A DNA stretch of 56,905 nt, from positions 1 through 56,905 of the forward strand of contig JAUSEK010000006.1 of the NCBI GenBank assembly GCA_030650275.1, written 5' to 3'. Positions 1-56,905 of the stretch are shown in pieces; the first letter of the stretch is position 1; the number at the start of each line of letters is the position of its first letter. Source of the DNA: Candidatus Omnitrophota bacterium. GTDB lineage: Bacteria > Omnitrophota > Gorgyraeia > Zapsychrales > Fredricksoniimonadaceae. The notes below the pieces were generated by a model. It was not told the DNA's origin. It saw only the letters and a program-made list of their open reading frames with translations, and made no database searches. A program made the translations under genes and the position numbers.

Positions 1-100
1 AAGGCCGCGGAAGATGTACGTGCGCACGTGGGAAAAAAAATGTTTCATATAAGGAAATTATATTAACATTAAAAGCAGTAGGAAAGTAAGAAATTTTTTG

Positions 101-115
101 TATAATTATGGAGCC
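101..115 (+). promoter_or_regulatory. -10-like box at the sulfite reductase start
   Basis: A perfect TATAAT lies at 101-106, only nine bases before the ATG at 116. No good TTGACA lies 16-18 bases upstream, so the promoter is partial. If it is real, transcription would begin at or just before the start codon, giving a nearly leaderless mRNA. GGAG at 110-113 is only two bases from the ATG, too close to act as a normal ribosome binding site. Confidence 0.3.
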
Positions 116-1963
116 ATGGACCGTAAACCATTTGCTCCCAATCTCCATACCCCACAGGACAAATATTCCAAGGAAGAGCTGAATAAACTGGCTTCCAAAG
201 GGTTTTTGGGCAATTTGAAAACAGATTTCAGGGACAATTCCCGGCCGGACCTGGTTTGGGAAGCGGAAGCCATTGCCAAATCCCACGGCATCTACCTGGA
301 ATTCAACCGCGCCAAGACCGGCAACGAAAAAGAATGGGTTTACATGGTCCGCATTTCCATTCCCGGCGGCGGCCCGTTAAACCGCGGACAATGGAACGTC
401 ATTGATGATCTGACCGAAAAATACACCAGGGACAGCGAAGGCCGCCCTTCCATACGGCTGACCACCCGCCAGAACATCCAGTTCCACTGGATCAAAAAAG
501 AGCATGTGGTTGAGGTGATCAAAACACTGGCCGAATCGGGCTTAAACACCCTCAACGGCTGCGGGGACAATACCCGCAATGTCATGGGATGCCCCCTGTC
601 ACGATTTTCCGATGTCTACGATGCCAATGCCATGGCCCAAAAAGCCGGGCTTTATTTCCAATTGCCCCTCGAGCCCTTTATTGAGGTCTGGGCCATTGAC
701 CCCAAATACCTTAGAAAGCCCGAAGAATCATTCCAATACGGGCCCAATCTCCTCAACCGCAAGTTCAAGATCGCTTTTTCCGGAGTTGTTAAAGATGAGG
801 CCACCGGTCATCTGGTCGCAGACAATTGTGTGGAAGCCCTGACCCATGACCTGGCTGTAGTGCCAGTGATTGAAAGTAATGCCTCCGCCAAAGGCGGATC
901 CGCCTTCGGCGGAAAATTCCAGATCTACGTGGGCGGCGGCCAGGGCGAACGCAACGGCAAACCATCCATGGCTTGTTTAGGCAAACCCCTGGGCATCGTG
1001 GATAAAAACCGTTTGTTTAAAACTTTGGATGCCGTGGTCCAGGTCCACCAGGAATGGGGCGACCGCGAGAACCGCGTCTGGGCCCGCCTCAAATACGTCA
1101 TCAAAAAGATGGGGGCCGCCTGGTACCGCGAACAGGTGGAAAAAAAGCTTGGCTTTAAATTGGAACCACCAAACCCCTCTTTGGATCCCGGAGCCAGACA
1201 TATGCATCATGGCTGGTTCAAACAGGCGACCAACGGGCTTTGGTCTTACGGTGCTTTTATTGAGAACGGCCGCCTGATCGACTCGGGCCCCAACGGCAAA
1301 CTCAAGTCCATGTGCCGGCATTTGGTGAACAGGTACCCGGTGGAACTCCTCATCACCCCCAACCAGGACGCCCTTTTCTCTAATATACCCGAGGCCTCAA
1401 AGAAAGAATTTGAAGCTGATCTGGCCAAATTCGGATTCGGCAAGCGCAACGGCAAGGCCTATTCCACCCTGCGCCTGCTTTCAGGGGCCTGTGTGGGCCG
1501 CGACACCTGCCGTTTGACATACACGGATTCGGAGAAATTTGAACCTTTTTTGATCGATGAACTGGAGACCTTGGGCTGGGGGGAACTGGCAGAGTCCATC
1601 GGTATTACCGGCTGTGAACGGCAATGCTTCCGGCCTGCCACCAAAACCGTGGGGTTGGTCGGCTCCGGATTAAACCGCTACCAATTGAAGTTAATGGGGA
1701 CCGAAGATGCCAGGCACCAGGGATTGTCCCTTGTTTCCCCGGATGGCAACGATATTTACTTAAGGTCCATCCCCCGCGAGCGGGTAGCGGCTGTCTTGGA
1801 TGCGCTTTTCAAATTCTGGAAGGCCAAAGCCAAACCCGGAGAAGACCTGGGTTATTTTAACCGCCGCATCGGCATGGAAGGCCTCATCAGCCACTTCAAA
1901 GAGAACCCCATTACCGCAGACCTGATGGCCAAACCCTTCCCGGCCGACTGCATTATTGAATAA
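116..1963 (+). CDS. Siroheme-[4Fe-4S] sulfite (or nitrite) reductase
   Basis: Six-electron reductase of the ferredoxin-type sulfite/nitrite reductase family, 615 residues from the ATG at 116; a TTG start at 98 would add six. The siroheme/[4Fe-4S] ligands are visible as CVGRDTC (Cys459, Cys465) and CERQC (Cys500, Cys504). The N-terminal half has the family pattern around GDNTRNVMG. The family includes both nitrite and sulfite enzymes. Sulfite is favoured because cysD, cysN, cysH and a CbiX-type chelatase lie in the same window, and a ferredoxin-NADP reductase that could supply electrons converges on it downstream. Residues 257-266 (SAKGGSAFGG) are encoded by a palindromic repeat inserted in frame. 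The stop codon TAA is the first triplet of another palindrome at 1961-1994. Confidence 0.88.
   Translation: MDRKPFAPNLHTPQDKYSKEELNKLASKGFLGNLKTDFRDNSRPDLVWEAEAIAKSHGIYLEFNRAKTGNEKEWVYMVRISIPGGGPLNRGQWNVIDDLTEKYTRDSEGRPSIRLTTRQNIQFHWIKKEHVVEVIKTLAESGLNTLNGCGDNTRNVMGCPLSRFSDVYDANAMAQKAGLYFQLPLEPFIEVWAIDPKYLRKPEESFQYGPNLLNRKFKIAFSGVVKDEATGHLVADNCVEALTHDLAVVPVIESNASAKGGSAFGGKFQIYVGGGQGERNGKPSMACLGKPLGIVDKNRLFKTLDAVVQVHQEWGDRENRVWARLKYVIKKMGAAWYREQVEKKLGFKLEPPNPSLDPGARHMHHGWFKQATNGLWSYGAFIENGRLIDSGPNGKLKSMCRHLVNRYPVELLITPNQDALFSNIPEASKKEFEADLAKFGFGKRNGKAYSTLRLLSGACVGRDTCRLTYTDSEKFEPFLIDELETLGWGELAESIGITGCERQCFRPATKTVGLVGSGLNRYQLKLMGTEDARHQGLSLVSPDGNDIYLRSIPRERVAAVLDALFKFWKAKAKPGEDLGYFNRRIGMEGLISHFKENPITADLMAKPFPADCIIE
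884..913. repeat. In-frame palindromic insertion inside sulfite reductase
   Basis: Thirty bases form two adjacent small hairpins, TCCGCC-AAA-GGCGGA followed by TCCGCC-TTC-GGCGGA, and the whole is a near-perfect palindrome. It is read in frame as SAKGGSAFGG within the reductase. Nearly the same 30 bases, in the same orientation and frame relative to the gene, occur in the M20 peptidase at 37830-37859. Confidence 0.75.
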
Positions 1964-1994
1964 AAAGGGGACACTTTAAAGTGTCCCCTTTTTA
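1961..1994. repeat. Family A palindrome (TAAAAAGGGGACAC type)
   Basis: A perfect 34-base palindrome with arms TAAAAAGGGGACACTTT and its complement. Its first three bases are the TAA stop of the sulfite reductase. The GC core followed by five T residues could also work as a terminator in either direction. Related copies lie at 8292-8324 and 34946-34977. Confidence 0.8.
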
Positions 1995-2010
1995 CCTTAT
2001 AAAAATGCTT

Positions 2011-2035
2011 AACCCTTGCTCTCGCAAGGGTTTTT
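2011..2035 (+). terminator. Intrinsic terminator after sulfite reductase
   Basis: A nine-base stem, AACCCTTGC and GCAAGGGTT, with a four-base loop is followed by a T run. It sits 48 bases after the stop codon. The rest of 1964-2290 holds a family A palindrome on the left and a short minus-strand open frame at 2065-2157. Confidence 0.75.
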
Positions 2036-2064
2036 GTGCTTCTTTGAATCAATAAAAAGCAGAT

Positions 2065-2157
2065 TTAGATCAAGACACTCGCTTCATCCCAAGCGAAAGT
2101 GGCCTCGTCTTCTTTATCAGCCCTCTGATTCGACTGTTCATTATGCGGACCGATCAT
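2065..2157 (-). CDS. Candidate 30-residue acidic peptide
   Basis: A short open frame of 30 codons beginning MIGPHNEQSN and ending WDEASVLI. The main support is a very strong Shine-Dalgarno run (AGGAGGAGG) seven bases before the ATG. A TATATT box lies about 60 bases further upstream. The peptide is rich in Asp and Glu with a hydrophobic C-terminal end, and has no signal sequence or membrane segment. It lies downstream of and on the same strand as the ferredoxin-NADP reductase. I recognise no family. It could be a genuine small protein, a leader peptide or a chance frame; the ribosome binding site is better than that of most genes in the window. Confidence 0.4.
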   Translation of the reverse strand: MIGPHNEQSNQRADKEDEATFAWDEASVLI

Positions 2158-2290
2158 GGCTAACCTCCTCCTCTTCCTTACGACAACATGGTTCTGCCCC
2201 AATAAGGGTAAAGATAATATACCTTACTTTTAAAAAAATGCCAGTGTTTTTTTATGAAGGGGTTTTTGGGGGGAAAGCGCTGAAATTTGA

Positions 2291-3670
2291 TTAAATGGCG
2301 GACAACATGCCGGTAACGCGGTCGAATTTCTCCCTTGGCTTGTCTGATTTCGCCCCGCGTGCGATCTCCGCGGCATCGATCTTCTTCCAATCCGCGAAAG
2401 TGACCACCCGGACCTGTTTTTCCTTTAAAAAAGCTATGACTTCCTGGGTGCTTGGCCTTTCGCACGGTTTTAACCGGTCCAAATCCTCCAGTAAACTCTT
2501 GACCGTGTCTTCGCTGTCCGGTTTATTGGTGCCGATAACGCCTGTGGCGCCTCTTTTGATCCATCCGGCCGCGTATAAACCGGCCAATGCCTTCCCGGGA
2601 TCCATGACCCGGCCATTTTGGTTGGGAATAATACCCGCTTGGTCAGAAAAAGGCAGGCCTTTTATGGGAATACCGCGATAACCGACGCTGCGAAAGAAGA
2701 TCCCGCAGTCAATTTCCTCAAATTTGTCTGTGCCGCTCACTTTTTGTCTGCCCGGATCCCCCACCAGGCGGTTCATCTCAAATTTTACCCTCTGGACACG
2801 GCCTTGACCAAGGAGCGCCACCGGGCTTTTGAAAAAATGCAGGACAAACTTGCGTTTGCGGCCCTGGGGCTGCAGAGTCGTAAAATGCTGAAGGATCTCA
2901 AAATTCTTCTTACGGGCCGCATGGGCCGGGTCTTCCATCTCTTTTTGGCTTGCTTCGTTCAATTTCAGGTCTTGGGGATCTAAAACGGGGTAACAATCGG
3001 CCAATTCCCCCATTTCCCTGATCTCGGGAGGGGTAAAAGCGGCCTGGACCGGGCCGCGGCGGCCATACATATGGACTTCCCTGATCCTGCTTTCAGCCAG
3101 GACCTCCAAGGCCTGCCGGCTGATATCGGTTTTCTTCAATTCATCCGCGCTTTTACATAAAATGCGGGCCACATCCATGGCCACATTGCCCTGCCCCACG
3201 ATCACGGCCACGTCATGGGAAAGATCAAAATGATGGTCCTGAAAATCCGGATGGCTATTGTACCAGGCCACGAATTCAGTGGCTGTGTAACTCCCCGCCA
3301 GACCCTCCCCCTCAATACCCAAATGCCTGTCTGCCTCGGCACCAACGGCAAAAATGAGGGCATCATAAAACTTCTGCAGTTCAGGGACCGTGATGTCCTT
3401 GCCCACGGTCACATGGCCTAAAAATGTAAAATGGGGATTTTGGGCGGTCTTTTCAAAGACCTTGGTGACGTTCTTGATCTTGGGATGGTCCGGGGCAACG
3501 CCGTAACGCACTAACCCGTAAGGCACGGGCAATTTTTCAAACATGTCCACTGTGATATGTAAGGGCGGGGCATGCCCCGCCCCTACTTTAAACAATTCTT
3601 CCGCCAGATAAAATCCGCTGGGCCCGCTGCCGATGATCGCCACCCTGAAAGCGCGTTGCAACACATTCAC
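2291..3670 (-). CDS. Ferredoxin/adrenodoxin-type NADP+ reductase
   Basis: FAD- and NADP-binding reductase of the adrenodoxin reductase / FprA family, 459 residues, expected to pass electrons between NADPH and a ferredoxin. The FAD Rossmann motif IIGSGPSGFY is at about residues 12-21, the family block LPVPYGLVRYGVAPDHP at 47-63 and the NADP motif IVGQGNVAMDVA near 157-168. It starts with GTG in a GTGA overlap with the exbD stop, behind AAAAGG. Residues 29-38 (VGAGHAPPLH) replace the usual short link between the first helix and second strand of the Rossmann fold and are encoded by a palindromic repeat. The enzyme could feed the converging sulfite reductase, but no ferredoxin gene is present in the window. 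Confidence 0.85.
   Translation of the reverse strand: MNVLQRAFRVAIIGSGPSGFYLAEELFKVGAGHAPPLHITVDMFEKLPVPYGLVRYGVAPDHPKIKNVTKVFEKTAQNPHFTFLGHVTVGKDITVPELQKFYDALIFAVGAEADRHLGIEGEGLAGSYTATEFVAWYNSHPDFQDHHFDLSHDVAVIVGQGNVAMDVARILCKSADELKKTDISRQALEVLAESRIREVHMYGRRGPVQAAFTPPEIREMGELADCYPVLDPQDLKLNEASQKEMEDPAHAARKKNFEILQHFTTLQPQGRKRKFVLHFFKSPVALLGQGRVQRVKFEMNRLVGDPGRQKVSGTDKFEEIDCGIFFRSVGYRGIPIKGLPFSDQAGIIPNQNGRVMDPGKALAGLYAAGWIKRGATGVIGTNKPDSEDTVKSLLEDLDRLKPCERPSTQEVIAFLKEKQVRVVTFADWKKIDAAEIARGAKSDKPREKFDRVTGMLSAI
3559..3586. repeat. Family B palindrome inside the NADP reductase gene
   Basis: A copy of the GTAGGGGCG...CGCCC(C)TAC family with core GGGGCATGCCCC, in frame within the reductase and translated as VGAGHAPPLH. 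Other family members in the window are intergenic (12081-12107, 19169-19196, 47540-47568) or lie at a gene end. Confidence 0.7.
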
Positions 3671-4086
3671 CTTTTGAATTCGGTTGCCAATACCAAATGT
3701 TTGATCCCGGCCTTGGATGCCGCGTCAATGACCTGCACCACGTAATCGTATTTGACGTTGCGGTCGCCGTTGATAATGATCGCGGAATTCTTATTAGCCT
3801 TGACCAATCCCCGCATCTTGAAGCGCAGCAGGTCGCGGTCCAGTTTGAGGTTATATTTCTGGTTTTCCAGATAGACCTCCCCGGCCGCACTGACCATGAC
3901 ATTGATATCTTTTGTTGCCAGGGGCTGGGGATTGTTAGACACCTGCGGCAGGGCGATCTTGATGCTGGAGCGGTAGATCAACGGTGTCGTCACCATAAAA
4001 ATGATCAAAAGCACCAGAATAACATCGGTGAACGGCGCTATGTTGATATCGGCGATGAGTTTGGAATTGCGGGGGCGGAGTCTCAT
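3667..4086 (-). CDS. ExbD/TolR-type biopolymer transport protein
   Basis: Inner membrane protein of about 139 residues in the proton-channel complex that energises outer membrane transport or envelope integrity. One membrane segment (about residues 13-35, APFTDVILVLLIIFMV) carries the Asp expected for proton conduction, followed by a periplasmic domain. The start is taken at the ATG in an ATGA overlap with exbB rather than five codons upstream. It forms an operon with exbB and the NADP reductase. No TonB, TolA or Pal gene is in the window, so the choice between Exb and Tol function stays open. Confidence 0.85.
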   Translation of the reverse strand: MRLRPRNSKLIADINIAPFTDVILVLLIIFMVTTPLIYRSSIKIALPQVSNNPQPLATKDINVMVSAAGEVYLENQKYNLKLDRDLLRFKMRGLVKANKNSAIIINGDRNVKYDYVVQVIDAASKAGIKHLVLATEFKR

Positions 4087-4712
4087 TTCTTTTTCATACA
4101 AATAACATCCAGCAATTCGGAAGCCGCCAATTCCATATCCACGACAAAATTGTCAACCTTACGCATAAAATAATTGTACGCGACCACCGCCGGGATGGCG
4201 ACAAAAAGCCCGGCCGCGGTGCAGATGAGCGCCTCGGAAATGCCGGTGGTCACGACTTCCATGCCGCCGGAACCGGCCTTGCCGATGTCCGCGAAAGCGC
4301 GCATGATGCCCAGCACCGTGCCGAAAAGCCCGACATACACGGCCGTACCGCCGATGGTCCCCACAATACTGGTGAAACGTTCGAGTTTGACCGTTTCCAC
4401 GGTGATCTCCCGTTCCATGGCATTGGAGATCACCTTTTCATCATGACCCTTGAGCGTTAAGCCCGCCAAAGCCACATTGGCATACGGAGTATCTGCCTGA
4501 CGGCAACTATCAATGGCCCCGGACGTCCGCCCTGATCCATATTCCTGGCGTATATGTTCCATCAGCGCTGGCCTGGAAACCCGCGAACGGCGCTGATAAT
4601 ACAGCATCCGTTCAATAATAACGGCCAAAGACAGGACCGAACAGAACGCCAGCAGATAAATGGTGAAGCCGCCGGCACCAATGAGCTCAAAAATATTTTT
4701 ATCCTTAAACAT
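4083..4712 (-). CDS. ExbB/TolQ-type (MotA-like) proton channel protein
   Basis: Polytopic inner membrane partner of the adjacent ExbD-like protein, 209 residues from MFKDKN. Three membrane segments are visible: near the N-terminus (FTIYLLAFCSVLSLAVII), and two in the conserved C-terminal block with FGTVLGIMRAF and EALICTAAGLFVAIPAVV, the family signature. A longer frame starts at a GTG at 4751, but that extension is encoded entirely by a dispersed repeat and adds MVILSEVEG-type residues, so I prefer 4712. There is no clear ribosome binding site for 4712 other than GGATCC in the repeat. Confidence 0.88.
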   Translation of the reverse strand: MFKDKNIFELIGAGGFTIYLLAFCSVLSLAVIIERMLYYQRRSRVSRPALMEHIRQEYGSGRTSGAIDSCRQADTPYANVALAGLTLKGHDEKVISNAMEREITVETVKLERFTSIVGTIGGTAVYVGLFGTVLGIMRAFADIGKAGSGGMEVVTTGISEALICTAAGLFVAIPAVVAYNYFMRKVDNFVVDMELAASELLDVICMKKK

Positions 4713-4721
4713 GGGGGGATT

Positions 4722-4751
4722 GGATCCTTCGACTTCGCTCAGGATGACCAC
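4722..4751. repeat. Dispersed repeat (CATCCTGAGCGAAGTCGAAGG type)
   Basis: The sequence GTCATCCTGAGCGAAGTCG and GAAGGATCC, read on the minus strand, is a repeat type found scattered between genes in many bacterial genomes. Here it abuts the 5' end of exbB and creates an in-frame upstream GTG and a GGATCC. Only one copy was noticed in this window. Confidence 0.55.
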
Positions 4752-4829
4752 TGATGTAAAACTTAGAGGTCATTTTATCCTAACCCTTTCTAGAAAACAA
4801 GGAAAATACAGGAATACAGGAATTCACCC

Positions 4830-4857
4830 TTGACTTAAATTCGTCTTTTGTTAATCT
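4830..4857 (+). promoter_or_regulatory. Candidate promoter for the pnt operon
   Basis: TTGACT at 4830-4835 and TAATCT at 4852-4857 are separated by 16 bases. The predicted transcription start falls at about 4864, the A of the pntAA start codon, so the transcript may be leaderless. GGAGG at 4858-4862 is only one base from the ATG. Confidence 0.45.
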
Positions 4858-4863
4858 GGAGGC

Positions 4864-5991
4864 ATGGTCATTGCCGTCCCTAAAGAAATCCATCCGGGAG
4901 AAACCCGGGTATCGTTCATCCCTCCTTCCGTTGACCGTTTGGTCAAAAAAGGAGCTGTGGTATCTGTTGAAACCGGTTTAGGCCAAAGCATCGGCGTCTC
5001 CGATGAAGAATACAAGAAAGCTGGTGCTTCTGTAACTTCAGACCGCCGGACTTTGCTTGCCTCGGCTGATATTGTCCTTCGCCTGCGCAAACCCCCTGTC
5101 CAGGAGATCAGCTGGCTTAAAAAAGGGTGTTTGCACATCAGTTTTTTGGACCCCTTCAATGAAAAACAACTCGTGGATGCTCTGGCCTCCGGCGGCATCA
5201 GCGCCATTTCCATGGAAATGATCCCCCGCACCACCCGCGCGCAAAAGATGGATGCTTTGAGTTCACAGGCCAACCTTGCCGGATATGTCATGGTCATCCT
5301 CGCGGCCGAGCGTCTCCCCAAAATTTTCCCCATGCTCATGACCCCGGCCGGGACCATTTCTCCGGCGCGCGTCTTTATCATCGGTGCGGGCGTTGCCGGT
5401 TTGCAGGCCATTGCCACGGCCAAACGGCTGGGTGCCCGCGTCGAGGCCTTTGACACCCGGCCCGTGGTCAAGGAACAGGTGCAGTCCTTAGGGGGAAAAT
5501 TTGTTGAGATCGACCTAGGGGACACCGGTCAAACCTCCCAGGGATATGCCAAAGCATTGACCCTGGAACAATTGGAAAAACAGCGTCAGGGTATGGCCAA
5601 GGTCTGTTCGCAATCAGATGTGGTCATCACCACGGCCCAGTTGTTCGGCCGCAAAGCGCCTGTTGTTGTGACCAAGGACATGATCGCCCAGATGAAAGCC
5701 GGCAGTATCATTGTAGATATGGCGGTCGAAAGCGGCGGTAATGTGGAGGGCTCCAAAGTTAATGAAGAGGTCGTCACCGCCAATGGCGTGCGCATTTTGG
5801 GACCCGGCAATCTGCCCGGTCATGCCGCTGTCCACGCCAGCCAGATGTATTCCGCTAATCTGCACAATCTCCTGGAAGAATACTGGAACAAGGACACTAA
5901 AATTTTTGATCTGAATACCGAAGATGAGATCATTAAGGGTTGCTTAGTCACCCACGCGGGCAAGATCGTCAACCCCATGCTGATCAAATAA
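4864..5991 (+). CDS. pntAA: NAD(P) transhydrogenase subunit alpha part 1
   Basis: Soluble NAD(H)-binding domain I of the proton-translocating nicotinamide nucleotide transhydrogenase, which drives hydride transfer from NADH to NADP+ with the proton gradient. It has 375 residues, the length of the separate PntAA subunit of Rhodospirillum-type three-gene systems. The N-terminus VIAVPKEIHPGETRVS is typical, as is the nucleotide-binding motif FIIGAGVAGLQAIATAKRLG near residue 175. It is followed by pntAB and pntB, so the complex is complete. NADPH from it could support the sulfite and APS reduction genes in the window. Confidence 0.95.
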   Translation: MVIAVPKEIHPGETRVSFIPPSVDRLVKKGAVVSVETGLGQSIGVSDEEYKKAGASVTSDRRTLLASADIVLRLRKPPVQEISWLKKGCLHISFLDPFNEKQLVDALASGGISAISMEMIPRTTRAQKMDALSSQANLAGYVMVILAAERLPKIFPMLMTPAGTISPARVFIIGAGVAGLQAIATAKRLGARVEAFDTRPVVKEQVQSLGGKFVEIDLGDTGQTSQGYAKALTLEQLEKQRQGMAKVCSQSDVVITTAQLFGRKAPVVVTKDMIAQMKAGSIIVDMAVESGGNVEGSKVNEEVVTANGVRILGPGNLPGHAAVHASQMYSANLHNLLEEYWNKDTKIFDLNTEDEIIKGCLVTHAGKIVNPMLIK

Positions 5992-5996
5992 GAATT

Positions 5997-6031
5997 CCCT
6001 CCCCCTTGTGGGGAGGGTTAGGGAGGGGGAA
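5997..6031. repeat. Family D repeat supplying the pntAB ribosome binding site
   Basis: A 35-base repeat of the form TTCCCTCCCCCTTGTGGGG then AGGGTTAGGGAGGGGGAA. It ends two bases before the pntAB ATG, so its AGGGAGGGGG provides the Shine-Dalgarno sequence. An identical copy in the same orientation relative to the gene lies before the SPFH gene (10624-10660). Confidence 0.8.
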
Positions 6032-6032
6032 C

Positions 6033-6320
6033 ATGGAACTCATCTATCTACTTTTTATATTGACCCTCTCGGTTTTTCTGGGCTTTGCGCTCATCTCCCG
6101 CGTTCCCCCGCTTTTGCATACCCCGCTGATGTCGGAAGCCAATGCCATTTGCGGGATCATCATCATCGGTGCCTTGATCGCGGCCGGCGCTGATGCCAAC
6201 AGCACGCTGACCATTATTTTAGGAACATCGGCCGTGGCCCTGGCCGCCTTTAACGTGGTCGGCGGTTATTTGGTCACGGAACGCATGCTGAAAATGTTCA
6301 AGAAAAAGGACATTAAATGA
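6033..6320 (+). CDS. pntAB: NAD(P) transhydrogenase subunit alpha part 2
   Basis: Membrane part of the alpha subunit, 95 residues with three predicted membrane helices: LLFILTLSVFLGFALI near the start, GIIIIGALIAAG in the middle and LAAFNVVGGYLVTERML near the end, which is the conserved PntAB C-terminal pattern. The chosen ATG at 6033 excludes an upstream in-frame stretch made by the pntAA 3' end and a repeat. Its stop overlaps the pntB start as ATGA. Confidence 0.92.
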   Translation: MELIYLLFILTLSVFLGFALISRVPPLLHTPLMSEANAICGIIIIGALIAAGADANSTLTIILGTSAVALAAFNVVGGYLVTERMLKMFKKKDIK

Positions 6321-7690
6321 GCGAGGTTGTCGTCAATTTCATCTATATCATCAGTTCCGTCCTGTTCGCCTTTGGATTAAAATTTCTGGGCTCCCCTGTG
6401 TCCGCCCGCAAAGGCAATATGCTCTCCGCCGCAGGCATGTTTTTGGCCATTGCCGCCACCCTGACCAGCGGGCAACTTAGTTTTCAATGGATCCTCATCG
6501 GCATCATCATCGGGGGCGGTTTGGGGACCCTGGTCGCTTTTAAAGCGGCCATGACCCAGATGCCGGAAATGATAGCGCTTCTGCATGGATGCGGGGCCCT
6601 GGCCAGTGTTTTTGTCGGCTGGAGCGCTTATCATGTGCACGGCGCTGTTGACCTGACCAATGTCATCACGCTTTACATATCCATCGTCATCGGCGGCCTG
6701 ACCTTTACCGGAAGCATCATCGCATGGGGAAAACTGAGCGGACGGATCCCCGGAAAACCCATTTTATTTACCGGCCAGCGTTTATTGAACATGGCCTTGA
6801 TATCAGCGATCCTCATCCTGGGCGTCCTGTTCATCATGGCCCCCGGCCGTTACGACCTCTTCCTGATCATTTTAGGGTTGTCCGTGTTTTTCGGCATCTT
6901 TCTGGTCATTCCCATCGGCGGTGCGGACATGCCAGTGGTCATCTCGGTCTTGAACAGCTATTCCGGGATCGTGGCCTGCACCACGGGTTTTGTCATCCAT
7001 AATACGCTGTTGATCGTGGTGGGCGCTTTGGTGGGGGCCAACGGGATCATCTTGAGCGTCATCATGTGCAAGGCCATGAACCGCTCGATCGTCAACGTCA
7101 TTTTCGGGGCTTTCGGAACAGTGGTCAAAAAGAAAGCCGACGGCGAAAAAAAAGAGGCCAAAGCGGTTTCTGTTGAGGATGCTTTTCTGGTATTGGAGAA
7201 TGCCAAATCCGTGGTGATCGTGCCCGGTTACGGCCTGGCTGTGGCGCAAGCCCAGCACGCGGTGCGCGAATTGAGCGAATGGCTAGAGAAAAACGGCTGC
7301 GACGTCAAATTTGCCATCCATCCGGTCGCGGGACGCATGCCCGGACACATGAACGTATTGCTCGCCGAAGCCAACATTTCCTATGACCAGTTGATGGAAA
7401 TGGACGCCATTAACCCGCTCATGGAAAATGTGGATGTGGCCATCGTGATCGGTGCCAATGACGTGGTCAACCCGGCCTCCCGCCATGACAAAAGCAGTCC
7501 CATTTACGGCATGCCCATCATCAACGCGGACAAGGCCAAGACCGTGTTCGTGCTCAAACGTTCAATGGCAACCGGTTTCGCGGGAATTGAGAATGAATTG
7601 TTTTATTACGACAATACGCGGATGATCTTCGGCGACGCCAAACAAACCGTTCAGGCCCTGGTCGCGGAATTTAAGGAAGCAGCAAAATAA
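6317..7690 (+). CDS. pntB: NAD(P) transhydrogenase subunit beta
   Basis: Beta subunit, 457 residues. The N-terminal two thirds are polytopic membrane (domain II, with HGCGALASVFVGWSAY and GGADMPVVISVLNSYSG). The C-terminal third is the NADP-binding domain III, with IVPGYGLAVAQAQHAV, HPVAGRMPGHMNVLLAEA and VIGANDVVNPA, all hallmark motifs. The length is normal for the family and the gene ends the operon. No terminator hairpin is obvious directly after it; the next promoter begins about 20 bases downstream. Confidence 0.95.
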   Translation: MSEVVVNFIYIISSVLFAFGLKFLGSPVSARKGNMLSAAGMFLAIAATLTSGQLSFQWILIGIIIGGGLGTLVAFKAAMTQMPEMIALLHGCGALASVFVGWSAYHVHGAVDLTNVITLYISIVIGGLTFTGSIIAWGKLSGRIPGKPILFTGQRLLNMALISAILILGVLFIMAPGRYDLFLIILGLSVFFGIFLVIPIGGADMPVVISVLNSYSGIVACTTGFVIHNTLLIVVGALVGANGIILSVIMCKAMNRSIVNVIFGAFGTVVKKKADGEKKEAKAVSVEDAFLVLENAKSVVIVPGYGLAVAQAQHAVRELSEWLEKNGCDVKFAIHPVAGRMPGHMNVLLAEANISYDQLMEMDAINPLMENVDVAIVIGANDVVNPASRHDKSSPIYGMPIINADKAKTVFVLKRSMATGFAGIENELFYYDNTRMIFGDAKQTVQALVAEFKEAAK

Positions 7691-7710
7691 AATCCCCGTT
7701 TTGATTTTCT

Positions 7711-7739
7711 TTGACAGCCATAATACCTTTTGTTACATT
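7711..7739 (+). promoter_or_regulatory. Strong promoter for the small membrane protein unit
   Basis: TTGACA at 7711-7716 and TACATT at 7734-7739 are separated by exactly 17 bases. The predicted transcript begins near 7746, about 115 bases before the first small gene. Together with three good ribosome binding sites this marks 7711-8274 as a separate transcription unit rather than leftover sequence. Confidence 0.6.
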
Positions 7740-7745
7740 AATGTC

Positions 7746-7861
7746 ATCAAGCGCCCCTTCCCCAGACGCGTTAGCACTTAACCCATATTATCCGTCATAT
7801 CGCCGTAGCATCCGGTAGCTCCCCACTACTTTCGCCGACGGAAAAAGCGAAAGGAGTTTGT
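7746..7861 (+). promoter_or_regulatory. Long, possibly structured 5' leader
   Basis: About 115 untranslated bases precede the first small gene. Near the end, CTTTCGC (7829-7835) can pair with GCGAAAG (7847-7853), burying the first half of the AAAGGAG ribosome binding site at 7850-7856. Just upstream, GTAG (7815-7818) can pair with CTAC (7826-7829), leaving loop CTCCCCA whose CTCC is complementary to the GGAG of the same site. This suggests a switchable initiation region. I could not match it to any riboswitch class I know. Confidence 0.35.
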
Positions 7862-8059
7862 ATGTTCGTCATAGACGACGCACGCCGGGAATATATGTCC
7901 CGGCAAATCGGAGACCTCGGGAAGAATATTCTAACAGCGGCAGTAGCAAGTTACTTCTTTGAAAAATTCTCATTGTTAATGCGTTTTGGCCTGTGTATAC
8001 TTGGTCTTGGGTTTATGGTCGCTGGCGTCTTGATCCAACCTTCCAAAAAAGGAGCATAA
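7862..8059 (+). CDS. Small two-segment membrane protein
   Basis: A 65-residue protein with a polar N-terminus (MFVIDDARREYMSRQIGDLG) followed by a hydrophobic stretch (about residues 22-35) and a clear membrane helix LGFMVAGVLIQP near 47-60, ending in a short basic tail. The start is supported by AAAGGAG six bases upstream. It heads a group of three short membrane-protein genes spaced 2 and 15 bases apart. I do not recognise a named function; short proteins with a similar N-terminal pattern and membrane helices are annotated as hypothetical in many bacteria. Confidence 0.7.
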   Translation: MFVIDDARREYMSRQIGDLGKNILTAAVASYFFEKFSLLMRFGLCILGLGFMVAGVLIQPSKKGA

Positions 8060-8061
8060 AT

Positions 8062-8154
8062 ATGATGGTTCTCGCAACACTAACCTTGCTTCTTATTTTT
8101 TGTGTAGGCCTTGTCGTTTATTCGGAGCATAACAAAAAACGGATCTCTCATTAA
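8062..8154 (+). CDS. 30-residue single-helix membrane peptide
   Basis: Encodes MMVLATLTLLLIFCVG followed by a short hydrophilic, basic tail (EHNKKRISH): one membrane helix with a cytoplasmic-type positive end. It begins two bases after the preceding stop, and AGGAG lies seven to eleven bases upstream, inside the end of the first gene. The size and architecture resemble accessory peptides of membrane complexes (as KdpF is to KdpABC) or small type I toxins, but no sequence match supports either. Confidence 0.55.
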   Translation: MMVLATLTLLLIFCVGLVVYSEHNKKRISH

Positions 8155-8169
8155 CGAAGGAAACAAATA

Positions 8170-8274
8170 ATGGAAGCTATCATCATTGTTGCCATTGCCG
8201 GAATTGCCGGTCTTATTGTTATTCTCTTAAGCCAGCACAATCGCAAACAGCAACATCAGCCAACGCATAAATAA
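8170..8274 (+). CDS. 34-residue single-helix membrane peptide
   Basis: Encodes MEAIIIVAIAGIAGLIVILL followed by a polar tail rich in His, Gln and Lys. The ribosome binding site AAGGAA lies about seven bases upstream, after the stop of the second gene. Its layout (one N-terminal helix, basic C-terminus) copies the preceding peptide without obvious sequence identity, so the pair may be distant relatives or partners. No function is recognised. Confidence 0.55.
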   Translation: MEAIIIVAIAGIAGLIVILLSQHNRKQQHQPTHK

Positions 8275-8291
8275 ACACCCTTCGTTTACAC

Positions 8292-8324
8292 AAAAAAGGG
8301 GACACTTTATGGTGTCCCTTTTTT
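8292..8324. repeat. Family A palindrome between convergent genes
   Basis: Arms AAAAAAGGGGACAC and GTGTCCCTTTTTT around loop TTTATG. It lies between the last small membrane gene and the fumarase gene, which point towards each other, and with its T runs could terminate both. One arm has an extra G compared with the perfect copies at 1961 and 34946. Confidence 0.7.
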
Positions 8325-8369
8325 ATCTATTTTGCGCGAAATAATTCAGGTTACGGTGGGCTACTTAAT

Positions 8370-9761
8370 TTATGGTTTGGGGCCGATCATGTCCTGCGGA
8401 CGGACGATGCGGTCAAACTCTTCGGATTTAAGCAAACCCAGCGCAACAACGGCTTGTTTGAGGGTCATGCCTTCGGCAAGGGCTTTTTTGGCGACCTTGG
8501 CCGCGTTATCATAACCGATATGCGGATTCAAAGCGGTCACGAGCATGAGCGAATCGTCGAGATGCTTTTGGATATTGGCGCGGTTGGGCTCAATGCCGAC
8601 AACGCAATGGTCGGTGAAACTGGCACAGGCATCACCCAGCAAACGGATGGAATTCAAGACATTAAAAATAGTGACCGGTTTGTAGACGTTGAGTTCAAAG
8701 TTACCGCTGGCGCCGGCAAAGGTGACGGCCGTGTGATTGCCGAACACCTGGACACAGACCATGGTCATGGCCTCGCATTGGGTGGGGTTGACCTTGCCCG
8801 GCATGATGGAACTTCCCGGTTCATTTTCCGGCAAATGCAATTCCCCTATTCCTGAACGCGGCCCCGAACCCAACCAACGAACGTCATTGGCGATCTTTAT
8901 AAGCGATACGGCCAAGGTGTTCAAAGCACCGCTCAATTCCACCAGAGCATCCTGGCCTGCCAGGGCCTCAAATTTATTACGGGCTGTTTTAAAGGGCTTG
9001 CCGGTGATCTGCGCGATCTTTTCAGCTGATTTGACGGCAAACTGTGGATGGGTATTAAGCCCGGTCCCGACGGCAGTCCCGCCCAAAGCCAATTCATACA
9101 AACGCGGTAAAGCCGCGTCGATGCGCTCCAGACCATTGGTCAATTGCTGGACATAACCGGAAAATTCCTGCCCCAACGTCAGCGGGGTCGCGTCCATCAA
9201 ATGGGTGCGGCCGATCTTGATGATGTCTTTGAATTCCACGGATTTTTTTTGCAAAGCATCGCGCAATTTTTTGACCATGGGGACCAAACGCCGGTGAATA
9301 TCTTCCAGCGCGGCGATGTGCATGGCTGTCGGAAAGGTATCATTGGAGGACTGGGCCTTGTTGACATCATCATTGGGATGGATGGGTTTTTTACTGCCCA
9401 TGACCCCGCCGGCGATCTCAATGGCGCGGTTAGCAATGACTTCATTGGCGTTCATGTTCATCTGGGTGCCGCTGCCGGTCTGCCAGACGACCAAAGGAAA
9501 ATGCGCGTTAAGCTTGCCTTCAATGATCTCGTCCGCGGCCTGAACGATCAACCTTGCCTTATCCGCGGATAAAAGCCCTAATTCCTGATTGACCAGAGCC
9601 GCGGCTTTTTTCAAGATCCCGAAAGCCCGGATGAATTCCGGCGGGAATTGGTCTCCCCCGATCTTGAAATTCTCCAAAGCCCGCTGAGTCTGGGCGCCCC
9701 AGTATTTGTCCGCCGGGACCTTCACTTCCCCCATGCTGTCCGTTTCAATGCGAAAACTCAT
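8370..9761 (-). CDS. fumC: Class II fumarate hydratase
   Basis: Reversible hydration of fumarate to malate in the TCA cycle, oxygen-stable homotetrameric type. The superfamily signature [16 protein letters not shown] is clear, along with [13 protein letters not shown] and the [20 protein letters not shown] block. The length of about 463 residues is normal. Three possible starts (GTG, ATG, ATG) follow each other directly; the third is best spaced from GGAG. The start lies a few bases after the SPFH stop, so the two are probably co-transcribed; citrate synthase is in the same direction upstream. Confidence 0.95.
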
Positions 9762-9769
9762 CATCACTC

Positions 9770-10621
9770 CTACTTGATCGGCATAACACCGGCCAGGTCG
9801 CCGATGACATTGGTTAATTCTGAATTGGCAGGCACCACGATCTTGCTATTGTGGGCCAGGGCCTTTTCAACCGCTTCCAATTTACGCAGCACCTGCGCGT
9901 TGCCCACGAAATATTTCTGGGCCGCTTCATTGACCAATTGGATGGCCTGGGCTTCGCCCTGGGCCTCCAAAATACGGGCCTGTTTGATGCCTTCGGCTTT
10001 CTTGATCTCGGCGCGTTTTTGACCGTCGGCAACGGTCTCGGCGGCAGTGGCATAATCAATGGCCGCGATCTTCTCGTTCTCCGCCTTGACCACCTTATTC
10101 ATGGTTTCCTGCACGTCCTTGGGCGGATCAATTTCCTTTAATTCCGTGCGCACGATATCCAATCCCCAGTTCGCGGTCTCGCGCCCCAAAATGGTGTGCA
10201 ATTCCGTATTGATACGGCCGCGTTCGCTGTTGGCGCTTTTAAGGGTCATGGTGCCGATGATATTGCGCAAGGTCGTACGCGCCAGATTGACGATCTGCCA
10301 TTGATAATTGCCGACATTGTACTGGCAGTTTTTTACATGCTGTTCATCGGGCTTGACCTTGAAATACACCTGCGCGTCAACCTTGGCATTCAGATTGTCG
10401 TTGGTGATGATCTCCTGCGTTTCCGCGTCCACCAGCTGTTCGGTGATGTTGATCTGGTACATGTTCTCAACAATGGGGATGATCCAATTAAAACCCGGAG
10501 AGGCAAAACGCAGGTATTTACCGAACCGTTCCACCAGACCGCGATGCGTCGGGCGCACGATGCGTATGCCCATGAAGAAAACAATAACGGCGAAAATGAT
10601 CAAAAAATAAAAATTCTCCAT
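9770..10621 (-). CDS. SPFH/band 7 membrane protein (stomatin-like)
   Basis: A 283-residue protein with one N-terminal membrane anchor ([16 protein letters not shown]) and a band 7 domain beginning [23 protein letters not shown], followed by a long Ala/Glu/Lys-rich coiled-coil region ([20 protein letters not shown]) and a C-terminal tail. The family scaffolds membrane microdomains and often regulates proteases such as FtsH. A NfeD partner, common beside such genes, is not present. Translation starts two bases after a family D repeat that supplies GGGAGGGGG as ribosome binding site. Confidence 0.88.
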
Positions 10622-10623
10622 AC

Positions 10624-10660
10624 TTCCCCCTCCCTAACCCTCCCCACAAGGGGGAGGGAA
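10624..10660. repeat. Family D repeat supplying the SPFH ribosome binding site
   Basis: Reverse complement of the repeat at 5997-6031. Because the SPFH gene is on the minus strand, the repeat has the same orientation relative to the start codon in both places and the same spacing to the ATG within a base or so. Confidence 0.8.
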
Positions 10661-10664
10661 CGTC

Positions 10665-12056
10665 CTAACTGTTTAATAAATAATGCGTCAACAGCCGCAC
10701 CCCGGCGCCGGTGGCCCCGTGGCCGTAATACATCCGGCAGGGACCCTCGACGTAGGCGCTGCCGGCAATGTCCAGATGCGCCCAGGGCGTGTCATTGGTG
10801 AATTGACGGAGGAATTCCGCGGCCGTGCACGCGCCCGCGCCCCGCACCGAACTGGTGTTCTTCAGATCCGCGATGGGCGATTTGATATAATTTTTGAGTT
10901 CCGGATAAACAGGCAGGCGCCAGGCGCGGTCATCCGTATCATTGGAAGCCCGCACCAGAGAACGGGCCAGGTCATCATTGTTGGAAAAAAGACCTGAATA
11001 ATCAAAACCCAAAGCCACCACACAAGCGCCGGTCAGGGTGGCCATGTCGATCATCGTCGCCGGTTTATAATTCTTGACCACATAAGCAAAAGCATCGGCC
11101 AGCACCAGGCGGCCTTCGGCATCGGTATTGCCGATCTCAACGCTTTTGCCGGCATAACCGGTGATCACATCCCCCGGTTTGTACGCCCCGGAACCGATGG
11201 CGTTTTCGGCAATGCTCAAAACGAACAAAAGGTTTTTCCTGATCCCCAAGGCCAAAACGTTTTTGAGGATACCGCACACAGCGCCCGCGCCGCTCATGTC
11301 GATCCTCATGGTCTCAATATGATTGCTGGATTTGAGATTTAAACCGCCGGTGTCAAAGGTCATGCCCTTGCCGATGATGGCGGTGTACGGTTGACCTTTA
11401 GGACCGCCGTGGTATTTGACAATGATGAGTTTCGGCTCCTTGCGGCTGCCCTGGTTGACGGCCAGATGAAAATTCAACCCGTGGCGCTTGAGTTCTTTTT
11501 CATTAAGGACCTGCAGGGACGCATTCTTCTTTCCCTTGATCAGCCCTCTGACGGTTTTTTCCAAATATTGGGAAGTCACGGTATCGGCATTGTCATTGAT
11601 CAGATCACGGGTCAGGCGCACGCCTTCGCAAATGGTCACGGCCTGGCGCAGCGCCTTGCTTTCAGGAACAGCAATAATGATGTGCTTATTTTTGAAGGTC
11701 TTGTCATCCTTGGGCCTACTCTTGTATTTGTCCCAGACATAGGTGCCGATGCTGATGCCGTCAATAATGGCCTTGACCGTGTTCTCATCAGAGGCGTGGG
11801 GCACCACTTCAACGGTCCTGGCGGATTTGATATAAGGCGACAACAGCGCCTTGCGGGTATTGACGCGCACTTCGGTCAACGACAATTTCTGTGTCTTGCC
11901 TAAACCGACGAACAAGGACAACCTCTTGCCCTCCAGGATGGGGAAAACTTCCCCTTTCTCCAGTTCTTTTTTCAAACGGGGATGTTTTTGGCCGGCGGTC
12001 AGCAAAATGACCGCGGCGTCTTTATTGAATTTTGCTTTGGGGATAAATGAGATCAC
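10665..12056 (-). CDS. pepA: Leucyl aminopeptidase (M17 family)
   Basis: Cytosolic dizinc aminopeptidase, 463 residues. The C-terminal catalytic domain shows GKGMTFDTGGLNLKS, the M17 signature NTDAEGRLVLADA and MIDMATLTGACVVALG, covering the metal ligands Lys, Asp and Glu. The N-terminal M17 domain is divergent but present. It starts with GTG behind AAGGAG, ten bases upstream. Family members release N-terminal amino acids from peptides; in E. coli PepA also binds DNA, which cannot be judged here. Confidence 0.93.
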   Translation of the reverse strand: MISFIPKAKFNKDAAVILLTAGQKHPRLKKELEKGEVFPILEGKRLSLFVGLGKTQKLSLTEVRVNTRKALLSPYIKSARTVEVVPHASDENTVKAIIDGISIGTYVWDKYKSRPKDDKTFKNKHIIIAVPESKALRQAVTICEGVRLTRDLINDNADTVTSQYLEKTVRGLIKGKKNASLQVLNEKELKRHGLNFHLAVNQGSRKEPKLIIVKYHGGPKGQPYTAIIGKGMTFDTGGLNLKSSNHIETMRIDMSGAGAVCGILKNVLALGIRKNLLFVLSIAENAIGSGAYKPGDVITGYAGKSVEIGNTDAEGRLVLADAFAYVVKNYKPATMIDMATLTGACVVALGFDYSGLFSNNDDLARSLVRASNDTDDRAWRLPVYPELKNYIKSPIADLKNTSSVRGAGACTAAEFLRQFTNDTPWAHLDIAGSAYVEGPCRMYYGHGATGAGVRLLTHYLLNS

Positions 12057-12080
12057 AAAACGCTCCTTCTCAAATTAGTG

Positions 12081-12107
12081 TACGGGGGGGCATGCCCCGC
12101 CCCTACG
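12081..12107. repeat. Family B palindrome after citrate synthase
   Basis: A copy of the GTAGGGGCG...CCCGTAC family with core GGGGCATGCCCCGCCCC. On the minus strand it starts right after the TAA stop of gltA and separates it from pepA. Confidence 0.65.
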
Positions 12108-13397
12108 TTATCTTTTCTCTAGCGGCACATAATCATGCTTGGGCTCGCCGGTGTAGATCTGGGACGGACGGCCGATCTTGGTGGCGGGGTCTTCGATCAT
12201 TTCTTTCCAATGCGCGATCCAGCCGGGCATGCGGCCGATGGCGAACATGACCGGGAACATCCTAAGCGGTATGCCGATGGCCCGCAAAATGATGCCGCTG
12301 TAAAAATCCACGTTCGGATAAAGCTTGCGCGAAATAAAATATTCATCTTTGAGCGCGGCCTCTTCCAGGCGTTTGGCGATGTCCAAAAGCGGATCATGGA
12401 TGCCGAGTTTATTGAGAAGTTCGTCGGCCTTTTCTTTGATGATCCTGGCGCGCGGATCAAAATTCTTGTACACGCGGTGGCCGAAACCCATGAGCCGAAA
12501 ACCACTGGCCTTGTCCTTGGCCCTGGCCACGTATTTGTCCACCCCGCCGCCGTCGGCATGGATGTCCTGGAGCATTTCAATGACCGCCTGGTTGGCCCCG
12601 CCGTGCAGAGGCCCCCACAAAGCGCAGATGCCGGCGGAAATGGACGCGTACAAATTTGCGTGGGAAGAGCCCACCAGACGCACCGTTGATGTGGAGCAAT
12701 TCTGCTCATGGTCGGCGTGCAGGATCAAAAGGACCCGAAGCGCCTGCACGACCTCATCAACGATCTGATAAGATTTGGTGGGTGAAGAGAACATCATGTT
12801 CAGAAAGTTGGGAACATATTTCAGGTCATGGCGCGGATAGACGAACGGTTCGCCGATGGACTTTTTATAGGAAAAAGCGGAAATGGTGCGCACCTTGGAC
12901 AAGAGCTGGACCGCGATGCGGTCAATGTCCCCTTTGTTGGGGTTTTCCTTGATCATGGTGGGGTAATACGCGGACATGGAACAGACCATGGCCGACAGGA
13001 TGGCCATGGGGTGCGCGCTCGAGGAGAACGCGTTGAAAAAATTCTTCATGTCCTCATGGATCATGGAATGTTCATTGAAAGCGCTGGAAAAAACGTCGAC
13101 TTCCTTCTGGGTGGGCAAATGACCGTAGATCAAAAGGTAGGCGGTCTCCACAAAGGTGGACTTTTCCGCCAATTGTTCAATGGGAATGCCGCGGTAACGC
13201 AGGACCCCTTTGTCTCCGTCCAGATACGTGATGGCGCTCTTGCAGGAGCCCGTATTACCGAAACCCGGGTCCATGGTGATATACCCGGTGGCGGCGCGCA
13301 GTTCGGCGATATCAATGGCTTTCTCACCCTCGGTGCCGACAATGACCGGGCAATCCAGCTTTTTCCCGTCGATATTCAAAGAGATCCGTTCAGACAT
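12108..13397 (-). CDS. gltA: Citrate synthase
   Basis: Condenses acetyl-CoA and oxaloacetate to citrate. It has 429 residues, the length of the hexameric, NADH-sensitive Gram-negative type, with its N-terminal zinc-ribbon-like beta domain. Active-site blocks are visible: GPLHGGANQAVIEML and the family signature GFGHRVYKNFDPRA. The start is at MSERISL, behind a strong GGAGGGG; the open frame continues eleven codons further upstream without support. It lies directly downstream of the sulfate assimilation genes and upstream of pepA. Confidence 0.95.
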   Translation of the reverse strand: MSERISLNIDGKKLDCPVIVGTEGEKAIDIAELRAATGYITMDPGFGNTGSCKSAITYLDGDKGVLRYRGIPIEQLAEKSTFVETAYLLIYGHLPTQKEVDVFSSAFNEHSMIHEDMKNFFNAFSSSAHPMAILSAMVCSMSAYYPTMIKENPNKGDIDRIAVQLLSKVRTISAFSYKKSIGEPFVYPRHDLKYVPNFLNMMFSSPTKSYQIVDEVVQALRVLLILHADHEQNCSTSTVRLVGSSHANLYASISAGICALWGPLHGGANQAVIEMLQDIHADGGGVDKYVARAKDKASGFRLMGFGHRVYKNFDPRARIIKEKADELLNKLGIHDPLLDIAKRLEEAALKDEYFISRKLYPNVDFYSGIILRAIGIPLRMFPVMFAIGRMPGWIAHWKEMIEDPATKIGRPSQIYTGEPKHDYVPLEKR

Positions 13398-13433
13398 GTC
13401 TATCCCCTCCTTAAGGCACGTTATGGACAAACA

Positions 13434-15236
13434 TCATATCATATATTCGGGGTCCAAGACAACCGCTTTGACTAAAAGGTCCACGATCTTCTTGACGGCC
13501 TGGCCGCTGTCCTCGTTCTCAACGAGATCCAGATCGATATCAGACGCGTTAAAACGGTTTTCCCCGACATTGACCACAAAGGTGCGGTTAGGATAATTGA
13601 GCGTTTTGAGCAACCCCAATTCATGATCATCAATGTCCGTAATGCTGGTGATGAGGACCAGCCCCGCGTCCGTCATCAAATGGGCCAATTCCCCCAATTG
13701 CTGCAAATGTTCAAACTTACCCAAAACCTTATCTTTGGAGTCCTGGGAAGCCAAAGCCAGCTGGTTGGAAACGCCGAGAAAATATACAAACTTGCCTAAA
13801 TTGGACAGCTTTTCCTCAAGGTCCTTGGCAATGCGTTGTTTACCGGCATCAACCTTACCGGTAATGAGGATGAACGCGCTTTTATGTCCGTATTTCCGGG
13901 CGCGGTCATCCGGTGTTATCTGACTGCGCTCCCACCCATACTCGCGCTTGCGGATGTGTTCTTTCAATGAAGAATCACTGTCAAAAACAGGAGCCAGAAT
14001 GATGCCGCCTCCGGCGATCTCGTATTGGTCCACGAGCACAAAACGGCCTGTGGCCGCGATGTCATTGGCAAGGTCAAAGGCCACGGGTTTCATGGCCTCA
14101 AAAACGCATTCCCCGACCTCGTGACGGTCCACATAAGATTTCTGGCTGGAGACCAATTCCGCGGCGTTAAGGACATGGAGGATCTGCGAAACAACTACCG
14201 GCACTTGCTGGCTGGCGATCTTTAACTTATAGACCTTGCCCTGCACCAGCGGCTGTTTGCCCATCCAGAACACATTGGCCTTGAATTTCTGGCTGACCTG
14301 CGGCAATTTTTCCGACGCCTTGACCATGACCTCGCCGGGACGTATGTAAAACTCGGTGTCCATGGTCAGACCCGCGGACTGTCCGGCAAAGGCCTCCTGA
14401 CGGACAGGACCGTTAAAATATTCCACGGATCTGACGCGGTTCTTTTTTCCCGACGGCCAAAAGACCACCTCATCTCCCGCCCGCACGGTCCCGGACTCGA
14501 CGCGTCCGGCAATGATACGCCGCTTGTCCCCCTCTTCGGTGAACTTATAAATATCCTGGACCGGCATGCGGAACACCTGCGTGTGCAAAGGGGCCTGTTT
14601 TGGAAAACTATCCAGAACTTCCAGAATATTCGGCCCCCTATACCACGGCATGTTCTTTGAGGCAACGGCCACATTGTCGCCGTGAAAAGCCGCGATAGGA
14701 ATGAAACTCTGGGGCTTCAGGTCGATTTCGTGGAGGAATTTGGTGTAATCGGCCTTGATCTGTTCAAAGACCTTTTGGTCATACTGGACCAGGTCCATTT
14801 TGTTGACGCACACGGCCACATTCTTGATCCCCAAAAAACGCATCACATAGCCATGACGCCTGGAATTTTCCTTAATGCCTTCATGGGCATCGATGACCAA
14901 CAAGGCCGCTTCGGCGCGGGCCGCTCCGCTGATCATATTTTTTAAGAACTCGATATGACCCGGCGCGTCAATGATGATGTAATCACGCTTGGCGGACTTG
15001 AAAAAACTGCGGGCCGTGTCAATGGTGATGCCCTGGGCCTGCTCGTCTTTGAGCGCGTCGAGCAAAAAGGCATACTCAAAGGGCTTGGCATTGCGTTCGC
15101 ATTGCTTTTTGACCGCTTCCACCTTACCCTCGGGCAAGGAACCGGTATCGGCCAAAAGACGGCCGACCAGCGTGCTTTTGCCGTGGTCCACGTGGCCAAC
15201 GATCACCACATTCATCTGTTCACGTTGAGTATTCAT
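13434..15236 (-). CDS. cysN: Sulfate adenylyltransferase GTPase subunit with decayed APS-kinase-like tail
   Basis: Large GTPase subunit of ATP sulfurylase, which with CysD makes adenylylsulfate. GTPase motifs are intact: GHVDHGKST (G1), DAPGH (G3) and NKMDL (G4); the EF-Tu-like beta domains follow. From about residue 454 there is a 149-residue domain laid out like the APS kinase of CysNC fusions (alignable [13 protein letters not shown] and [13 protein letters not shown]). Its P-loop reads GKVDAGKQ instead of GxxGxGKS/T, the DGDN motif is replaced by LGVSN, the Arg-rich DRxxNxRR segment is absent and the lid is shortened. Catalysis of PAPS formation is therefore unlikely; a structural or regulatory role is possible. 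The start is ATG at 15236 or GTG at 15242. Confidence 0.85.
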
Positions 15237-15242
15237 AGTCAC

Positions 15243-15346
15243 CGTCGTAAGGGCGGGTCCTGTCTTCGGTCACCCCCGTCCGTGCTCGCACCAGCTGCGC
15301 GCGGCCGGGGGGCCCCCACCTCAGCCACCCGCACCACGCATAACCT
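15243..15346. other. GC-rich spacer between cysD and cysN
   Basis: A spacer of 104 bases that breaks an otherwise tight operon. It is markedly GC-rich with short complementary runs (GGGGGCCCCC-like stretches around 15306-15320), and resembles in style the spacer at 48711-48848. No open frame or promoter is convincing. It may be a degenerate repeat element. Confidence 0.35.
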
Positions 15347-16240
15347 TTACATGTATCCTTCTCGCCGTAAGGTTTCCAAACCGCCGTTGTCTTCCTTGTC
15401 CTGGGCGCGGCCGGAGCGCTCGGCGATGTTCTTGAACTTGCCTTCCCTTAACTCTTTGACAATATCCGCCACGTTCTTGGCCTTGGAATCCACGGGGAAC
15501 GAGCATGGATAGCACCCCAGCGATCTGTAGCGTTTGCCATCACCCTGGTCAAAATACAATTTGGTGATGGGAACATTTTCCCGCTCAATGTATTCCCAAA
15601 TATTCAATTCCGTCCAGTCCAGCAAAGGATGCACACGGATATGCGTGCCCGGCGCGAAATCGGTCTTGAACTGGTTCCACAATTCCGGCGGCTGGTCTCC
15701 CACGTCCCAGTCGCTGTTGCGGTCGCGGGGAGAAAAATAGCGTTCTTTGGAACGGCTCCCCTCCTCGTCCGCCCGCGCGCCCACGATGACACCGGTATAG
15801 GGTTCAATGTTAGTATCTGTTTCATATTGGCCGGTCTTATGGTTGAGCCGTTTGCGCGGCCAGGCACCGGAAAGCGTGTTTTTAAGCGCGTCGGTCTTCA
15901 GGGCCTTGCAGCAGGCGATGCGGTCAATGGCGCCGTCGGGAAATGTCTTTTTGGCTTTGAGCGCTTCGGTGTTCTGGCCTACGATCATGTTCAACTTGAA
16001 CTTCATGGCCAGTTCATCGCGGTACTGGATCATTTCCGGGATCTTGTAATTGGTATCAATGTGCACCAGCGGAAAGGGCACGTGGCCAAAGAAGGCCTTG
16101 CGCGCCAGCCACAAAAGCACGGTCGAGTCCTTGCCGATGGACCAGAGCATGACCAGCGACTTGAACTCGCGATACGCCTCGCGCAAAATATACACGCTCT
16201 GCGATTCCAAAGCGTCCAGTTTGTCTATCGTCTTATTCAT
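15347..16240 (-). CDS. cysD: Sulfate adenylyltransferase subunit 2
   Basis: Catalytic PP-loop subunit of ATP sulfurylase, 297 residues. The N-terminal block [20 protein letters not shown] contains the SxGKDS PP-loop; [21 protein letters not shown] and [16 protein letters not shown] are typical. The start MNKTIDKL follows GAGGTG by about eight bases. A longer upstream frame runs into a palindromic repeat and cysH and is not credible. It works with CysN downstream; the product APS would be used by the CysH upstream in the same operon. Confidence 0.95.
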
Positions 16241-16253
16241 ACCATCACACCTC

Positions 16254-16297
16254 AAAGGTAGCACCTGCCTTCTCCGAAGAAGGCAGGTGCTACCTTT
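16254..16297. repeat. Family C palindrome between cysH and cysD
   Basis: A 44-base palindrome with arms AAAGGTAGCACCTGCCTTCT and complement around a short centre (CCGA). The cysH stop TAA overlaps its end by two bases. A second, perfect copy is at 38727-38770. Confidence 0.8.
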
Positions 16298-17006
16298 ATT
16301 TCTTGTGCAAACCGCATTCCTTCTGTTCCGGCTGTTCCCACCACCAGCGGCCGGCACGGATATCTTCGCCGGGTTTGATGGCCCGGGTGCAGGGCGCACA
16401 GCTGATGCTGACAAAACCTTTGGCATGCAAAGGATTGACGTCCACCTTGTTCTTTTTAATGTAATCGCGCACCTGGTCCAAAGACCAATCAACAAGCGGA
16501 TTGATCTTTATTTTCCCATTGACCTCGTCCCACTCGAAGATCGTGGCTTCCGACCGGGTCAGGGATTGCGAACGCCGCAGGCCCGTGATCCAGGCATCCG
16601 CGTTGGACAAAGCCCGGCGCAGGGGCTCCACCTTGCGCACCCCGCAGCATGTCTTGCGGTTCTCAACGCTTTCGTAAAATAAATTGATGCCCTTGGCCGC
16701 AACCATTTCTTCAACGGCCTTGGTATCTGGATAATAGATCTTGAACGTCACCTGACTGTACCTTTTTTGCGTCTTGGCTAAAAGGTCATAGGTTTCCTGA
16801 TAGAGACGGCCGGTGTCCAGGGTAAATATTTCAATGCCCGGCGCCACGCGGGCGATCATGTCCGTAATGACCTGGTCTTCCTCACCCAAACTGGTGGCAA
16901 AAACAACCCTGTTGCCAAAGGTCTTGAATGCCCATTGAATGATCCCCTGGGCATCAAGACCCTTGGTCGCGCTGATCAATTCCGGTATTTTCTCTTTAAA
17001 TGTCAT
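16296..17006 (-). CDS. cysH: APS reductase (CysH family, iron-sulfur type)
   Basis: Thioredoxin-dependent reductase giving sulfite and AMP, 236 residues. The C-terminal catalytic Cys is in ECGLH (Cys231). The presence of both KTCCG (Cys120-121) and CAPC (Cys203, Cys206) is the [4Fe-4S] signature of bacterial adenylylsulfate reductases, as opposed to the cluster-free PAPS reductases of enteric bacteria. This predicts that sulfate is reduced from APS directly, which fits the apparent loss of APS kinase function in the linked CysN. It starts inside the end of the Rrf2 gene (11-base overlap). Confidence 0.92.
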
Positions 17007-17415
17007 AACTCACCGTTTTTGATTGGCTCATGTGCTTGTTACGTATGTCCTCAAAATTGATGCCTTCCAGGGCATGGTTCACAGATGTCTGCACCTCCTG
17101 CCACATGGCATCCATCACATGCCCTTTAGTTTTGGGCACGGCTTCTGAAAAACCAAGACCGCCAAAATGCCTGACGATATCGCTCAATTTAACATCAGCG
17201 GGCTTTTTAAGCAAAACATAACCACCGTTTTTACCTCGGATGCTGTCCACATACCCTGACTCTTTCAAATCGATCAAAATGTGCACCAGAAATTTCATGG
17301 GGACCTTCTGACGCTTGGCGATCTTTTGGGCCTGCAAAGGTGTGGTGACCGGCCAATGCAAGGCCAGTTCCAGAATGGCGCGGCAGGCATAATCTATTTT
17401 AGCGGAGATCTTCAT
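16996..17415 (-). CDS. Rrf2-family transcriptional regulator
   Basis: A 139-residue winged-helix regulator. The N-terminal MKISAKIDYACRAILELAL and the central GYVDSIRGKNGGYVLLKKP wing are diagnostic. It lacks the three-Cys cluster region of IscR, so it is more like CymR, the repressor of cysteine and sulfur genes in Firmicutes. Its position as second gene of the sulfate operon, overlapping cysH, suggests it controls this operon in response to sulfur status, possibly through the site at 17667-17716. The start follows AAGGGG. The ligand is unknown. Confidence 0.9.
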   Translation of the reverse strand: MKISAKIDYACRAILELALHWPVTTPLQAQKIAKRQKVPMKFLVHILIDLKESGYVDSIRGKNGGYVLLKKPADVKLSDIVRHFGGLGFSEAVPKTKGHVMDAMWQEVQTSVNHALEGINFEDIRNKHMSQSKTVSYDI

Positions 17416-17426
17416 GGCTATTCCCC

Positions 17427-17666
17427 TTAAATTTCATAATCCGCCATAACACGCCCTATTTTAACATGCTCCCAGGCCCGTTCATGAAAATAATACAGGA
17501 CCAATTTCGTAAAAAGCTCCACGAATCCAATGGAAAGGGCGATGTGTAATTTATGCGTGATGAGCCAGGAGATCAGGATGGTATCCATGGTCCCGGTCAT
17601 GCGCCAGGAAGCGGCTTTGGCCATGCTTCGCCATTTCTTGTCTCTGACGATAAGGTTATTTTTCAT
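17427..17666 (-). CDS. DUF2061 membrane protein
   Basis: A 79-residue protein of the DUF2061 family, which is frequently linked to sulfate assimilation genes. The typical beginning KKWRSMAKAASWRMTGTMDT is followed by two hydrophobic segments (ILISWLITHKLHIALSIG and the LFTKLVLYYFHERAW block). It is the first gene of the Rrf2-cysH-cysD-cysN unit. The molecular function of the family is not established. Confidence 0.85.
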   Translation of the reverse strand: MKNNLIVRDKKWRSMAKAASWRMTGTMDTILISWLITHKLHIALSIGFVELFTKLVLYYFHERAWEHVKIGRVMADYEI

Positions 17667-17716
17667 ATAAACCCCCGGAAACTTTTTTAATCATTACTAA
17701 GTTAATCATGTAAGTA
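17667..17716. promoter_or_regulatory. Candidate operator for the sulfur operon
   Basis: The AT-rich region between promoter and first gene contains AATCAT twice (AATCATTACTAAGTTAATCAT on the plus strand, best viewed as AATCAT-N9-AATCAT) and a TAAGTAAGTA run. Repeated half-sites just downstream of the -10 box fit a repressor site, and the second gene encodes an Rrf2 regulator. The specific recognition sequence is not known. Confidence 0.3.
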
Positions 17717-17744
17717 AGTATATACGATAAAAAAATTTTGTCAA
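17717..17744 (-). promoter_or_regulatory. Promoter of the sulfate assimilation operon
   Basis: On the minus strand TTGACA (17739-17744) and TATACT (17717-17722) are separated by 16 bases of AT-rich sequence. The -35 box overlaps the last bases of mutY. Transcription would start near 17710 and run through DUF2061, Rrf2, cysH, cysD and cysN. Confidence 0.65.
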
Positions 17745-18808
17745 CTATTTTTTGACATCAGCTTCTCTATCACCTTGACCGTGCCTGAAGGCATGGGGTA
17801 TTGAACAAAATCGCGGGACAAAACCCACCGATGGGTCTGATCAGTTCCGGGTAAAGATGCTGTTTCAGCCGCCCATACGGACAATTTCACCCGGAAGGTC
17901 GTATAAAAATGCCGCACGTCAAAAAGATGCCGGGCATCTACAATTTTAATTCCCAACTCCTCTTGTATTTCCCGGCTAAGGGCTTCCCGCGCGCTCTCCC
18001 CTTTTTCCAACTTACCCCCGGGGAATTCCCACAAGTCTGCGAGCAGTCCTTTGGACGGCCGTTTCTGGATAAAAAATTTGCCCTTGTGACGAATGACCGC
18101 GATCACCGTTTCAATGTCCTTGATGATCTTTTGTTTTGGCTTGGGGATGATCTCCTGTTTGCCTTTGGTATAAGCTGAGCAATACGGGCGCACCGGACAT
18201 AAAAGACACAAGGGCTCTTTGGACCGGCACACCAAGGCGCCCAATTCCATCAGCGCCTGGTTAAAATCACCGACACCCTTGCGGGGCAAAACTTTTTCTA
18301 AGAACGCGGTAACTTTTTTATCCTGTTGCGTGTCCGCCTCACCGGGCAAAGCCAAAAGCCGCATCACTACCCGGCGGACATTGGCATCAATGATGGGCAG
18401 GCGCGCGTCATAGGCAATGCTTAAAACCGACCCGGTCGTATACGGACCGAACCCGGGCAAGGAACGCACCACGACAGGGTCAGCCGGCAGCTTCCCTCCA
18501 TGATCGTCCACGACAAGCCCTGCCGCCTTATGGAAATTCTTGGCCCGCGCGTAATATCCAAGCCCCTGCCACGCTTTCAGGACATCGTGGATGTCGGCCC
18601 GGGCCAGATCAAATACGGTCGGAAAGGTCTTCAGCCAGCGTTCATAATAGGGAATAACGGCATTGACCGTGGTCTGCTGGAGCATGATCTCGGAAGCCCA
18701 GATGTGATAAGGGTCACGGCTATCGCGCCACGGCAGGGAGCGCTGGTGTTTCTGATACCAGCGCGTCAAATCACGGGCAAATATTTTCCCACTGTCGGTT
18801 TTAAGCAT
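17741..18808 (-). CDS. mutY: A/G-specific adenine DNA glycosylase
   Basis: Removes adenine mispaired with 8-oxoguanine. The 355-residue protein has the helix-hairpin-helix region LPGFGPYTTGSVLSIAYD with the catalytic Asp in the following IIDANVRRV, the iron-sulfur loop C-X6-C-X2-C-X5-C (in CRSKEPLCLLCPVRPYC) and a C-terminal NUDIX-like 8-oxoG recognition domain (FPGGKLEKGESAREALSRE). The start is placed at the ATG that overlaps the end of the chelatase gene; a TTG six codons upstream is the alternative. Confidence 0.95.
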   Translation of the reverse strand: MLKTDSGKIFARDLTRWYQKHQRSLPWRDSRDPYHIWASEIMLQQTTVNAVIPYYERWLKTFPTVFDLARADIHDVLKAWQGLGYYARAKNFHKAAGLVVDDHGGKLPADPVVVRSLPGFGPYTTGSVLSIAYDARLPIIDANVRRVVMRLLALPGEADTQQDKKVTAFLEKVLPRKGVGDFNQALMELGALVCRSKEPLCLLCPVRPYCSAYTKGKQEIIPKPKQKIIKDIETVIAVIRHKGKFFIQKRPSKGLLADLWEFPGGKLEKGESAREALSREIQEELGIKIVDARHLFDVRHFYTTFRVKLSVWAAETASLPGTDQTHRWVLSRDFVQYPMPSGTVKVIEKLMSKNS

Positions 18809-19160
18809 GGTTGATGAGGTCTGCAAAAAGGTCGGCGATCACGGGATGCTGACCAACGGGGGTTATGATCAAAAAACGCACGCGCGGGTATTTGTTTTCA
18901 GCTTCATGGACAAGGACGGGGATGTCCGTATCCACATGCCGGCCGGAATTGAGAAAATTTAATAAAACAGTGACCTGATCCGCTCCCTTGTTGACACAAA
19001 TGTCTATGCCTTCCGGGATACTTGGGGATTCCAGTTCCAGAAAAGCAAATTCAAAAATATCCGTTTTGACGCGTTTTCTTAAGGTCTCAACGAGCGCGGA
19101 CACCTCTTGTTTTGTCTTCGCCGAGCGGCTGCCGTGGCTGACTAATAGGATCGCTTTCAT
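18801..19160 (-). CDS. CbiX/SirB-type sirohydrochlorin chelatase
   Basis: A small single-domain chelatase of 119 residues that inserts metal (Fe for siroheme, Co for cobalamin) into sirohydrochlorin. The N-terminal LLVSHGSRSA motif with the catalytic His and the FLNSGRHVDTDIP block are typical of the small CbiX/SirB type. Since the window encodes a siroheme-dependent reductase, iron insertion for siroheme is a reasonable inference; no other cobalamin genes are present. It overlaps mutY by eight bases. Confidence 0.85.
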   Translation of the reverse strand: MKAILLVSHGSRSAKTKQEVSALVETLRKRVKTDIFEFAFLELESPSIPEGIDICVNKGADQVTVLLNFLNSGRHVDTDIPVLVHEAENKYPRVRFLIITPVGQHPVIADLFADLINHA

Positions 19161-19168
19161 AACATTAT

Positions 19169-19196
19169 GTACGGGCGACCCGGCGGGTCGCCCCTA
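19169..19196. repeat. Family B palindrome after NAD kinase
   Basis: GTACGGGCGACCCG and CGGGTCGCCCCTAC form a palindrome in which a single-base difference interrupts the outer arm. The NAD kinase stop TAG shares its last base with the start of the repeat. Confidence 0.7.
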
Positions 19197-20060
19197 CTAT
19201 TTCCAAATTACCTTTAACGGATGCGACGAACGGCTGACCTTAAGTGTTGAACCGAAAACGAACGGCAGACAAATATGAGAACCGTCCACGTATACCACCC
19301 CTTCACGCATCAAGGAGGTGATCCTGATATTTTCCCGGTCGCGGATAATCCCGCCTTTCAAATGGTATCCGGATCCGCGTCCGTGATACAGCTCACGCGG
19401 CTTATATTGCAATTGCCTGCTTTGTGGCGGCAAAACGCGGCCTCCAGCCGAACGGATGGCACCGGTGGAACCGGCGGCCGTGGATATCCACACCCCCGAT
19501 GATCTCTGCTCCTCTTTTTGTCCCCGGAAATGCAAGGCATAACGGCTCATGGCCCCGGGGCTCTGATGGGAAACCAAAATGTCATTGAGGGCCGGATATT
19601 TCTTCTTCTGAACTTCGATCTGCATGCGCTCAAGGACCAGAACGCGTGAACGCCCGGCGATCCAACGCGCCAGAAGACCGGGAAAATTATGCGCCGTACC
19701 GGCGCAAAAACGCCCCACGCTCCAATACGGGTTAGAGTTGACCCCTAAAACGAATTGCCCCTTCAGGGCGCGCGCGGCTTCCAGGAACGTGCCGTCCCCG
19801 CCGACGGTGATGACCAGGCCGAACCCCGACGGGTCAAAGGCCTTGCCCCGGCAAAAACGCTCATAACGGACACCCCGCAGACGCAGGGCCTTTTCCACCC
19901 CGGCCAATGTCGCGTAATGCAGCTGGTGCGTGTCCAGAAAACGTTTGAGATCACGCGGGGCAAGAAGTTTCTTAAGCGTGGACGAACGTTTTTTGCCGGC
20001 CAAGAAATAATGGTCGTAACTGGTTTTCTTATAAAAGAGGAGGACTTTAGAATGGCTCAT
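19197..20060 (-). CDS. nadK: NAD kinase
   Basis: Phosphorylates NAD to NADP. The 287-residue protein has the GGDGT motif (VITVGGDGTFLEAAR), the following loop VNSNPYWSVGRFC, the LND acidic motif and the diagnostic GVWISTAAGSTGAIRSAGG. It resembles the shorter, plant/eukaryote-like members more than E. coli NadK in having an N-terminal extension and altered NPYWSVGRF. The gene follows the HAD phosphatase with a 4-base overlap. Confidence 0.88.
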   Translation of the reverse strand: MSHSKVLLFYKKTSYDHYFLAGKKRSSTLKKLLAPRDLKRFLDTHQLHYATLAGVEKALRLRGVRYERFCRGKAFDPSGFGLVITVGGDGTFLEAARALKGQFVLGVNSNPYWSVGRFCAGTAHNFPGLLARWIAGRSRVLVLERMQIEVQKKKYPALNDILVSHQSPGAMSRYALHFRGQKEEQRSSGVWISTAAGSTGAIRSAGGRVLPPQSRQLQYKPRELYHGRGSGYHLKGGIIRDRENIRITSLMREGVVYVDGSHICLPFVFGSTLKVSRSSHPLKVIWK

Positions 20061-20713
20061 GGTCGTTGGAAATGGACTTTGGCCAGCATATCGCGGTATG
20101 AAGGAAAAATATGGTCAGCGCCGGATAAAAAAGACCCGGGTAAGGATGTTTCCAGCGCGAAACAGGTCAGGCCCGCGGCTTTCGCGGAACGTATGCCGAA
20201 AGGGGCGTTCTCCAGAACAACAGCGCGGGACTTTTGAACGTTCAAATGCCGTATGGCCTTCTCATAGGGTTCCGGATGAGGCTTTCCGTTATGCACATCG
20301 CTGCCGCAGACAACAACGTTGAACGCCTCCCACAGCTCCGGCGGCAGGAGTCTTTGGGCCTCATGCCTGGACGTGCCGGTCACAAGTCCCAGTAAAAAAC
20401 CTTGGCGCTTCAAACGCTTGAGCAAGGAACGGCTGCCGGGAATGAACCGGGACCTGAAAATCTCTTTAAACAATTCTTCTTTCTCCTTCAGGACCTGATG
20501 GCCAAGGTCATCGCTATGCTGACGGCCATGCTCAAAAAAGATCTCACGCACGCTGTCAATGCCCTTTTGGCCTTCACGCTTGTAAATGTCCTCGTGGCTG
20601 ACACGCACACCGTAACGGACGAACACCTCTTTCCACGCGCGATAATGATAACGCATGGTGTCGGTGATGACCCCGTCCATATCAAATATCAAGGACTCAA
20701 CTTTAAAAATCAC
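20057..20713 (-). CDS. HAD phosphatase, beta-phosphoglucomutase-like
   Basis: A 218-residue hydrolase of HAD subfamily IA. Motif I is FDMDGVITDT with the nucleophile Asp, the cap domain follows, motif II is VTGTSRH, the Lys of motif III is in NGKPHPEPY and motif IV is VVLENAPFGIRSAKAAG, with the DD/ED position read as EN. The start is the GTG at 20713; the open frame extends upstream into the histidine kinase gene. The substrate is unknown: sugar phosphate mutase or phosphatase are both possible. Confidence 0.82.
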   Translation of the reverse strand: MIFKVESLIFDMDGVITDTMRYHYRAWKEVFVRYGVRVSHEDIYKREGQKGIDSVREIFFEHGRQHSDDLGHQVLKEKEELFKEIFRSRFIPGSRSLLKRLKRQGFLLGLVTGTSRHEAQRLLPPELWEAFNVVVCGSDVHNGKPHPEPYEKAIRHLNVQKSRAVVLENAPFGIRSAKAAGLTCFALETSLPGSFLSGADHIFPSYRDMLAKVHFQRP

Positions 20714-20726
20714 GGATCCAATTATA

Positions 20727-21929
20727 TCACTTTGGAGGGTTATCAACAGGAAGAAAAACACGGAAGGTGGAACCGGACCCGATCCGGCTTTGCACCTCCA
20801 CCCTGCCTTTATGGGCATTGACAATGTGTTTAACGATGGAAAGCCCTAATCCCGTGCCTCCCAGATCGCTGGACCTGGCCTTGTCCACGCGGTAAAAACG
20901 CTCAAAAACGCGGGACAAATGTTCCGCAGGGATCCCGACACCGGTGTCCCTGACATCCACCCGCACAAGATCCCCCTCCAAACAGGCGTCAATGTCAATA
21001 CGCCCTCCCGCCGGGGTAAACTTGACCGCATTGTCCAGAAGGTTCAGGAAAACCTGCTCCAAACGTCCCTGGTCGGCATGGACCTTAGGCAGGTCACGGG
21101 GGATATTGAGGTGGACCGCGTGTTTATTTTGCTCAATGTATTTCTTTTGCATCAGGACCACGGCCTGCAAAAGGGCCTCGATGTCCACCGCCCCTAAGCT
21201 CATCTTGATCTCTTTGGACTCCAGCGAAGAAAGCACCAGAAGGTCGCTCACCAAATTCTCCAGCCGATGCGTCTGTTTGCCGATGATGTCCAGAAAACGC
21301 AGGGCATGATCGCGGTCATCCAAAGCGCCCTCTTTGAGCGTTTCCACGAACCCTTTGATGGACGTCAGCGGCGTTTTCAATTCATGGGATACGTTGGCCA
21401 CGAATTCACTGCGCAGGCGTTCGTATTTCTTCAATTCGGTGATGTCGTGAAAGACCGCAACAATGCTTGACAGCGCCCCCTGTTCATTGAGTACGGGAGA
21501 GATCTGCATGCTAAAGAACGTTTCCACCGGATGGAGGATGGTGATCTCCCTGCGCAGGGCTTTTTTGGAAGCCAGGGCCTCGCGCAAAAGATCATTGATG
21601 GAGGCGTTGCGGATGACTTCCCAATAATACCGGCCGTTGAACTCCTTGGAACGCATTTCAAGCATGTTATAAAAATTCGGGCTGATATGCACGACATGGC
21701 TGTCTGCGGAAATGATAATGACCCCCTCCACCATGCTCGAAAGGATGGCTTTCAACTGGTCCTTGTCAGCCGTGACCTGGCGGATCTTCTTCTGAAATTC
21801 CTCTTTGGACAAGGCATCGGTCATCAGACGAATGTCTTTAAGGCGGCGGGCATGAAAATAGCGGCTGATGGCAAAGGTGAGGACACCGGACACAACGGCA
21901 ACCAGAAGAACAAGCGCAATGGACAGCAT
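20727..21929 (-). CDS. PhoR-like sensor histidine kinase
   Basis: A 400-residue kinase with one N-terminal membrane helix (ALVLLVAVVSGVLTFAI), a PAS domain (residues about 55-165), HisKA dimerisation box with phospho-accepting His (FVANVSHELKTPLTSIKGF) and HATPase domain with N box NLLDNAVKFTP, DTGVGIP and GTGLGLSIVKH. The missing second membrane segment and periplasmic loop match PhoR, which senses through the Pst transporter. It overlaps the response regulator by one base. The phosphate role is inferred; no pst or phoU genes are in view. Confidence 0.9.
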   Translation of the reverse strand: MLSIALVLLVAVVSGVLTFAISRYFHARRLKDIRLMTDALSKEEFQKKIRQVTADKDQLKAILSSMVEGVIIISADSHVVHISPNFYNMLEMRSKEFNGRYYWEVIRNASINDLLREALASKKALRREITILHPVETFFSMQISPVLNEQGALSSIVAVFHDITELKKYERLRSEFVANVSHELKTPLTSIKGFVETLKEGALDDRDHALRFLDIIGKQTHRLENLVSDLLVLSSLESKEIKMSLGAVDIEALLQAVVLMQKKYIEQNKHAVHLNIPRDLPKVHADQGRLEQVFLNLLDNAVKFTPAGGRIDIDACLEGDLVRVDVRDTGVGIPAEHLSRVFERFYRVDKARSSDLGGTGLGLSIVKHIVNAHKGRVEVQSRIGSGSTFRVFLPVDNPPK

Positions 21930-22624
21930 TACTCAAAGTCCTTAAAACAATACCCGACACCACGCACGGTTTCAATGCAGTCCTTGCCGCGGCCCAGTTT
22001 CTTCCTTAAGCCGCGGATATGCACGTCCACCGCGCGGTCCACGATGAATTTCCCTTCTTTCCAGACATTGTCCAGCATCTGCTCGCGGGAATATACGCGC
22101 CCCGGCGAACGGGACAAAAATTCCAGGATATCGAATTCAATGGCCGTCAACGCTACGGCCTTGCCGGCATAAACAACCTTGTGTTTGGGGATGTCCAGGA
22201 CCAGGTCTCCGTATTGTCGGTCCGGGGACCCAACAGCCGTGGAAGATGAAAGGCCCCTGCGCAAGATCGCCTTGACGCGCGCTGTCAGGACTTTAGGACT
22301 GAAAGGTTTGGTGATATAGTCATCCGCTCCCATCTGCAGGCCGATGACCACATCGCTTTCTTCGCCTTTGGCAGTCAGCATGATGATGGGGATATTCTTG
22401 GTCTTATCCTCGTTCTTGAGCAAGCGGCAGATCTCCATACCGTCGGTCCCGGGCAGCATGAGGTCCAAAATGATCACATCCGGCTTGCGCTTGAGCGCGT
22501 GATCAAAAGCATCCCCGCCTTCGAACAGGGCGGAAACATCATACCCTTCCCGCTCCAGATTGTAACGGACCAGTTCGCTGATATCGCGGTCATCTTCAAC
22601 GATCAATATCTTTTTCTTGGCCAT
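21929..22624 (-). CDS. PhoB-like response regulator
   Basis: OmpR/PhoB-family transcription factor of 231 residues. Receiver domain: ILIVEDDRDISELVRYNL with acidic pocket, phospho-acceptor in VIILDLMLPGTDG, conserved Lys in YITKPFSP. C-terminal winged helix with LTAIEFDILEFLSRSPGRVYSRE and VDVHIRGLRKKLG. The start at MAKKKILIVEDD drops an unsupported 42-codon extension. Cognate partner of the kinase that directly follows. Confidence 0.93.
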   Translation of the reverse strand: MAKKKILIVEDDRDISELVRYNLEREGYDVSALFEGGDAFDHALKRKPDVIILDLMLPGTDGMEICRLLKNEDKTKNIPIIMLTAKGEESDVVIGLQMGADDYITKPFSPKVLTARVKAILRRGLSSSTAVGSPDRQYGDLVLDIPKHKVVYAGKAVALTAIEFDILEFLSRSPGRVYSREQMLDNVWKEGKFIVDRAVDVHIRGLRKKLGRGKDCIETVRGVGYCFKDFE

Positions 22625-22640
22625 GACGGTCTCACTGCCT

Positions 22641-23057
22641 CTAACAGACCTGACTACGGATGGATTTAAAAAATAATTTGTCCTTGGGATGGGTAAACAA
22701 TGCTTCCACATCATCGGGACGGACCCAGCGGACTTCAGGGTGATCGGCATGAACGGGCTTTAAACGTTCTTCATCGGTCGTGAATAAAAACATATGCAGG
22801 GTCTTTAATTCCTCCCTGTCCTCTTTAGACCCAAGGCCGATCCTGTAACGGCTGTAGGAACCAAGGTCCTTCACATAGGTCAAACGCCGGATGCCGCTTT
22901 CTTCCTCGATCTCCCGGACGGCCGCCTGCAATTTGGTCTCTGCGGGGTCAATATGGCCTTTGGGCAAAGACCAGGATGTGCCGCGCTGGTTGACGACGAG
23001 CACGCGGCCTTTTTTATTGACCACCACCCCGCCGGCAGATTCGGTTTTATAGGTCAT
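22641..23057 (-). CDS. NUDIX hydrolase
   Basis: A 138-residue hydrolase of nucleoside-diphosphate-linked substrates with a complete NUDIX box, GHIDPAETKLQAAVREIEEE followed by SGI. The N-terminal ESAGGVVVNKKGRVLVVNQ and the length suit the diadenosine polyphosphate or general house-cleaning type. The start is placed at MTYKTES; the upstream in-frame region overlaps the lipoprotein gene. The substrate cannot be told from sequence. Confidence 0.85.
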   Translation of the reverse strand: MTYKTESAGGVVVNKKGRVLVVNQRGTSWSLPKGHIDPAETKLQAAVREIEEESGIRRLTYVKDLGSYSRYRIGLGSKEDREELKTLHMFLFTTDEERLKPVHADHPEVRWVRPDDVEALFTHPKDKLFFKSIRSQVC

Positions 23058-23130
23058 ATCTGGATAATACCCGGCGACACGCAGGGAGCGTGGGGGTTTG
23101 AAGATGTTCGCGGATATCGGGAAAGGATAA

Positions 23131-23586
23131 TTAAGGCTCTTGTTCAGCCGCGCTGGGATTGGCAACTTCAGACGCTGAATTCAAATGCGCGGACAAAATT
23201 CTCCAGGTCTTCGGGCCTACCTTGCCGTCCGCTTTCAAACCATTCTGGGACTGGAAGGCCTCAATGGCTTTCTTGGTTCTTGGACCAAGATCGCCATCCA
23301 CCTTACCCGCATAAAAACCGGCATTTTTAAGGGCTTGCTGGATCTGTCTGGTGGTCGGTTTGCCGGAAGCGTCCGCGGCCATTTCACCGGCCGTATCTGT
23401 CGGGGCCATTTCGGCATTTTCAACGATCACAGGGACATCCGCGCCCATATCGCTTACGGAAATCACGTTCTCGGAAGCCACCCCGTTGAGCGCTTCCAGA
23501 GACGCGGAGTCATCTTTCTTCTTACCGCAACCCGCCAGGACCGATAACGTAAAGACCACCGCGACCAGCACAACAAATTTTTTCAT
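23131..23586 (-). CDS. Lipoprotein with peptidoglycan-binding domain
   Basis: A 151-residue protein with a lipoprotein signal (KKFVVLVAVVFTLSVLAGC, lipobox LAGC), a low-complexity acidic linker and a C-terminal PG_binding_1 domain (TTRQIQQALKNAGFYAGKVDG, then DLGPRTKKAIEAFQSQNGL and GKVGPKTW). Likely an outer or inner membrane anchor touching the cell wall. AAGGAAA precedes the chosen ATG; a longer frame is not supported. It has no hydrolase domain. Confidence 0.88.
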   Translation of the reverse strand: MKKFVVLVAVVFTLSVLAGCGKKKDDSASLEALNGVASENVISVSDMGADVPVIVENAEMAPTDTAGEMAADASGKPTTRQIQQALKNAGFYAGKVDGDLGPRTKKAIEAFQSQNGLKADGKVGPKTWRILSAHLNSASEVANPSAAEQEP

Positions 23587-23683
23587 ACCGTTTCCTTTTG
23601 ATTGATCTTGTTTAACAAAATTTTTACTGCTCAATCTTTATATTAACGCGAATTGTCCCGATGTCAATTTTTCTTAATAAAAA

Positions 23684-24880
23684 TTACTCAACATAATTCA
23701 GGTCTTTGCCGTGTGTTTCCGCCAGCCCCCTCAAAGCCAAGAACGCGATGGCAACGCAGAGGGCGGCCACCAGGAAGGCGCCCTGGATAATGCCGTATTG
23801 CGCTTTCAACGCCTGAAAGCACAGCGTCAAAGGGACCACGGAACCCCGCACAAAATTGGGCACCGTGGTGGCCACGGTTGAACGGATATTGGTGCCGAAC
23901 TGCTCGGCGGCAATGGTGACGAACACCGCCCAATAGCCGCTGGCAAAACCAAGCGCCAGACAAACCGCGTAAAAAGTAACAAGATCCGGCGCCCGATTGA
24001 AAAGATAGATGAGCATGAATAGGGCATTCAGGCCCATAAAAACAGCCACCACCTTCTTGCGGCTTTGGAAGACCTGTGACAATGAGCCGCTGACAAAACC
24101 GCCCAGGGCCAAACCGATATAGGAGAACATGACCGCTTGACCGGCACTGGGGGCCTGGACCATTCCCAAGGCCTTGCCGAATTCCGGGGAAAAAGTGATG
24201 AGAATGCCGATGACGAACCACAACGGCAGGCCGATCAAAATGCAGCGCAGGTATTTGAGAATACTCTCGGGCGAACGAAAAATGAGCGCGAATGTTCCCC
24301 GCCGGATATTCTGTCCCTTGACCTTCGTGAACATGCCGGAATCCTTTGCCTTGATGCGCAAAAGCAAAAGCCCGAAACCCATGACCCCGCCGATGATGTA
24401 GGCGGTGCGCCAGTCAAAAACATCGCCGATGAGCGCGGCCACAATGGCCCCCAAAATACCGACGGTGGCCACGATCATGGTGCCATAACCACGGCTTTCT
24501 TTGGGCATGGCCTCGCTGACCAGGGTGATGCCCGCGCCCAATTCTCCGGCCAAACCGATCCCGGCGACCAGCCGCAAAACAGCATACGCAGGCACGGATT
24601 GGACGAAAGCATTGGCAATATTGGCGATGGAATAAAGGAAAATGGAGCCCAAAAGCACGGACAGACGCCCGTGTTTATCACCCAGCACTCCCCATAAGAT
24701 GCCCCCCAGCAGCATCCCTCCCATCTGCATATTCAAAAGAAGAACGCCCTGGGACAAGAGTTCGGTGTCCGGCACGCCGATGGCCTGCAAACTCTTGACG
24801 CGGACAATGCTAAAAAGGATGAGATCGTAAATATCAACGAAATAACCGAGGGCGGCGATGAGGATGGAGGCCTTGATCAT
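23684..24880 (-). CDS. MFS transporter (sugar/metabolite:H+ symporter-like)
   Basis: A 398-residue transporter with about twelve hydrophobic segments. The loop 2-3 motif GDKHGRLSVLLGS and RLVAGIGLAGELGAGITLVSE are typical of the metabolite:H+ symporter branch of the major facilitator superfamily. The substrate is not predictable. It starts in an ATGA overlap with the upstream CorC-like gene, so the two are translationally coupled. The upstream 46-codon extension of the frame overlaps that gene and is rejected. Confidence 0.88.
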   Translation of the reverse strand: MIKASILIAALGYFVDIYDLILFSIVRVKSLQAIGVPDTELLSQGVLLLNMQMGGMLLGGILWGVLGDKHGRLSVLLGSIFLYSIANIANAFVQSVPAYAVLRLVAGIGLAGELGAGITLVSEAMPKESRGYGTMIVATVGILGAIVAALIGDVFDWRTAYIIGGVMGFGLLLLRIKAKDSGMFTKVKGQNIRRGTFALIFRSPESILKYLRCILIGLPLWFVIGILITFSPEFGKALGMVQAPSAGQAVMFSYIGLALGGFVSGSLSQVFQSRKKVVAVFMGLNALFMLIYLFNRAPDLVTFYAVCLALGFASGYWAVFVTIAAEQFGTNIRSTVATTVPNFVRGSVVPLTLCFQALKAQYGIIQGAFLVAALCVAIAFLALRGLAETHGKDLNYVE

Positions 24881-26205
24881 TGATCGGACTTGTTGAGGGT
24901 GATGATCGCCTCTCCCAATTTTTTGCGGCGCAATTTGCGGACCATAATAAGGACTTGGCCGGCATTGATGCTTTCCCCTCCCAGAGGGATCTTCTTGCCG
25001 GTCTTTCGGGCGAACCAATCCGCCAGTTTCAAAGATCTTTCCTCAACGGACAAAGGCAAGGAGGCCTCTCCCACGGTCTGGCCAAGGACAGCCATCGTGG
25101 CCCCTCCGCCGACGATCCATCCGCCGCCATACGGATGGATATAGGATGGAAGCCGGTCAAATTCATCTTCGATCTCGCCCACCATCTCCTCGATGATGTC
25201 TTCCATCGTGACCATGCCGATGACCTTTCCCTCTTTGGAGGAAACGAGGGCGATGTGCAATCTTTCCTGTATCATGTGTTCCAAAACCTGGGCGATCGGC
25301 GTAGGACTTTCAAAGGTCTTGATGGGACGGATGATGCCCCTGATGCTGGGGTCTGACGGGTTGAGTTTTAATCCCGCCATGATGTCCTTGAAATTGATAT
25401 AACCCTGGATGGTCTGCGGATCATTCTCAACGGCGCAAACCGGGAAACGCGTGTGCATGTCGTTGTGGGCGTGGACCAAGGCCTGGGTCAGGGAGATTTC
25501 CAGGGCGATCGTTGAAACATCATTGATGGGGATCATGCTTTCCTTGATGGGCCGCACGGACAATTGGGCCGCGGCCAAAACGATCTTTTCTTCCCTGGCT
25601 CCCAATAAACGCGACGTGCGGGCGATGGCCACGGCGGCATTGAGTTCATGCAGACCGGTGTTCTCCTCGGGGCGGTTCTTGCGCTGATATTTTTGATTGA
25701 TAAAATCAATGGTCTTTTTGACAATGCCCTCGAAAACAGCCACCACCGGATAGGCAATGCCGGCCAGGATCTTCATGAAGGGAGACAGGGCCAAACAGAC
25801 AAAGGCCTGGTGATGGATGGCGTACGTTTTGGGAATGAGTTCGGCGAAAATAATGGTCAGGGCGCTTAAAGGCAGGATCAGGAAAACCAGGGCCAGGATG
25901 TCCGCGCCGCCGCGGGAGATCCCCAGGCCGGCGGCAAGGGCCGGAGCAAAATGCTTTTCCATGCCCGCCCCACCCACGGCCGCGGCAATGGCGCCCACCA
26001 GCGTAATGCCCACCTGCACGACCGCAAGGCTGGCCTCCATGCGGTCCTTCATATGCGCGGCCTCTAAAGCCCCTTTCAATTTCATATTGACCAAGGCGGT
26101 CAATTTCGTCCGGGAAATGGAAGCCAGCGACATTTCATAGGCGGCAAAAACAGCATTAACGGCGATCATGGCAAGGATGATGGTCAGTTCAAACATGAAA
26201 GGCAT
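24877..26205 (-). CDS. HlyC/CorC-family CBS domain membrane protein
   Basis: A 442-residue protein with an N-terminal DUF21/CNNM membrane domain (four hydrophobic segments, including VNAVFAAYEMSLASISRTKL), a tandem CBS pair (with HNDMHTRFPVCAVENDPQTI and ALVSSKEGKVIGMVTMEDII) and a C-terminal CorC/HlyC domain (YGGGWIVGGGATMAVLGQ). Members act in magnesium or cobalt efflux and resistance. Older annotations as hemolysin are misleading. Confidence 0.9.
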   Translation of the reverse strand: MPFMFELTIILAMIAVNAVFAAYEMSLASISRTKLTALVNMKLKGALEAAHMKDRMEASLAVVQVGITLVGAIAAAVGGAGMEKHFAPALAAGLGISRGGADILALVFLILPLSALTIIFAELIPKTYAIHHQAFVCLALSPFMKILAGIAYPVVAVFEGIVKKTIDFINQKYQRKNRPEENTGLHELNAAVAIARTSRLLGAREEKIVLAAAQLSVRPIKESMIPINDVSTIALEISLTQALVHAHNDMHTRFPVCAVENDPQTIQGYINFKDIMAGLKLNPSDPSIRGIIRPIKTFESPTPIAQVLEHMIQERLHIALVSSKEGKVIGMVTMEDIIEEMVGEIEDEFDRLPSYIHPYGGGWIVGGGATMAVLGQTVGEASLPLSVEERSLKLADWFARKTGKKIPLGGESINAGQVLIMVRKLRRKKLGEAIITLNKSDQ

Positions 26206-26244
26206 GGATTTATTTTAACTCCATTATACTCACGCGCAAGGGTC

Positions 26245-26769
26245 TCATGATTTTTTAAAACAGGCGCGAATGTGGTAGGCGGCAACACCAAAAGCGATCG
26301 CGACGTTCAATGAATTCTTGATCCCCGCCATCTCGATCTCAATGGCCGTATCACACAAAGCCGCCAAACGTTCCGACACGCCGCTGACCTCATTGCCGAT
26401 GATCAGACACACTGGCGCTTTGGGCACAAATACGTCATGCGAAACCGCTCCTGCCATCTGCTCTAACAGAACGATCTGATATCCCTGCTTCTTTAACTCC
26501 TCTGCCAAAACAACCGGGTCTTCTCTATATTCCCACGACACATGGTCTTGCGCACCCAGAGCGGTTTTGACGATGCCTGCCTGCGGCGGATAGCCGGTGA
26601 TGCCGCACAGCCATATTTTTTCCACTCCTACGCCGTCGGCAGTCCGAAAAATGGCGCCGACATTATGCAGACTGCGGATATTATTCAAAATGACGCAAAA
26701 CGGCAGGCACGGTTTGTTCAAACCGCTCACCTGCCTGGCCACGATCTCTTCATGAGTTAACTTGATCAT
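26245..26769 (-). CDS. SpoU/TrmH-family RNA 2'-O-methyltransferase
   Basis: A 174-residue SPOUT methyltransferase. Motif 1 is NNIRSLHNVGAIFRTADGVG, motif 2 LIIGNEVSGVSE and motif 3 IPM-like KNSLNVAIAFGVAAYHI, which form the knotted SAM site. It lacks an extra N-terminal substrate-binding domain, so the target may be tRNA or rRNA. The start is taken at the ATGA overlap with the M3 peptidase stop (MIKLTHEE); six more codons upstream are possible. Confidence 0.88.
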   Translation of the reverse strand: MIKLTHEEIVARQVSGLNKPCLPFCVILNNIRSLHNVGAIFRTADGVGVEKIWLCGITGYPPQAGIVKTALGAQDHVSWEYREDPVVLAEELKKQGYQIVLLEQMAGAVSHDVFVPKAPVCLIIGNEVSGVSERLAALCDTAIEIEMAGIKNSLNVAIAFGVAAYHIRACFKKS

Positions 26770-28487
26770 ACCAAAAGTTTTTGCCACTCTTGATAAACGG
26801 CGTCGGCGAGGGGTTTGATGATGCCTTCGGAAAAATCAAAGCGTATGCCCGCGGTTTTATACAATTCCGGCAACGGTCGTGAACCGCCCAAGCTCAACCC
26901 TTTGCGATAATCCGCCAGGGCTTTCCTGGGATCTTTGCGCGCGTTAAGCCATACCTGCAAAGCGCCCAACTGGGCGATACCGTATTCAATGTAATAAAAC
27001 GGTATCTCAAAAATATGCAATTGCCTGTGCCACAAATAGGCCTTCACTTCCGTCAAATCGCTCCAGTCAATGAATTTGCCGCCGAACTGTTCATAAAAAC
27101 CCGTCCATGCCTGCCGACGCTCTGCCGGCGAATGGTCAGGGTGTTCATAGAGCCAGTGCTGGAACGCGTCAATGTTGGCCACCCAGGCGAGGATGTGGAT
27201 GATGCCTTCGAGATGTTCGCGGTTGGAGCGTTTGGTGTCCGCGTCATTATAAAACTCGTTGATATAACGCCCGCCCAGAAGTTCCATGGCCATGGACGCC
27301 ACCTCGCAGAATTCTATGGGGCCGTGGCGATAATCCACCAGCGGGTCTTTGGCACAGGCCAGGGCATGGAACGCATGGCCGCCTTCATGCAAAAGGGTGC
27401 GCACGTCATCATCCACGCCCACGGCGTTCATAAAAATGAACGGCTTGCGTGCCTCGGAAAGCGTGTTTTGATAACCGCCCGGGGCCTTACCCTTGCGGCT
27501 GTCCAGGTCCAAAAGCCCTTCTTTATCCATCATATTGAACTGGTCGCCCAGCTGAAAGTCCACGCGCTTAAAGATCTTTTTGATCCCATCCACTAATTCC
27601 TTCGGCTTTTCAAACGGTTTTAAAGGCCCGCGGCCCAAAGGATCCACGGCCGCGTCCCACGGCCGTAAAGTTTCTGATTTCATTTCCTTCTTGCGCCTTT
27701 TGAAAATTTCTTCATTGAGCGGGACGATGAATTGTTCAATGGTCTCGTGATAACGCTTGCAATCGGCCGGTGTGTAGTCAAAGCGGTGATAATTCTTGAA
27801 TTGATACTCGGTGAAATCCTTAAAGCCGGCATTCCGCGCGATGGCCACGCGCTTCTGGAAAAGTTTGTCAAAAATATCTTCAAATTTATCTTTGTCCTGG
27901 GAACGCCGTTCGGCCGTGGCGCGCCAGGCCCTCTCACGCAAAACCCTGTCGGGTTCCAGCAAATATTTACCCATTTCCGGCAAGGTGCGCTCCTGACCTT
28001 CAAACACAACGGTCATGGCCCCGCACACCGTCTGATATTCCTGGGACAAAAGGTCCACTTCGGTCTGCAAAGGCACGTTTTTCTCAACGAATAATCCCAC
28101 GTCGGTCTTGACCGCGCGGTCATGGACTTCATAACGTTTGGCGTCTAAGGGAAATTGAGAGCGCAGTTCCAGGTATTTATGGTTTAAACGGTCATTGACG
28201 AGTTTGACCGCGGGTGAAACGGTTTGGATGAATTTGGTGTAGGCCCCAGCAATGGCCTTATCATCCGTGTGACAGGTCATGCGGATATACAAAATGGACC
28301 CTGCCTGGCTGACAGCGGCATCCAGTTCAGAGCGGTCCAAAAGCCATTGCTCCAATGCCCTGGCGGACTTGATCTGGCGTGACTCCAGCTGAACATAAAG
28401 GCCTGTCACGGTATTAACATCCGTCAGATCCGCATTCAAAGGGACAAAAACACGCTTTTGATACGATGGTATTTTGGCTAAATCCAT
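26766..28487 (-). CDS. M3 family oligoendopeptidase (PepF-like)
   Basis: Zinc metallopeptidase of 573 residues. The HExxH zinc motif is visible in LLHEGGHAFHALAC, with the third ligand Glu in FCEVASMAMELLGG. The N-terminal helical region (FEGQERTLPEMGKYLLEPDR and WRATAERR) matches the oligoendopeptidase F family. Cytosolic degradation of short peptides is expected. It is translationally coupled to the methyltransferase downstream. Confidence 0.92.
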   Translation of the reverse strand: MDLAKIPSYQKRVFVPLNADLTDVNTVTGLYVQLESRQIKSARALEQWLLDRSELDAAVSQAGSILYIRMTCHTDDKAIAGAYTKFIQTVSPAVKLVNDRLNHKYLELRSQFPLDAKRYEVHDRAVKTDVGLFVEKNVPLQTEVDLLSQEYQTVCGAMTVVFEGQERTLPEMGKYLLEPDRVLRERAWRATAERRSQDKDKFEDIFDKLFQKRVAIARNAGFKDFTEYQFKNYHRFDYTPADCKRYHETIEQFIVPLNEEIFKRRKKEMKSETLRPWDAAVDPLGRGPLKPFEKPKELVDGIKKIFKRVDFQLGDQFNMMDKEGLLDLDSRKGKAPGGYQNTLSEARKPFIFMNAVGVDDDVRTLLHEGGHAFHALACAKDPLVDYRHGPIEFCEVASMAMELLGGRYINEFYNDADTKRSNREHLEGIIHILAWVANIDAFQHWLYEHPDHSPAERRQAWTGFYEQFGGKFIDWSDLTEVKAYLWHRQLHIFEIPFYYIEYGIAQLGALQVWLNARKDPRKALADYRKGLSLGGSRPLPELYKTAGIRFDFSEGIIKPLADAVYQEWQKLLV

Positions 28488-28506
28488 AAAAGTCCTTTAA
28501 AACCGC

Positions 28507-28534
28507 TTGACAAAAAAACCGTTTCCAGTATATT
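28507..28534 (+). promoter_or_regulatory. Promoter of rpmB
   Basis: TTGACA at 28507-28512 and TATATT at 28529-28534 with a 16-base spacer. The predicted start near 28541 leaves a leader of about 32 bases containing GAGGG ahead of the ATG. Confidence 0.75.
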
Positions 28535-28572
28535 TAGGACTTACTTTGTAACCTTTGCATTGAGGGTATCCC

Positions 28573-28800
28573 ATGAGATTTTGCGTGATCTGCGGCAAAC
28601 AGCCCCACTCCGGCAGAAAATATAAAAGGCGCGGTATGGAAAAGAAAAAAGGCGGCGCCGGTTCCAAAGTTGTCGGCAAAACTCTCCGTCAAGTGCTCCC
28701 CAACCTGCAGCGCATCAAGATCATCCTGGACAAAACCGTCCGGCATGCCTTGGTCTGCACCAGCTGTATCCAAGCGAATAAGATCGTCAAAGCCAAGTAA
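28573..28800 (+). CDS. rpmB: Ribosomal protein L28 (zinc-binding form)
   Basis: A 75-residue large-subunit ribosomal protein. The N-terminal CVICGKQPHSGRKYKRRG, the central RQVLPNLQRIKI and the C-terminal CTSC fit L28. Two CxxC pairs make it the zinc-ribbon (C+) form. It is the only plus-strand gene between pntB's small-gene unit and the end, standing alone with its own promoter between two minus-strand operons; its stop is two bases from the convergent recJ stop. Confidence 0.9.
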   Translation: MRFCVICGKQPHSGRKYKRRGMEKKKGGAGSKVVGKTLRQVLPNLQRIKIILDKTVRHALVCTSCIQANKIVKAK

Positions 28801-28823
28801 GGTCAAATTTCACCTTTGACCTT
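28799..28823. terminator. Hairpin between rpmB and recJ
   Basis: AAGGTCAAA and TTTGACCTT form a nine-base stem around a seven-base loop that spans both stop codons of the convergent genes. It is AT-rich without long T runs, so it is a weak bidirectional terminator candidate. Confidence 0.4.
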
Positions 28824-30494
28824 AATATCTTTTATCATCAACTGCACCACCGGCGCTTTGTTCCAGTCATCCACGCCTAAGCCGTAAGCCAGATCCACCT
28901 TTGCCCCCATCTGCACCTTGTCCTTGAACGCGCCCAGGCCAAAACCCACGGCGCTGAAGGTTTTTGTCCCGTCCGTCACAAAAAACTTGATCGTATCCCG
29001 TCCCAGGACGGCCGGATTACTTTTGACAATGACTCCGCGCGAACAAAATACCGGCGAAGGATTGCCCTCTCCGTGCGGATCCAGGGACCCGACCAAGGTC
29101 ACCAGGTCCATATCAATGGCGGACAAAGGAATTTCACAATCAATGTCCAAAGCCGGGACCATTTGTTCGCCGGTCAACAGGTCTTTGGCCAGATCATTAA
29201 TGGCCGCGCGAAATTCTTCGATCCGTTCATGTTTCAACCTTAAACCCGCGGCACGCTTGTGTCCGCCGAAATTCTCCAGCACGCCCGCGCAACTGGCGAA
29301 CGCCTCCTGCATATGAAAACCGTCAATGGAACGGGCTGACCCTGTGCCCATGCCGTCCTGCACGGAAATAACAACGGTCGGACGATAATATTTCTCAACG
29401 ATGCGCGAAGCCACGATCCCCAAAACACCCTTATGCCACCCTTCCTTATGCACCACAATGACCTGATGGTCCTTAAGGTCCGCGTAGGCCTCGATCATGG
29501 CCATGGCTTCTTCCACCACCTCGGTTTGCATTTTCTGCCGGCTATGATTATGCGTTTCCAGGCTTTGGGCCAAAACCTGTGCTTGCGGCGCATTGTCGGA
29601 CAATAAAAGGTCCAGGGAAATATTGGCTGAATCCATGCGGCCGGCCGCGTTGAGGCGCGGACCGATGATAAAACCGATATAATAGGGCTTCATTTTCTTG
29701 CCCGATATCTTCGCCGCTTCAAGAAGAGCGCGCAGGCCATGCTTCTTTGTATTCTCGATCCAGGGCAGACCCTTTTTAACAAAAATGCGGTTCTCCCCCC
29801 GCAGAGGAACAACGTCAGCCACGGTCCCAAGAGCGACCAGGTCCAGGTCCTCTTCGGGAATTTCACCTAAAAGCGCCTGGGCCAGTTTTGCCACCAAACC
29901 CACGGCACACAGGCCCTTGAACGGATACGAACAATCCGGGCGCTTGGGGTCAATGACCGCCAACGCTTTGGGCAGGGCATCGCCGTCCAGTTCATGGTGG
30001 TCAATGATCATGACTTCCATGCCCGCGGCGTTGATGGCGTCCACGGGACCGAACGCATTGATGCCGCAATCCACGGCAATGATCAAATGAATGCCTTGCG
30101 AACGCGCAAATTCAGCCACCGCGTCATTGAGCCCGTAGCCCTCTTCCATGCGGTGCGGGATATAACTGATCGCTGTGATGCCCAAACGTTTGAGGGTGAT
30201 GCGAAGAAGAGCGCTGGAGGTGACGCCATCCACGTCATAGTCGCCGTAGATCAAAAGCTTTTCCCCGCGCGCCTGCGCTTGTTTAATGCGGGCGACAGTT
30301 TTGTCCATGTCCGTCAGTAAGAACGGGTCGTATAAAGATGACAAGTCAGGGGATAAAAACGATCCGGCTTCACCAACAGCCGTGATGCCGCGGTTGATGA
30401 GCAATTGGGCGATGATGGGATGGATGCCAAGCTCGTCACTGAAGGTCTTTTGCAAAAACGGGTCAGGAGACCGGATGAGCCAGCGTTTGTCCAT
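28803..30494 (-). CDS. recJ: Single-stranded-DNA-specific exonuclease RecJ
   Basis: 5'-3' exonuclease in recombination and repair, 563 residues. DHH-family motifs are visible: DYDVDGVTSSALL (motif II), AVDCGINAFGPV, IIDHHELDGD (motif III) and, in the DHHA1 domain, GGHKRAAGLRL. The C-terminal OB-like domain is present. The start is the ATG at 30494, one base after the argS stop (TAGCATG). It is the last gene of the long minus-strand series. Confidence 0.93.
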   Translation of the reverse strand: MDKRWLIRSPDPFLQKTFSDELGIHPIIAQLLINRGITAVGEAGSFLSPDLSSLYDPFLLTDMDKTVARIKQAQARGEKLLIYGDYDVDGVTSSALLRITLKRLGITAISYIPHRMEEGYGLNDAVAEFARSQGIHLIIAVDCGINAFGPVDAINAAGMEVMIIDHHELDGDALPKALAVIDPKRPDCSYPFKGLCAVGLVAKLAQALLGEIPEEDLDLVALGTVADVVPLRGENRIFVKKGLPWIENTKKHGLRALLEAAKISGKKMKPYYIGFIIGPRLNAAGRMDSANISLDLLLSDNAPQAQVLAQSLETHNHSRQKMQTEVVEEAMAMIEAYADLKDHQVIVVHKEGWHKGVLGIVASRIVEKYYRPTVVISVQDGMGTGSARSIDGFHMQEAFASCAGVLENFGGHKRAAGLRLKHERIEEFRAAINDLAKDLLTGEQMVPALDIDCEIPLSAIDMDLVTLVGSLDPHGEGNPSPVFCSRGVIVKSNPAVLGRDTIKFFVTDGTKTFSAVGFGLGAFKDKVQMGAKVDLAYGLGVDDWNKAPVVQLMIKDIKVKGEI

Positions 30495-30495
30495 G

Positions 30496-32169
30496 CTACA
30501 TCTTTTCAGGGGCGCGCACGCCCAAAAGCCGTAAACCGTTGGCCAAAACGATACGGGCACCTTCGATCAGGGCCAAACGTTCACGGGTGACATTCGGATC
30601 ATCGTCAAGCACGCGGCAGGCATCATAAAATTTATGGAAACACCCTGCCAGTTCCTGCAGATAACGGACCAGCCCAAAGGGTTCCAGTTGTTTCGCGCAT
30701 GTGACCAAGATCTCGGGATAAGAGCCGATCTTGCGCATGAGATCGATCTCTTCAGCGGCATTTAAACCGCTGGATCCGGAGGTTTTCGGCGCCAGGCGGC
30801 TTTCCTCTTTGGCCTTGCGGATGATGCTGTGGATGCGCGCGTGCGCGTACTGGATATAATAGACGGGATTTTCCGCGCTTTCCTTTTTAGCCAGTTCAAG
30901 GTCAAATTCCAGGGGAGCATTGCTCTGGCGCATTAAAAAAAAGAACCGCGCCGCGTCCTTGCCCACTTCATCCATGACCTCGCGCAAGGAAATGAACTCC
31001 CCCCGGCGCGTGGACATGGACACGGGCTTACCGTCGCGGTAAATGGTGGCCAATTGCACGATGATGACGTCCAGATCGTCAGGGCTTTTGCCCAAAGCAC
31101 CGGCCGCGGCCTTGATGCGCGGGATATAACCGTGATGGTCCGGGCCTAAAATATCAACGATGCGTTTAAAACCGCGGCTGAACTTGTCCTTGTGATAAAC
31201 AATGTCCGGCATCAAATAGGTGTATTCACCGTTGCTTTTGCGCACGACCCTGTCTTTGTCATCGCCCCATAACGTGGATTTGAACCACAGGGCCCCTTCG
31301 CTTTCGTAAATGAATTCCTTGGCTTTCAACTGCGCCAATACGTCCTCAATGGCTTTATGGCCGGCGATCTTGGACTGATAGGACCATATGTCAAAATGGA
31401 CGTCAAAATCCTCAAGGTCTTTGCGGATGACGGCCATCAAATGATCCACCCCAAAATGACGAAAGGCCTCGGCAGGTTGTTTGTCCAGGTCTGCCATGGT
31501 TTTGATCCCCTGCTTGCGCATGAACTCCTGCGCCATGGCGCGGATATAATCCCCCTGATACCCGTCTTCGGGGAACGCGGCGTCCGCGTCCAGGGCCTGC
31601 CGGACGCGCGCTTCAATGGAACGGCCTAAAATGTTGATCTGATTGCCTTCATCATTGACGTAATACTCTTTTTGGGCGTCAAATCCAACGGCCTTGAGGA
31701 TATTGACTAAAGAATCGCCCACCGCGGCCTGCCGGCCATGCGCCACGGTCAAAGGACCGGTCGGGTTGGCGCTGACAAATTCCAGGCAGAATTTCTGGCC
31801 TTGGCCATGTTCGGAGATGCCGAAACGCTCCTGCCTGGCAAAAACATCCTCGATCACAGCGCAAAACCCTTTTAAGGAAACATAAAAATTGATGAAACCG
31901 GGTGCCTTCACCTCCATCTTCTCAATATACGGCGCTATGGCAGAAGCTAAGAGCTCTGTTTGCAGGGCAGGCAGGATCTCCCGTGCTATGGTCATGGGAT
32001 TCTTCTTGAGAACGCGGCTTAACTGCATGGCGATATTGCAGGAAAATTCGCCATGTTGCTTGTCAGCGGGAAAATCAATGAGGATGACGGACAGCGGCGT
32101 GTCTTTATAAAGACCGCGGAGGGCCTGACCTATGATGCTATTTAATTGTTGTCGAAGATGGGCGAACAT
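30496..32169 (-). CDS. argS: Arginyl-tRNA synthetase
   Basis: Class I synthetase of 557 residues. The N-terminal Add-1 domain is followed by the HIGH-region block FVSANPTGPLTVAHGRQ, a modified KMSK region VSMSTRRGEFISL and the helical anticodon-binding domain ending in VRAPEKM. The start MFAHLRQQLNSI overlaps rsfS by 32 bases; the 53-codon upstream extension is rejected since it runs antisense in content to a conserved rsfS frame. Confidence 0.93.
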   Translation of the reverse strand: MFAHLRQQLNSIIGQALRGLYKDTPLSVILIDFPADKQHGEFSCNIAMQLSRVLKKNPMTIAREILPALQTELLASAIAPYIEKMEVKAPGFINFYVSLKGFCAVIEDVFARQERFGISEHGQGQKFCLEFVSANPTGPLTVAHGRQAAVGDSLVNILKAVGFDAQKEYYVNDEGNQINILGRSIEARVRQALDADAAFPEDGYQGDYIRAMAQEFMRKQGIKTMADLDKQPAEAFRHFGVDHLMAVIRKDLEDFDVHFDIWSYQSKIAGHKAIEDVLAQLKAKEFIYESEGALWFKSTLWGDDKDRVVRKSNGEYTYLMPDIVYHKDKFSRGFKRIVDILGPDHHGYIPRIKAAAGALGKSPDDLDVIIVQLATIYRDGKPVSMSTRRGEFISLREVMDEVGKDAARFFFLMRQSNAPLEFDLELAKKESAENPVYYIQYAHARIHSIIRKAKEESRLAPKTSGSSGLNAAEEIDLMRKIGSYPEILVTCAKQLEPFGLVRYLQELAGCFHKFYDACRVLDDDPNVTRERLALIEGARIVLANGLRLLGVRAPEKM

Positions 32170-32632
32170 GAGAGGGCCGGGCTTTTTTCCTGGAACGCGG
32201 CTTGTATTCCACTCGGGGGGCGTCCTGCCACAAATGTTCCAGACTGTAGAATTCACGGGCATTGGGCTCGAACACGTGAGCCACGACATTCCCCATGTCC
32301 AGCAAAACCCACGCCCCCTGGGAGGCAAGATCTTTCACACTCTTGGCTAAATTGACGTGCAGGTCAAGTCCGCTTAACCCCTCGTTGATCCCTTCCGCGA
32401 TGGCTTTGACCTGGCGGTCGGAAGTGCCGGTCGCGATGACGAAATAATCGCAGAAATTAACCACCCGGCGCATATCCAGGATAACGATGTCCTGCGCTTT
32501 TTTATCGTCCGCGAATTGAACTACTTTATTGGCTAATTGTTTGGAAGTTAACGCCTTATTACGGATAGACCGGCTCCGGCTTACTTTTTCTTGGCCTTGG
32601 CAGCCTGGTCTTTGCTCAACACGCGCCAGCAT
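32138..32632 (-). CDS. rsfS: Ribosome silencing factor RsfS (start uncertain)
   Basis: Binds L14 and prevents subunit joining in slow growth. The conserved core ADDKKAQDIVILDMRRV, FCDYFVIATGTSDRQVKAIA and GAWVLLDMGNVVAHVF is complete, with the C-terminal YSLEHLWQDAP. The only in-frame ATG is at 32632, deep within the upstream small gene; the conserved part begins near 32560, where no ATG, GTG or TTG is in frame. Either the long overlap is real or an unusual start codon is used. The C-terminal basic tail (PRSRKKARP) runs into argS. Confidence 0.85.
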   Translation of the reverse strand: MLARVEQRPGCQGQEKVSRSRSIRNKALTSKQLANKVVQFADDKKAQDIVILDMRRVVNFCDYFVIATGTSDRQVKAIAEGINEGLSGLDLHVNLAKSVKDLASQGAWVLLDMGNVVAHVFEPNAREFYSLEHLWQDAPRVEYKPRSRKKARPSHVRPSSTTIK

Positions 32633-32754
32633 TCATGCGTGCCTTTGAGGGATTTGGCAACGGCGAAGAACCTGCCGGATTTCTCTCTGACCTGGTAATC
32701 TTCAGTTTCGAACTTGCCCTTGGTCTTGACGTCGTAAAAAGATAATTTCTCCAT
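32581..32754 (-). CDS. Small basic protein, 57 residues, unknown function
   Basis: Encodes MEKLSFYDVKTKGKFETEDY through a lysine-rich C-terminus (KDQAAKAKKK). The start is well supported by AGGAGG five bases from the ATG. It is predicted soluble and basic, with a beta-rich pattern (FETEDYQVREKSGRFFAVAK). The gene directly precedes and overlaps rsfS at the head of the rsfS-argS-recJ genes, suggesting a ribosome- or nucleic-acid-related role, but I recognise no named family. Confidence 0.75.
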   Translation of the reverse strand: MEKLSFYDVKTKGKFETEDYQVREKSGRFFAVAKSLKGTHECWRVLSKDQAAKAKKK

Positions 32755-32788
32755 CCAGTCCTCCTTGAAGATCGCTACAGGGTTAACC

Positions 32789-32805
32789 CCGCTTGTGGCG
32801 GGGCA
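32789..32805. terminator. GC hairpin downstream of the M16 peptidase gene
   Basis: CCCCGC-TTGTG-GCGGGG forms a compact stem in the 136-base gap between the M16 peptidase and the small protein gene. A minus-strand TTGACA at 32844-32849 nearby could serve a promoter for the small protein-rsfS-argS-recJ genes, but its -10 box is poor. Confidence 0.35.
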
Positions 32806-32890
32806 AGTAATTTGAAGTTGAGTTTAATGGATATTGCCGGCATTGTCAACGACAAATGAAGAAAGGTCAAAGGTCAAAGCTAAAATCCCA

Positions 32891-34159
32891 TTAAATGCCA
32901 GACAGGCGCCGTATTTGGGTCTCTTGTTGGCCTGTCAGGGGGCCGATCAGCGCGACGTTCAAGCGATGCCCTGCCAAAACATCCCTTGCCACCCTTTTGA
33001 TGTCTGCCAGGGTCACAGCCCTGGTCTTTTCTTCCACCTGCTTCATGGTCTTGACCTGATCATTGCTGATCACAGCGCTGCCCACCCAGATCATATGGTC
33101 CATGGTGTCTTCCAAGCCCAAAAGGGATTGGCCGAGATAATAGTCCTTGGCACGCTTGAGTTCGTCGGCCGTGACCCCGCGGCGTCTCGTCCCCTCAAGC
33201 ACTTTCAGGATCAGCTCCAAAGCCGCGACGATCTTGCCGTTGTCCACCCCGGCGCGGACCAAAAACACGCCGGTGTCATCCAGGGTTTTCAAACCGCTGG
33301 AAATGGAATACGCCAGGCCCCGGCGCTCGCGCACCTCATTGAACAGACGGCTGGACATATTGCCGCCCAAAATAATATTCAAAAGCGACAGAACGTAACA
33401 ATCTTTATGATTGGTCTCATAGGCCAGATAACCCAAAGCCAAATGCATTTGTTCAGTGTTCTTTTCGTAAAACCGCGCCGCGGGTTTATCCTGGGTCTTG
33501 CGGGCTTGGCGGTAATCCACCTTCGGCAATGGTTTAAGCGACGCGAATTTACGCCGGACCATGCCCACCAGGCGGTCGTGGTTGACACAGCCGCAGGCGG
33601 AAACCACGATATTCTGCGCGCTGTATAACTGACGGTGGAATGCCCAAAGATCATCCGCATTCATCCGTCCTACGCTTTGCGCGGTCCCTGCCAGGCTCTG
33701 GCCCAAAGAATGGCCGGGCCATAACAATTCTTCCAAAAGTTCCATGACATAATACTGCGGCAGGTCATGGTACATTTTGATCTCTTCCAAAATGACCGCG
33801 CGCTCTTTTTCCAGGTCCTTGTCCGTGATCCTTGGAAAAAGCGCTATGTCCGCCAGAATGTCAAAGGTCAGGGACAAATGCGCCGACGGGACCTTGGCAT
33901 AATAACAGGTCTCTTCTTCGCTGGTAAAAGCGTTCAAACTGCCACCCACCCCTTCCACCGATTCTTTGATCCGGTCGCAGGAGTATTTCCGGCTCCCTTT
34001 GAACGCCATATGCTCCAGAAAATGGGCCACGCCTTTGTTAGCGGGAGTTTCATAGCGGCCGCCGGCAGCGACCCAAACGCCCAAAGCGATGCTGTCGCGG
34101 TCTTTGAGGGTCTCGGTGACGACGCGGATATGATTAGGGAGAGTGGTTAAACGGCGCAC
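32891..34159 (-). CDS. M16 family zinc peptidase
   Basis: A 422-residue insulinase-like peptidase. The inverted zinc motif HFLEHMAFKG (HxxEH) is near residue 47, with the distal Glu ligand in the following EETCYYAKVP-VILEEIKMYHD region. The second inactive domain carries NEVRERRGLAYSISS. This length suits the processing-protease (PqqF/mitochondrial beta-like, YmxG) subgroup. The GTG start overlaps the end of trpA by 13 bases. Confidence 0.9.
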   Translation of the reverse strand: MRRLTTLPNHIRVVTETLKDRDSIALGVWVAAGGRYETPANKGVAHFLEHMAFKGSRKYSCDRIKESVEGVGGSLNAFTSEEETCYYAKVPSAHLSLTFDILADIALFPRITDKDLEKERAVILEEIKMYHDLPQYYVMELLEELLWPGHSLGQSLAGTAQSVGRMNADDLWAFHRQLYSAQNIVVSACGCVNHDRLVGMVRRKFASLKPLPKVDYRQARKTQDKPAARFYEKNTEQMHLALGYLAYETNHKDCYVLSLLNIILGGNMSSRLFNEVRERRGLAYSISSGLKTLDDTGVFLVRAGVDNGKIVAALELILKVLEGTRRRGVTADELKRAKDYYLGQSLLGLEDTMDHMIWVGSAVISNDQVKTMKQVEEKTRAVTLADIKRVARDVLAGHRLNVALIGPLTGQQETQIRRLSGI

Positions 34160-34938
34160 GATAAATTCCGGACGAACCTGACGACGTTCTTGACCAGATC
34201 CCGCTGTCCGGTATTCTTTTCAATGGCCCGGACAATGGCGCTGCCGACAATGACCCCATCGGCAACCCGGCTGAAAGCCCTGACCTGTGCCGGCGTGGAT
34301 ATGCCAAAACCCACGCAAACAGGTTTTTGGGTCATCCGGCGCACGCGGCGGATACCGGCGGCGGCTTCTTTAAGCAAATTTTGTTTTGCTCCGGTCACGC
34401 CGGTCAAAGACACATAATAAATAAATCCATTTGAACCATGGGCAATGGGTTTTATCCGTGCAGGCAATGTCGTAGGCGCAACAAAAAATACGGTTGATAT
34501 GTTTGCCTTTTTCGCATATTTGATCCAATCTCCCGCCTCTTCACAGGGCAGATCGGGAATGATGAAACCATCTACACCTGCTTTAACCGCCGCCTTGACG
34601 GCATTCTCTTGCCCAAAATGAAAAACCGGATTGTAATACGTCATCAAAGCGATGGGAATGTCAGACCTTTGACGGATGCGTCTTACGCAATCAAATATTT
34701 TGGATAAACTAATACCCTGGTCAAGAGCGCGCTGGGACGAGGCCTGGATCACGGGCCCGTCCGCCATGGGGTCGGAAAAAGGTACGCCCAATTCAACAAT
34801 GTCCACCCCGGCCTTCTCAAAAGCCAGCACCAATTCCCCGGTTACCTTTAAATTCGGGTCGCCGGCCGTGATAAAGGCGATGAAGGCCTTTTTGCCCTGT
34901 TCTTTCAATTGCTCAAATTTGCGATCAATGCGGTTCAT
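34147..34938 (-). CDS. trpA: Tryptophan synthase alpha chain
   Basis: Cleaves indole-3-glycerol phosphate to indole and glyceraldehyde 3-phosphate. The 263-residue TIM barrel has the signature VDIVELGVPFSDPMADGPVI with catalytic Glu, the Asp in DGFIIPDLPCEEA, and GFGISTPAQVRAFSRVADGVIVGSA. It follows trpB with only a palindrome between them. It is slightly more AT-rich than its neighbours. Confidence 0.95.
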   Translation of the reverse strand: MNRIDRKFEQLKEQGKKAFIAFITAGDPNLKVTGELVLAFEKAGVDIVELGVPFSDPMADGPVIQASSQRALDQGISLSKIFDCVRRIRQRSDIPIALMTYYNPVFHFGQENAVKAAVKAGVDGFIIPDLPCEEAGDWIKYAKKANISTVFFVAPTTLPARIKPIAHGSNGFIYYVSLTGVTGAKQNLLKEAAAGIRRVRRMTQKPVCVGFGISTPAQVRAFSRVADGVIVGSAIVRAIEKNTGQRDLVKNVVRFVRNLSCAV

Positions 34939-34945
34939 ATAAGAG

Positions 34946-34977
34946 TAAAAGGGGACACCTTAAGGTGTCCCCTTTTA
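34946..34977. repeat. Family A palindrome at the trpB stop codon
   Basis: A perfect 32-base palindrome, TAAAAGGGGACACCTT and its complement. Read on the minus strand its first triplet is the TAA stop codon of trpB, exactly as the copy at 1961 supplies the stop of the sulfite reductase. Confidence 0.8.
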
Positions 34978-36153
34978 TATCAATTGTTGGATTTGGTTGA
35001 CATCTTTGTCCCCGCGGCCGGAAAGGTTGACGATCACCGTCGTTCCTTTTTTGGACTTGCGGGCCAGGGTTTCCAAATATGCCAGCACATGGGCTGTTTC
35101 CAGCGCTGGAATGATGCCTTCCAGCCGGGAAAGCATTTTAAAGCCGCGGATGGCGGCCTTGTCATCCACGGCCACATATTGGGCGCGGCCTGTCTTTTGA
35201 TAATACGCATGTTCAGGCCCGACACCGGGATAGTCCAAACCGGCTGCCACCGAATGGGCCACCTGCACCTGGCCATCCTTGTCCTGCAATAAATTGCTCT
35301 TGCTGCCGTGCATGACCCCCACCGGCCCTTTGCTCAACGTGGCTGAATGTTCATGGGTGTTCAAGCCCTTGCCGGCGGCCTCAACACCGATCATGCCGAC
35401 ACCTTTGTCCTTATAAAAAGCATGGAAAAGCCCCATGGCATTGCTCCCGCCGCCGACACATGCCACCAGATGATCCGGCAGTTTTCTTTCTTTCGCCAAG
35501 AATTGTTTGCGGGCCTCAACACCGATCACGGCCTGGAATTCGCGCACCATCAAAGGATACGGATGCGGTCCGGCCACCGAACCGATGATATAAAAGGTCT
35601 CGCGCACATGGGTGACCCAATCGCGGATGGCCTCGTTCATGGCATCTTTGAGCGTCTGGGAACCGCTGGTCACGGGGATGACCTTGGCGCCCAAAAGTTT
35701 CATGCGAAAAACGTTCAGGGACTGGCGCCGGATATCCTCGGCCCCCATGTAAATCACGCATTCAAGGCCGAAGAGCGCGGCCGCCGTGGCCGCGGCCACC
35801 CCGTGCTGACCGGCGCCGGTCTCGGCGATGATGCGCGTTTTACCCATGCGCCGGGCCACGAGGATCTGGCCCAGGGTATTATTGATCTTGTGCGCGCCGG
35901 TGTGCAAAAGGTCTTCGCGCTTCAGATAGACCTTCAATGTCCTCAAATGACGGCTCAAGCGTTCGGCAAGATACAAATTCGTCGGGCGGCCCGCGTATTC
36001 TTTCAAATAAAAGGCAAACTCGTCCCTGAACGCCTTATTTCTTCTCAAGGCGTTGAACTGTTTTTCAAGATCGATGAGCAGGGTCATCAGGGTCTCGGGG
36101 ACATAACGTCCGCCGAACTCCCCAAAATGCCCTTGTTTGTCCGGTAATGCCAT
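34975..36153 (-). CDS. trpB: Tryptophan synthase beta chain
   Basis: PLP enzyme joining indole and serine, 392 residues. The PLP Lys block [20 protein letters not shown], the phosphate-binding [12 protein letters not shown] and [15 protein letters not shown] are all present. Length is normal for TrpB1, which pairs with the adjacent TrpA. Residual trp genes (trpC, trpD, trpF, trpG) are not in the window; trpE is 10 kb upstream in the same gene series. Confidence 0.96.
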
Positions 36154-36156
36154 GTT

Positions 36157-36837
36157 CTACCCCTTGTAATCCGTGATCACCATAATGGTATTGGCGATCC
36201 CCACAGCACCGCTGATCTGGAACGGAATGTGACGGCCGTCAATGCTAAACCATATTTTGTATTTGGCCGGGTTGCTTTCCATGTATAAACTTGCCGCTTT
36301 GCGGCCGGCCGCTTTGATGCGTTCCGGCCTGACAATGCCTATTTTCAATTTCTGCGTCGGTAAAACGATGTCCAGGTCCTCACCCGCCCGAAATGAGCCG
36401 CTGCGGCGGTAACGGTAGATGAACCCGTAAATATTATCCACCGCGCCATCAACAGCGATCACCTGTTGGGTCTCTTTGCCCCGGGCAAATTTGTGCAGGT
36501 AGATCTTTTTGGCCCCCTGCAGATAGTCCTCACGGATCTTTTCTTTTGCGCCGAAAATGTTCAAGTCGCGCAGAACGACGACCGGAAAAAGCGTGTCCGG
36601 GTCCAGATAGATCTCTTCCTTGTCATAAAAATTAAAACCATCAGCCCTGAAAACGATCAAAAACAAGCGCCGGCCTTCATACTGCACTTCACCGGGAAAT
36701 GTCAGGGTCGCCCGGCCCACCTTCATGAACCCTTGCTTGATGTCGTACGTCATGACCTCCCCGGCGCTAAACGGCGCGGGCGCGGCACAAACCGCCGTAC
36801 CCAACAGCAAAAATACTGAAAGAAAAAATGACTTCAT
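36157..36837 (-). CDS. DUF3108 envelope protein
   Basis: A 226-residue protein with a Sec signal peptide (MKSFFLSVFLLLGTAVCAAP) and a DUF3108 beta-rich domain starting FSAGEVMTYDIKQGFMKVGRA, and ending IANTIMVITDYKG. The family is periplasmic and of unknown function, common in Gram-negative bacteria. The start overlaps the M20 stop by four bases. Confidence 0.82.
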   Translation of the reverse strand: MKSFFLSVFLLLGTAVCAAPAPFSAGEVMTYDIKQGFMKVGRATLTFPGEVQYEGRRLFLIVFRADGFNFYDKEEIYLDPDTLFPVVVLRDLNIFGAKEKIREDYLQGAKKIYLHKFARGKETQQVIAVDGAVDNIYGFIYRYRRSGSFRAGEDLDIVLPTQKLKIGIVRPERIKAAGRKAASLYMESNPAKYKIWFSIDGRHIPFQISGAVGIANTIMVITDYKG

Positions 36838-38006
36838 CGCCCGTCGTACTCTTTCAGGAACGCCTCCAGGACACGCGCACCGTTATACAAAGTTTTAATG
36901 TCCGCGTATTCGTCGTTGGCATGGATAACGCCGTGACTGCCCCAGCCCGTGGAAAAAGCCGGGATGCCATGATCCTGAAAAAACGTGATGACCGTGGCCC
37001 CCTGGCTTCCCGTCAATTTCGCCTTGAAGCCCATTTTTCGGCACACGTCCACGTATGTTTTGACAAACGGGTCCTTGGGGTTGATCTCATACGGTTTCTG
37101 GCTGTCATCAACAATGACCTTGAACTTTTTTGCCTCTTGACCAATAAGGACCTTGACCTCTTTGACAATGCCCGAGGCTGTCATGCCGGGCATGAAACGG
37201 ATATCAAGGGAAAACTCACAGAAATCCGCCACCATATTAACCTTGTCCCCGCCGCGGATCGTGCCGATATTCTTCGTCGGCGGGACCAGCAAAAGATGTT
37301 TCTTAAACTTGAACTGATGCTTTTTCAAACGACCGATAACACGTGCGGCGATCTCAATGGCATTGACCCCCATCCAATTGTAAGCGCCATGGGCTTTTTT
37401 GCCGAAGATCTGCACCCGGCAATGGACCAGTCCTTTTTGCGCGATAATAGCGTCAAACTCTTCCGAATCCGTGATCAGCGCGGCCTTGGGACGCAAAATT
37501 CCCTTATCCAGCAAAGGCCGTATGCCGTAGTGGCTCCCTGTTTCTTCGTCCACCGTGGCGGCAAAAACAATGTCCCTTTTCAGGCGAACACCGTCCTCAA
37601 CCAGACTGCGCAGGGCTTCCATGCCGACCGCGCAATTGCCTTTGTCATCGCTCGCACCGCGGCCATAAATGCGGCCCTTGTGGATCTGCCCGCCGGCCGG
37701 TTTGAACGTCCAGCCCGAACCGAAGACGACCGTATCAATATGCGGGGTGATGAGCAGCGCTTCCCTGGCCGCCCGCTGACGGGGCCATGTGCCTTTGAGT
37801 GTCGCAATGACATTGGGACGGTCCTTTTGTCCGCCGGAGGCGGATCCGCCTTTGGCGGAAAAACTGACCATCTTAACGTCCAGCCCCAAAGACCGCATGT
37901 CCTGCGCAATGAATTTGGACACCATCCGTTCATTGCCCGGCGGATTGACGGAATCAAACTGCACAAGTTTCTGCGTGAGCCGGACGAGCCGATTTTTATT
38001 GACCAT
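36834..38006 (-). CDS. M20 family metallopeptidase (ArgE/DapE/CPG2-like)
   Basis: A 390-residue dizinc amidohydrolase. Metal ligands sit in LLITPHIDTVVFG, GRGASDDKGN and ATVDEETGSHYG, with the dimerisation (lid) domain from about residue 180. Substrates could be acetylated amino acids or succinyl-diaminopimelate. Residues about 50-59 (SAKGGSASGG), between the N-terminal helix and the first strand, are encoded by a 30-base palindromic insertion. It overlaps its neighbours on both sides. Confidence 0.88.
   Translation of the reverse strand: MVNKNRLVRLTQKLVQFDSVNPPGNERMVSKFIAQDMRSLGLDVKMVSFSAKGGSASGGQKDRPNVIATLKGTWPRQRAAREALLITPHIDTVVFGSGWTFKPAGGQIHKGRIYGRGASDDKGNCAVGMEALRSLVEDGVRLKRDIVFAATVDEETGSHYGIRPLLDKGILRPKAALITDSEEFDAIIAQKGLVHCRVQIFGKKAHGAYNWMGVNAIEIAARVIGRLKKHQFKFKKHLLLVPPTKNIGTIRGGDKVNMVADFCEFSLDIRFMPGMTASGIVKEVKVLIGQEAKKFKVIVDDSQKPYEINPKDPFVKTYVDVCRKMGFKAKLTGSQGATVITFFQDHGIPAFSTGWGSHGVIHANDEYADIKTLYNGARVLEAFLKEYDGR
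37830..37859. repeat. In-frame palindromic insertion inside the M20 peptidase
   Basis: On the coding strand TCCGCC-AAA-GGCGGA then TCCGCC-TCC-GGCGGA. It is read as SAKGGSASGG, differing from the copy in the sulfite reductase by a single codon (TCC for TTC). Position, frame and orientation relative to the gene are the same. Confidence 0.75.
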
Positions 38007-38308
38007 TAACCCAGGATCCCCTTGGCCTTTTCTTCGCCTTCCAAACGCTTGAAATCGTCATAGTCCACGAAGATGATCTCCGGGCGCTCGTGGCTGATCT
38101 TAAGTATTTTGGGCATGTGTTCTCTCACATTTTGAAAAGCAATGTACTTGAACGGTGTTTTGCATTCCGGACATTCCTTCACGTCCACTTTCAGGTCCAT
38201 TTTTTTGCAATGAGCACAGGTCCCGGACAAGGCCCCGTAAGTGAGCAAATGGGTCTTCACCTCGTCCAAATAAAATTTCTTATAAATGCGCAGGAACCGT
38301 TCGGACAT
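38006..38308 (-). CDS. Small zinc-ribbon protein, unknown function
   Basis: A 100-residue protein with a central four-cysteine ribbon, CAHCKKMDLKVDVKECPECK. The N-terminus RFLRIYKKFYLDEVKTHLLT is helical and the C-terminus mixed, with FVDYDDFKRLEGEEKAKG. It is joined to the M20 gene by a one-base start/stop overlap. I know no name for it; a nucleic acid or protein-binding role is typical of such ribbons. Confidence 0.7.
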   Translation of the reverse strand: MSERFLRIYKKFYLDEVKTHLLTYGALSGTCAHCKKMDLKVDVKECPECKTPFKYIAFQNVREHMPKILKISHERPEIIFVDYDDFKRLEGEEKAKGILG

Positions 38309-38333
38309 ATCGCGGATTATAACACCGTCGCCT

Positions 38334-38717
38334 TTAGGACAACAGTTTTTCTTTCAGGTCATCCGGGATGGGCACTGGCTTGAATTCGGTGTTCAGGCAG
38401 ACCAGGGACACTTCGGCTTCGAGGATCAGGCGGCCATCTTTCTTGTCATGGATGGTTTGGTGAAAGACCAGTTGCGCGCTCGTGGCTTTCGTTAACTTGG
38501 CCGAGCACAATAAAACATCCCCATAACGCGCCGGCGAACGGTAGGTCACATTGCACTGGCGCACGGCATAGCCGAGCCCGCGTTCCTTGAACATCTGGAC
38601 ACTAAGGCCCCTGGTCTCCAAAAACTCCGTGCGGGCTTCTTCTAAATAACACAGGTATTGAGCGTAATAAACGATCCCGCCGGCGTCTGTATCATGATAG
38701 TAAATTCGTTTTTCCAT
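38334..38717 (-). CDS. Acyl-CoA thioesterase, YbgC type
   Basis: A 127-residue hot-dog thioesterase. The signature YYHDTDAGGIVYYAQYLCYL contains the catalytic Asp, followed by LEEARTEFLETRGL. The YbgC family hydrolyses acyl-CoA and often sits with tol-pal genes; here it lies next to ksgA instead. Confidence 0.88.
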   Translation of the reverse strand: MEKRIYYHDTDAGGIVYYAQYLCYLEEARTEFLETRGLSVQMFKERGLGYAVRQCNVTYRSPARYGDVLLCSAKLTKATSAQLVFHQTIHDKKDGRLILEAEVSLVCLNTEFKPVPIPDDLKEKLLS

Positions 38718-38726
38718 AAGGGCAGT

Positions 38727-38770
38727 AAAGGTAGCACCTGCCTTCTTTAAAGAAGGCAGGTGCTACCTTT
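38727..38770. repeat. Family C perfect 44-base palindrome
   Basis: AAAGGTAGCACCTGCCTTCT with TT at the centre and the exact complement, 22 bases per arm without mismatch. It lies in the gap between ksgA and the thioesterase. The other copy is at 16254-16297. Confidence 0.85.
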
Positions 38771-38778
38771 ACCTTAGT

Positions 38779-39543
38779 TTAACAAAGCAAGTCGCTGATA
38801 TCGACATAATTCTGCAAACTTAATGTCTCCGGACGGGCCTTGGGTGACAGGTCCAGCCGGGTCAGGACAGCGGACAATCTCTCTTTATCCGCCAGCGGAG
38901 ATAAAGCATTCACAATAGTCTTGCGCCGCTGGGTGAAGGCCGTGCGGATCATGGTGAACATTTTTGGTTCATCCTTGGGATGATAAATGGCTTTGGGATG
39001 AAAGGCAAGGTGGACAAAACACGAATCCACCTTCGGCGGTGGAGTAAAACAGGTGTTCTTGATCTTAAATAAGACCTTAACCTCAGCGTAATACTGGACA
39101 AAACAACTCAAAGAACCGTAATCCTTTCCTCCCGGCCTGGCGGCCAGACGTTCGCCGAATTCTTTCTGCACCGTCAGGAATGCTTCTGTAATATGCGCGC
39201 GATGTTCCAGCAAATGTTCGATAATGGGCGTTGAAATGTAATACGGGATGTTGCCGACGATCTTGACAGGCGCCGGTACCCCTTTGAAGTCCCAATTCAA
39301 GAAATCCGCGTGAATGATATGGACAGGACCGCCGTCAAATTCCGCATGCAGGGCGGGTAGCAGGTTTCTGTCATACTCAACGGCATACAAAGTTTTCAGA
39401 CGCGCTGCAAGCAAACGCGTCAAAGAGCCCTTCCCCGGCCCGATCTCAACAATAGTGTCCTGCGGCGTGAAGGTACCGGCCTCAACGATCTTGTGCAAAA
39501 CCCTTTGGTCATTGAGGAAATTCTGCCCCAGAGGCGCTTTCAT
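38779..39543 (-). CDS. ksgA: 16S rRNA dimethyladenosine transferase
   Basis: Methylates the two adenines of the 3'-terminal hairpin of 16S rRNA. The 254-residue protein has LGQNFLNDQRVLHKIV, the SAM motif IVEIGPGKGSLTRLL, the catalytic NIPYYISTPII and the C-terminal RRKTIVNALS. It overlaps pdxA by four bases, the classic pdxA-ksgA order also seen with surA in E. coli. Confidence 0.96.
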   Translation of the reverse strand: MKAPLGQNFLNDQRVLHKIVEAGTFTPQDTIVEIGPGKGSLTRLLAARLKTLYAVEYDRNLLPALHAEFDGGPVHIIHADFLNWDFKGVPAPVKIVGNIPYYISTPIIEHLLEHRAHITEAFLTVQKEFGERLAARPGGKDYGSLSCFVQYYAEVKVLFKIKNTCFTPPPKVDSCFVHLAFHPKAIYHPKDEPKMFTMIRTAFTQRRKTIVNALSPLADKERLSAVLTRLDLSPKARPETLSLQNYVDISDLLC

Positions 39544-40421
39544 GAAAGTTCACAGGCGAGTTGGATGGCGGCGATCATTGAGGACGGATCCGCGATGCCC
39601 TGTCCGGCAATATCAAACGCGGTACCGTGCACCGGGGAGGTGCGCACAAAAGGCAGGCCGGCGGTAAAGTTAACCAATTCTTTAAAATACATACCCTTGA
39701 CCGGAGCCAGTCCCTGGTCATGATACATGGCCACAATACCGTCGAAGCCTTTATCGTGACAAAAAAATGTATCCGCCGGAAAAGGGCCCTGCGCCTTAAT
39801 GCCCCGCTGTCGGGCCAAACGGATGGCCGGCAATATCGCGCGAAGATCTTCATGTCCCAGCAAACCGCCCTCCCCGGCATGGGGATTTAAGCCCAAAACA
39901 GCGATGCGGGGATTGCGAATGTGAAAATGCCGCTTCAACGTTTCATCCATCAACGTTATGGAATTCAGGACCGCTTTCTTGGTGATCAGAGCAGGAACGT
40001 TTTTTAGCGGAACATGACGCGTGACCAGGGAAATACGCACGCGGGGCGAAACAAACATCATGTCAAAGCGCTTGACGCCAAAGGCCCGGGCCAGGTATTC
40101 CGTGTGCCCGCGGAAATCCTTTTGGTAACGGCTGACCGCTTCCTTGGACAAGGGCGCCGTGACCAGGGCGTCGACTATACCGCCTTTGACCAAGGCCACC
40201 GCCCTCTCCAAGGACTTTAAAGCGCCTTCCCCCGGTGTCCGGTAAGCAATGTCAACGACCTCAACGGGAATGCCTTTGAAAAGTTTCTGACTGCCGACGA
40301 GCACGAACGCGGCGTAGGACGGGAAACGGCCTTTTTTTAAGGCCTTGCGGATGACCTCCGGCCCAATGCCTGAAGGGTCGCCCATGGTGATGCCGATGAC
40401 CTTAACCGCGGACTTCGACAT
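39540..40421 (-). CDS. pdxA: 4-hydroxythreonine-4-phosphate dehydrogenase
   Basis: Step of the DXP-dependent pyridoxal phosphate pathway. The 293-residue protein shows ITMGDPSGIGPEV, the metal-binding GHTEYLAR, GLNPHAGEGGLLGHED and MYHDQGLAPVKG. It is slightly shorter than the usual 330 residues. The start at MSKSAVKV lies within the last codons of the surA-like gene; upstream extension is rejected. Confidence 0.94.
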   Translation of the reverse strand: MSKSAVKVIGITMGDPSGIGPEVIRKALKKGRFPSYAAFVLVGSQKLFKGIPVEVVDIAYRTPGEGALKSLERAVALVKGGIVDALVTAPLSKEAVSRYQKDFRGHTEYLARAFGVKRFDMMFVSPRVRISLVTRHVPLKNVPALITKKAVLNSITLMDETLKRHFHIRNPRIAVLGLNPHAGEGGLLGHEDLRAILPAIRLARQRGIKAQGPFPADTFFCHDKGFDGIVAMYHDQGLAPVKGMYFKELVNFTAGLPFVRTSPVHGTAFDIAGQGIADPSSMIAAIQLACELS

Positions 40422-41346
40422 AGGATTTTTTACGCAGTTTATCGATCCATTCCTTGAACTTCTTCTGGAATACCTCATCGTAAAGCCGGTTGTAGATGTC
40501 GTTCTTGGCCTCGACCAGCGAGGCCTTATGCCCGGGAGAAATGCCCGTCACTTTGAAAACATAAACCCCGGCCTCAACTTCCACGGGCCTGGAGACCTCG
40601 TCCAATTTAAGGCCGAAAACGACTTTCTCGACCGCTGGGACCATCTGCCCCTCTTCGATGGCGCCGACAGAAGAAAGTTCGGAATATTCCTGACGCAGTT
40701 TCTCAAAATCCTCACCGGCCACAAGACGGGAATGGGCTTCCATCGCCTGTTTGCGGGCCTCGTCTTTGCCTTTATCAAAAGAAATGTAAATGGACTGCAG
40801 ATTATACCTGGTCTTACGCACAAAATCATCCTGGTGCGCTTCGTAATATTTGGTCACGTCCTGCGGATTGACGAATATTTTTTGTTTAACCTCAATGTCC
40901 ACGATATAATGCGCTTTCATCTGATTGATGGCTTTATTCTTCAGGTCGGTGATGGTCATACCCTGGGTGCTGAGGGCCGCCACAAACGCATCTTCATTGG
41001 AATAACGGTCTTTGATCTCTTTTAAGCGCTTGTTCACCGCTTCCTGCCTTATCTCCAGCCCCTTTTCGTTCGCCGCGGCCATGATCAACCTGTCCTCAAT
41101 GAGTTGATTGACGCCCTTTTGCTCGTAGGTGGCCATGATCTCATTGATCTCCTGCGCGCTTTTGTTCTCCACCTTTAACTGCCGGTAAATGCTGCCGATA
41201 TAATCGCGCAAATCTTTGAGGGTGATGGCCTCGCTGTTGACGATGGCGATGATGGTGTCATTGAGCGGCGCGGCCATGGCCGTGACCGTAGGAATGAAAA
41301 ACGCGAAGGTTAAAATGGATCTAAACGCGGGCGAGCGTAGGTTCAT
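40402..41346 (-). CDS. surA: SurA-like periplasmic peptidyl-prolyl isomerase/chaperone
   Basis: A 314-residue protein with a signal peptide (ILTFAFFIPTVTAMAAP), a SurA N-terminal chaperone domain (IIAIVNSEAITLKDLRDYI and LIEDRLIMAAA) and one parvulin/PpiC region (YISFDKGKDEARKQAMEA, LSSVGAIEEGQMVPAVEK) with SRPVEVEAGVYVFKV. E. coli SurA has two parvulin domains; this has one. The surA-pdxA-ksgA order is the same as in E. coli. Its start overlaps the mfd end by 26 bases. Confidence 0.87.
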   Translation of the reverse strand: MNLRSPAFRSILTFAFFIPTVTAMAAPLNDTIIAIVNSEAITLKDLRDYIGSIYRQLKVENKSAQEINEIMATYEQKGVNQLIEDRLIMAAANEKGLEIRQEAVNKRLKEIKDRYSNEDAFVAALSTQGMTITDLKNKAINQMKAHYIVDIEVKQKIFVNPQDVTKYYEAHQDDFVRKTRYNLQSIYISFDKGKDEARKQAMEAHSRLVAGEDFEKLRQEYSELSSVGAIEEGQMVPAVEKVVFGLKLDEVSRPVEVEAGVYVFKVTGISPGHKASLVEAKNDIYNRLYDEVFQKKFKEWIDKLRKKSYVEVRG

Positions 41347-43234
41347 TGGTCTTTGGCTCCAGTTCTTTTTTGAGATGTTCGATGGATTCTTTTAAAAGCC
41401 GGCAATACAGGTCAAAACCGATGGATGTGATGAACCCGTGCTGTTGGGTGCCCAGCAAATTGCCCGCCCCCCGGATCTGCAAGTCGTTAAAAGCAATATG
41501 GAACCCCGCGCCCAGGTCGCTGTGCTTTTCAATGGCGCGCAAACGCTGCCTGGAGACCTCCGAAAGCGTCTGTTCGGGCGGCACGACCAGATAGGTATAG
41601 GCCTGGACGTTCAAACGGCCCACCCGGCCGCGCAATTGATGCAGTTCGGCAAGGCCGAATTTGTCCGCGCGGTTGACGATGAGCGTGTTGGCCGAAGGCA
41701 CGTCAATTCCCGATTCAATGATCGTCGTGCAGACCAGGACATCCACCTCATGTTTGAGGAATTTTAACATAATTTCTTCCAAAATCCTACCGGACATTTG
41801 GCCGTGGGCCACCGCGACCCGGGCCCGCGGCGCCAGACGCCGTACGAGATCCGCGATCGTATCAATATTGTCCACGCGGTTATGCAGGAAAAATACCTGG
41901 CCGCGGCGGTTGAGCTCCCGTTCAATGGCCTGTTGAATGATGTCCTCATCATTGCCGATCGTCCTGGTCTCGACCGCGAGACGGTTGGTCGGCGGTGTTG
42001 AAATGACCGACATGTCCCGCGCGCCGGAAAGGGCCATATACAACGTGCGCGGGATGGGCGTGGCCGAGAGCGTCAGGACATCCGCCAAAAGGCGCAGATG
42101 TTTCAATTTTTCCTTGGATTTGACGCCGAAACGCTGTTCTTCGTCCACGATCACCAGTCCCAGGTCCTTAAAGTCCACGTCTTTGGACAAAAGCCGATGG
42201 GTGCCGATGATGATGTCAACCTTTCCTTCTTTCAGACCGCGCAGGATATCCGCCTGTTCATGTCTGGTGCGGAAACGGCTGATCATGGCCACCTGCACCG
42301 GAAAATCCTTCAACCGCTGCTGAAAATTATAAAAATGCTGTTCAGCTAGGATCGTCGTCGGGACCAGGATCGCCACCTGTTTATGGTCCATGACCGCCTT
42401 GAACGCCGCGCGCATGGCCACTTCCGTCTTGCCATAGCCCACATCCCCGCAAATGAGCCGGTCCATGGGTTTGAGCGACTCCATGTCTTTTTTGGTTTCA
42501 ACGACCGCGCGCGCCTGGTCCGGGGTTTCCTGATAAGGAAAACGGGCTTCAAAGTCTTTCTGCCAGGGCGCGTCTTTGGAAAACGTGAATCCGGCCAATT
42601 GCGCGCGCAAGGCCTGAGTGCGCAGCATCTCGGCGGCCAGCATCCGCAATTTCTTTTCAACAGCCCGGCGGGTGGCCAGCCATTCTTTACTGCCCAACCG
42701 GTTGAGCTTCGCCGGACGTTTGGTGAAAGAAACGTATTTCTGCACCAGATGCACGTCATGGCGCGGGACGAACAGTTTGTCCCCTCCCTTGTATTCAATG
42801 ATCAGGTGCTGACGTTTCTGGTCGTCAACGTCAAATTCTCGGATGCCTAAAAAACGGCCAATGCCGTGATTGTTATGGACGACATAATCGCCCTGCTGGA
42901 TATCCACGAAACTGTTCAAGGGGGCTTCAGAGGAGAACGGAAAGGACTGCGCCTTAAATGGCAGGATGAGGACGATCTGGTGGTATTCAACAGCCTTGGC
43001 CGTTGCCGGATCAAAACCGGTGATGACGCGGACGATATCATCTTCAATGTCCAAACGAACCGGGACTTCAAAATTCAAAGGGAAAATGTCCAGCACCCCG
43101 CCGCGATGGGCGAATTCGCCCTCCTTAAAGACCTTAGCCGCCCTGGTATAACCAAAGGCGGCCAAGTTGTGGAGGGTTTCCTCAATGTTGACCTTTTGGT
43201 CAACCAGAAATTCCAGGGATTTGAACGCTACCAT
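41321..43234 (-). CDS. mfd: Short Mfd-like transcription-repair coupling factor
   Basis: A 637-residue protein against about 1100-1150 for Mfd. It has the tail of the UvrB-like region (GYTRAAKVFKEGEFAHRGGVLDIFP, around residues 28-52), then passes directly to the RNA polymerase-interacting CarD-like domain (GDYVVHNNHGIGRFLG, about 115-130) and the RecG-like motor (CGDVGYGKTE, DEEQRFGVKSKEKLKH, TLSATPIPRTLYMA, LRGRVGR). Most of the N-terminal UvrA-binding module and the C-terminal autoinhibitory domain are missing. The start ATG overlaps the secDF stop by seven bases and no frameshift is seen, so it may be a complete, reduced gene. Translocase activity seems intact; UvrA recruitment is doubtful. 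Confidence 0.85.
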   Translation of the reverse strand: MVAFKSLEFLVDQKVNIEETLHNLAAFGYTRAAKVFKEGEFAHRGGVLDIFPLNFEVPVRLDIEDDIVRVITGFDPATAKAVEYHQIVLILPFKAQSFPFSSEAPLNSFVDIQQGDYVVHNNHGIGRFLGIREFDVDDQKRQHLIIEYKGGDKLFVPRHDVHLVQKYVSFTKRPAKLNRLGSKEWLATRRAVEKKLRMLAAEMLRTQALRAQLAGFTFSKDAPWQKDFEARFPYQETPDQARAVVETKKDMESLKPMDRLICGDVGYGKTEVAMRAAFKAVMDHKQVAILVPTTILAEQHFYNFQQRLKDFPVQVAMISRFRTRHEQADILRGLKEGKVDIIIGTHRLLSKDVDFKDLGLVIVDEEQRFGVKSKEKLKHLRLLADVLTLSATPIPRTLYMALSGARDMSVISTPPTNRLAVETRTIGNDEDIIQQAIERELNRRGQVFFLHNRVDNIDTIADLVRRLAPRARVAVAHGQMSGRILEEIMLKFLKHEVDVLVCTTIIESGIDVPSANTLIVNRADKFGLAELHQLRGRVGRLNVQAYTYLVVPPEQTLSEVSRQRLRAIEKHSDLGAGFHIAFNDLQIRGAGNLLGTQQHGFITSIGFDLYCRLLKESIEHLKKELEPKTNEPTLARV

Positions 43235-45429
43235 TTCTTATGACCATGCCACATCAAAAACAGCGGCGAAACAATATACACCGTCGAATAGGTCCCGAAA
43301 ACAAACCCGATGGCCAGCACCAGAGCGAAGGTGTTGAGCACTTCCCCGCCGACAAAATACAGGGCAAAAACAGACAAAAGGGTCACGAACGTGGTCAGGA
43401 TGGTCCGTCCCAGGGTCTGGTTGATGCTCTCGTTGATGATCTCGGAAAGTGTTTTATTGCGGGATTTGGGCACGTTCTCCCTGACGCGGTCATAAATGAT
43501 GATGGAATCGTTGATGGAATAACCGGCCACGGTCATTAAGGCGGTCACGACCAGCAGGTCCACCTGGCGGCCGGCCAGGACCACCAGTCCCAGCGTGATC
43601 AGCACATCGTGAAAAATGGCGATCACAGCCGCTGCCGCGAAATCGAAATGCTTGAACCGAAAGCCCACATAGATGAGCATGCCCAGAAGTGCGAGCACAA
43701 TGGCATAGATGGCCTTGGCGCGCAAGGCCTGGCCCACGACAGGCCCGACCTTCTCAATACGCAAAACCTTGAACGCGTTGTCCGTCATTCTGCTCTTTAA
43801 GATAGCCGTCACCTGCTCATGCGTGTCTTCCGGCGTGCGGATGATCACGTTCTGCGGAGCGTTGGAAAATGTCTGGATAACGGCATGTTCCAATTTTTCT
43901 TCCTTGAACATCGCCCGCAGATCATCCGCGGACACCGGCTTGCTGAACTTGAACTCCTGGATCTGCCCGCCGGCAAAATCAATGCCGTAGGCCGCGTCTT
44001 TTTTCTGGAATAAATGCCCCATCCCCGCGACCAATAAAACAGCGGACAAAACAAAACAGATGTTTTTCTTGTTCAAAAAATTGAAATTCGGTTTGGTAAA
44101 AATATGCATCATCGGAAGCGCTTTGACAACGCCCGTCCCGATGAGCCCGTTGAACATGGTGCGGGTGATATAAATGGAAGTGAACAAGCTGGCGATCAAA
44201 CCGATGGAAAGGGTCACGGCAAAACCCTTGATGGGGCCGGAACCGAATTGGAAGAGCATGAAACCGGCGATCAAAGAGGTCACGTGCGAGTCCAGGATGG
44301 CGGACCATGCCCGCGCGTAGCCGGCGCTGATCGCAGCACTCAAAGGCCGCCCGTTGGCCAGCTCTTCGCGGATACGTTCATTGATCAGAACGTTGGCGTC
44401 CACCGCCATGCCTAAAGTCAAAATGATACCGGCGATGCCCGGCAAGGTCAATGTCACCTGCGAATCAGGCATCAGGATATTGATCAAACCCATGCCGCCC
44501 AAGATCATCAGCAAATTGATCGCTAAAGCCAGGGAAGCGATGAGGCCGCCGATGAAATAATAAACGGACATGAAGATGACGATCAAAATACCGCCCAGGA
44601 TCGTGGCCTTAACGCCGGCTTCAATGGAGTCCTTCCCTAATAAGGGATCAACCGTGCGTTCTTCTTCCACATGCATGGGAACAGGCAGGGCCCCGGCGCG
44701 CAGCGCCAAAGCCAGCATGGACGCTTCTTCAAATTTGAATTCGCCGGTGATCTCCGCGGTGCCACTTAAAATGGGTTCGCGGATATTGGGAGCGGACAAC
44801 ACTTCATTGTCCAGAACAATGGCCAGGCGCTCATTGACATGGGCACTGGTCAGATCGCCAAAGGCCCTGGCGCCCTCGGCGTTGAACGCAAGAGAGATCT
44901 TCGGCTGCATGCCGGTATCGCTGTCAAAATCAACATGGGCATCCTTGATCGCTTCCCCGCCCATGGCCGCTTCCTTGGTCACCAGAATGCTCCCGCCTTC
45001 TTTCTGCGCCATCAACTCATAGCCCTCGGGCACATTGCCGGCAATGGCGTCCTTGAATTGTTGGGCATCGCCATTGACCAGGCGGAATTCCAAGTGCGCT
45101 ACGCGGCCGACCATTTCCAGGGCCTTGTTACGGTCGGTCACTCCCGGCAATTGCACCAGGATCTGGTTTTCCCCCTGACGCTGGATCAGGGTTTCCCCGA
45201 CACCGATCCCATCCAGGCGGTTACGCAAGATCTCTATGGAACGCAGCACGGCATCATTCTTGGCGTTATCATCGGCAAGATTATCATTATCCACCTTCAA
45301 AACAAGGTGCATCCCGCCTTTAAGGTCCAGCCCCAGATTGATGCGTTTGTTAATGGGGAAAAGGCAGGCCAGAGAAACAACGACAACCGCTAAAACAATG
45401 AATATCCGTTTGCGCAAATCCGCACTCAT
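43228..45429 (-). CDS. secDF: Protein translocase subunit SecDF (fused)
   Basis: A 733-residue fusion of SecD and SecF, which use the proton gradient to pull secreted proteins out of SecYEG. The SecD half has KRINLGLDLKGGMHLVL, the P1 domain and GIAGIILTLGMAVDANVLINERIRE (cut here as GMAVDANVLINERIREE); the SecF half starts near FLNKKNICFVLSAVLLVAG and has GIDFAGGQIQEF and the TVAGYSINDSIIIYDRVREN block. Twelve membrane helices are expected. It lies between yajC and mfd. Confidence 0.95.
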   Translation of the reverse strand: MSADLRKRIFIVLAVVVVSLACLFPINKRINLGLDLKGGMHLVLKVDNDNLADDNAKNDAVLRSIEILRNRLDGIGVGETLIQRQGENQILVQLPGVTDRNKALEMVGRVAHLEFRLVNGDAQQFKDAIAGNVPEGYELMAQKEGGSILVTKEAAMGGEAIKDAHVDFDSDTGMQPKISLAFNAEGARAFGDLTSAHVNERLAIVLDNEVLSAPNIREPILSGTAEITGEFKFEEASMLALALRAGALPVPMHVEEERTVDPLLGKDSIEAGVKATILGGILIVIFMSVYYFIGGLIASLALAINLLMILGGMGLINILMPDSQVTLTLPGIAGIILTLGMAVDANVLINERIREELANGRPLSAAISAGYARAWSAILDSHVTSLIAGFMLFQFGSGPIKGFAVTLSIGLIASLFTSIYITRTMFNGLIGTGVVKALPMMHIFTKPNFNFLNKKNICFVLSAVLLVAGMGHLFQKKDAAYGIDFAGGQIQEFKFSKPVSADDLRAMFKEEKLEHAVIQTFSNAPQNVIIRTPEDTHEQVTAILKSRMTDNAFKVLRIEKVGPVVGQALRAKAIYAIVLALLGMLIYVGFRFKHFDFAAAAVIAIFHDVLITLGLVVLAGRQVDLLVVTALMTVAGYSINDSIIIYDRVRENVPKSRNKTLSEIINESINQTLGRTILTTFVTLLSVFALYFVGGEVLNTFALVLAIGFVFGTYSTVYIVSPLFLMWHGHKKW

Positions 45430-45439
45430 ATCATCCCTT

Positions 45440-45736
45440 TCACTTCACTATTTCCGGTTTAACCGCATCGGCTTTGACCGTGGCAATGGCCTCCCGGTCA
45501 AACTCAATGCGGGAATGCTCATCCACCCGGACCACCACGGTCTTGTCCTTGACAATGATGACCGTGCCGTGAATGCCGGAGGTCGTGACCACCTCGTCGT
45601 TCTTCTTTAAATTCTCGAGCATTTGCTTGGTTTTCTTACGCCGTTGCTGTTCAGGCCTGAACACCAGAAAATAAAATATCCCGATGATAACCACATACGG
45701 CACCATCATGCTTGAAAAAGACGCCTGTTGAGGCAT
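45440..45736 (-). CDS. yajC: Preprotein translocase subunit YajC
   Basis: A 98-residue SecDF accessory protein with one N-terminal membrane helix (VPYVVIIGIFYFLVFRPEQQ) followed by the typical RRKKTKQMLENLKKNDEVV and GIHGTVIIVKDKTVVVRVDE. It is adjacent to secDF as in most genomes. Confidence 0.94.
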   Translation of the reverse strand: MPQQASFSSMMVPYVVIIGIFYFLVFRPEQQRRKKTKQMLENLKKNDEVVTTSGIHGTVIIVKDKTVVVRVDEHSRIEFDREAIATVKADAVKPEIVK

Positions 45737-45751
45737 AAATTATCCTTTCAC

Positions 45752-45780
45752 GTACAGACGCAGCATTGCTGCGTCTCTAC
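45752..45780. repeat. Palindrome supplying the rpsP stop codon
   Basis: On the minus strand GTAGAGACGCAGCAAT and GCTGCGTCTGTAC form a palindrome with one mismatch. The rpsP stop TAG is bases 2-4 of the repeat. Similar GTAGAGACGC palindromes are known as scattered elements in other bacterial groups. Confidence 0.7.
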
Positions 45781-46019
45781 TTCGTTTTTTTCATTAAACT
45801 GCGCACGGTATCGCTCATTTGCGCGCCTTTGGCCACCCATGCCTGGACCTTCGCTTTGTTCAACGAGAACACCGCGGGTTTCTTGGCCGGATCGTAATGA
45901 CCGAGAATTTCCAAACTGCGGCCGTCACGGCCTTCTTGGCCGGCCATGGCCACGATGCGGTAATTGTAGGCCTTATTGGCGACCTTCCCTGCTTTTTGCA
46001 ACCTGATACGAACTTCCAT
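45777..46019 (-). CDS. rpsP: Ribosomal protein S16
   Basis: An 80-residue small-subunit protein: VRIRLQKAGKVANKAYNYRI, RDGRSLEILGHYDP and NKAKVQAWVAKGAQMSDTV. The start ATG follows AAGGAAA; the much longer open frame upstream is the antisense-like shadow of trpE. The usual rimM-trmD-rplS partners are not beside it. Its stop codon lies inside a palindromic repeat. Confidence 0.93.
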   Translation of the reverse strand: MEVRIRLQKAGKVANKAYNYRIVAMAGQEGRDGRSLEILGHYDPAKKPAVFSLNKAKVQAWVAKGAQMSDTVRSLMKKTK

Positions 46020-46032
46020 TTTTATTTTCCTT

Positions 46033-47526
46033 TCATTGATGAGCCATTTCAATGGCTTTGATCTGCGCTTTGGCTTTGTTGACGGTTTCCGTATATTCTT
46101 TGGCCGGGTCGGAATCAGCGACAATGCCGGCCCCGGCCTGGACATAGGCCTTGCTGTTACGGACAACAATTGTACGGATCGTGATGCAAGTATCAAGGTT
46201 TTTCGAAAAACTAAAATATCCGACGGCCCCGGCATAAGGTCCGCGTTTGACCTTTTCCAAGTCCTCGATGATCTCCATGGCGCGTATCTTAGGCGCCCCG
46301 GACACTGTGCCCGCCGGGAACGCGGCTTGCAGGACATCCAAAGCGTCCTTGTCTTTGCGCAAACGGCCCTGCACATTGCTGACAATATGCATGACATGGG
46401 AATATTTTTCAACACCCATGAATTCCGAAAGCCGCACGCTTCCCTTCTCGCACACGCGGCCAAGGTCATTGCGGCCCAGATCCACCAGCATGACATGTTC
46501 GGCTTTTTCCTTGGGATCAGCCAGAAGATCTTTTTTCAAGGCCTCATCTTCGGCGTCGTCTTTGCCGCGCGGCCTGGTGCCGGCAATGGGACGGGTCTCG
46601 ACCAGGCCCTGTTCACAACGCACCAGCAGTTCGGGCGACGCGCCCACCAGATGCAGGCCGTCAAAATTCAAATAGAACATATACGGCGACGGGTTCAAGG
46701 CCCTCAAAGAACGGTAGATGTCAAAAGGACTGACACGGGTGGGAATTTCAAAACGCTGGGACAGGACAACCTGGATGACATCCCCGGTCATGATATGTTC
46801 CTTGGCCTTTTCCACCATGGCCTTGAAACGGCCGGGCGTGCAATTGGATCTGACCGGCAATTTCACTTTGGAGATCCTGTTTTTTTTCACGGCGAAGGGT
46901 TTGTTCAAATCGCGGATAACGGCCTCAATGATCGTCATTGCCGCGTCATATTTGTGCGCCTTTTGCGCCGGGCTGTCCTTTGAAGAAAGATGGACACAGG
47001 AAACCGCCTTGATCGTATGGTGGCGATGGTCAAAAATGACCAAATTTTTAGCCAGCACGAAAACCATGTCCGGCAGATCCAGATCATCCTTGGCTGTTTG
47101 GGGCAGGCGCTCAAAAAAACGCACGCCATCGTAACTTAAGAAACCGACCATGCCGCCGTAAAAACGCGGTAAAGACGGAACGCTCACGGCCTTATAATCT
47201 TTCATGAACTCCCTTAAAAGGTCCAGAGGAGACCCGTCGATCGTCCGCGTCTGACGGACTGTTCTGCCTTTCCCCAAATGGATGATCCGGGCCTGACGGC
47301 CTTTGGTGCTGATGACCATTTCAGGGTCGCGGGCAATAAAAGAGAAACGGGCGAATTTTTCTTCACCCTCAACGGACTCCAGTAAGAAAGAATACCTGGA
47401 CTTCCCCGCCAACTGCACATACGCCGACACCGGGGTCTGGCAATCCCCCAGCACTTCTTTATACACGGGGATCAAATTGCCCTTGGCCGATAATTTCAAG
47501 AATTCCTGTTTGGATAAATGATTCAT
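46033..47526 (-). CDS. trpE: Anthranilate synthase component I
   Basis: Makes anthranilate from chorismate using ammonia from a TrpG/PabA glutaminase. The 497-residue protein has the chorismate-binding domain motifs RPIAGTRPRGKDDAEDE, VDLGRNDLGRVCEKGSV and GTVSGAPKIRAMEIIEDLE. The N-terminal feedback region shows LLESVEGEEKFARFSFIA (close to the LLES motif for tryptophan inhibition). No trpG is in the window. The start is ATG at 47526 or GTG three codons earlier. It sits after the his genes. Confidence 0.93.
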   Translation of the reverse strand: MNHLSKQEFLKLSAKGNLIPVYKEVLGDCQTPVSAYVQLAGKSRYSFLLESVEGEEKFARFSFIARDPEMVISTKGRQARIIHLGKGRTVRQTRTIDGSPLDLLREFMKDYKAVSVPSLPRFYGGMVGFLSYDGVRFFERLPQTAKDDLDLPDMVFVLAKNLVIFDHRHHTIKAVSCVHLSSKDSPAQKAHKYDAAMTIIEAVIRDLNKPFAVKKNRISKVKLPVRSNCTPGRFKAMVEKAKEHIMTGDVIQVVLSQRFEIPTRVSPFDIYRSLRALNPSPYMFYLNFDGLHLVGASPELLVRCEQGLVETRPIAGTRPRGKDDAEDEALKKDLLADPKEKAEHVMLVDLGRNDLGRVCEKGSVRLSEFMGVEKYSHVMHIVSNVQGRLRKDKDALDVLQAAFPAGTVSGAPKIRAMEIIEDLEKVKRGPYAGAVGYFSFSKNLDTCITIRTIVVRNSKAYVQAGAGIVADSDPAKEYTETVNKAKAQIKAIEMAHQ

Positions 47527-47539
47527 AATTTTCACGTAT

Positions 47540-47568
47540 GTACGGGCGATTCATGAATCGCCCCTACG
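47540..47568. repeat. Family B palindrome supplying the hisI stop codon
   Basis: On the minus strand GTAGGGGCGATTCATGAATC then GCCCGTAC. The hisI stop TAG lies in its first four bases, so the last codons of hisI read into the repeat. It separates hisI and trpE. Confidence 0.75.
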
Positions 47569-47914
47569 TAATTTTCCTATAAAAACAGCTGCGTTTGTTC
47601 GTGTGACAGGCGGCCCCGATTTGCTCCACCTTCATGAGCAGGGCATCACCGTCGCAATCATAATAAATTTCTTTGACGAATTGAAAATGCCCGGAGGTCT
47701 CCCCTTTGACCCAAAAGGACTTGCGCGAACGCGACCAATAACAGGCCTTGCCGCCTTCAAGTGTTGCTTTGATCGAATCAAGGTTCATCCAGGCCATCAT
47801 CAAGACCTCGCCGGTTTTATGGTCCTGCGCAATGGCCGGGATCAAACCGTCGGATGTGAATTTGAGTTTATCAAGATTGTCTTTCGTAATTTGGATGGTT
47901 TCCATTTCGTTCAT
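47564..47914 (-). CDS. hisI: Phosphoribosyl-AMP cyclohydrolase
   Basis: Third step of histidine synthesis. The 116-residue protein lacks the HisE pyrophosphatase domain. Metal ligands are in [10 protein letters not shown] and [12 protein letters not shown], with [20 protein letters not shown] and [17 protein letters not shown] typical. A 4-base overlap links it to hisF. The stop codon is provided by a repeat. Confidence 0.94.
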
Positions 47915-48696
47915 CGGACATTCACTTTCTTTTGTTTAAGGAATTCTTTCACCTGGCCGACCGTCAACTCCCCGTAATGGAACACGGAAGCGGCCAAGGC
48001 CGCGTCCGCGCCGGTTGAAACAAACACGTCCCGGAAATGCTCCAAAGTACCGACGCCGCCGGAAGCAATGACCGGAATATTGACCGCAGAACAGACCGCC
48101 TTGGTCAGCGGAATGTCATAACCGTTTTTCGTCCCGTCCGCGTCCATGCTGGTCAAAAGGATCTCTCCGGCCCCTAACGCGGCAACCTCGCTGGCCCAGC
48201 GCAACACATCTTTTCCCGTGGGAACACGGCCTCCGTGCGTGAACGCTTCCCAATGGCCTCCGGCCCTATCGGGCCGTAGGCCCGGAGGGTCCCCGACGCG
48301 TTTGGCGTCAATGGCCACGACAATGCACTGACTGCCGAAGGTGTCCGCTGCTTCACGGATGAATTCAGGGTCCTTGAGGGCCGCCGTATTGATGGAGACC
48401 TTGTCCGCGCCGGCATTCAAAAGGTCACGGATATCCTTGATGGTATTGATGCCGCCGCCCACGGTCAAAGGCATGAACACCTGCTCGGCGGTTTTGGCGA
48501 CCACGTCCAAAAAGATCTTGCGGCCCTCATGGCTGGCCGTGATATCCAGAAATACCAGTTCATCCGCGCCCTGCTCATCGTAGGCCTTGGCCACGGCCAC
48601 CGGGTCGCCGGCGTCCTTGAGGTCTACAAAATTGACCCCCTTGACCACCCGGCCGTCTTTGACATCCAGACAGGGAATTATACGTTTATTGAGCAT
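47911..48696 (-). CDS. hisF: Imidazole glycerol phosphate synthase subunit HisF
   Basis: Cyclase subunit that works with HisH, TIM barrel of 261 residues. Catalytic Asp residues are in [18 protein letters not shown] and [27 protein letters not shown]-like and [13 protein letters not shown] phosphate sites are present. Residues about 136-147 ([12 protein letters not shown]) interrupt the usual link from AIDAKRV to WEAFTHGGR and are encoded by a palindromic repeat, in frame. The barrel core is otherwise normal, so it is probably functional. Confidence 0.94.
48257..48288. repeat. In-frame palindromic insertion inside hisF
   Basis: A 32-base imperfect palindrome, CCTCCGGGCCTA on one side and TAGGGCCGGAGG on the other around CGGCCCGA on the coding strand, read as [11 protein letters not shown]. 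It falls in the loop after strand 5 of the barrel, where normal HisF has only a few residues. Confidence 0.7.
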
Positions 48697-48710
48697 ATTT
48701 TAGAATATTC

Positions 48711-48848
48711 TGTCTTGCCTTGCTTCGGAACGCTCGCCCTGCCCCAGCGTGTCAGGGCTCGCTCGGCTCTCCGCCTGCGCTCGTCCACTCGTGCTAAAAA
48801 CTCAGGGACACCTTGCCCGCTCCGGCTGCGCGACGTCCTCGCAAGACA
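48711..48848. repeat. Inverted-repeat-bounded spacer between hisF and hisA
   Basis: A GC-rich 138-base stretch bounded by TGTCTTGC (48711-48718) and GCAAGACA (48841-48848). It contains runs such as GCTCGCTCGGCTCTCCG and has no open frame of substance. It interrupts the otherwise overlapping his genes. It looks like a small non-coding mobile or repeat element. Other copies were not found in this window. Confidence 0.4.
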
Positions 48849-48865
48849 AGCCAGAATCTTTAACC

Positions 48866-48895
48866 TTTGTCATTCCCGCGAAAGCGGGAATCCAG
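48866..48895. repeat. GTCATTCCCGCGAAAGCGGGAAT repeat after hisA
   Basis: GTCATTCCCGC-GAAA-GCGGGAATCCAG, a hairpin repeat type widespread among bacterial genomes, five bases beyond the hisA stop codon. The strong stem may protect or end the upstream transcript. Confidence 0.6.
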
Positions 48896-48900
48896 TTAAT

Positions 48901-49629
48901 CTATTTCAACAGATCAACAGCTTCTTTAAAATCTAATTTACCTTCATAAATTGCCTTACCGGTAATAACACCAAACAAATTACTGAACTGTTTGGTCAAA
49001 GATACACAGCGCTGAATATCCATAATTGATGATACGCCACCGGAGGCAATAACATTCATGTTCACTGTTTTTAACATTTCCTGAACACCGTCAAAATTTA
49101 AACCCTGCAAGGTCCCATCACGAGCAATGTCCGTATACACAATGGTCTTAAGACCCCTACCTTGTAATTCTTGAGCCAAGTCAATACCACGCACATCGGC
49201 ACTGGTCGTCCATCCACGCCGAGCCACAAAACCATTAGCACAGTCAATGCTGACAATAATCCGTTCGCCCCATTGCGCTAACATTTTATCTAGAAACATC
49301 TGGTTTTCGACCACTCTTGTTCCCAAGATCACGCGACTGACTCCGGATTCCAGAAAACTTTTAACCACTTCCTCATCACGGACGCCTCCCCCAACTTGAA
49401 CAGGGATCTGCACATTCTCGACAATAGCCTTAATGATGGCGATGTTCTTAATAATTCCAGTCTGTGCTCCGTCCAAGTCCACCACATGCAGGAGTTTCGC
49501 TCCTTTGGCCTGCCAATTCTGCGCGGTTTCCACAGGACTTAAATCATACGCGGTGACATCATCAAATTTACCTTTGTACAAACGAACGACCTGCCCGTCC
49601 TTGAGGTCAATGGCCGGGATGACGATCAT
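48901..49629 (-). CDS. hisA: ProFAR isomerase HisA
   Basis: Fourth step of histidine synthesis, a 242-residue TIM barrel. Catalytic Asp in VIPAIDLKDGQVVRLYKG and in VYTDIARDGTLQGLNFDG; phosphate loops PVQVGGGVRDEE and VIASGGVSSIMDI. It is clearly more AT-rich than hisF and hisB on either side, with codons such as AAT, ATT and TTA frequent; this could be local drift or separate origin. It overlaps hisH by four bases. Confidence 0.95.
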   Translation of the reverse strand: MIVIPAIDLKDGQVVRLYKGKFDDVTAYDLSPVETAQNWQAKGAKLLHVVDLDGAQTGIIKNIAIIKAIVENVQIPVQVGGGVRDEEVVKSFLESGVSRVILGTRVVENQMFLDKMLAQWGERIIVSIDCANGFVARRGWTTSADVRGIDLAQELQGRGLKTIVYTDIARDGTLQGLNFDGVQEMLKTVNMNVIASGGVSSIMDIQRCVSLTKQFSNLFGVITGKAIYEGKLDFKEAVDLLK

Positions 49630-50231
49630 GTCTTGATCTCCGCAAAGTTCTTTAGGATACGCAGGCCCACGCTCTGGCTTTTTTCCGGGTGGAATTGCAC
49701 GCCCCAGATATTTCTGGCCGCCACCGATGACGCGTAAGGAATACCGTATTCGGTGACAGACGCTGTGATCTTTGGGTCTTCAGGAACAACATAATACGAG
49801 TGGCAAAAATAAACGTCTGCCCCGTCGTTAACGCCTTGATACATGGCGGTACCGGCCGGCTGTATTTTGATCTGGTTCCAGCCCATGTGCGGAACCTTGC
49901 CCTGGGTGAAGCGCTCAACCGTGCCTTTGAGGATACGCAGGCCCTCAACGTCCCCGCCTTCGGTGCTTTTTTCAAAAAGCAATTGCATGCCTAAGCAAAT
50001 GCCCAAAAATGGCTTGCCCGCGGTGATAACTTCACGGATAGTTTCAATCAAGCCCAACTGACGCAATTTGTCCATGGCCGGGGCCATAGCACCGACGCCG
50101 GGCAAAACAACCTTATCAGCCCGCTTGATCTCAAGGCTCTCATGGGTAATGCGCGCATCAGCCCCGACCTTTTCCAGGGCTTTCTGCACACTCCTCAAAT
50201 TCCCCATACCGTAATCAACGATGGCGATCAT
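49626..50231 (-). CDS. hisH: Imidazole glycerol phosphate synthase subunit HisH
   Basis: Glutaminase subunit feeding ammonia to HisF. The class I amidotransferase nucleophile Cys is in FLGICLGMQLLFE and the His/Glu pair in GVQFHPEKSQ. The 201-residue length is normal. It starts MIAIVDYGMGNLRSVQKAL. Confidence 0.95.
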   Translation of the reverse strand: MIAIVDYGMGNLRSVQKALEKVGADARITHESLEIKRADKVVLPGVGAMAPAMDKLRQLGLIETIREVITAGKPFLGICLGMQLLFEKSTEGGDVEGLRILKGTVERFTQGKVPHMGWNQIKIQPAGTAMYQGVNDGADVYFCHSYYVVPEDPKITASVTEYGIPYASSVAARNIWGVQFHPEKSQSVGLRILKNFAEIKT

Positions 50232-50233
50232 GT

Positions 50234-50845
50234 TTAATCAATGATCCCTTTAGTGGAAGGAACCTTGCCGACACGACGAGGATCAACGGTTGTGGCCATA
50301 TCCAAAGCAAGCCCAAGCGACTTAAACATGGTTTCCAAATTCGTGTGTAAGTCGTTGCTGGGGTTCTCCAACGTAAGACTTAACGTTGCCCCCAACTGAT
50401 GGGCAAAACTTTCCATAAAGTGCTCAAAATGAGAAAACTCATACCCATCCGTACCTTTTTTGGTAAGCATCACACCTTTACAATCGAGCTTGAAATACCC
50501 GCGACCGGAAATGTCAATGACACAGCGGCCCACCGTCGCTTCCATCGGCGCAAAAGCAAAGCCGAAGCGCCTGATGCCGGCCTTTTCCTCGCCGAGCGCC
50601 TTCTTAAAGGCCTTGCCTAAGGCAATACCGATGTCCTCGTTGGTGTGGTGGATGTCAATGTGCGTATCACCGGACACGTTGAGGTCCAGGTCAAAATAGC
50701 CATGGAACGCGAACAGTTCCAGCATGTGGTCCAAAAACCCGATGGGCGTCTTGATCTTTGTCTTTCCCGTCCCATCAATGTTCAAAGCCACCTTGATCTG
50801 CGTTTCTTTGCTTTTGCGTTCCAGTTCTGCTGTGCGTTTTTTCAT
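50234..50845 (-). CDS. hisB: Imidazoleglycerol-phosphate dehydratase
   Basis: Monofunctional 203-residue HisB, without the histidinol phosphatase domain of enteric fusions. The metal-binding HHTNEDIGIALG and FLDHMLELFAFHGYFDL motifs and HFEHFMESFAHQLGATLSL are all visible. It overlaps hisD by four bases. Confidence 0.95.
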   Translation of the reverse strand: MKKRTAELERKSKETQIKVALNIDGTGKTKIKTPIGFLDHMLELFAFHGYFDLDLNVSGDTHIDIHHTNEDIGIALGKAFKKALGEEKAGIRRFGFAFAPMEATVGRCVIDISGRGYFKLDCKGVMLTKKGTDGYEFSHFEHFMESFAHQLGATLSLTLENPSNDLHTNLETMFKSLGLALDMATTVDPRRVGKVPSTKGIID

Positions 50846-52065
50846 TTGAACCTCACGTTAACGGAATCCGCGTGTTTGGTTAATCCCTCCAGATGCGCCA
50901 CCTTTTCCAGCGGTTCGCGCACCTTTTCCAGAGCTTTCTTGGAATAAGACAGGACATGGCTGGTCTTCATGAAATCCGACAGGCACAAGCCCGAAAAAAA
51001 TCGCGCCGTGCCCATGGTCGGCAAAACATGGCTTGGTCCGGCCACGTAATCGCCCAATGCCGTTGGGCTGTACGGCCCCAAAAAGATCGCGCCCGCGTTC
51101 TTGATCTTTCGGGCAATGGACACCGGATCATTGGTCAGGACCTGCAAATGTTCAGGCGCGATGCGATTGACGATGGCCACGGCCTCGTCCATGTTCTTGC
51201 AATAAATGCAGTATCCCTTACTGACCCGTTTCCTCACCTCTTTGATCAATTGTTTGGACGTGGTGACCAGAATGGACACGCCGCCGGCATGTTCCATCTG
51301 CGCTTCCAGGTCTGCCACGACGAAATCCGGATCGCTGAAACGGTTGGCAATGACGACCAGTTCCGTTGGGCCGGCCAGCATGTCAATGCCCACATAGCCG
51401 AACAACTGGCGTTTGGCCTCGGTCACGTACATGTTGCCGGGACCGACGATCTTGTCCACCTTGGGGATGGTCCTGGTCCCTAAAGCCAGCGCCGCGATGG
51501 CCTGGGCCCCGCCGAGCTTGTAGATCTCATTGACCTTCAAAAGATTGGCCACGGCCAGGATATACGGGTTCACCTGGCCCTGTTTATTGGGCGGTGTGAC
51601 GATGACGATCCGTCTGACCCCGGCGATGATGGCCGGGACCGCGGTCATATAAACGGACGACACCAGGGGCGCTGTGCCCGCGGGGATGTAGATCCCGACG
51701 GACTCCAGGGGATTGATCTCCTCTTTGAGAAGCACGCCGTCCTGGCCGTTGACCCGGCTTGGTTTTTTCAACTGCTTTCTGTAATAGACCGAAACATTAT
51801 TGATGATGGTCTTGAGCGTCTGCACGAAATCCGGCGTAATGTCCTGGAAGGCCATGCTGATCTCGCTTTCCGCCACCCTCAACTGGCGCACGGCCAGTTT
51901 GACCCTGTCAAAACGGCGGGTGTATTTGATCAGCGCTTCATCGCCATTGAGACGCACGTCGTCAATGATCCCGCGCACCTTTTCTTCCACGTATTTCTTG
52001 CGGAACAACAGGTGACGGTTGTAGATCCTTTCAATGCCCTGTCCGGTCTGTTTAACAAGTTTCAT
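50842..52065 (-). CDS. hisD: Histidinol dehydrogenase
   Basis: Zinc and NAD dependent enzyme for the last two steps of histidine synthesis, 407 residues. Characteristic blocks are VGIYIPAGTAPLVSSVYMTA, KIVGPGNMYVTEAKRQLFG, DMLAGPTELVVIAN, LEAQMEHAGGVSILVT and APEHLQVLT, and the VAGPSHVLPTMGTARFFSGL segment with active-site His. It overlaps alaS and hisB. hisG, hisC and hisE are not in the window. Confidence 0.95.
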   Translation of the reverse strand: MKLVKQTGQGIERIYNRHLLFRKKYVEEKVRGIIDDVRLNGDEALIKYTRRFDRVKLAVRQLRVAESEISMAFQDITPDFVQTLKTIINNVSVYYRKQLKKPSRVNGQDGVLLKEEINPLESVGIYIPAGTAPLVSSVYMTAVPAIIAGVRRIVIVTPPNKQGQVNPYILAVANLLKVNEIYKLGGAQAIAALALGTRTIPKVDKIVGPGNMYVTEAKRQLFGYVGIDMLAGPTELVVIANRFSDPDFVVADLEAQMEHAGGVSILVTTSKQLIKEVRKRVSKGYCIYCKNMDEAVAIVNRIAPEHLQVLTNDPVSIARKIKNAGAIFLGPYSPTALGDYVAGPSHVLPTMGTARFFSGLCLSDFMKTSHVLSYSKKALEKVREPLEKVAHLEGLTKHADSVNVRFK

Positions 52066-54638
52066 AAGATCACCATGTCCTTGGCCCGCGCGAGCGCGGC
52101 TTCCAGTTGCTGTGGTTCTTTGCTCCCGGCCTGGGCCATTTGCGGCCTGCCGCCGCCGGTGCCGCCAAAAAGCGGGGCAACGCGCCCGACGATATCATTG
52201 GCCCTGATCCCCTTTTGGACCAGGTCGTCGGTGACCGTGACGATCAGGGACGCGTCCTTGTCCGTCCTGGCACCCAGGATGAAGACCCCGGACGATAATT
52301 TTTGTTTCAACAGGTCGGACAATTTCCGCAATGACCCGATGTCCGCGTCTTGAAGGCAATAGGTCACGACGCTCGCGCCATGGACCTTTTGCGCGCCGCG
52401 GATGATGTCATCAACGGACAATTTGACCGTCTCAAAGCGCTCGTTCTGTCTCTTTCTTTCCAACTGCCTGGCGCGTTCGCTTTGCTCCTGGGCATTGTCC
52501 CGGACCCGCTGCTGCGCCAGAAACTCTTCAACCGCGGCCTTGCCTGTCACCGCTTCCACGCGGCGCACACCCTGGGCCACGGACCCTTCCCCTGTGATCT
52601 TGATGCTTTCCACTTGGGCGGTAGAAGACAAATGGGTCCCCCCGCAAAACTCCCGGGAATAATCCCCGATGGAAATGACCCTCACCACATCGCCATACTT
52701 TTCAGCAAAGAACGCCAACGCGCCTTTTTGTTTCGCTTCTTCCAACGGCAAGACCTCGGTCATGACCTGATCGGCATTTTGAATGAACCGATTGATACGA
52801 TTCTCAATTTTCTGGATCTCTTGCGGTTTAACAGCGCCCGGGTGCGCAAAATCAAAACGCAAACGGTCTGTGGCCACCAAGGACCCCTGTTGTTTGATAT
52901 GCGTTCCCAAGACCTCACGCAAAGCCGCCTGCAATAAATGGGTTGCCGTGTGATTGCGCATGATGGCCTGACGGCGGGGCGAGTCCACCTGGGCCATGAC
53001 CTGATCGCCTTCTTTGAGAGCACCCTGTTCCAAAATACCCTCATGGATATGCACATCATTCATTTTGTGCGTATCAATGATTTTCACAATGGCATCGGAA
53101 GAACGCAGGACCCCTGTGTCCCCGACCTGTCCGCCGGATTCGGCGTAAAATGGCGTGCGGTCCAGTATGACTTTCACCCGGCTGCCTTCTCCTAAAACCT
53201 GCAATACGGTCGCTTTGGTCTCCAAAACAGAATATCCCAGAAACTCCGTCTTGGGCACATCCAATTTCAACCCGGTATCCGCGAATACATCACCGGTCAT
53301 CTTGCTGCCGGCACGCGAACGGCTCTTCTGCTTTTCCATCTTGGCTTCATAAATTTTAACCGCATCAGAAAGATCTCTGTCATTTAATTCAAATTCAGAA
53401 TTCTTGGCCTCTTTTAAAATTGTCGTTAATGTTAAGCCATATGTGTCCCGATATAAAAAAATGATCTGACCGAGCTTTTCTATGCGTTCTTCCACTGAAG
53501 CAAAAGCTAAGCCCATCCAATCTCTGAATTCTTTTCTTAATGCCGGCAATTTCTCTTTGCGAACTTTGATAAAAGCATCTTCAATACGTTGGACCAAGAT
53601 TCTTATTTCATTGGCCTTGCCACTCAATTCCGGATAAGGCTGGCCCATCCGTTCAACCACAATGTCCACAAACGTATGGATAATGGGTTTCTGCGCTCCG
53701 CCGCGCACAGCCAGGTCCGTCATATCCACGATGAGTTTGCGCACCACATAGCCGCGGCCCTCGTTGGACGGCACAACACCATCGCTGATACCGAATACGA
53801 CCGCTCGCATATGATCGGCGATGATCCGCGCGTCCTGTTCGGGGATCCCTTTGACTTTCGCTTTGATCTCTTTTAAGACCGGCGCAAAAATATCCGTCTC
53901 ATAATTACTTTTCTTGCCCTGCACCACCGCGGCCAAACGCTCCAAACCCATGCCGGTGTCTATGTTCTTAGACGGCAACGGATCAAGGATACCTCCCTCT
54001 CTGCGGTTGAATTGCGTGAACACCAGGTTCCACACCTCTGAAAAACGGCCACAGGAGCATTCAGGATCACAGTCCTTGCCTTTGGAGCAATTCGGATTGA
54101 CCCCGTAATCATAAAATATTTCCGAACACGGCCCACACGGACCATTGGGGCCTTTTTCTTTGGCTTCCGATGGCCAAAAATTGGTTTTGTCCCCCAATTT
54201 GATGATCCTGTTCACCGGGACCTTGACCTCTTTGAACCAAATGTCATAGGCCTCGGCATCCTCTTGATAAACAGAGACCCATAATTTTTCTTTGGGCAAT
54301 TTCATTTCCTTAGTCAGGAATTCCCAGGCCCAATGAATGGCGTCTTTCTTGAAATAATCGCCGAAAGAAAAATTCCCCAGCATTTCAAAGAACGTGTGAT
54401 GAAAATCCGTCTTGCCGACCACATCCAGGTCATCCGTACGCAGACACTTCTGGCAGGTGGCGGCGCGCGTATACGTCAGGTTACGCCCCAGGAACTGCGG
54501 CTTAAACTGCTGCATGCCGGCGGTGGTAAAGAGCACCGTGGGATCGTCCTTGGGGACAAGCGAATCACTGGCTACGACCGTATGACCCTTGCTCTTAAAA
54601 AAATCTAAAAACTTTGTCCGGATCTGATCAGTAGTCAT
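52062..54638 (-). CDS. alaS: Alanyl-tRNA synthetase
   Basis: Class II synthetase, 858 residues. Catalytic core begins IRTKFLDFFKSKGHTVVASD; a Cys-rich segment (CSKGKDCDPECSCGRF) in the catalytic domain precedes EVWNLVFTQFNR. The editing domain has HTATHLLQAALR and the zinc-binding EFCGGTHL; a C-terminal DHHA1-type domain ends in FGGTGGGRPQMAQAG. The centre (about 53350-53650) is more AT-rich. The start overlaps the recX stop by four bases, continuing the coupled series. Confidence 0.96.
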   Translation of the reverse strand: MTTDQIRTKFLDFFKSKGHTVVASDSLVPKDDPTVLFTTAGMQQFKPQFLGRNLTYTRAATCQKCLRTDDLDVVGKTDFHHTFFEMLGNFSFGDYFKKDAIHWAWEFLTKEMKLPKEKLWVSVYQEDAEAYDIWFKEVKVPVNRIIKLGDKTNFWPSEAKEKGPNGPCGPCSEIFYDYGVNPNCSKGKDCDPECSCGRFSEVWNLVFTQFNRREGGILDPLPSKNIDTGMGLERLAAVVQGKKSNYETDIFAPVLKEIKAKVKGIPEQDARIIADHMRAVVFGISDGVVPSNEGRGYVVRKLIVDMTDLAVRGGAQKPIIHTFVDIVVERMGQPYPELSGKANEIRILVQRIEDAFIKVRKEKLPALRKEFRDWMGLAFASVEERIEKLGQIIFLYRDTYGLTLTTILKEAKNSEFELNDRDLSDAVKIYEAKMEKQKSRSRAGSKMTGDVFADTGLKLDVPKTEFLGYSVLETKATVLQVLGEGSRVKVILDRTPFYAESGGQVGDTGVLRSSDAIVKIIDTHKMNDVHIHEGILEQGALKEGDQVMAQVDSPRRQAIMRNHTATHLLQAALREVLGTHIKQQGSLVATDRLRFDFAHPGAVKPQEIQKIENRINRFIQNADQVMTEVLPLEEAKQKGALAFFAEKYGDVVRVISIGDYSREFCGGTHLSSTAQVESIKITGEGSVAQGVRRVEAVTGKAAVEEFLAQQRVRDNAQEQSERARQLERKRQNERFETVKLSVDDIIRGAQKVHGASVVTYCLQDADIGSLRKLSDLLKQKLSSGVFILGARTDKDASLIVTVTDDLVQKGIRANDIVGRVAPLFGGTGGGRPQMAQAGSKEPQQLEAALARAKDMVIL

Positions 54639-55081
54639 ATGTTCTTGATGGCTTTATACGCGGCTTCCATCGGGAAACCCCGGCGGACCAAAAAATCCAA
54701 GACGCGTTTCTTTCGTTTGACCGGGTCAATGCCCGTTAAACGCTCGGCTCTGCGTTGGGCCAGCGTGCAGGCGGCCTCTTCTTCCGAGAATTCTTCTTTC
54801 GCGCGGCCTATGGCCTGGGCAATGATGCTCTCCTGGATCCCTTTTTCCTTAAGTTCCCGGATGATCCTTTGAAAACCAAACGGCCGGGCCAGACGGTATT
54901 GGACCCATGCCACCGTAAAAGCCCGGTCGTCGAGCAAACGCGACTGCCTGCAATATTCAACCGCCTCCGCAATTTCCGAAGCGGCAAACCCTTTGTCCTT
55001 TAACTTGACTTCCAGTTCCCTGACGCTGCGGGGCCGTATCTTCAAAAAACGTAACGCCGCGGCCCGGCATGGGGACAACAT
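54635..55081 (-). CDS. recX: Regulatory protein RecX
   Basis: A 148-residue modulator of RecA filaments with three-helix repeats: RSVRELEVKLKDKGFAASEI, LARPFGFQRIIRELKEKGI and KKRVLDFLVRRGFPMEAAYK. It starts one base inside the recA stop (TGATG), the usual recA-recX arrangement. Confidence 0.9.
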   Translation of the reverse strand: MLSPCRAAALRFLKIRPRSVRELEVKLKDKGFAASEIAEAVEYCRQSRLLDDRAFTVAWVQYRLARPFGFQRIIRELKEKGIQESIIAQAIGRAKEEFSEEEAACTLAQRRAERLTGIDPVKRKKRVLDFLVRRGFPMEAAYKAIKNI

Positions 55082-56112
55082 CAGGCCTTCTTGGCCTTCA
55101 TTTTCTCAATGATCTGCTTTTCAACCTTCGCGGAGATCTTGGGATTGTCTTTAAGGAATTGACGTGTCGCTTCCCGTCCCTGGCCGATCTTCTCATTCTC
55201 GAACGACAGCCACGCCCCGCTTTTCTGGATGATGTCCTGCGCTAACCCCATGTCAATGATGTCGCTCGACCTGGAAATGCCCTCATTGAAATGGATCTCG
55301 AATTCCGCTTCCCGAAACGGCGGCGCGACCTTGTTCTTGACGACCTTGGCCTTGACGCGGTTGGCCACGATCACTTCGCCGGACTTGATGGATTCGATCT
55401 TGCGAAGATCAATGCGCACCGACGCGTAAAATTTCAAGGCCCTGCCGCCGGTGGTCGTTTCCGGGTTGCCGAACATGACCCCGATCTTCATGCGGATCTG
55501 GTTGATGAAGATAACACAGGTACCCGATTTATTGATGGCGGCCGTTAATTTGCGCAGGGCCTGCGACATGAGCCGTGCTTGCAAACCCATGTGGGAATCA
55601 CCCATTTCCCCTTCAATCTCCGCGCGCGGGGTCAAAGCCGCGACAGAATCGATGACGACCAGGTCCACGGCGTTGGAACGCACCAGCGTTTCAGCGATCT
55701 CCAGGGCCTGTTCGCCGGTGTCCGGCTGGGAGACCAGCAGTTCATCCAGGTTCACGCCCAGCTTGTTGGCGTAGGAGGGATCCAGCGCGTGCTCGGCGTC
55801 CACGAAGGCCGCGGTGCCGCCGGCCTTCTGGACCTCGGCCACCACGTGCAGGGCGAGCGTCGTCTTGCCAGAGCTCTCCGGGCCGTAGATCTCGACGATC
55901 CGCCCCTTGGGCAGGCCGCCAATGCCCAGCGCGATGTCCAGGCCCAGGGAGCCCGTGGAGACCGATTCGATCTCCATATGGCTCTTGTCGCCAAGCTTCA
56001 TCACCGAGCCCTTGCCGAAGGCCCGATCGATCTGCGCCATCGCTGCTTCCAGCGCGCGCTGCTTGTCACCGTCTTCTCGTGCCACGAGCTTCAATGCCGT
56101 TTGAGACGCCAT
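55081..56112 (-). CDS. recA: Recombinase RecA, apparently composite
   Basis: Homologous recombination and SOS co-protease, 343 residues from [15 protein letters not shown] lies upstream. Walker [10 protein letters not shown], Walker [11 protein letters not shown] and L2 [18 protein letters not shown] are intact. The first half (to about residue 180) reads like alphaproteobacterial Rec[55 protein letters not shown]. The second half ([30 protein letters not shown]) does not. Base composition changes with it: 45 G/C of 60 at 55801-55860 against 27 of 60 at 55081-55140. The frame is unbroken. An assembly join or recombination inside the gene, roughly 55550-55720, explains this best. Confidence 0.9.
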
Positions 56113-56196
56113 ACCAAGCACTCCCTATCCCATGATTCCGCCAACCCGGTGGGGTAGATCGCTCTCCCCGCCGCCGGACTCAGGTGTACTTAGTTT

Positions 56197-56218
56197 GTTC
56201 TCTGTTCACAAGATGTTC
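56197..56218 (-). promoter_or_regulatory. Alphaproteobacterial-type LexA (SOS) box
   Basis: On the recA strand GAAC-ATCTTGT-GAAC (56204-56218) is a direct repeat with a seven-base gap, the LexA site known from alphaproteobacteria (GAAC-N7-GAAC, equivalently GTTC-N7-GTTC). A third GAAC lies three bases further (56197-56200). It is about 92 bases upstream of the recA start, where an SOS promoter is expected. LexA boxes of most other groups look different (CTG-N10-CAG or GAAC-N4-GTTC). Confidence 0.75.
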
Positions 56219-56281
56219 TTTTCCGCCCCTGCGTGGGGGTATAGCGAGGACGGGTCGACGAGCACGTCGGGACCACACCCA

Positions 56282-56728
56282 TCAATTTTCGGTCAAGCTG
56301 CCTAGGTGACGACGTAACCGCCGCCTCAGATTCGATGGATCAAGACCCAACGCATTTGCCGCCGCTCGTAGGCCGCCATGATGCCGAATTGCTTCCCGAT
56401 ACCCTTCGACCACCTGGCTCTCGCGGGAAATGAATTCGTCCTCAATCACCTGCAACGTCCTGAGCCTTCCCGTAATTCCGGGGTATTGACCGCGGGCGAG
56501 TTGGGCCTTCCCGCTCTTCAGCTTGGCAACGGTTGATCGAGGTAGGCCGACCGCTCTACCAACCGCGGCGTTGCCAAATTTCGCCGAGGCCGCAGCGAGG
56601 GCAAGTTGCAATTCCACCGTTGATGGCTGAGCGGAGCCGTAGCGAATGGGAAGGTCTGAGGCCGTATCCACGAGGAAGGCTTCCTCATAGCGATCGGCCT
56701 CCTTCCCGATGAATTCAAACCCTCGCAC
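56282..56728 (-). CDS. Helix-turn-helix protein, Fis-type C-terminus, 5' end uncertain
   Basis: At least 148 residues from a GTG; the frame stays open back to a stop at 56867-56869 without an ATG, so the true start may be upstream. Two helix-turn-helix patterns are visible: FGNAAVGRAVGLPRSTVAKL in the middle and a Fis-like one at the C-terminus, GGLRAAANALGLDPSNLRRR. GC content is high and codon choice resembles the 5' half of recA, not the rest of the contig. It may be a transcription regulator from the same foreign source. No family name is recognised. The remaining bases to 56905 hold no complete gene. Confidence 0.5.
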   Translation of the reverse strand: MRGFEFIGKEADRYEEAFLVDTASDLPIRYGSAQPSTVELQLALAAASAKFGNAAVGRAVGLPRSTVAKLKSGKAQLARGQYPGITGRLRTLQVIEDEFISRESQVVEGYREAIRHHGGLRAAANALGLDPSNLRRRLRRHLGSLTEN

Positions 56729-56905
56729 CTGAATGTGCCGACGTTCCGTCCGGCCCTGGTCAAAGGTCGTGTCCCCGGCCGTGGTGTAGCTCCGCGGCGG
56801 TAGCAGCGCCGCTCGCGAAGCGCGCCCCTCATTGGGCGCCGTAGCGAGTGAGCGGGGCTGCGGTGGTCATCCACGATCTTCAGTAGGGTTGGGTTGCGAC
56901 GCTCA

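Follow-up and report, generated by a model that had tools for sequence, protein, structure and literature searches.

A 30-bp palindrome made of two adjacent hairpins is inserted in frame in unrelated genes of a Candidatus Omnitrophota genome and recurs in many phyla. It is a real and widely dispersed coding palindrome, undescribed in the literature searched; it works like the Rickettsia palindromic elements (RPEs) but is separate from them. Rickettsia and Wolbachia are the best-known sources of protein-coding palindromes. The present one is probably a short non-autonomous dispersed DNA element; within genes, nearly all copies lie in one frame, here called the linker frame.

Copies in the source genome

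The window, the whole stretch of 56,905 nucleotides that was analysed, is contig C6 of a 1.63-Mb genome in 26 contigs. It contains only two double hairpins, at 884-913 (forward strand) and 37830-37859 (reverse strand), where a sequence-only reading had noticed them; none is expected in shuffled sequence. The first lies in a sulfite/nitrite reductase-family gene (116-1963, forward strand; NIR_SIR, NIR_SIR_ferr) and the second in an M20 peptidase gene (36834-38006, reverse strand; Peptidase_M20, M20_dimer); the enzyme families named in that reading are borne out by the Pfam matches to NIR_SIR and Peptidase_M20. Copy 1 consists of the forward-strand hairpins TCCGCC-AAA-GGCGGA (884-898, loop NNA) and TCCGCC-TTC-GGCGGA (899-913, loop TNN). 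Copy 2 consists of two reverse-strand hairpins which read TCCGCC-AAA-GGCGGA (37845-37859) and TCCGCC-TCC-GGCGGA (37830-37844) on the coding strand. The two enzymes share both the frame of the element and its orientation relative to the gene, as had been claimed; the encoded peptides are SAKGGSAFGG in sulfite reductase and SAKGGSASGG in the peptidase.

Single 15-mer units, TCCGCCNNNGGCGGA, occur 33 times in the genome; the reversed control pattern does not occur. When other stems are allowed, there are 19 double-hairpin copies (none for the reversed control), 17 of them additional to the two from which the sequence-only reading had proposed a mobile coding element. By stem pair, 14 are pure TCCGCC/TCCGCC, four are TCCGCC/TCAGCC and one is TCCGCC/TCTGCC. 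Of the pure copies, 13 are in frame inside genes, all in the single frame SA-x-GG-SA-x-GG (SAxGGSA(S/F)GG). Their hosts are sulfite reductase, the M20 peptidase, transketolase (3' end), a RodZ-like protein, IF-2, adenylate kinase, ribosomal protein L3, a polysaccharide deacetylase, HemB, SMC, a RhaD-type aldolase/dehydrogenase, a glutathione-synthetase-like protein and a zinc-ribbon protein; these names were assigned from sequence, with L3 and adenylate kinase backed by matches to solved structures. Read in the linker frame, the TCAGCC unit closes with TGA, and its four copies are found outside genes or at a gene 3' end; in the copy on contig C14, the element itself provides the stop codon of the host gene.

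Insertion sites and target

Comparison with relatives reveals empty sites. The hemB gene of a congener, with 97% identity at the protein level, reads GCC|AAG at the point where the source genome has GCT-[30 bp]-AAA; the gain is exactly 30 bp and there is no duplication. The M20 peptidase insert is exactly 10 amino acids (residues 50-59) and is absent at the same site in 12 of 12 relatives; the inserted residues are not conserved in homologues. In one of these 12 relatives, G033, the M20 gene has its own SAKGGSASGG at a different site, an independent insertion event. BioD is 10 amino acids longer than in relatives, while adk (+27 bp) and the glutathione-synthetase-like gene gshB (+33 bp) show gains near 30 bp. 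The net gain in sulfite reductase is only eight amino acids (24 bp) because the 10-residue insert replaces about two codons found in relatives. Coding copies have no consistent target site duplication, and the gain is exactly 30 bp in hemB, the M20 peptidase gene and bioD. These differences in presence and absence between relatives suggest that the element has moved.

The target has a recognisable sequence. For hemB, adk, gshB and the deacetylase gene, the congener without the insert already has the AA that stands directly 3' of it in the source genome. Across genomes, among the matches listed, AA stands immediately 3' of 63 of 88 coding copies (14% of background codons) and TT just 5' of 33 of 88 (10% of background). 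Since the element is near-symmetric, TT before and AA after can be read as one rule: insertion beside TT on one strand.

In the congener G001, the genes for L3 (rplC) and RhaD contain the second hairpin only (TCCGCCTCCGGCGGA), at the same place as the full copy in the source genome. The insertions at these two places are therefore probably older than the split from G001, which then lost half of each. In these derivatives 6 bp (rplC) and 3 bp (rhaD) of upstream sequence are also gone, in frame; the deletion of the first hairpin thus follows a repeatable pattern.

Copies outside long open reading frames in five of the matched stretches lie within 7-bp-periodic direct repeats. Flank matches at these copies peak at 7, 14 and 21 bp (z of about 6-7); coding copies lack such a signal. 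The periodicity may reflect target duplication or a preference for heptamer repeats.

Hairpin architecture

The element follows the pattern TCCGCC-nnA-GGCGGA-TCCGCC-Tnn-GGCGGA. Each unit is a 15-nt hairpin with a 6-bp stem and a 3-nt loop, and the two units are directly adjacent, head to tail. In the 48 variants listed, the first loop ends in A in 47 and the second begins with T in 44. Where the stem varies in these variants, 41 units are compensated inside their own hairpin and 16 are broken; compensated forms include TCAGCC/GGCTGA, TCTGCC/GGCAGA, TTCGCC/GGCGAA and TTAGCC/GGCTAA. Variable stem positions are paired in 173 of 192 cases under a two-hairpin model compared with 102 of 192 under one long hairpin.

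These stem-variant counts rule out a single long hairpin as the only structure, with some complementarity between loops left over in the cross-phylum set: loop dinucleotides of the matches listed are complementary more often than expected by chance (32 compared with 18). Single copies are predicted to fold as two hairpins or as one long hairpin, according to flanks and loops. Given this residual complementarity and the dependence on flanks, the single long hairpin may matter alongside the two hairpins, and both forms may be relevant. As read from the sequence, a length of 30 bp preserves the reading frame, and with the common loop combinations none of the six frames contains a stop codon. The window has no Rfam match at gathering thresholds.

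Reading frame and selection on the protein

The frame test counted only copies with one dominant open reading frame of at least 180 amino acids. Among the matches listed, 88 of 97 confidently coding copies are in the linker frame; this comprises 68 of 77 cross-phylum copies (P = 2e-23 against one third) and 20 of 20 same-phylum copies (P = 3e-10). The loops are also asymmetric. On the coding strand, the first loop is NAA in 51 copies and NGA in 21; the second loop, read on the other strand, is NAA in 24 and NGA in 56 (P = 8e-7), which means that serine is favoured over phenylalanine at the second loop. This asymmetry is a footprint of translation and of selection on the protein. The earlier suggestion that the element is tolerated as a flexible Gly/Ser/Lys linker gains support from both the frame bias and the loop-codon bias.

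If insertion is random, one frame is tolerated and coding density is 90%, the genic share of copies is expected by our own arithmetic to be about 75%. Among the matches listed, there are 148 distinct copies, of which 88 confidently code in the linker frame while others are ambiguous; this is within range of the expectation. Sequence also identifies further hosts in other genomes, among them glutamine synthetase, DnaK, DnaJ and additional core enzymes. In one DnaJ-like gene, two copies lie about 100 bp apart (at 888 and 993 of the matched stretch) in the Gly/Phe-rich region, both in the linker frame.

The M20 insert is predicted to form a disordered loop on a sound fold: the model, built from 13 sequences, has a mean pLDDT of 83.6, and residues 52-59 fall below 50 between strands 43-49 and 63-70. 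The sulfite reductase model (five sequences, mean pLDDT 44.6) is of low confidence and was set aside; loop placement in that enzyme is consequently backed by alignment to solved sulfite reductases, which locates the insert at a short turn. The original description of both sites as surface-type loops is consistent with the M20 model, and in sulfite reductase with the structure alignment only.

The glutamine synthetase site

Four genomes of three families have the element at the same place in glnA, HQSLF|KG. The flanking proteins are 60-87% identical, and identical residues share the same codon only 39-49% of the time. Although the surrounding synonymous codons have diverged, all eight stem codons are identical in copies drawn from a pattern search that itself favours perfect copies. 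An old insertion followed by neutral drift would not predict this identity, which is instead expected from repeated insertion at a TT|AA site, from gene conversion or from selection acting on the nucleic acid. Conservation of these stems could point to a role of the DNA or RNA itself instead of selfish spread.

Distribution across phyla

A search for the exact 30-base pattern, using one genome per species, matched at least 118 stretches. Among the matches listed, the labels of the metagenome-assembled genomes include Patescibacteria (many classes), Omnitrophota, Kiritimatiellae, Lentisphaerae, Ignavibacteria, Firestonebacteria, Margulisiibacteriota, Auribacterota, Deltaproteobacteria and Chloroflexota. 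Bin contamination may be behind some of these labels, but not dozens of them. In a sample of 384 genomes from the phylum of the source genome, the exact form is found in 54 and a generalised form in 99, compared with none for the reversed control; 285 genomes lack even the generalised form, and the highest copy number is 23. In three Kiritimatiellae stretches, the element lies inside a longer repeat whose end is tgtcattccgagcgtag-aggaat and which resembles another short repeat of wide occurrence.

Carriage by plasmids or phages was considered and rejected: plasmid and phage collections contain no full-length match, and there is one match among viral contigs. Horizontal transfer between Omnitrophota and Patescibacteria has been reported in groundwater (PMC12455944), which makes cross-phylum spread of the element plausible.

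Search for a mobilising enzyme

A search for Y1 transposases (PF01797, Y1_Tnp) covered 55 relatives and 19 high-copy genomes and included a scan of flanks. Of the relatives, 42 have the family, which shows no link to the element and is common also in relatives that lack it. Some Y1_Tnp is encoded by 17 of the 19 high-copy genomes; none was detected in G096, which has 20 copies (completeness 87%). An element copy is found within about 1.5 kb of two of 60 Y1 loci. The palindromes that flank the two RAYT (Y1) genes of the source genome are different ones, GGTAGCACCTGCC..., which has a GTAG, and GGGGACACCCACC.... Among the Y1 loci of the source genome, the relatives and the high-copy genomes, no mobilising gene linked to the element was found, and linkage to RAYT is thus unsupported by this search and flank scan.

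The window also contains other palindromes. A 42-bp GTAG-bearing palindrome, AAGGTAGCACCTGCCTTCT-NNNN-AGAAGGCAGGTGCTACCTT, is located at 16255-16296 and 38728-38769; the source genome also has it next to one of its Y1 transposase genes (C4:5081-5413), and it therefore looks like the REP belonging to that RAYT. Palindromes of the form GGGGACAC-NNNNNN-GTGTCCCC are located at 1967-1988, 8298-8319 and 34951-34972; the second Y1 transposase gene, C11:63531-63863, has a related palindrome, GGGGACACCCACC, in its flanks.

Origin of the element and alternative explanations

Sequence comparisons establish that the element is dispersed, that it adds exactly 30 bp at the cleanest sites, that its stems stay paired and that within genes it is confined almost entirely to one frame. 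If the element is a short non-autonomous one, as seems probable, insertion would be roughly random within genes, and selection would purge the frames PPxADPPxA and RxRRIRxRR together with the stop-bearing TCAGCC/GGCTGA variant; linker-frame copies would survive as tolerated disordered loops. More tentatively, copying might proceed via single-stranded DNA folded into two hairpins. A putative hairpin-recognising strand-transfer enzyme might cut beside TT/AA, by analogy with IS200/IS605 or RAYT chemistry, and horizontal transfer might carry the element from phylum to phylum. It is possible, though rather doubtful, that the element represents a distinct mobile double-hairpin class, which would cross phyla, use an undescribed hairpin-specific enzyme, enter TT/AA sites without duplication, form 10-residue loops in essential proteins and insert recurrently in glutamine synthetase.

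A REP-type element mobilised by RAYT (TnpA_REP), which would also enter genes, is an unlikely explanation. The 30-bp size, the hairpins and the lack of target site duplication all fit; intragenic REPs are known (PMC3733652), REPs can be short palindromes of 5-8 bp (PMC8266576), and the Y1_Tnp genes of the 17 high-copy genomes and the copies near two Y1 loci are in keeping with it. However, the element lacks a GTAG or CGTC foot and has TT/AA flanks, its copies are few and mainly genic, and the Y1 survey opposes such a link through the different palindromes beside the source RAYT genes, the result for G096 and the frequency of Y1_Tnp in element-free relatives. Less probable still is a functional DNA or RNA site, such as a palindromic binding or processing site, which is kept by selection and is not mobile. 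Compensated stems and the glnA stem codons, identical against a background of 39-49% codon sharing, are what such a site predicts; patternless presence and absence at orthologous sites in near relatives, scatter over unrelated core genes, exact 30-bp insertions and the lack of the generalised form in 285 of 384 genomes are not.

An origin free of any enzyme, in which fragments of nascent strands or oligomers of hairpins become joined through AA/TT microhomology or through template switching, is similarly improbable. A single sequence that is conserved in so many phyla requires something to recognise it, and exactly 30 bp is inserted at several sites; on the other side, no cognate enzyme emerged from the Y1 searches, some copies outside long open reading frames have 7-bp periodic flanking repeats, and the single-hairpin rplC and rhaD derivatives of G001, with 3-6 bp missing upstream, show that hairpin-associated deletions occur. 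Convergent selection on proteins for a Gly/Ser/Lys linker would explain why genic copies are nearly always in the linker frame and why serine exceeds phenylalanine at the second loop. It would not lead one to expect the same codons in every protein, a perfect DNA palindrome, or the stop-bearing TCAGCC variant outside genes and at one gene end; copies outside genes already contradict this explanation, which is very improbable. An assembly, adapter or vector artefact is suggested by the GGATCC within the element, which resembles a synthetic linker. This can practically be dismissed, being already contradicted by the many independent metagenome assemblies, the variable loops and compensated stems, the orthologous half-copies in the congener and the lack of a full-length plasmid or phage match.

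Implications

Compensated double hairpins, occurrence in many phyla, an AA-adjacent target without duplication and essential-gene hosts all go beyond the sequence-only reading. A nearly invariant 30-bp element resides in many phyla of largely uncultivated bacteria, within genes that are impossible to lose; such hosts include ribosomal protein L3, IF-2 and adenylate kinase, and in other genomes glutamine synthetase and DnaK. Its copies form a natural catalogue of the places at which core proteins tolerate insertions, and they offer a lead towards a putative strand-transfer enzyme. They also raise a testable question: what share of protein innovation, in loops and linkers, comes from selfish DNA that is harmless in one frame?

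Comparison with known systems

The literature searched, from which subscription journals were mostly absent, contains no description of the 15-mer tested, of the peptide or of coding palindromes in these phyla. DNA uptake sequences differ from the element in copy number, with hundreds per genome compared with 14-19 here and at most 23 elsewhere in the sample. MITEs are characterised by target site duplication, of which coding copies of the element show no consistent sign. Non-autonomous elements of the IS200/IS605 type share hairpins, the absence of target site duplication and a fixed short target, in line with the single-strand transposition model; in contrast, the present element has nothing internal beyond its hairpins, and no matching transposase was identified.

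Mitochondrial double-hairpin elements also consist of two tandem hairpins with paired stems, scattered through genes and spacers; unlike the present element they are organellar and unrelated in sequence, and the part of the source consulted reports no single coding frame (PMC2800124). REP/RAYT systems (REPtrons, including intragenic GTAG and CGTC REPs) share hairpins of 20-40 bp, a lack of target site duplication and intragenic cases (PMC3733652). REPs are mainly extragenic and high-copy, whereas the present element has 14-19 mostly genic copies (at most 23 in the phylum sample); it has no GTAG/CGTC foot and no cognate RAYT was found, and it is nearly invariant over many phyla.

The element also resembles the coding palindromes of Rickettsia and Wolbachia, which are likewise dispersed, inserted in frame in unrelated conserved genes as well as between genes, and tolerated as an extra peptide. 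RPEs are 105-146 bp long and were described from Rickettsia (PMC2229807), where they form families; the present element has 30 bp, two hairpins and one frame, and is found in many phyla. The parallel with RPEs drawn in the sequence-only reading holds for the way of working, in which a repeated palindrome enters genes in frame and persists as part of the protein; it does not extend to membership of the RPEs, from which the element differs in size, tag and host.
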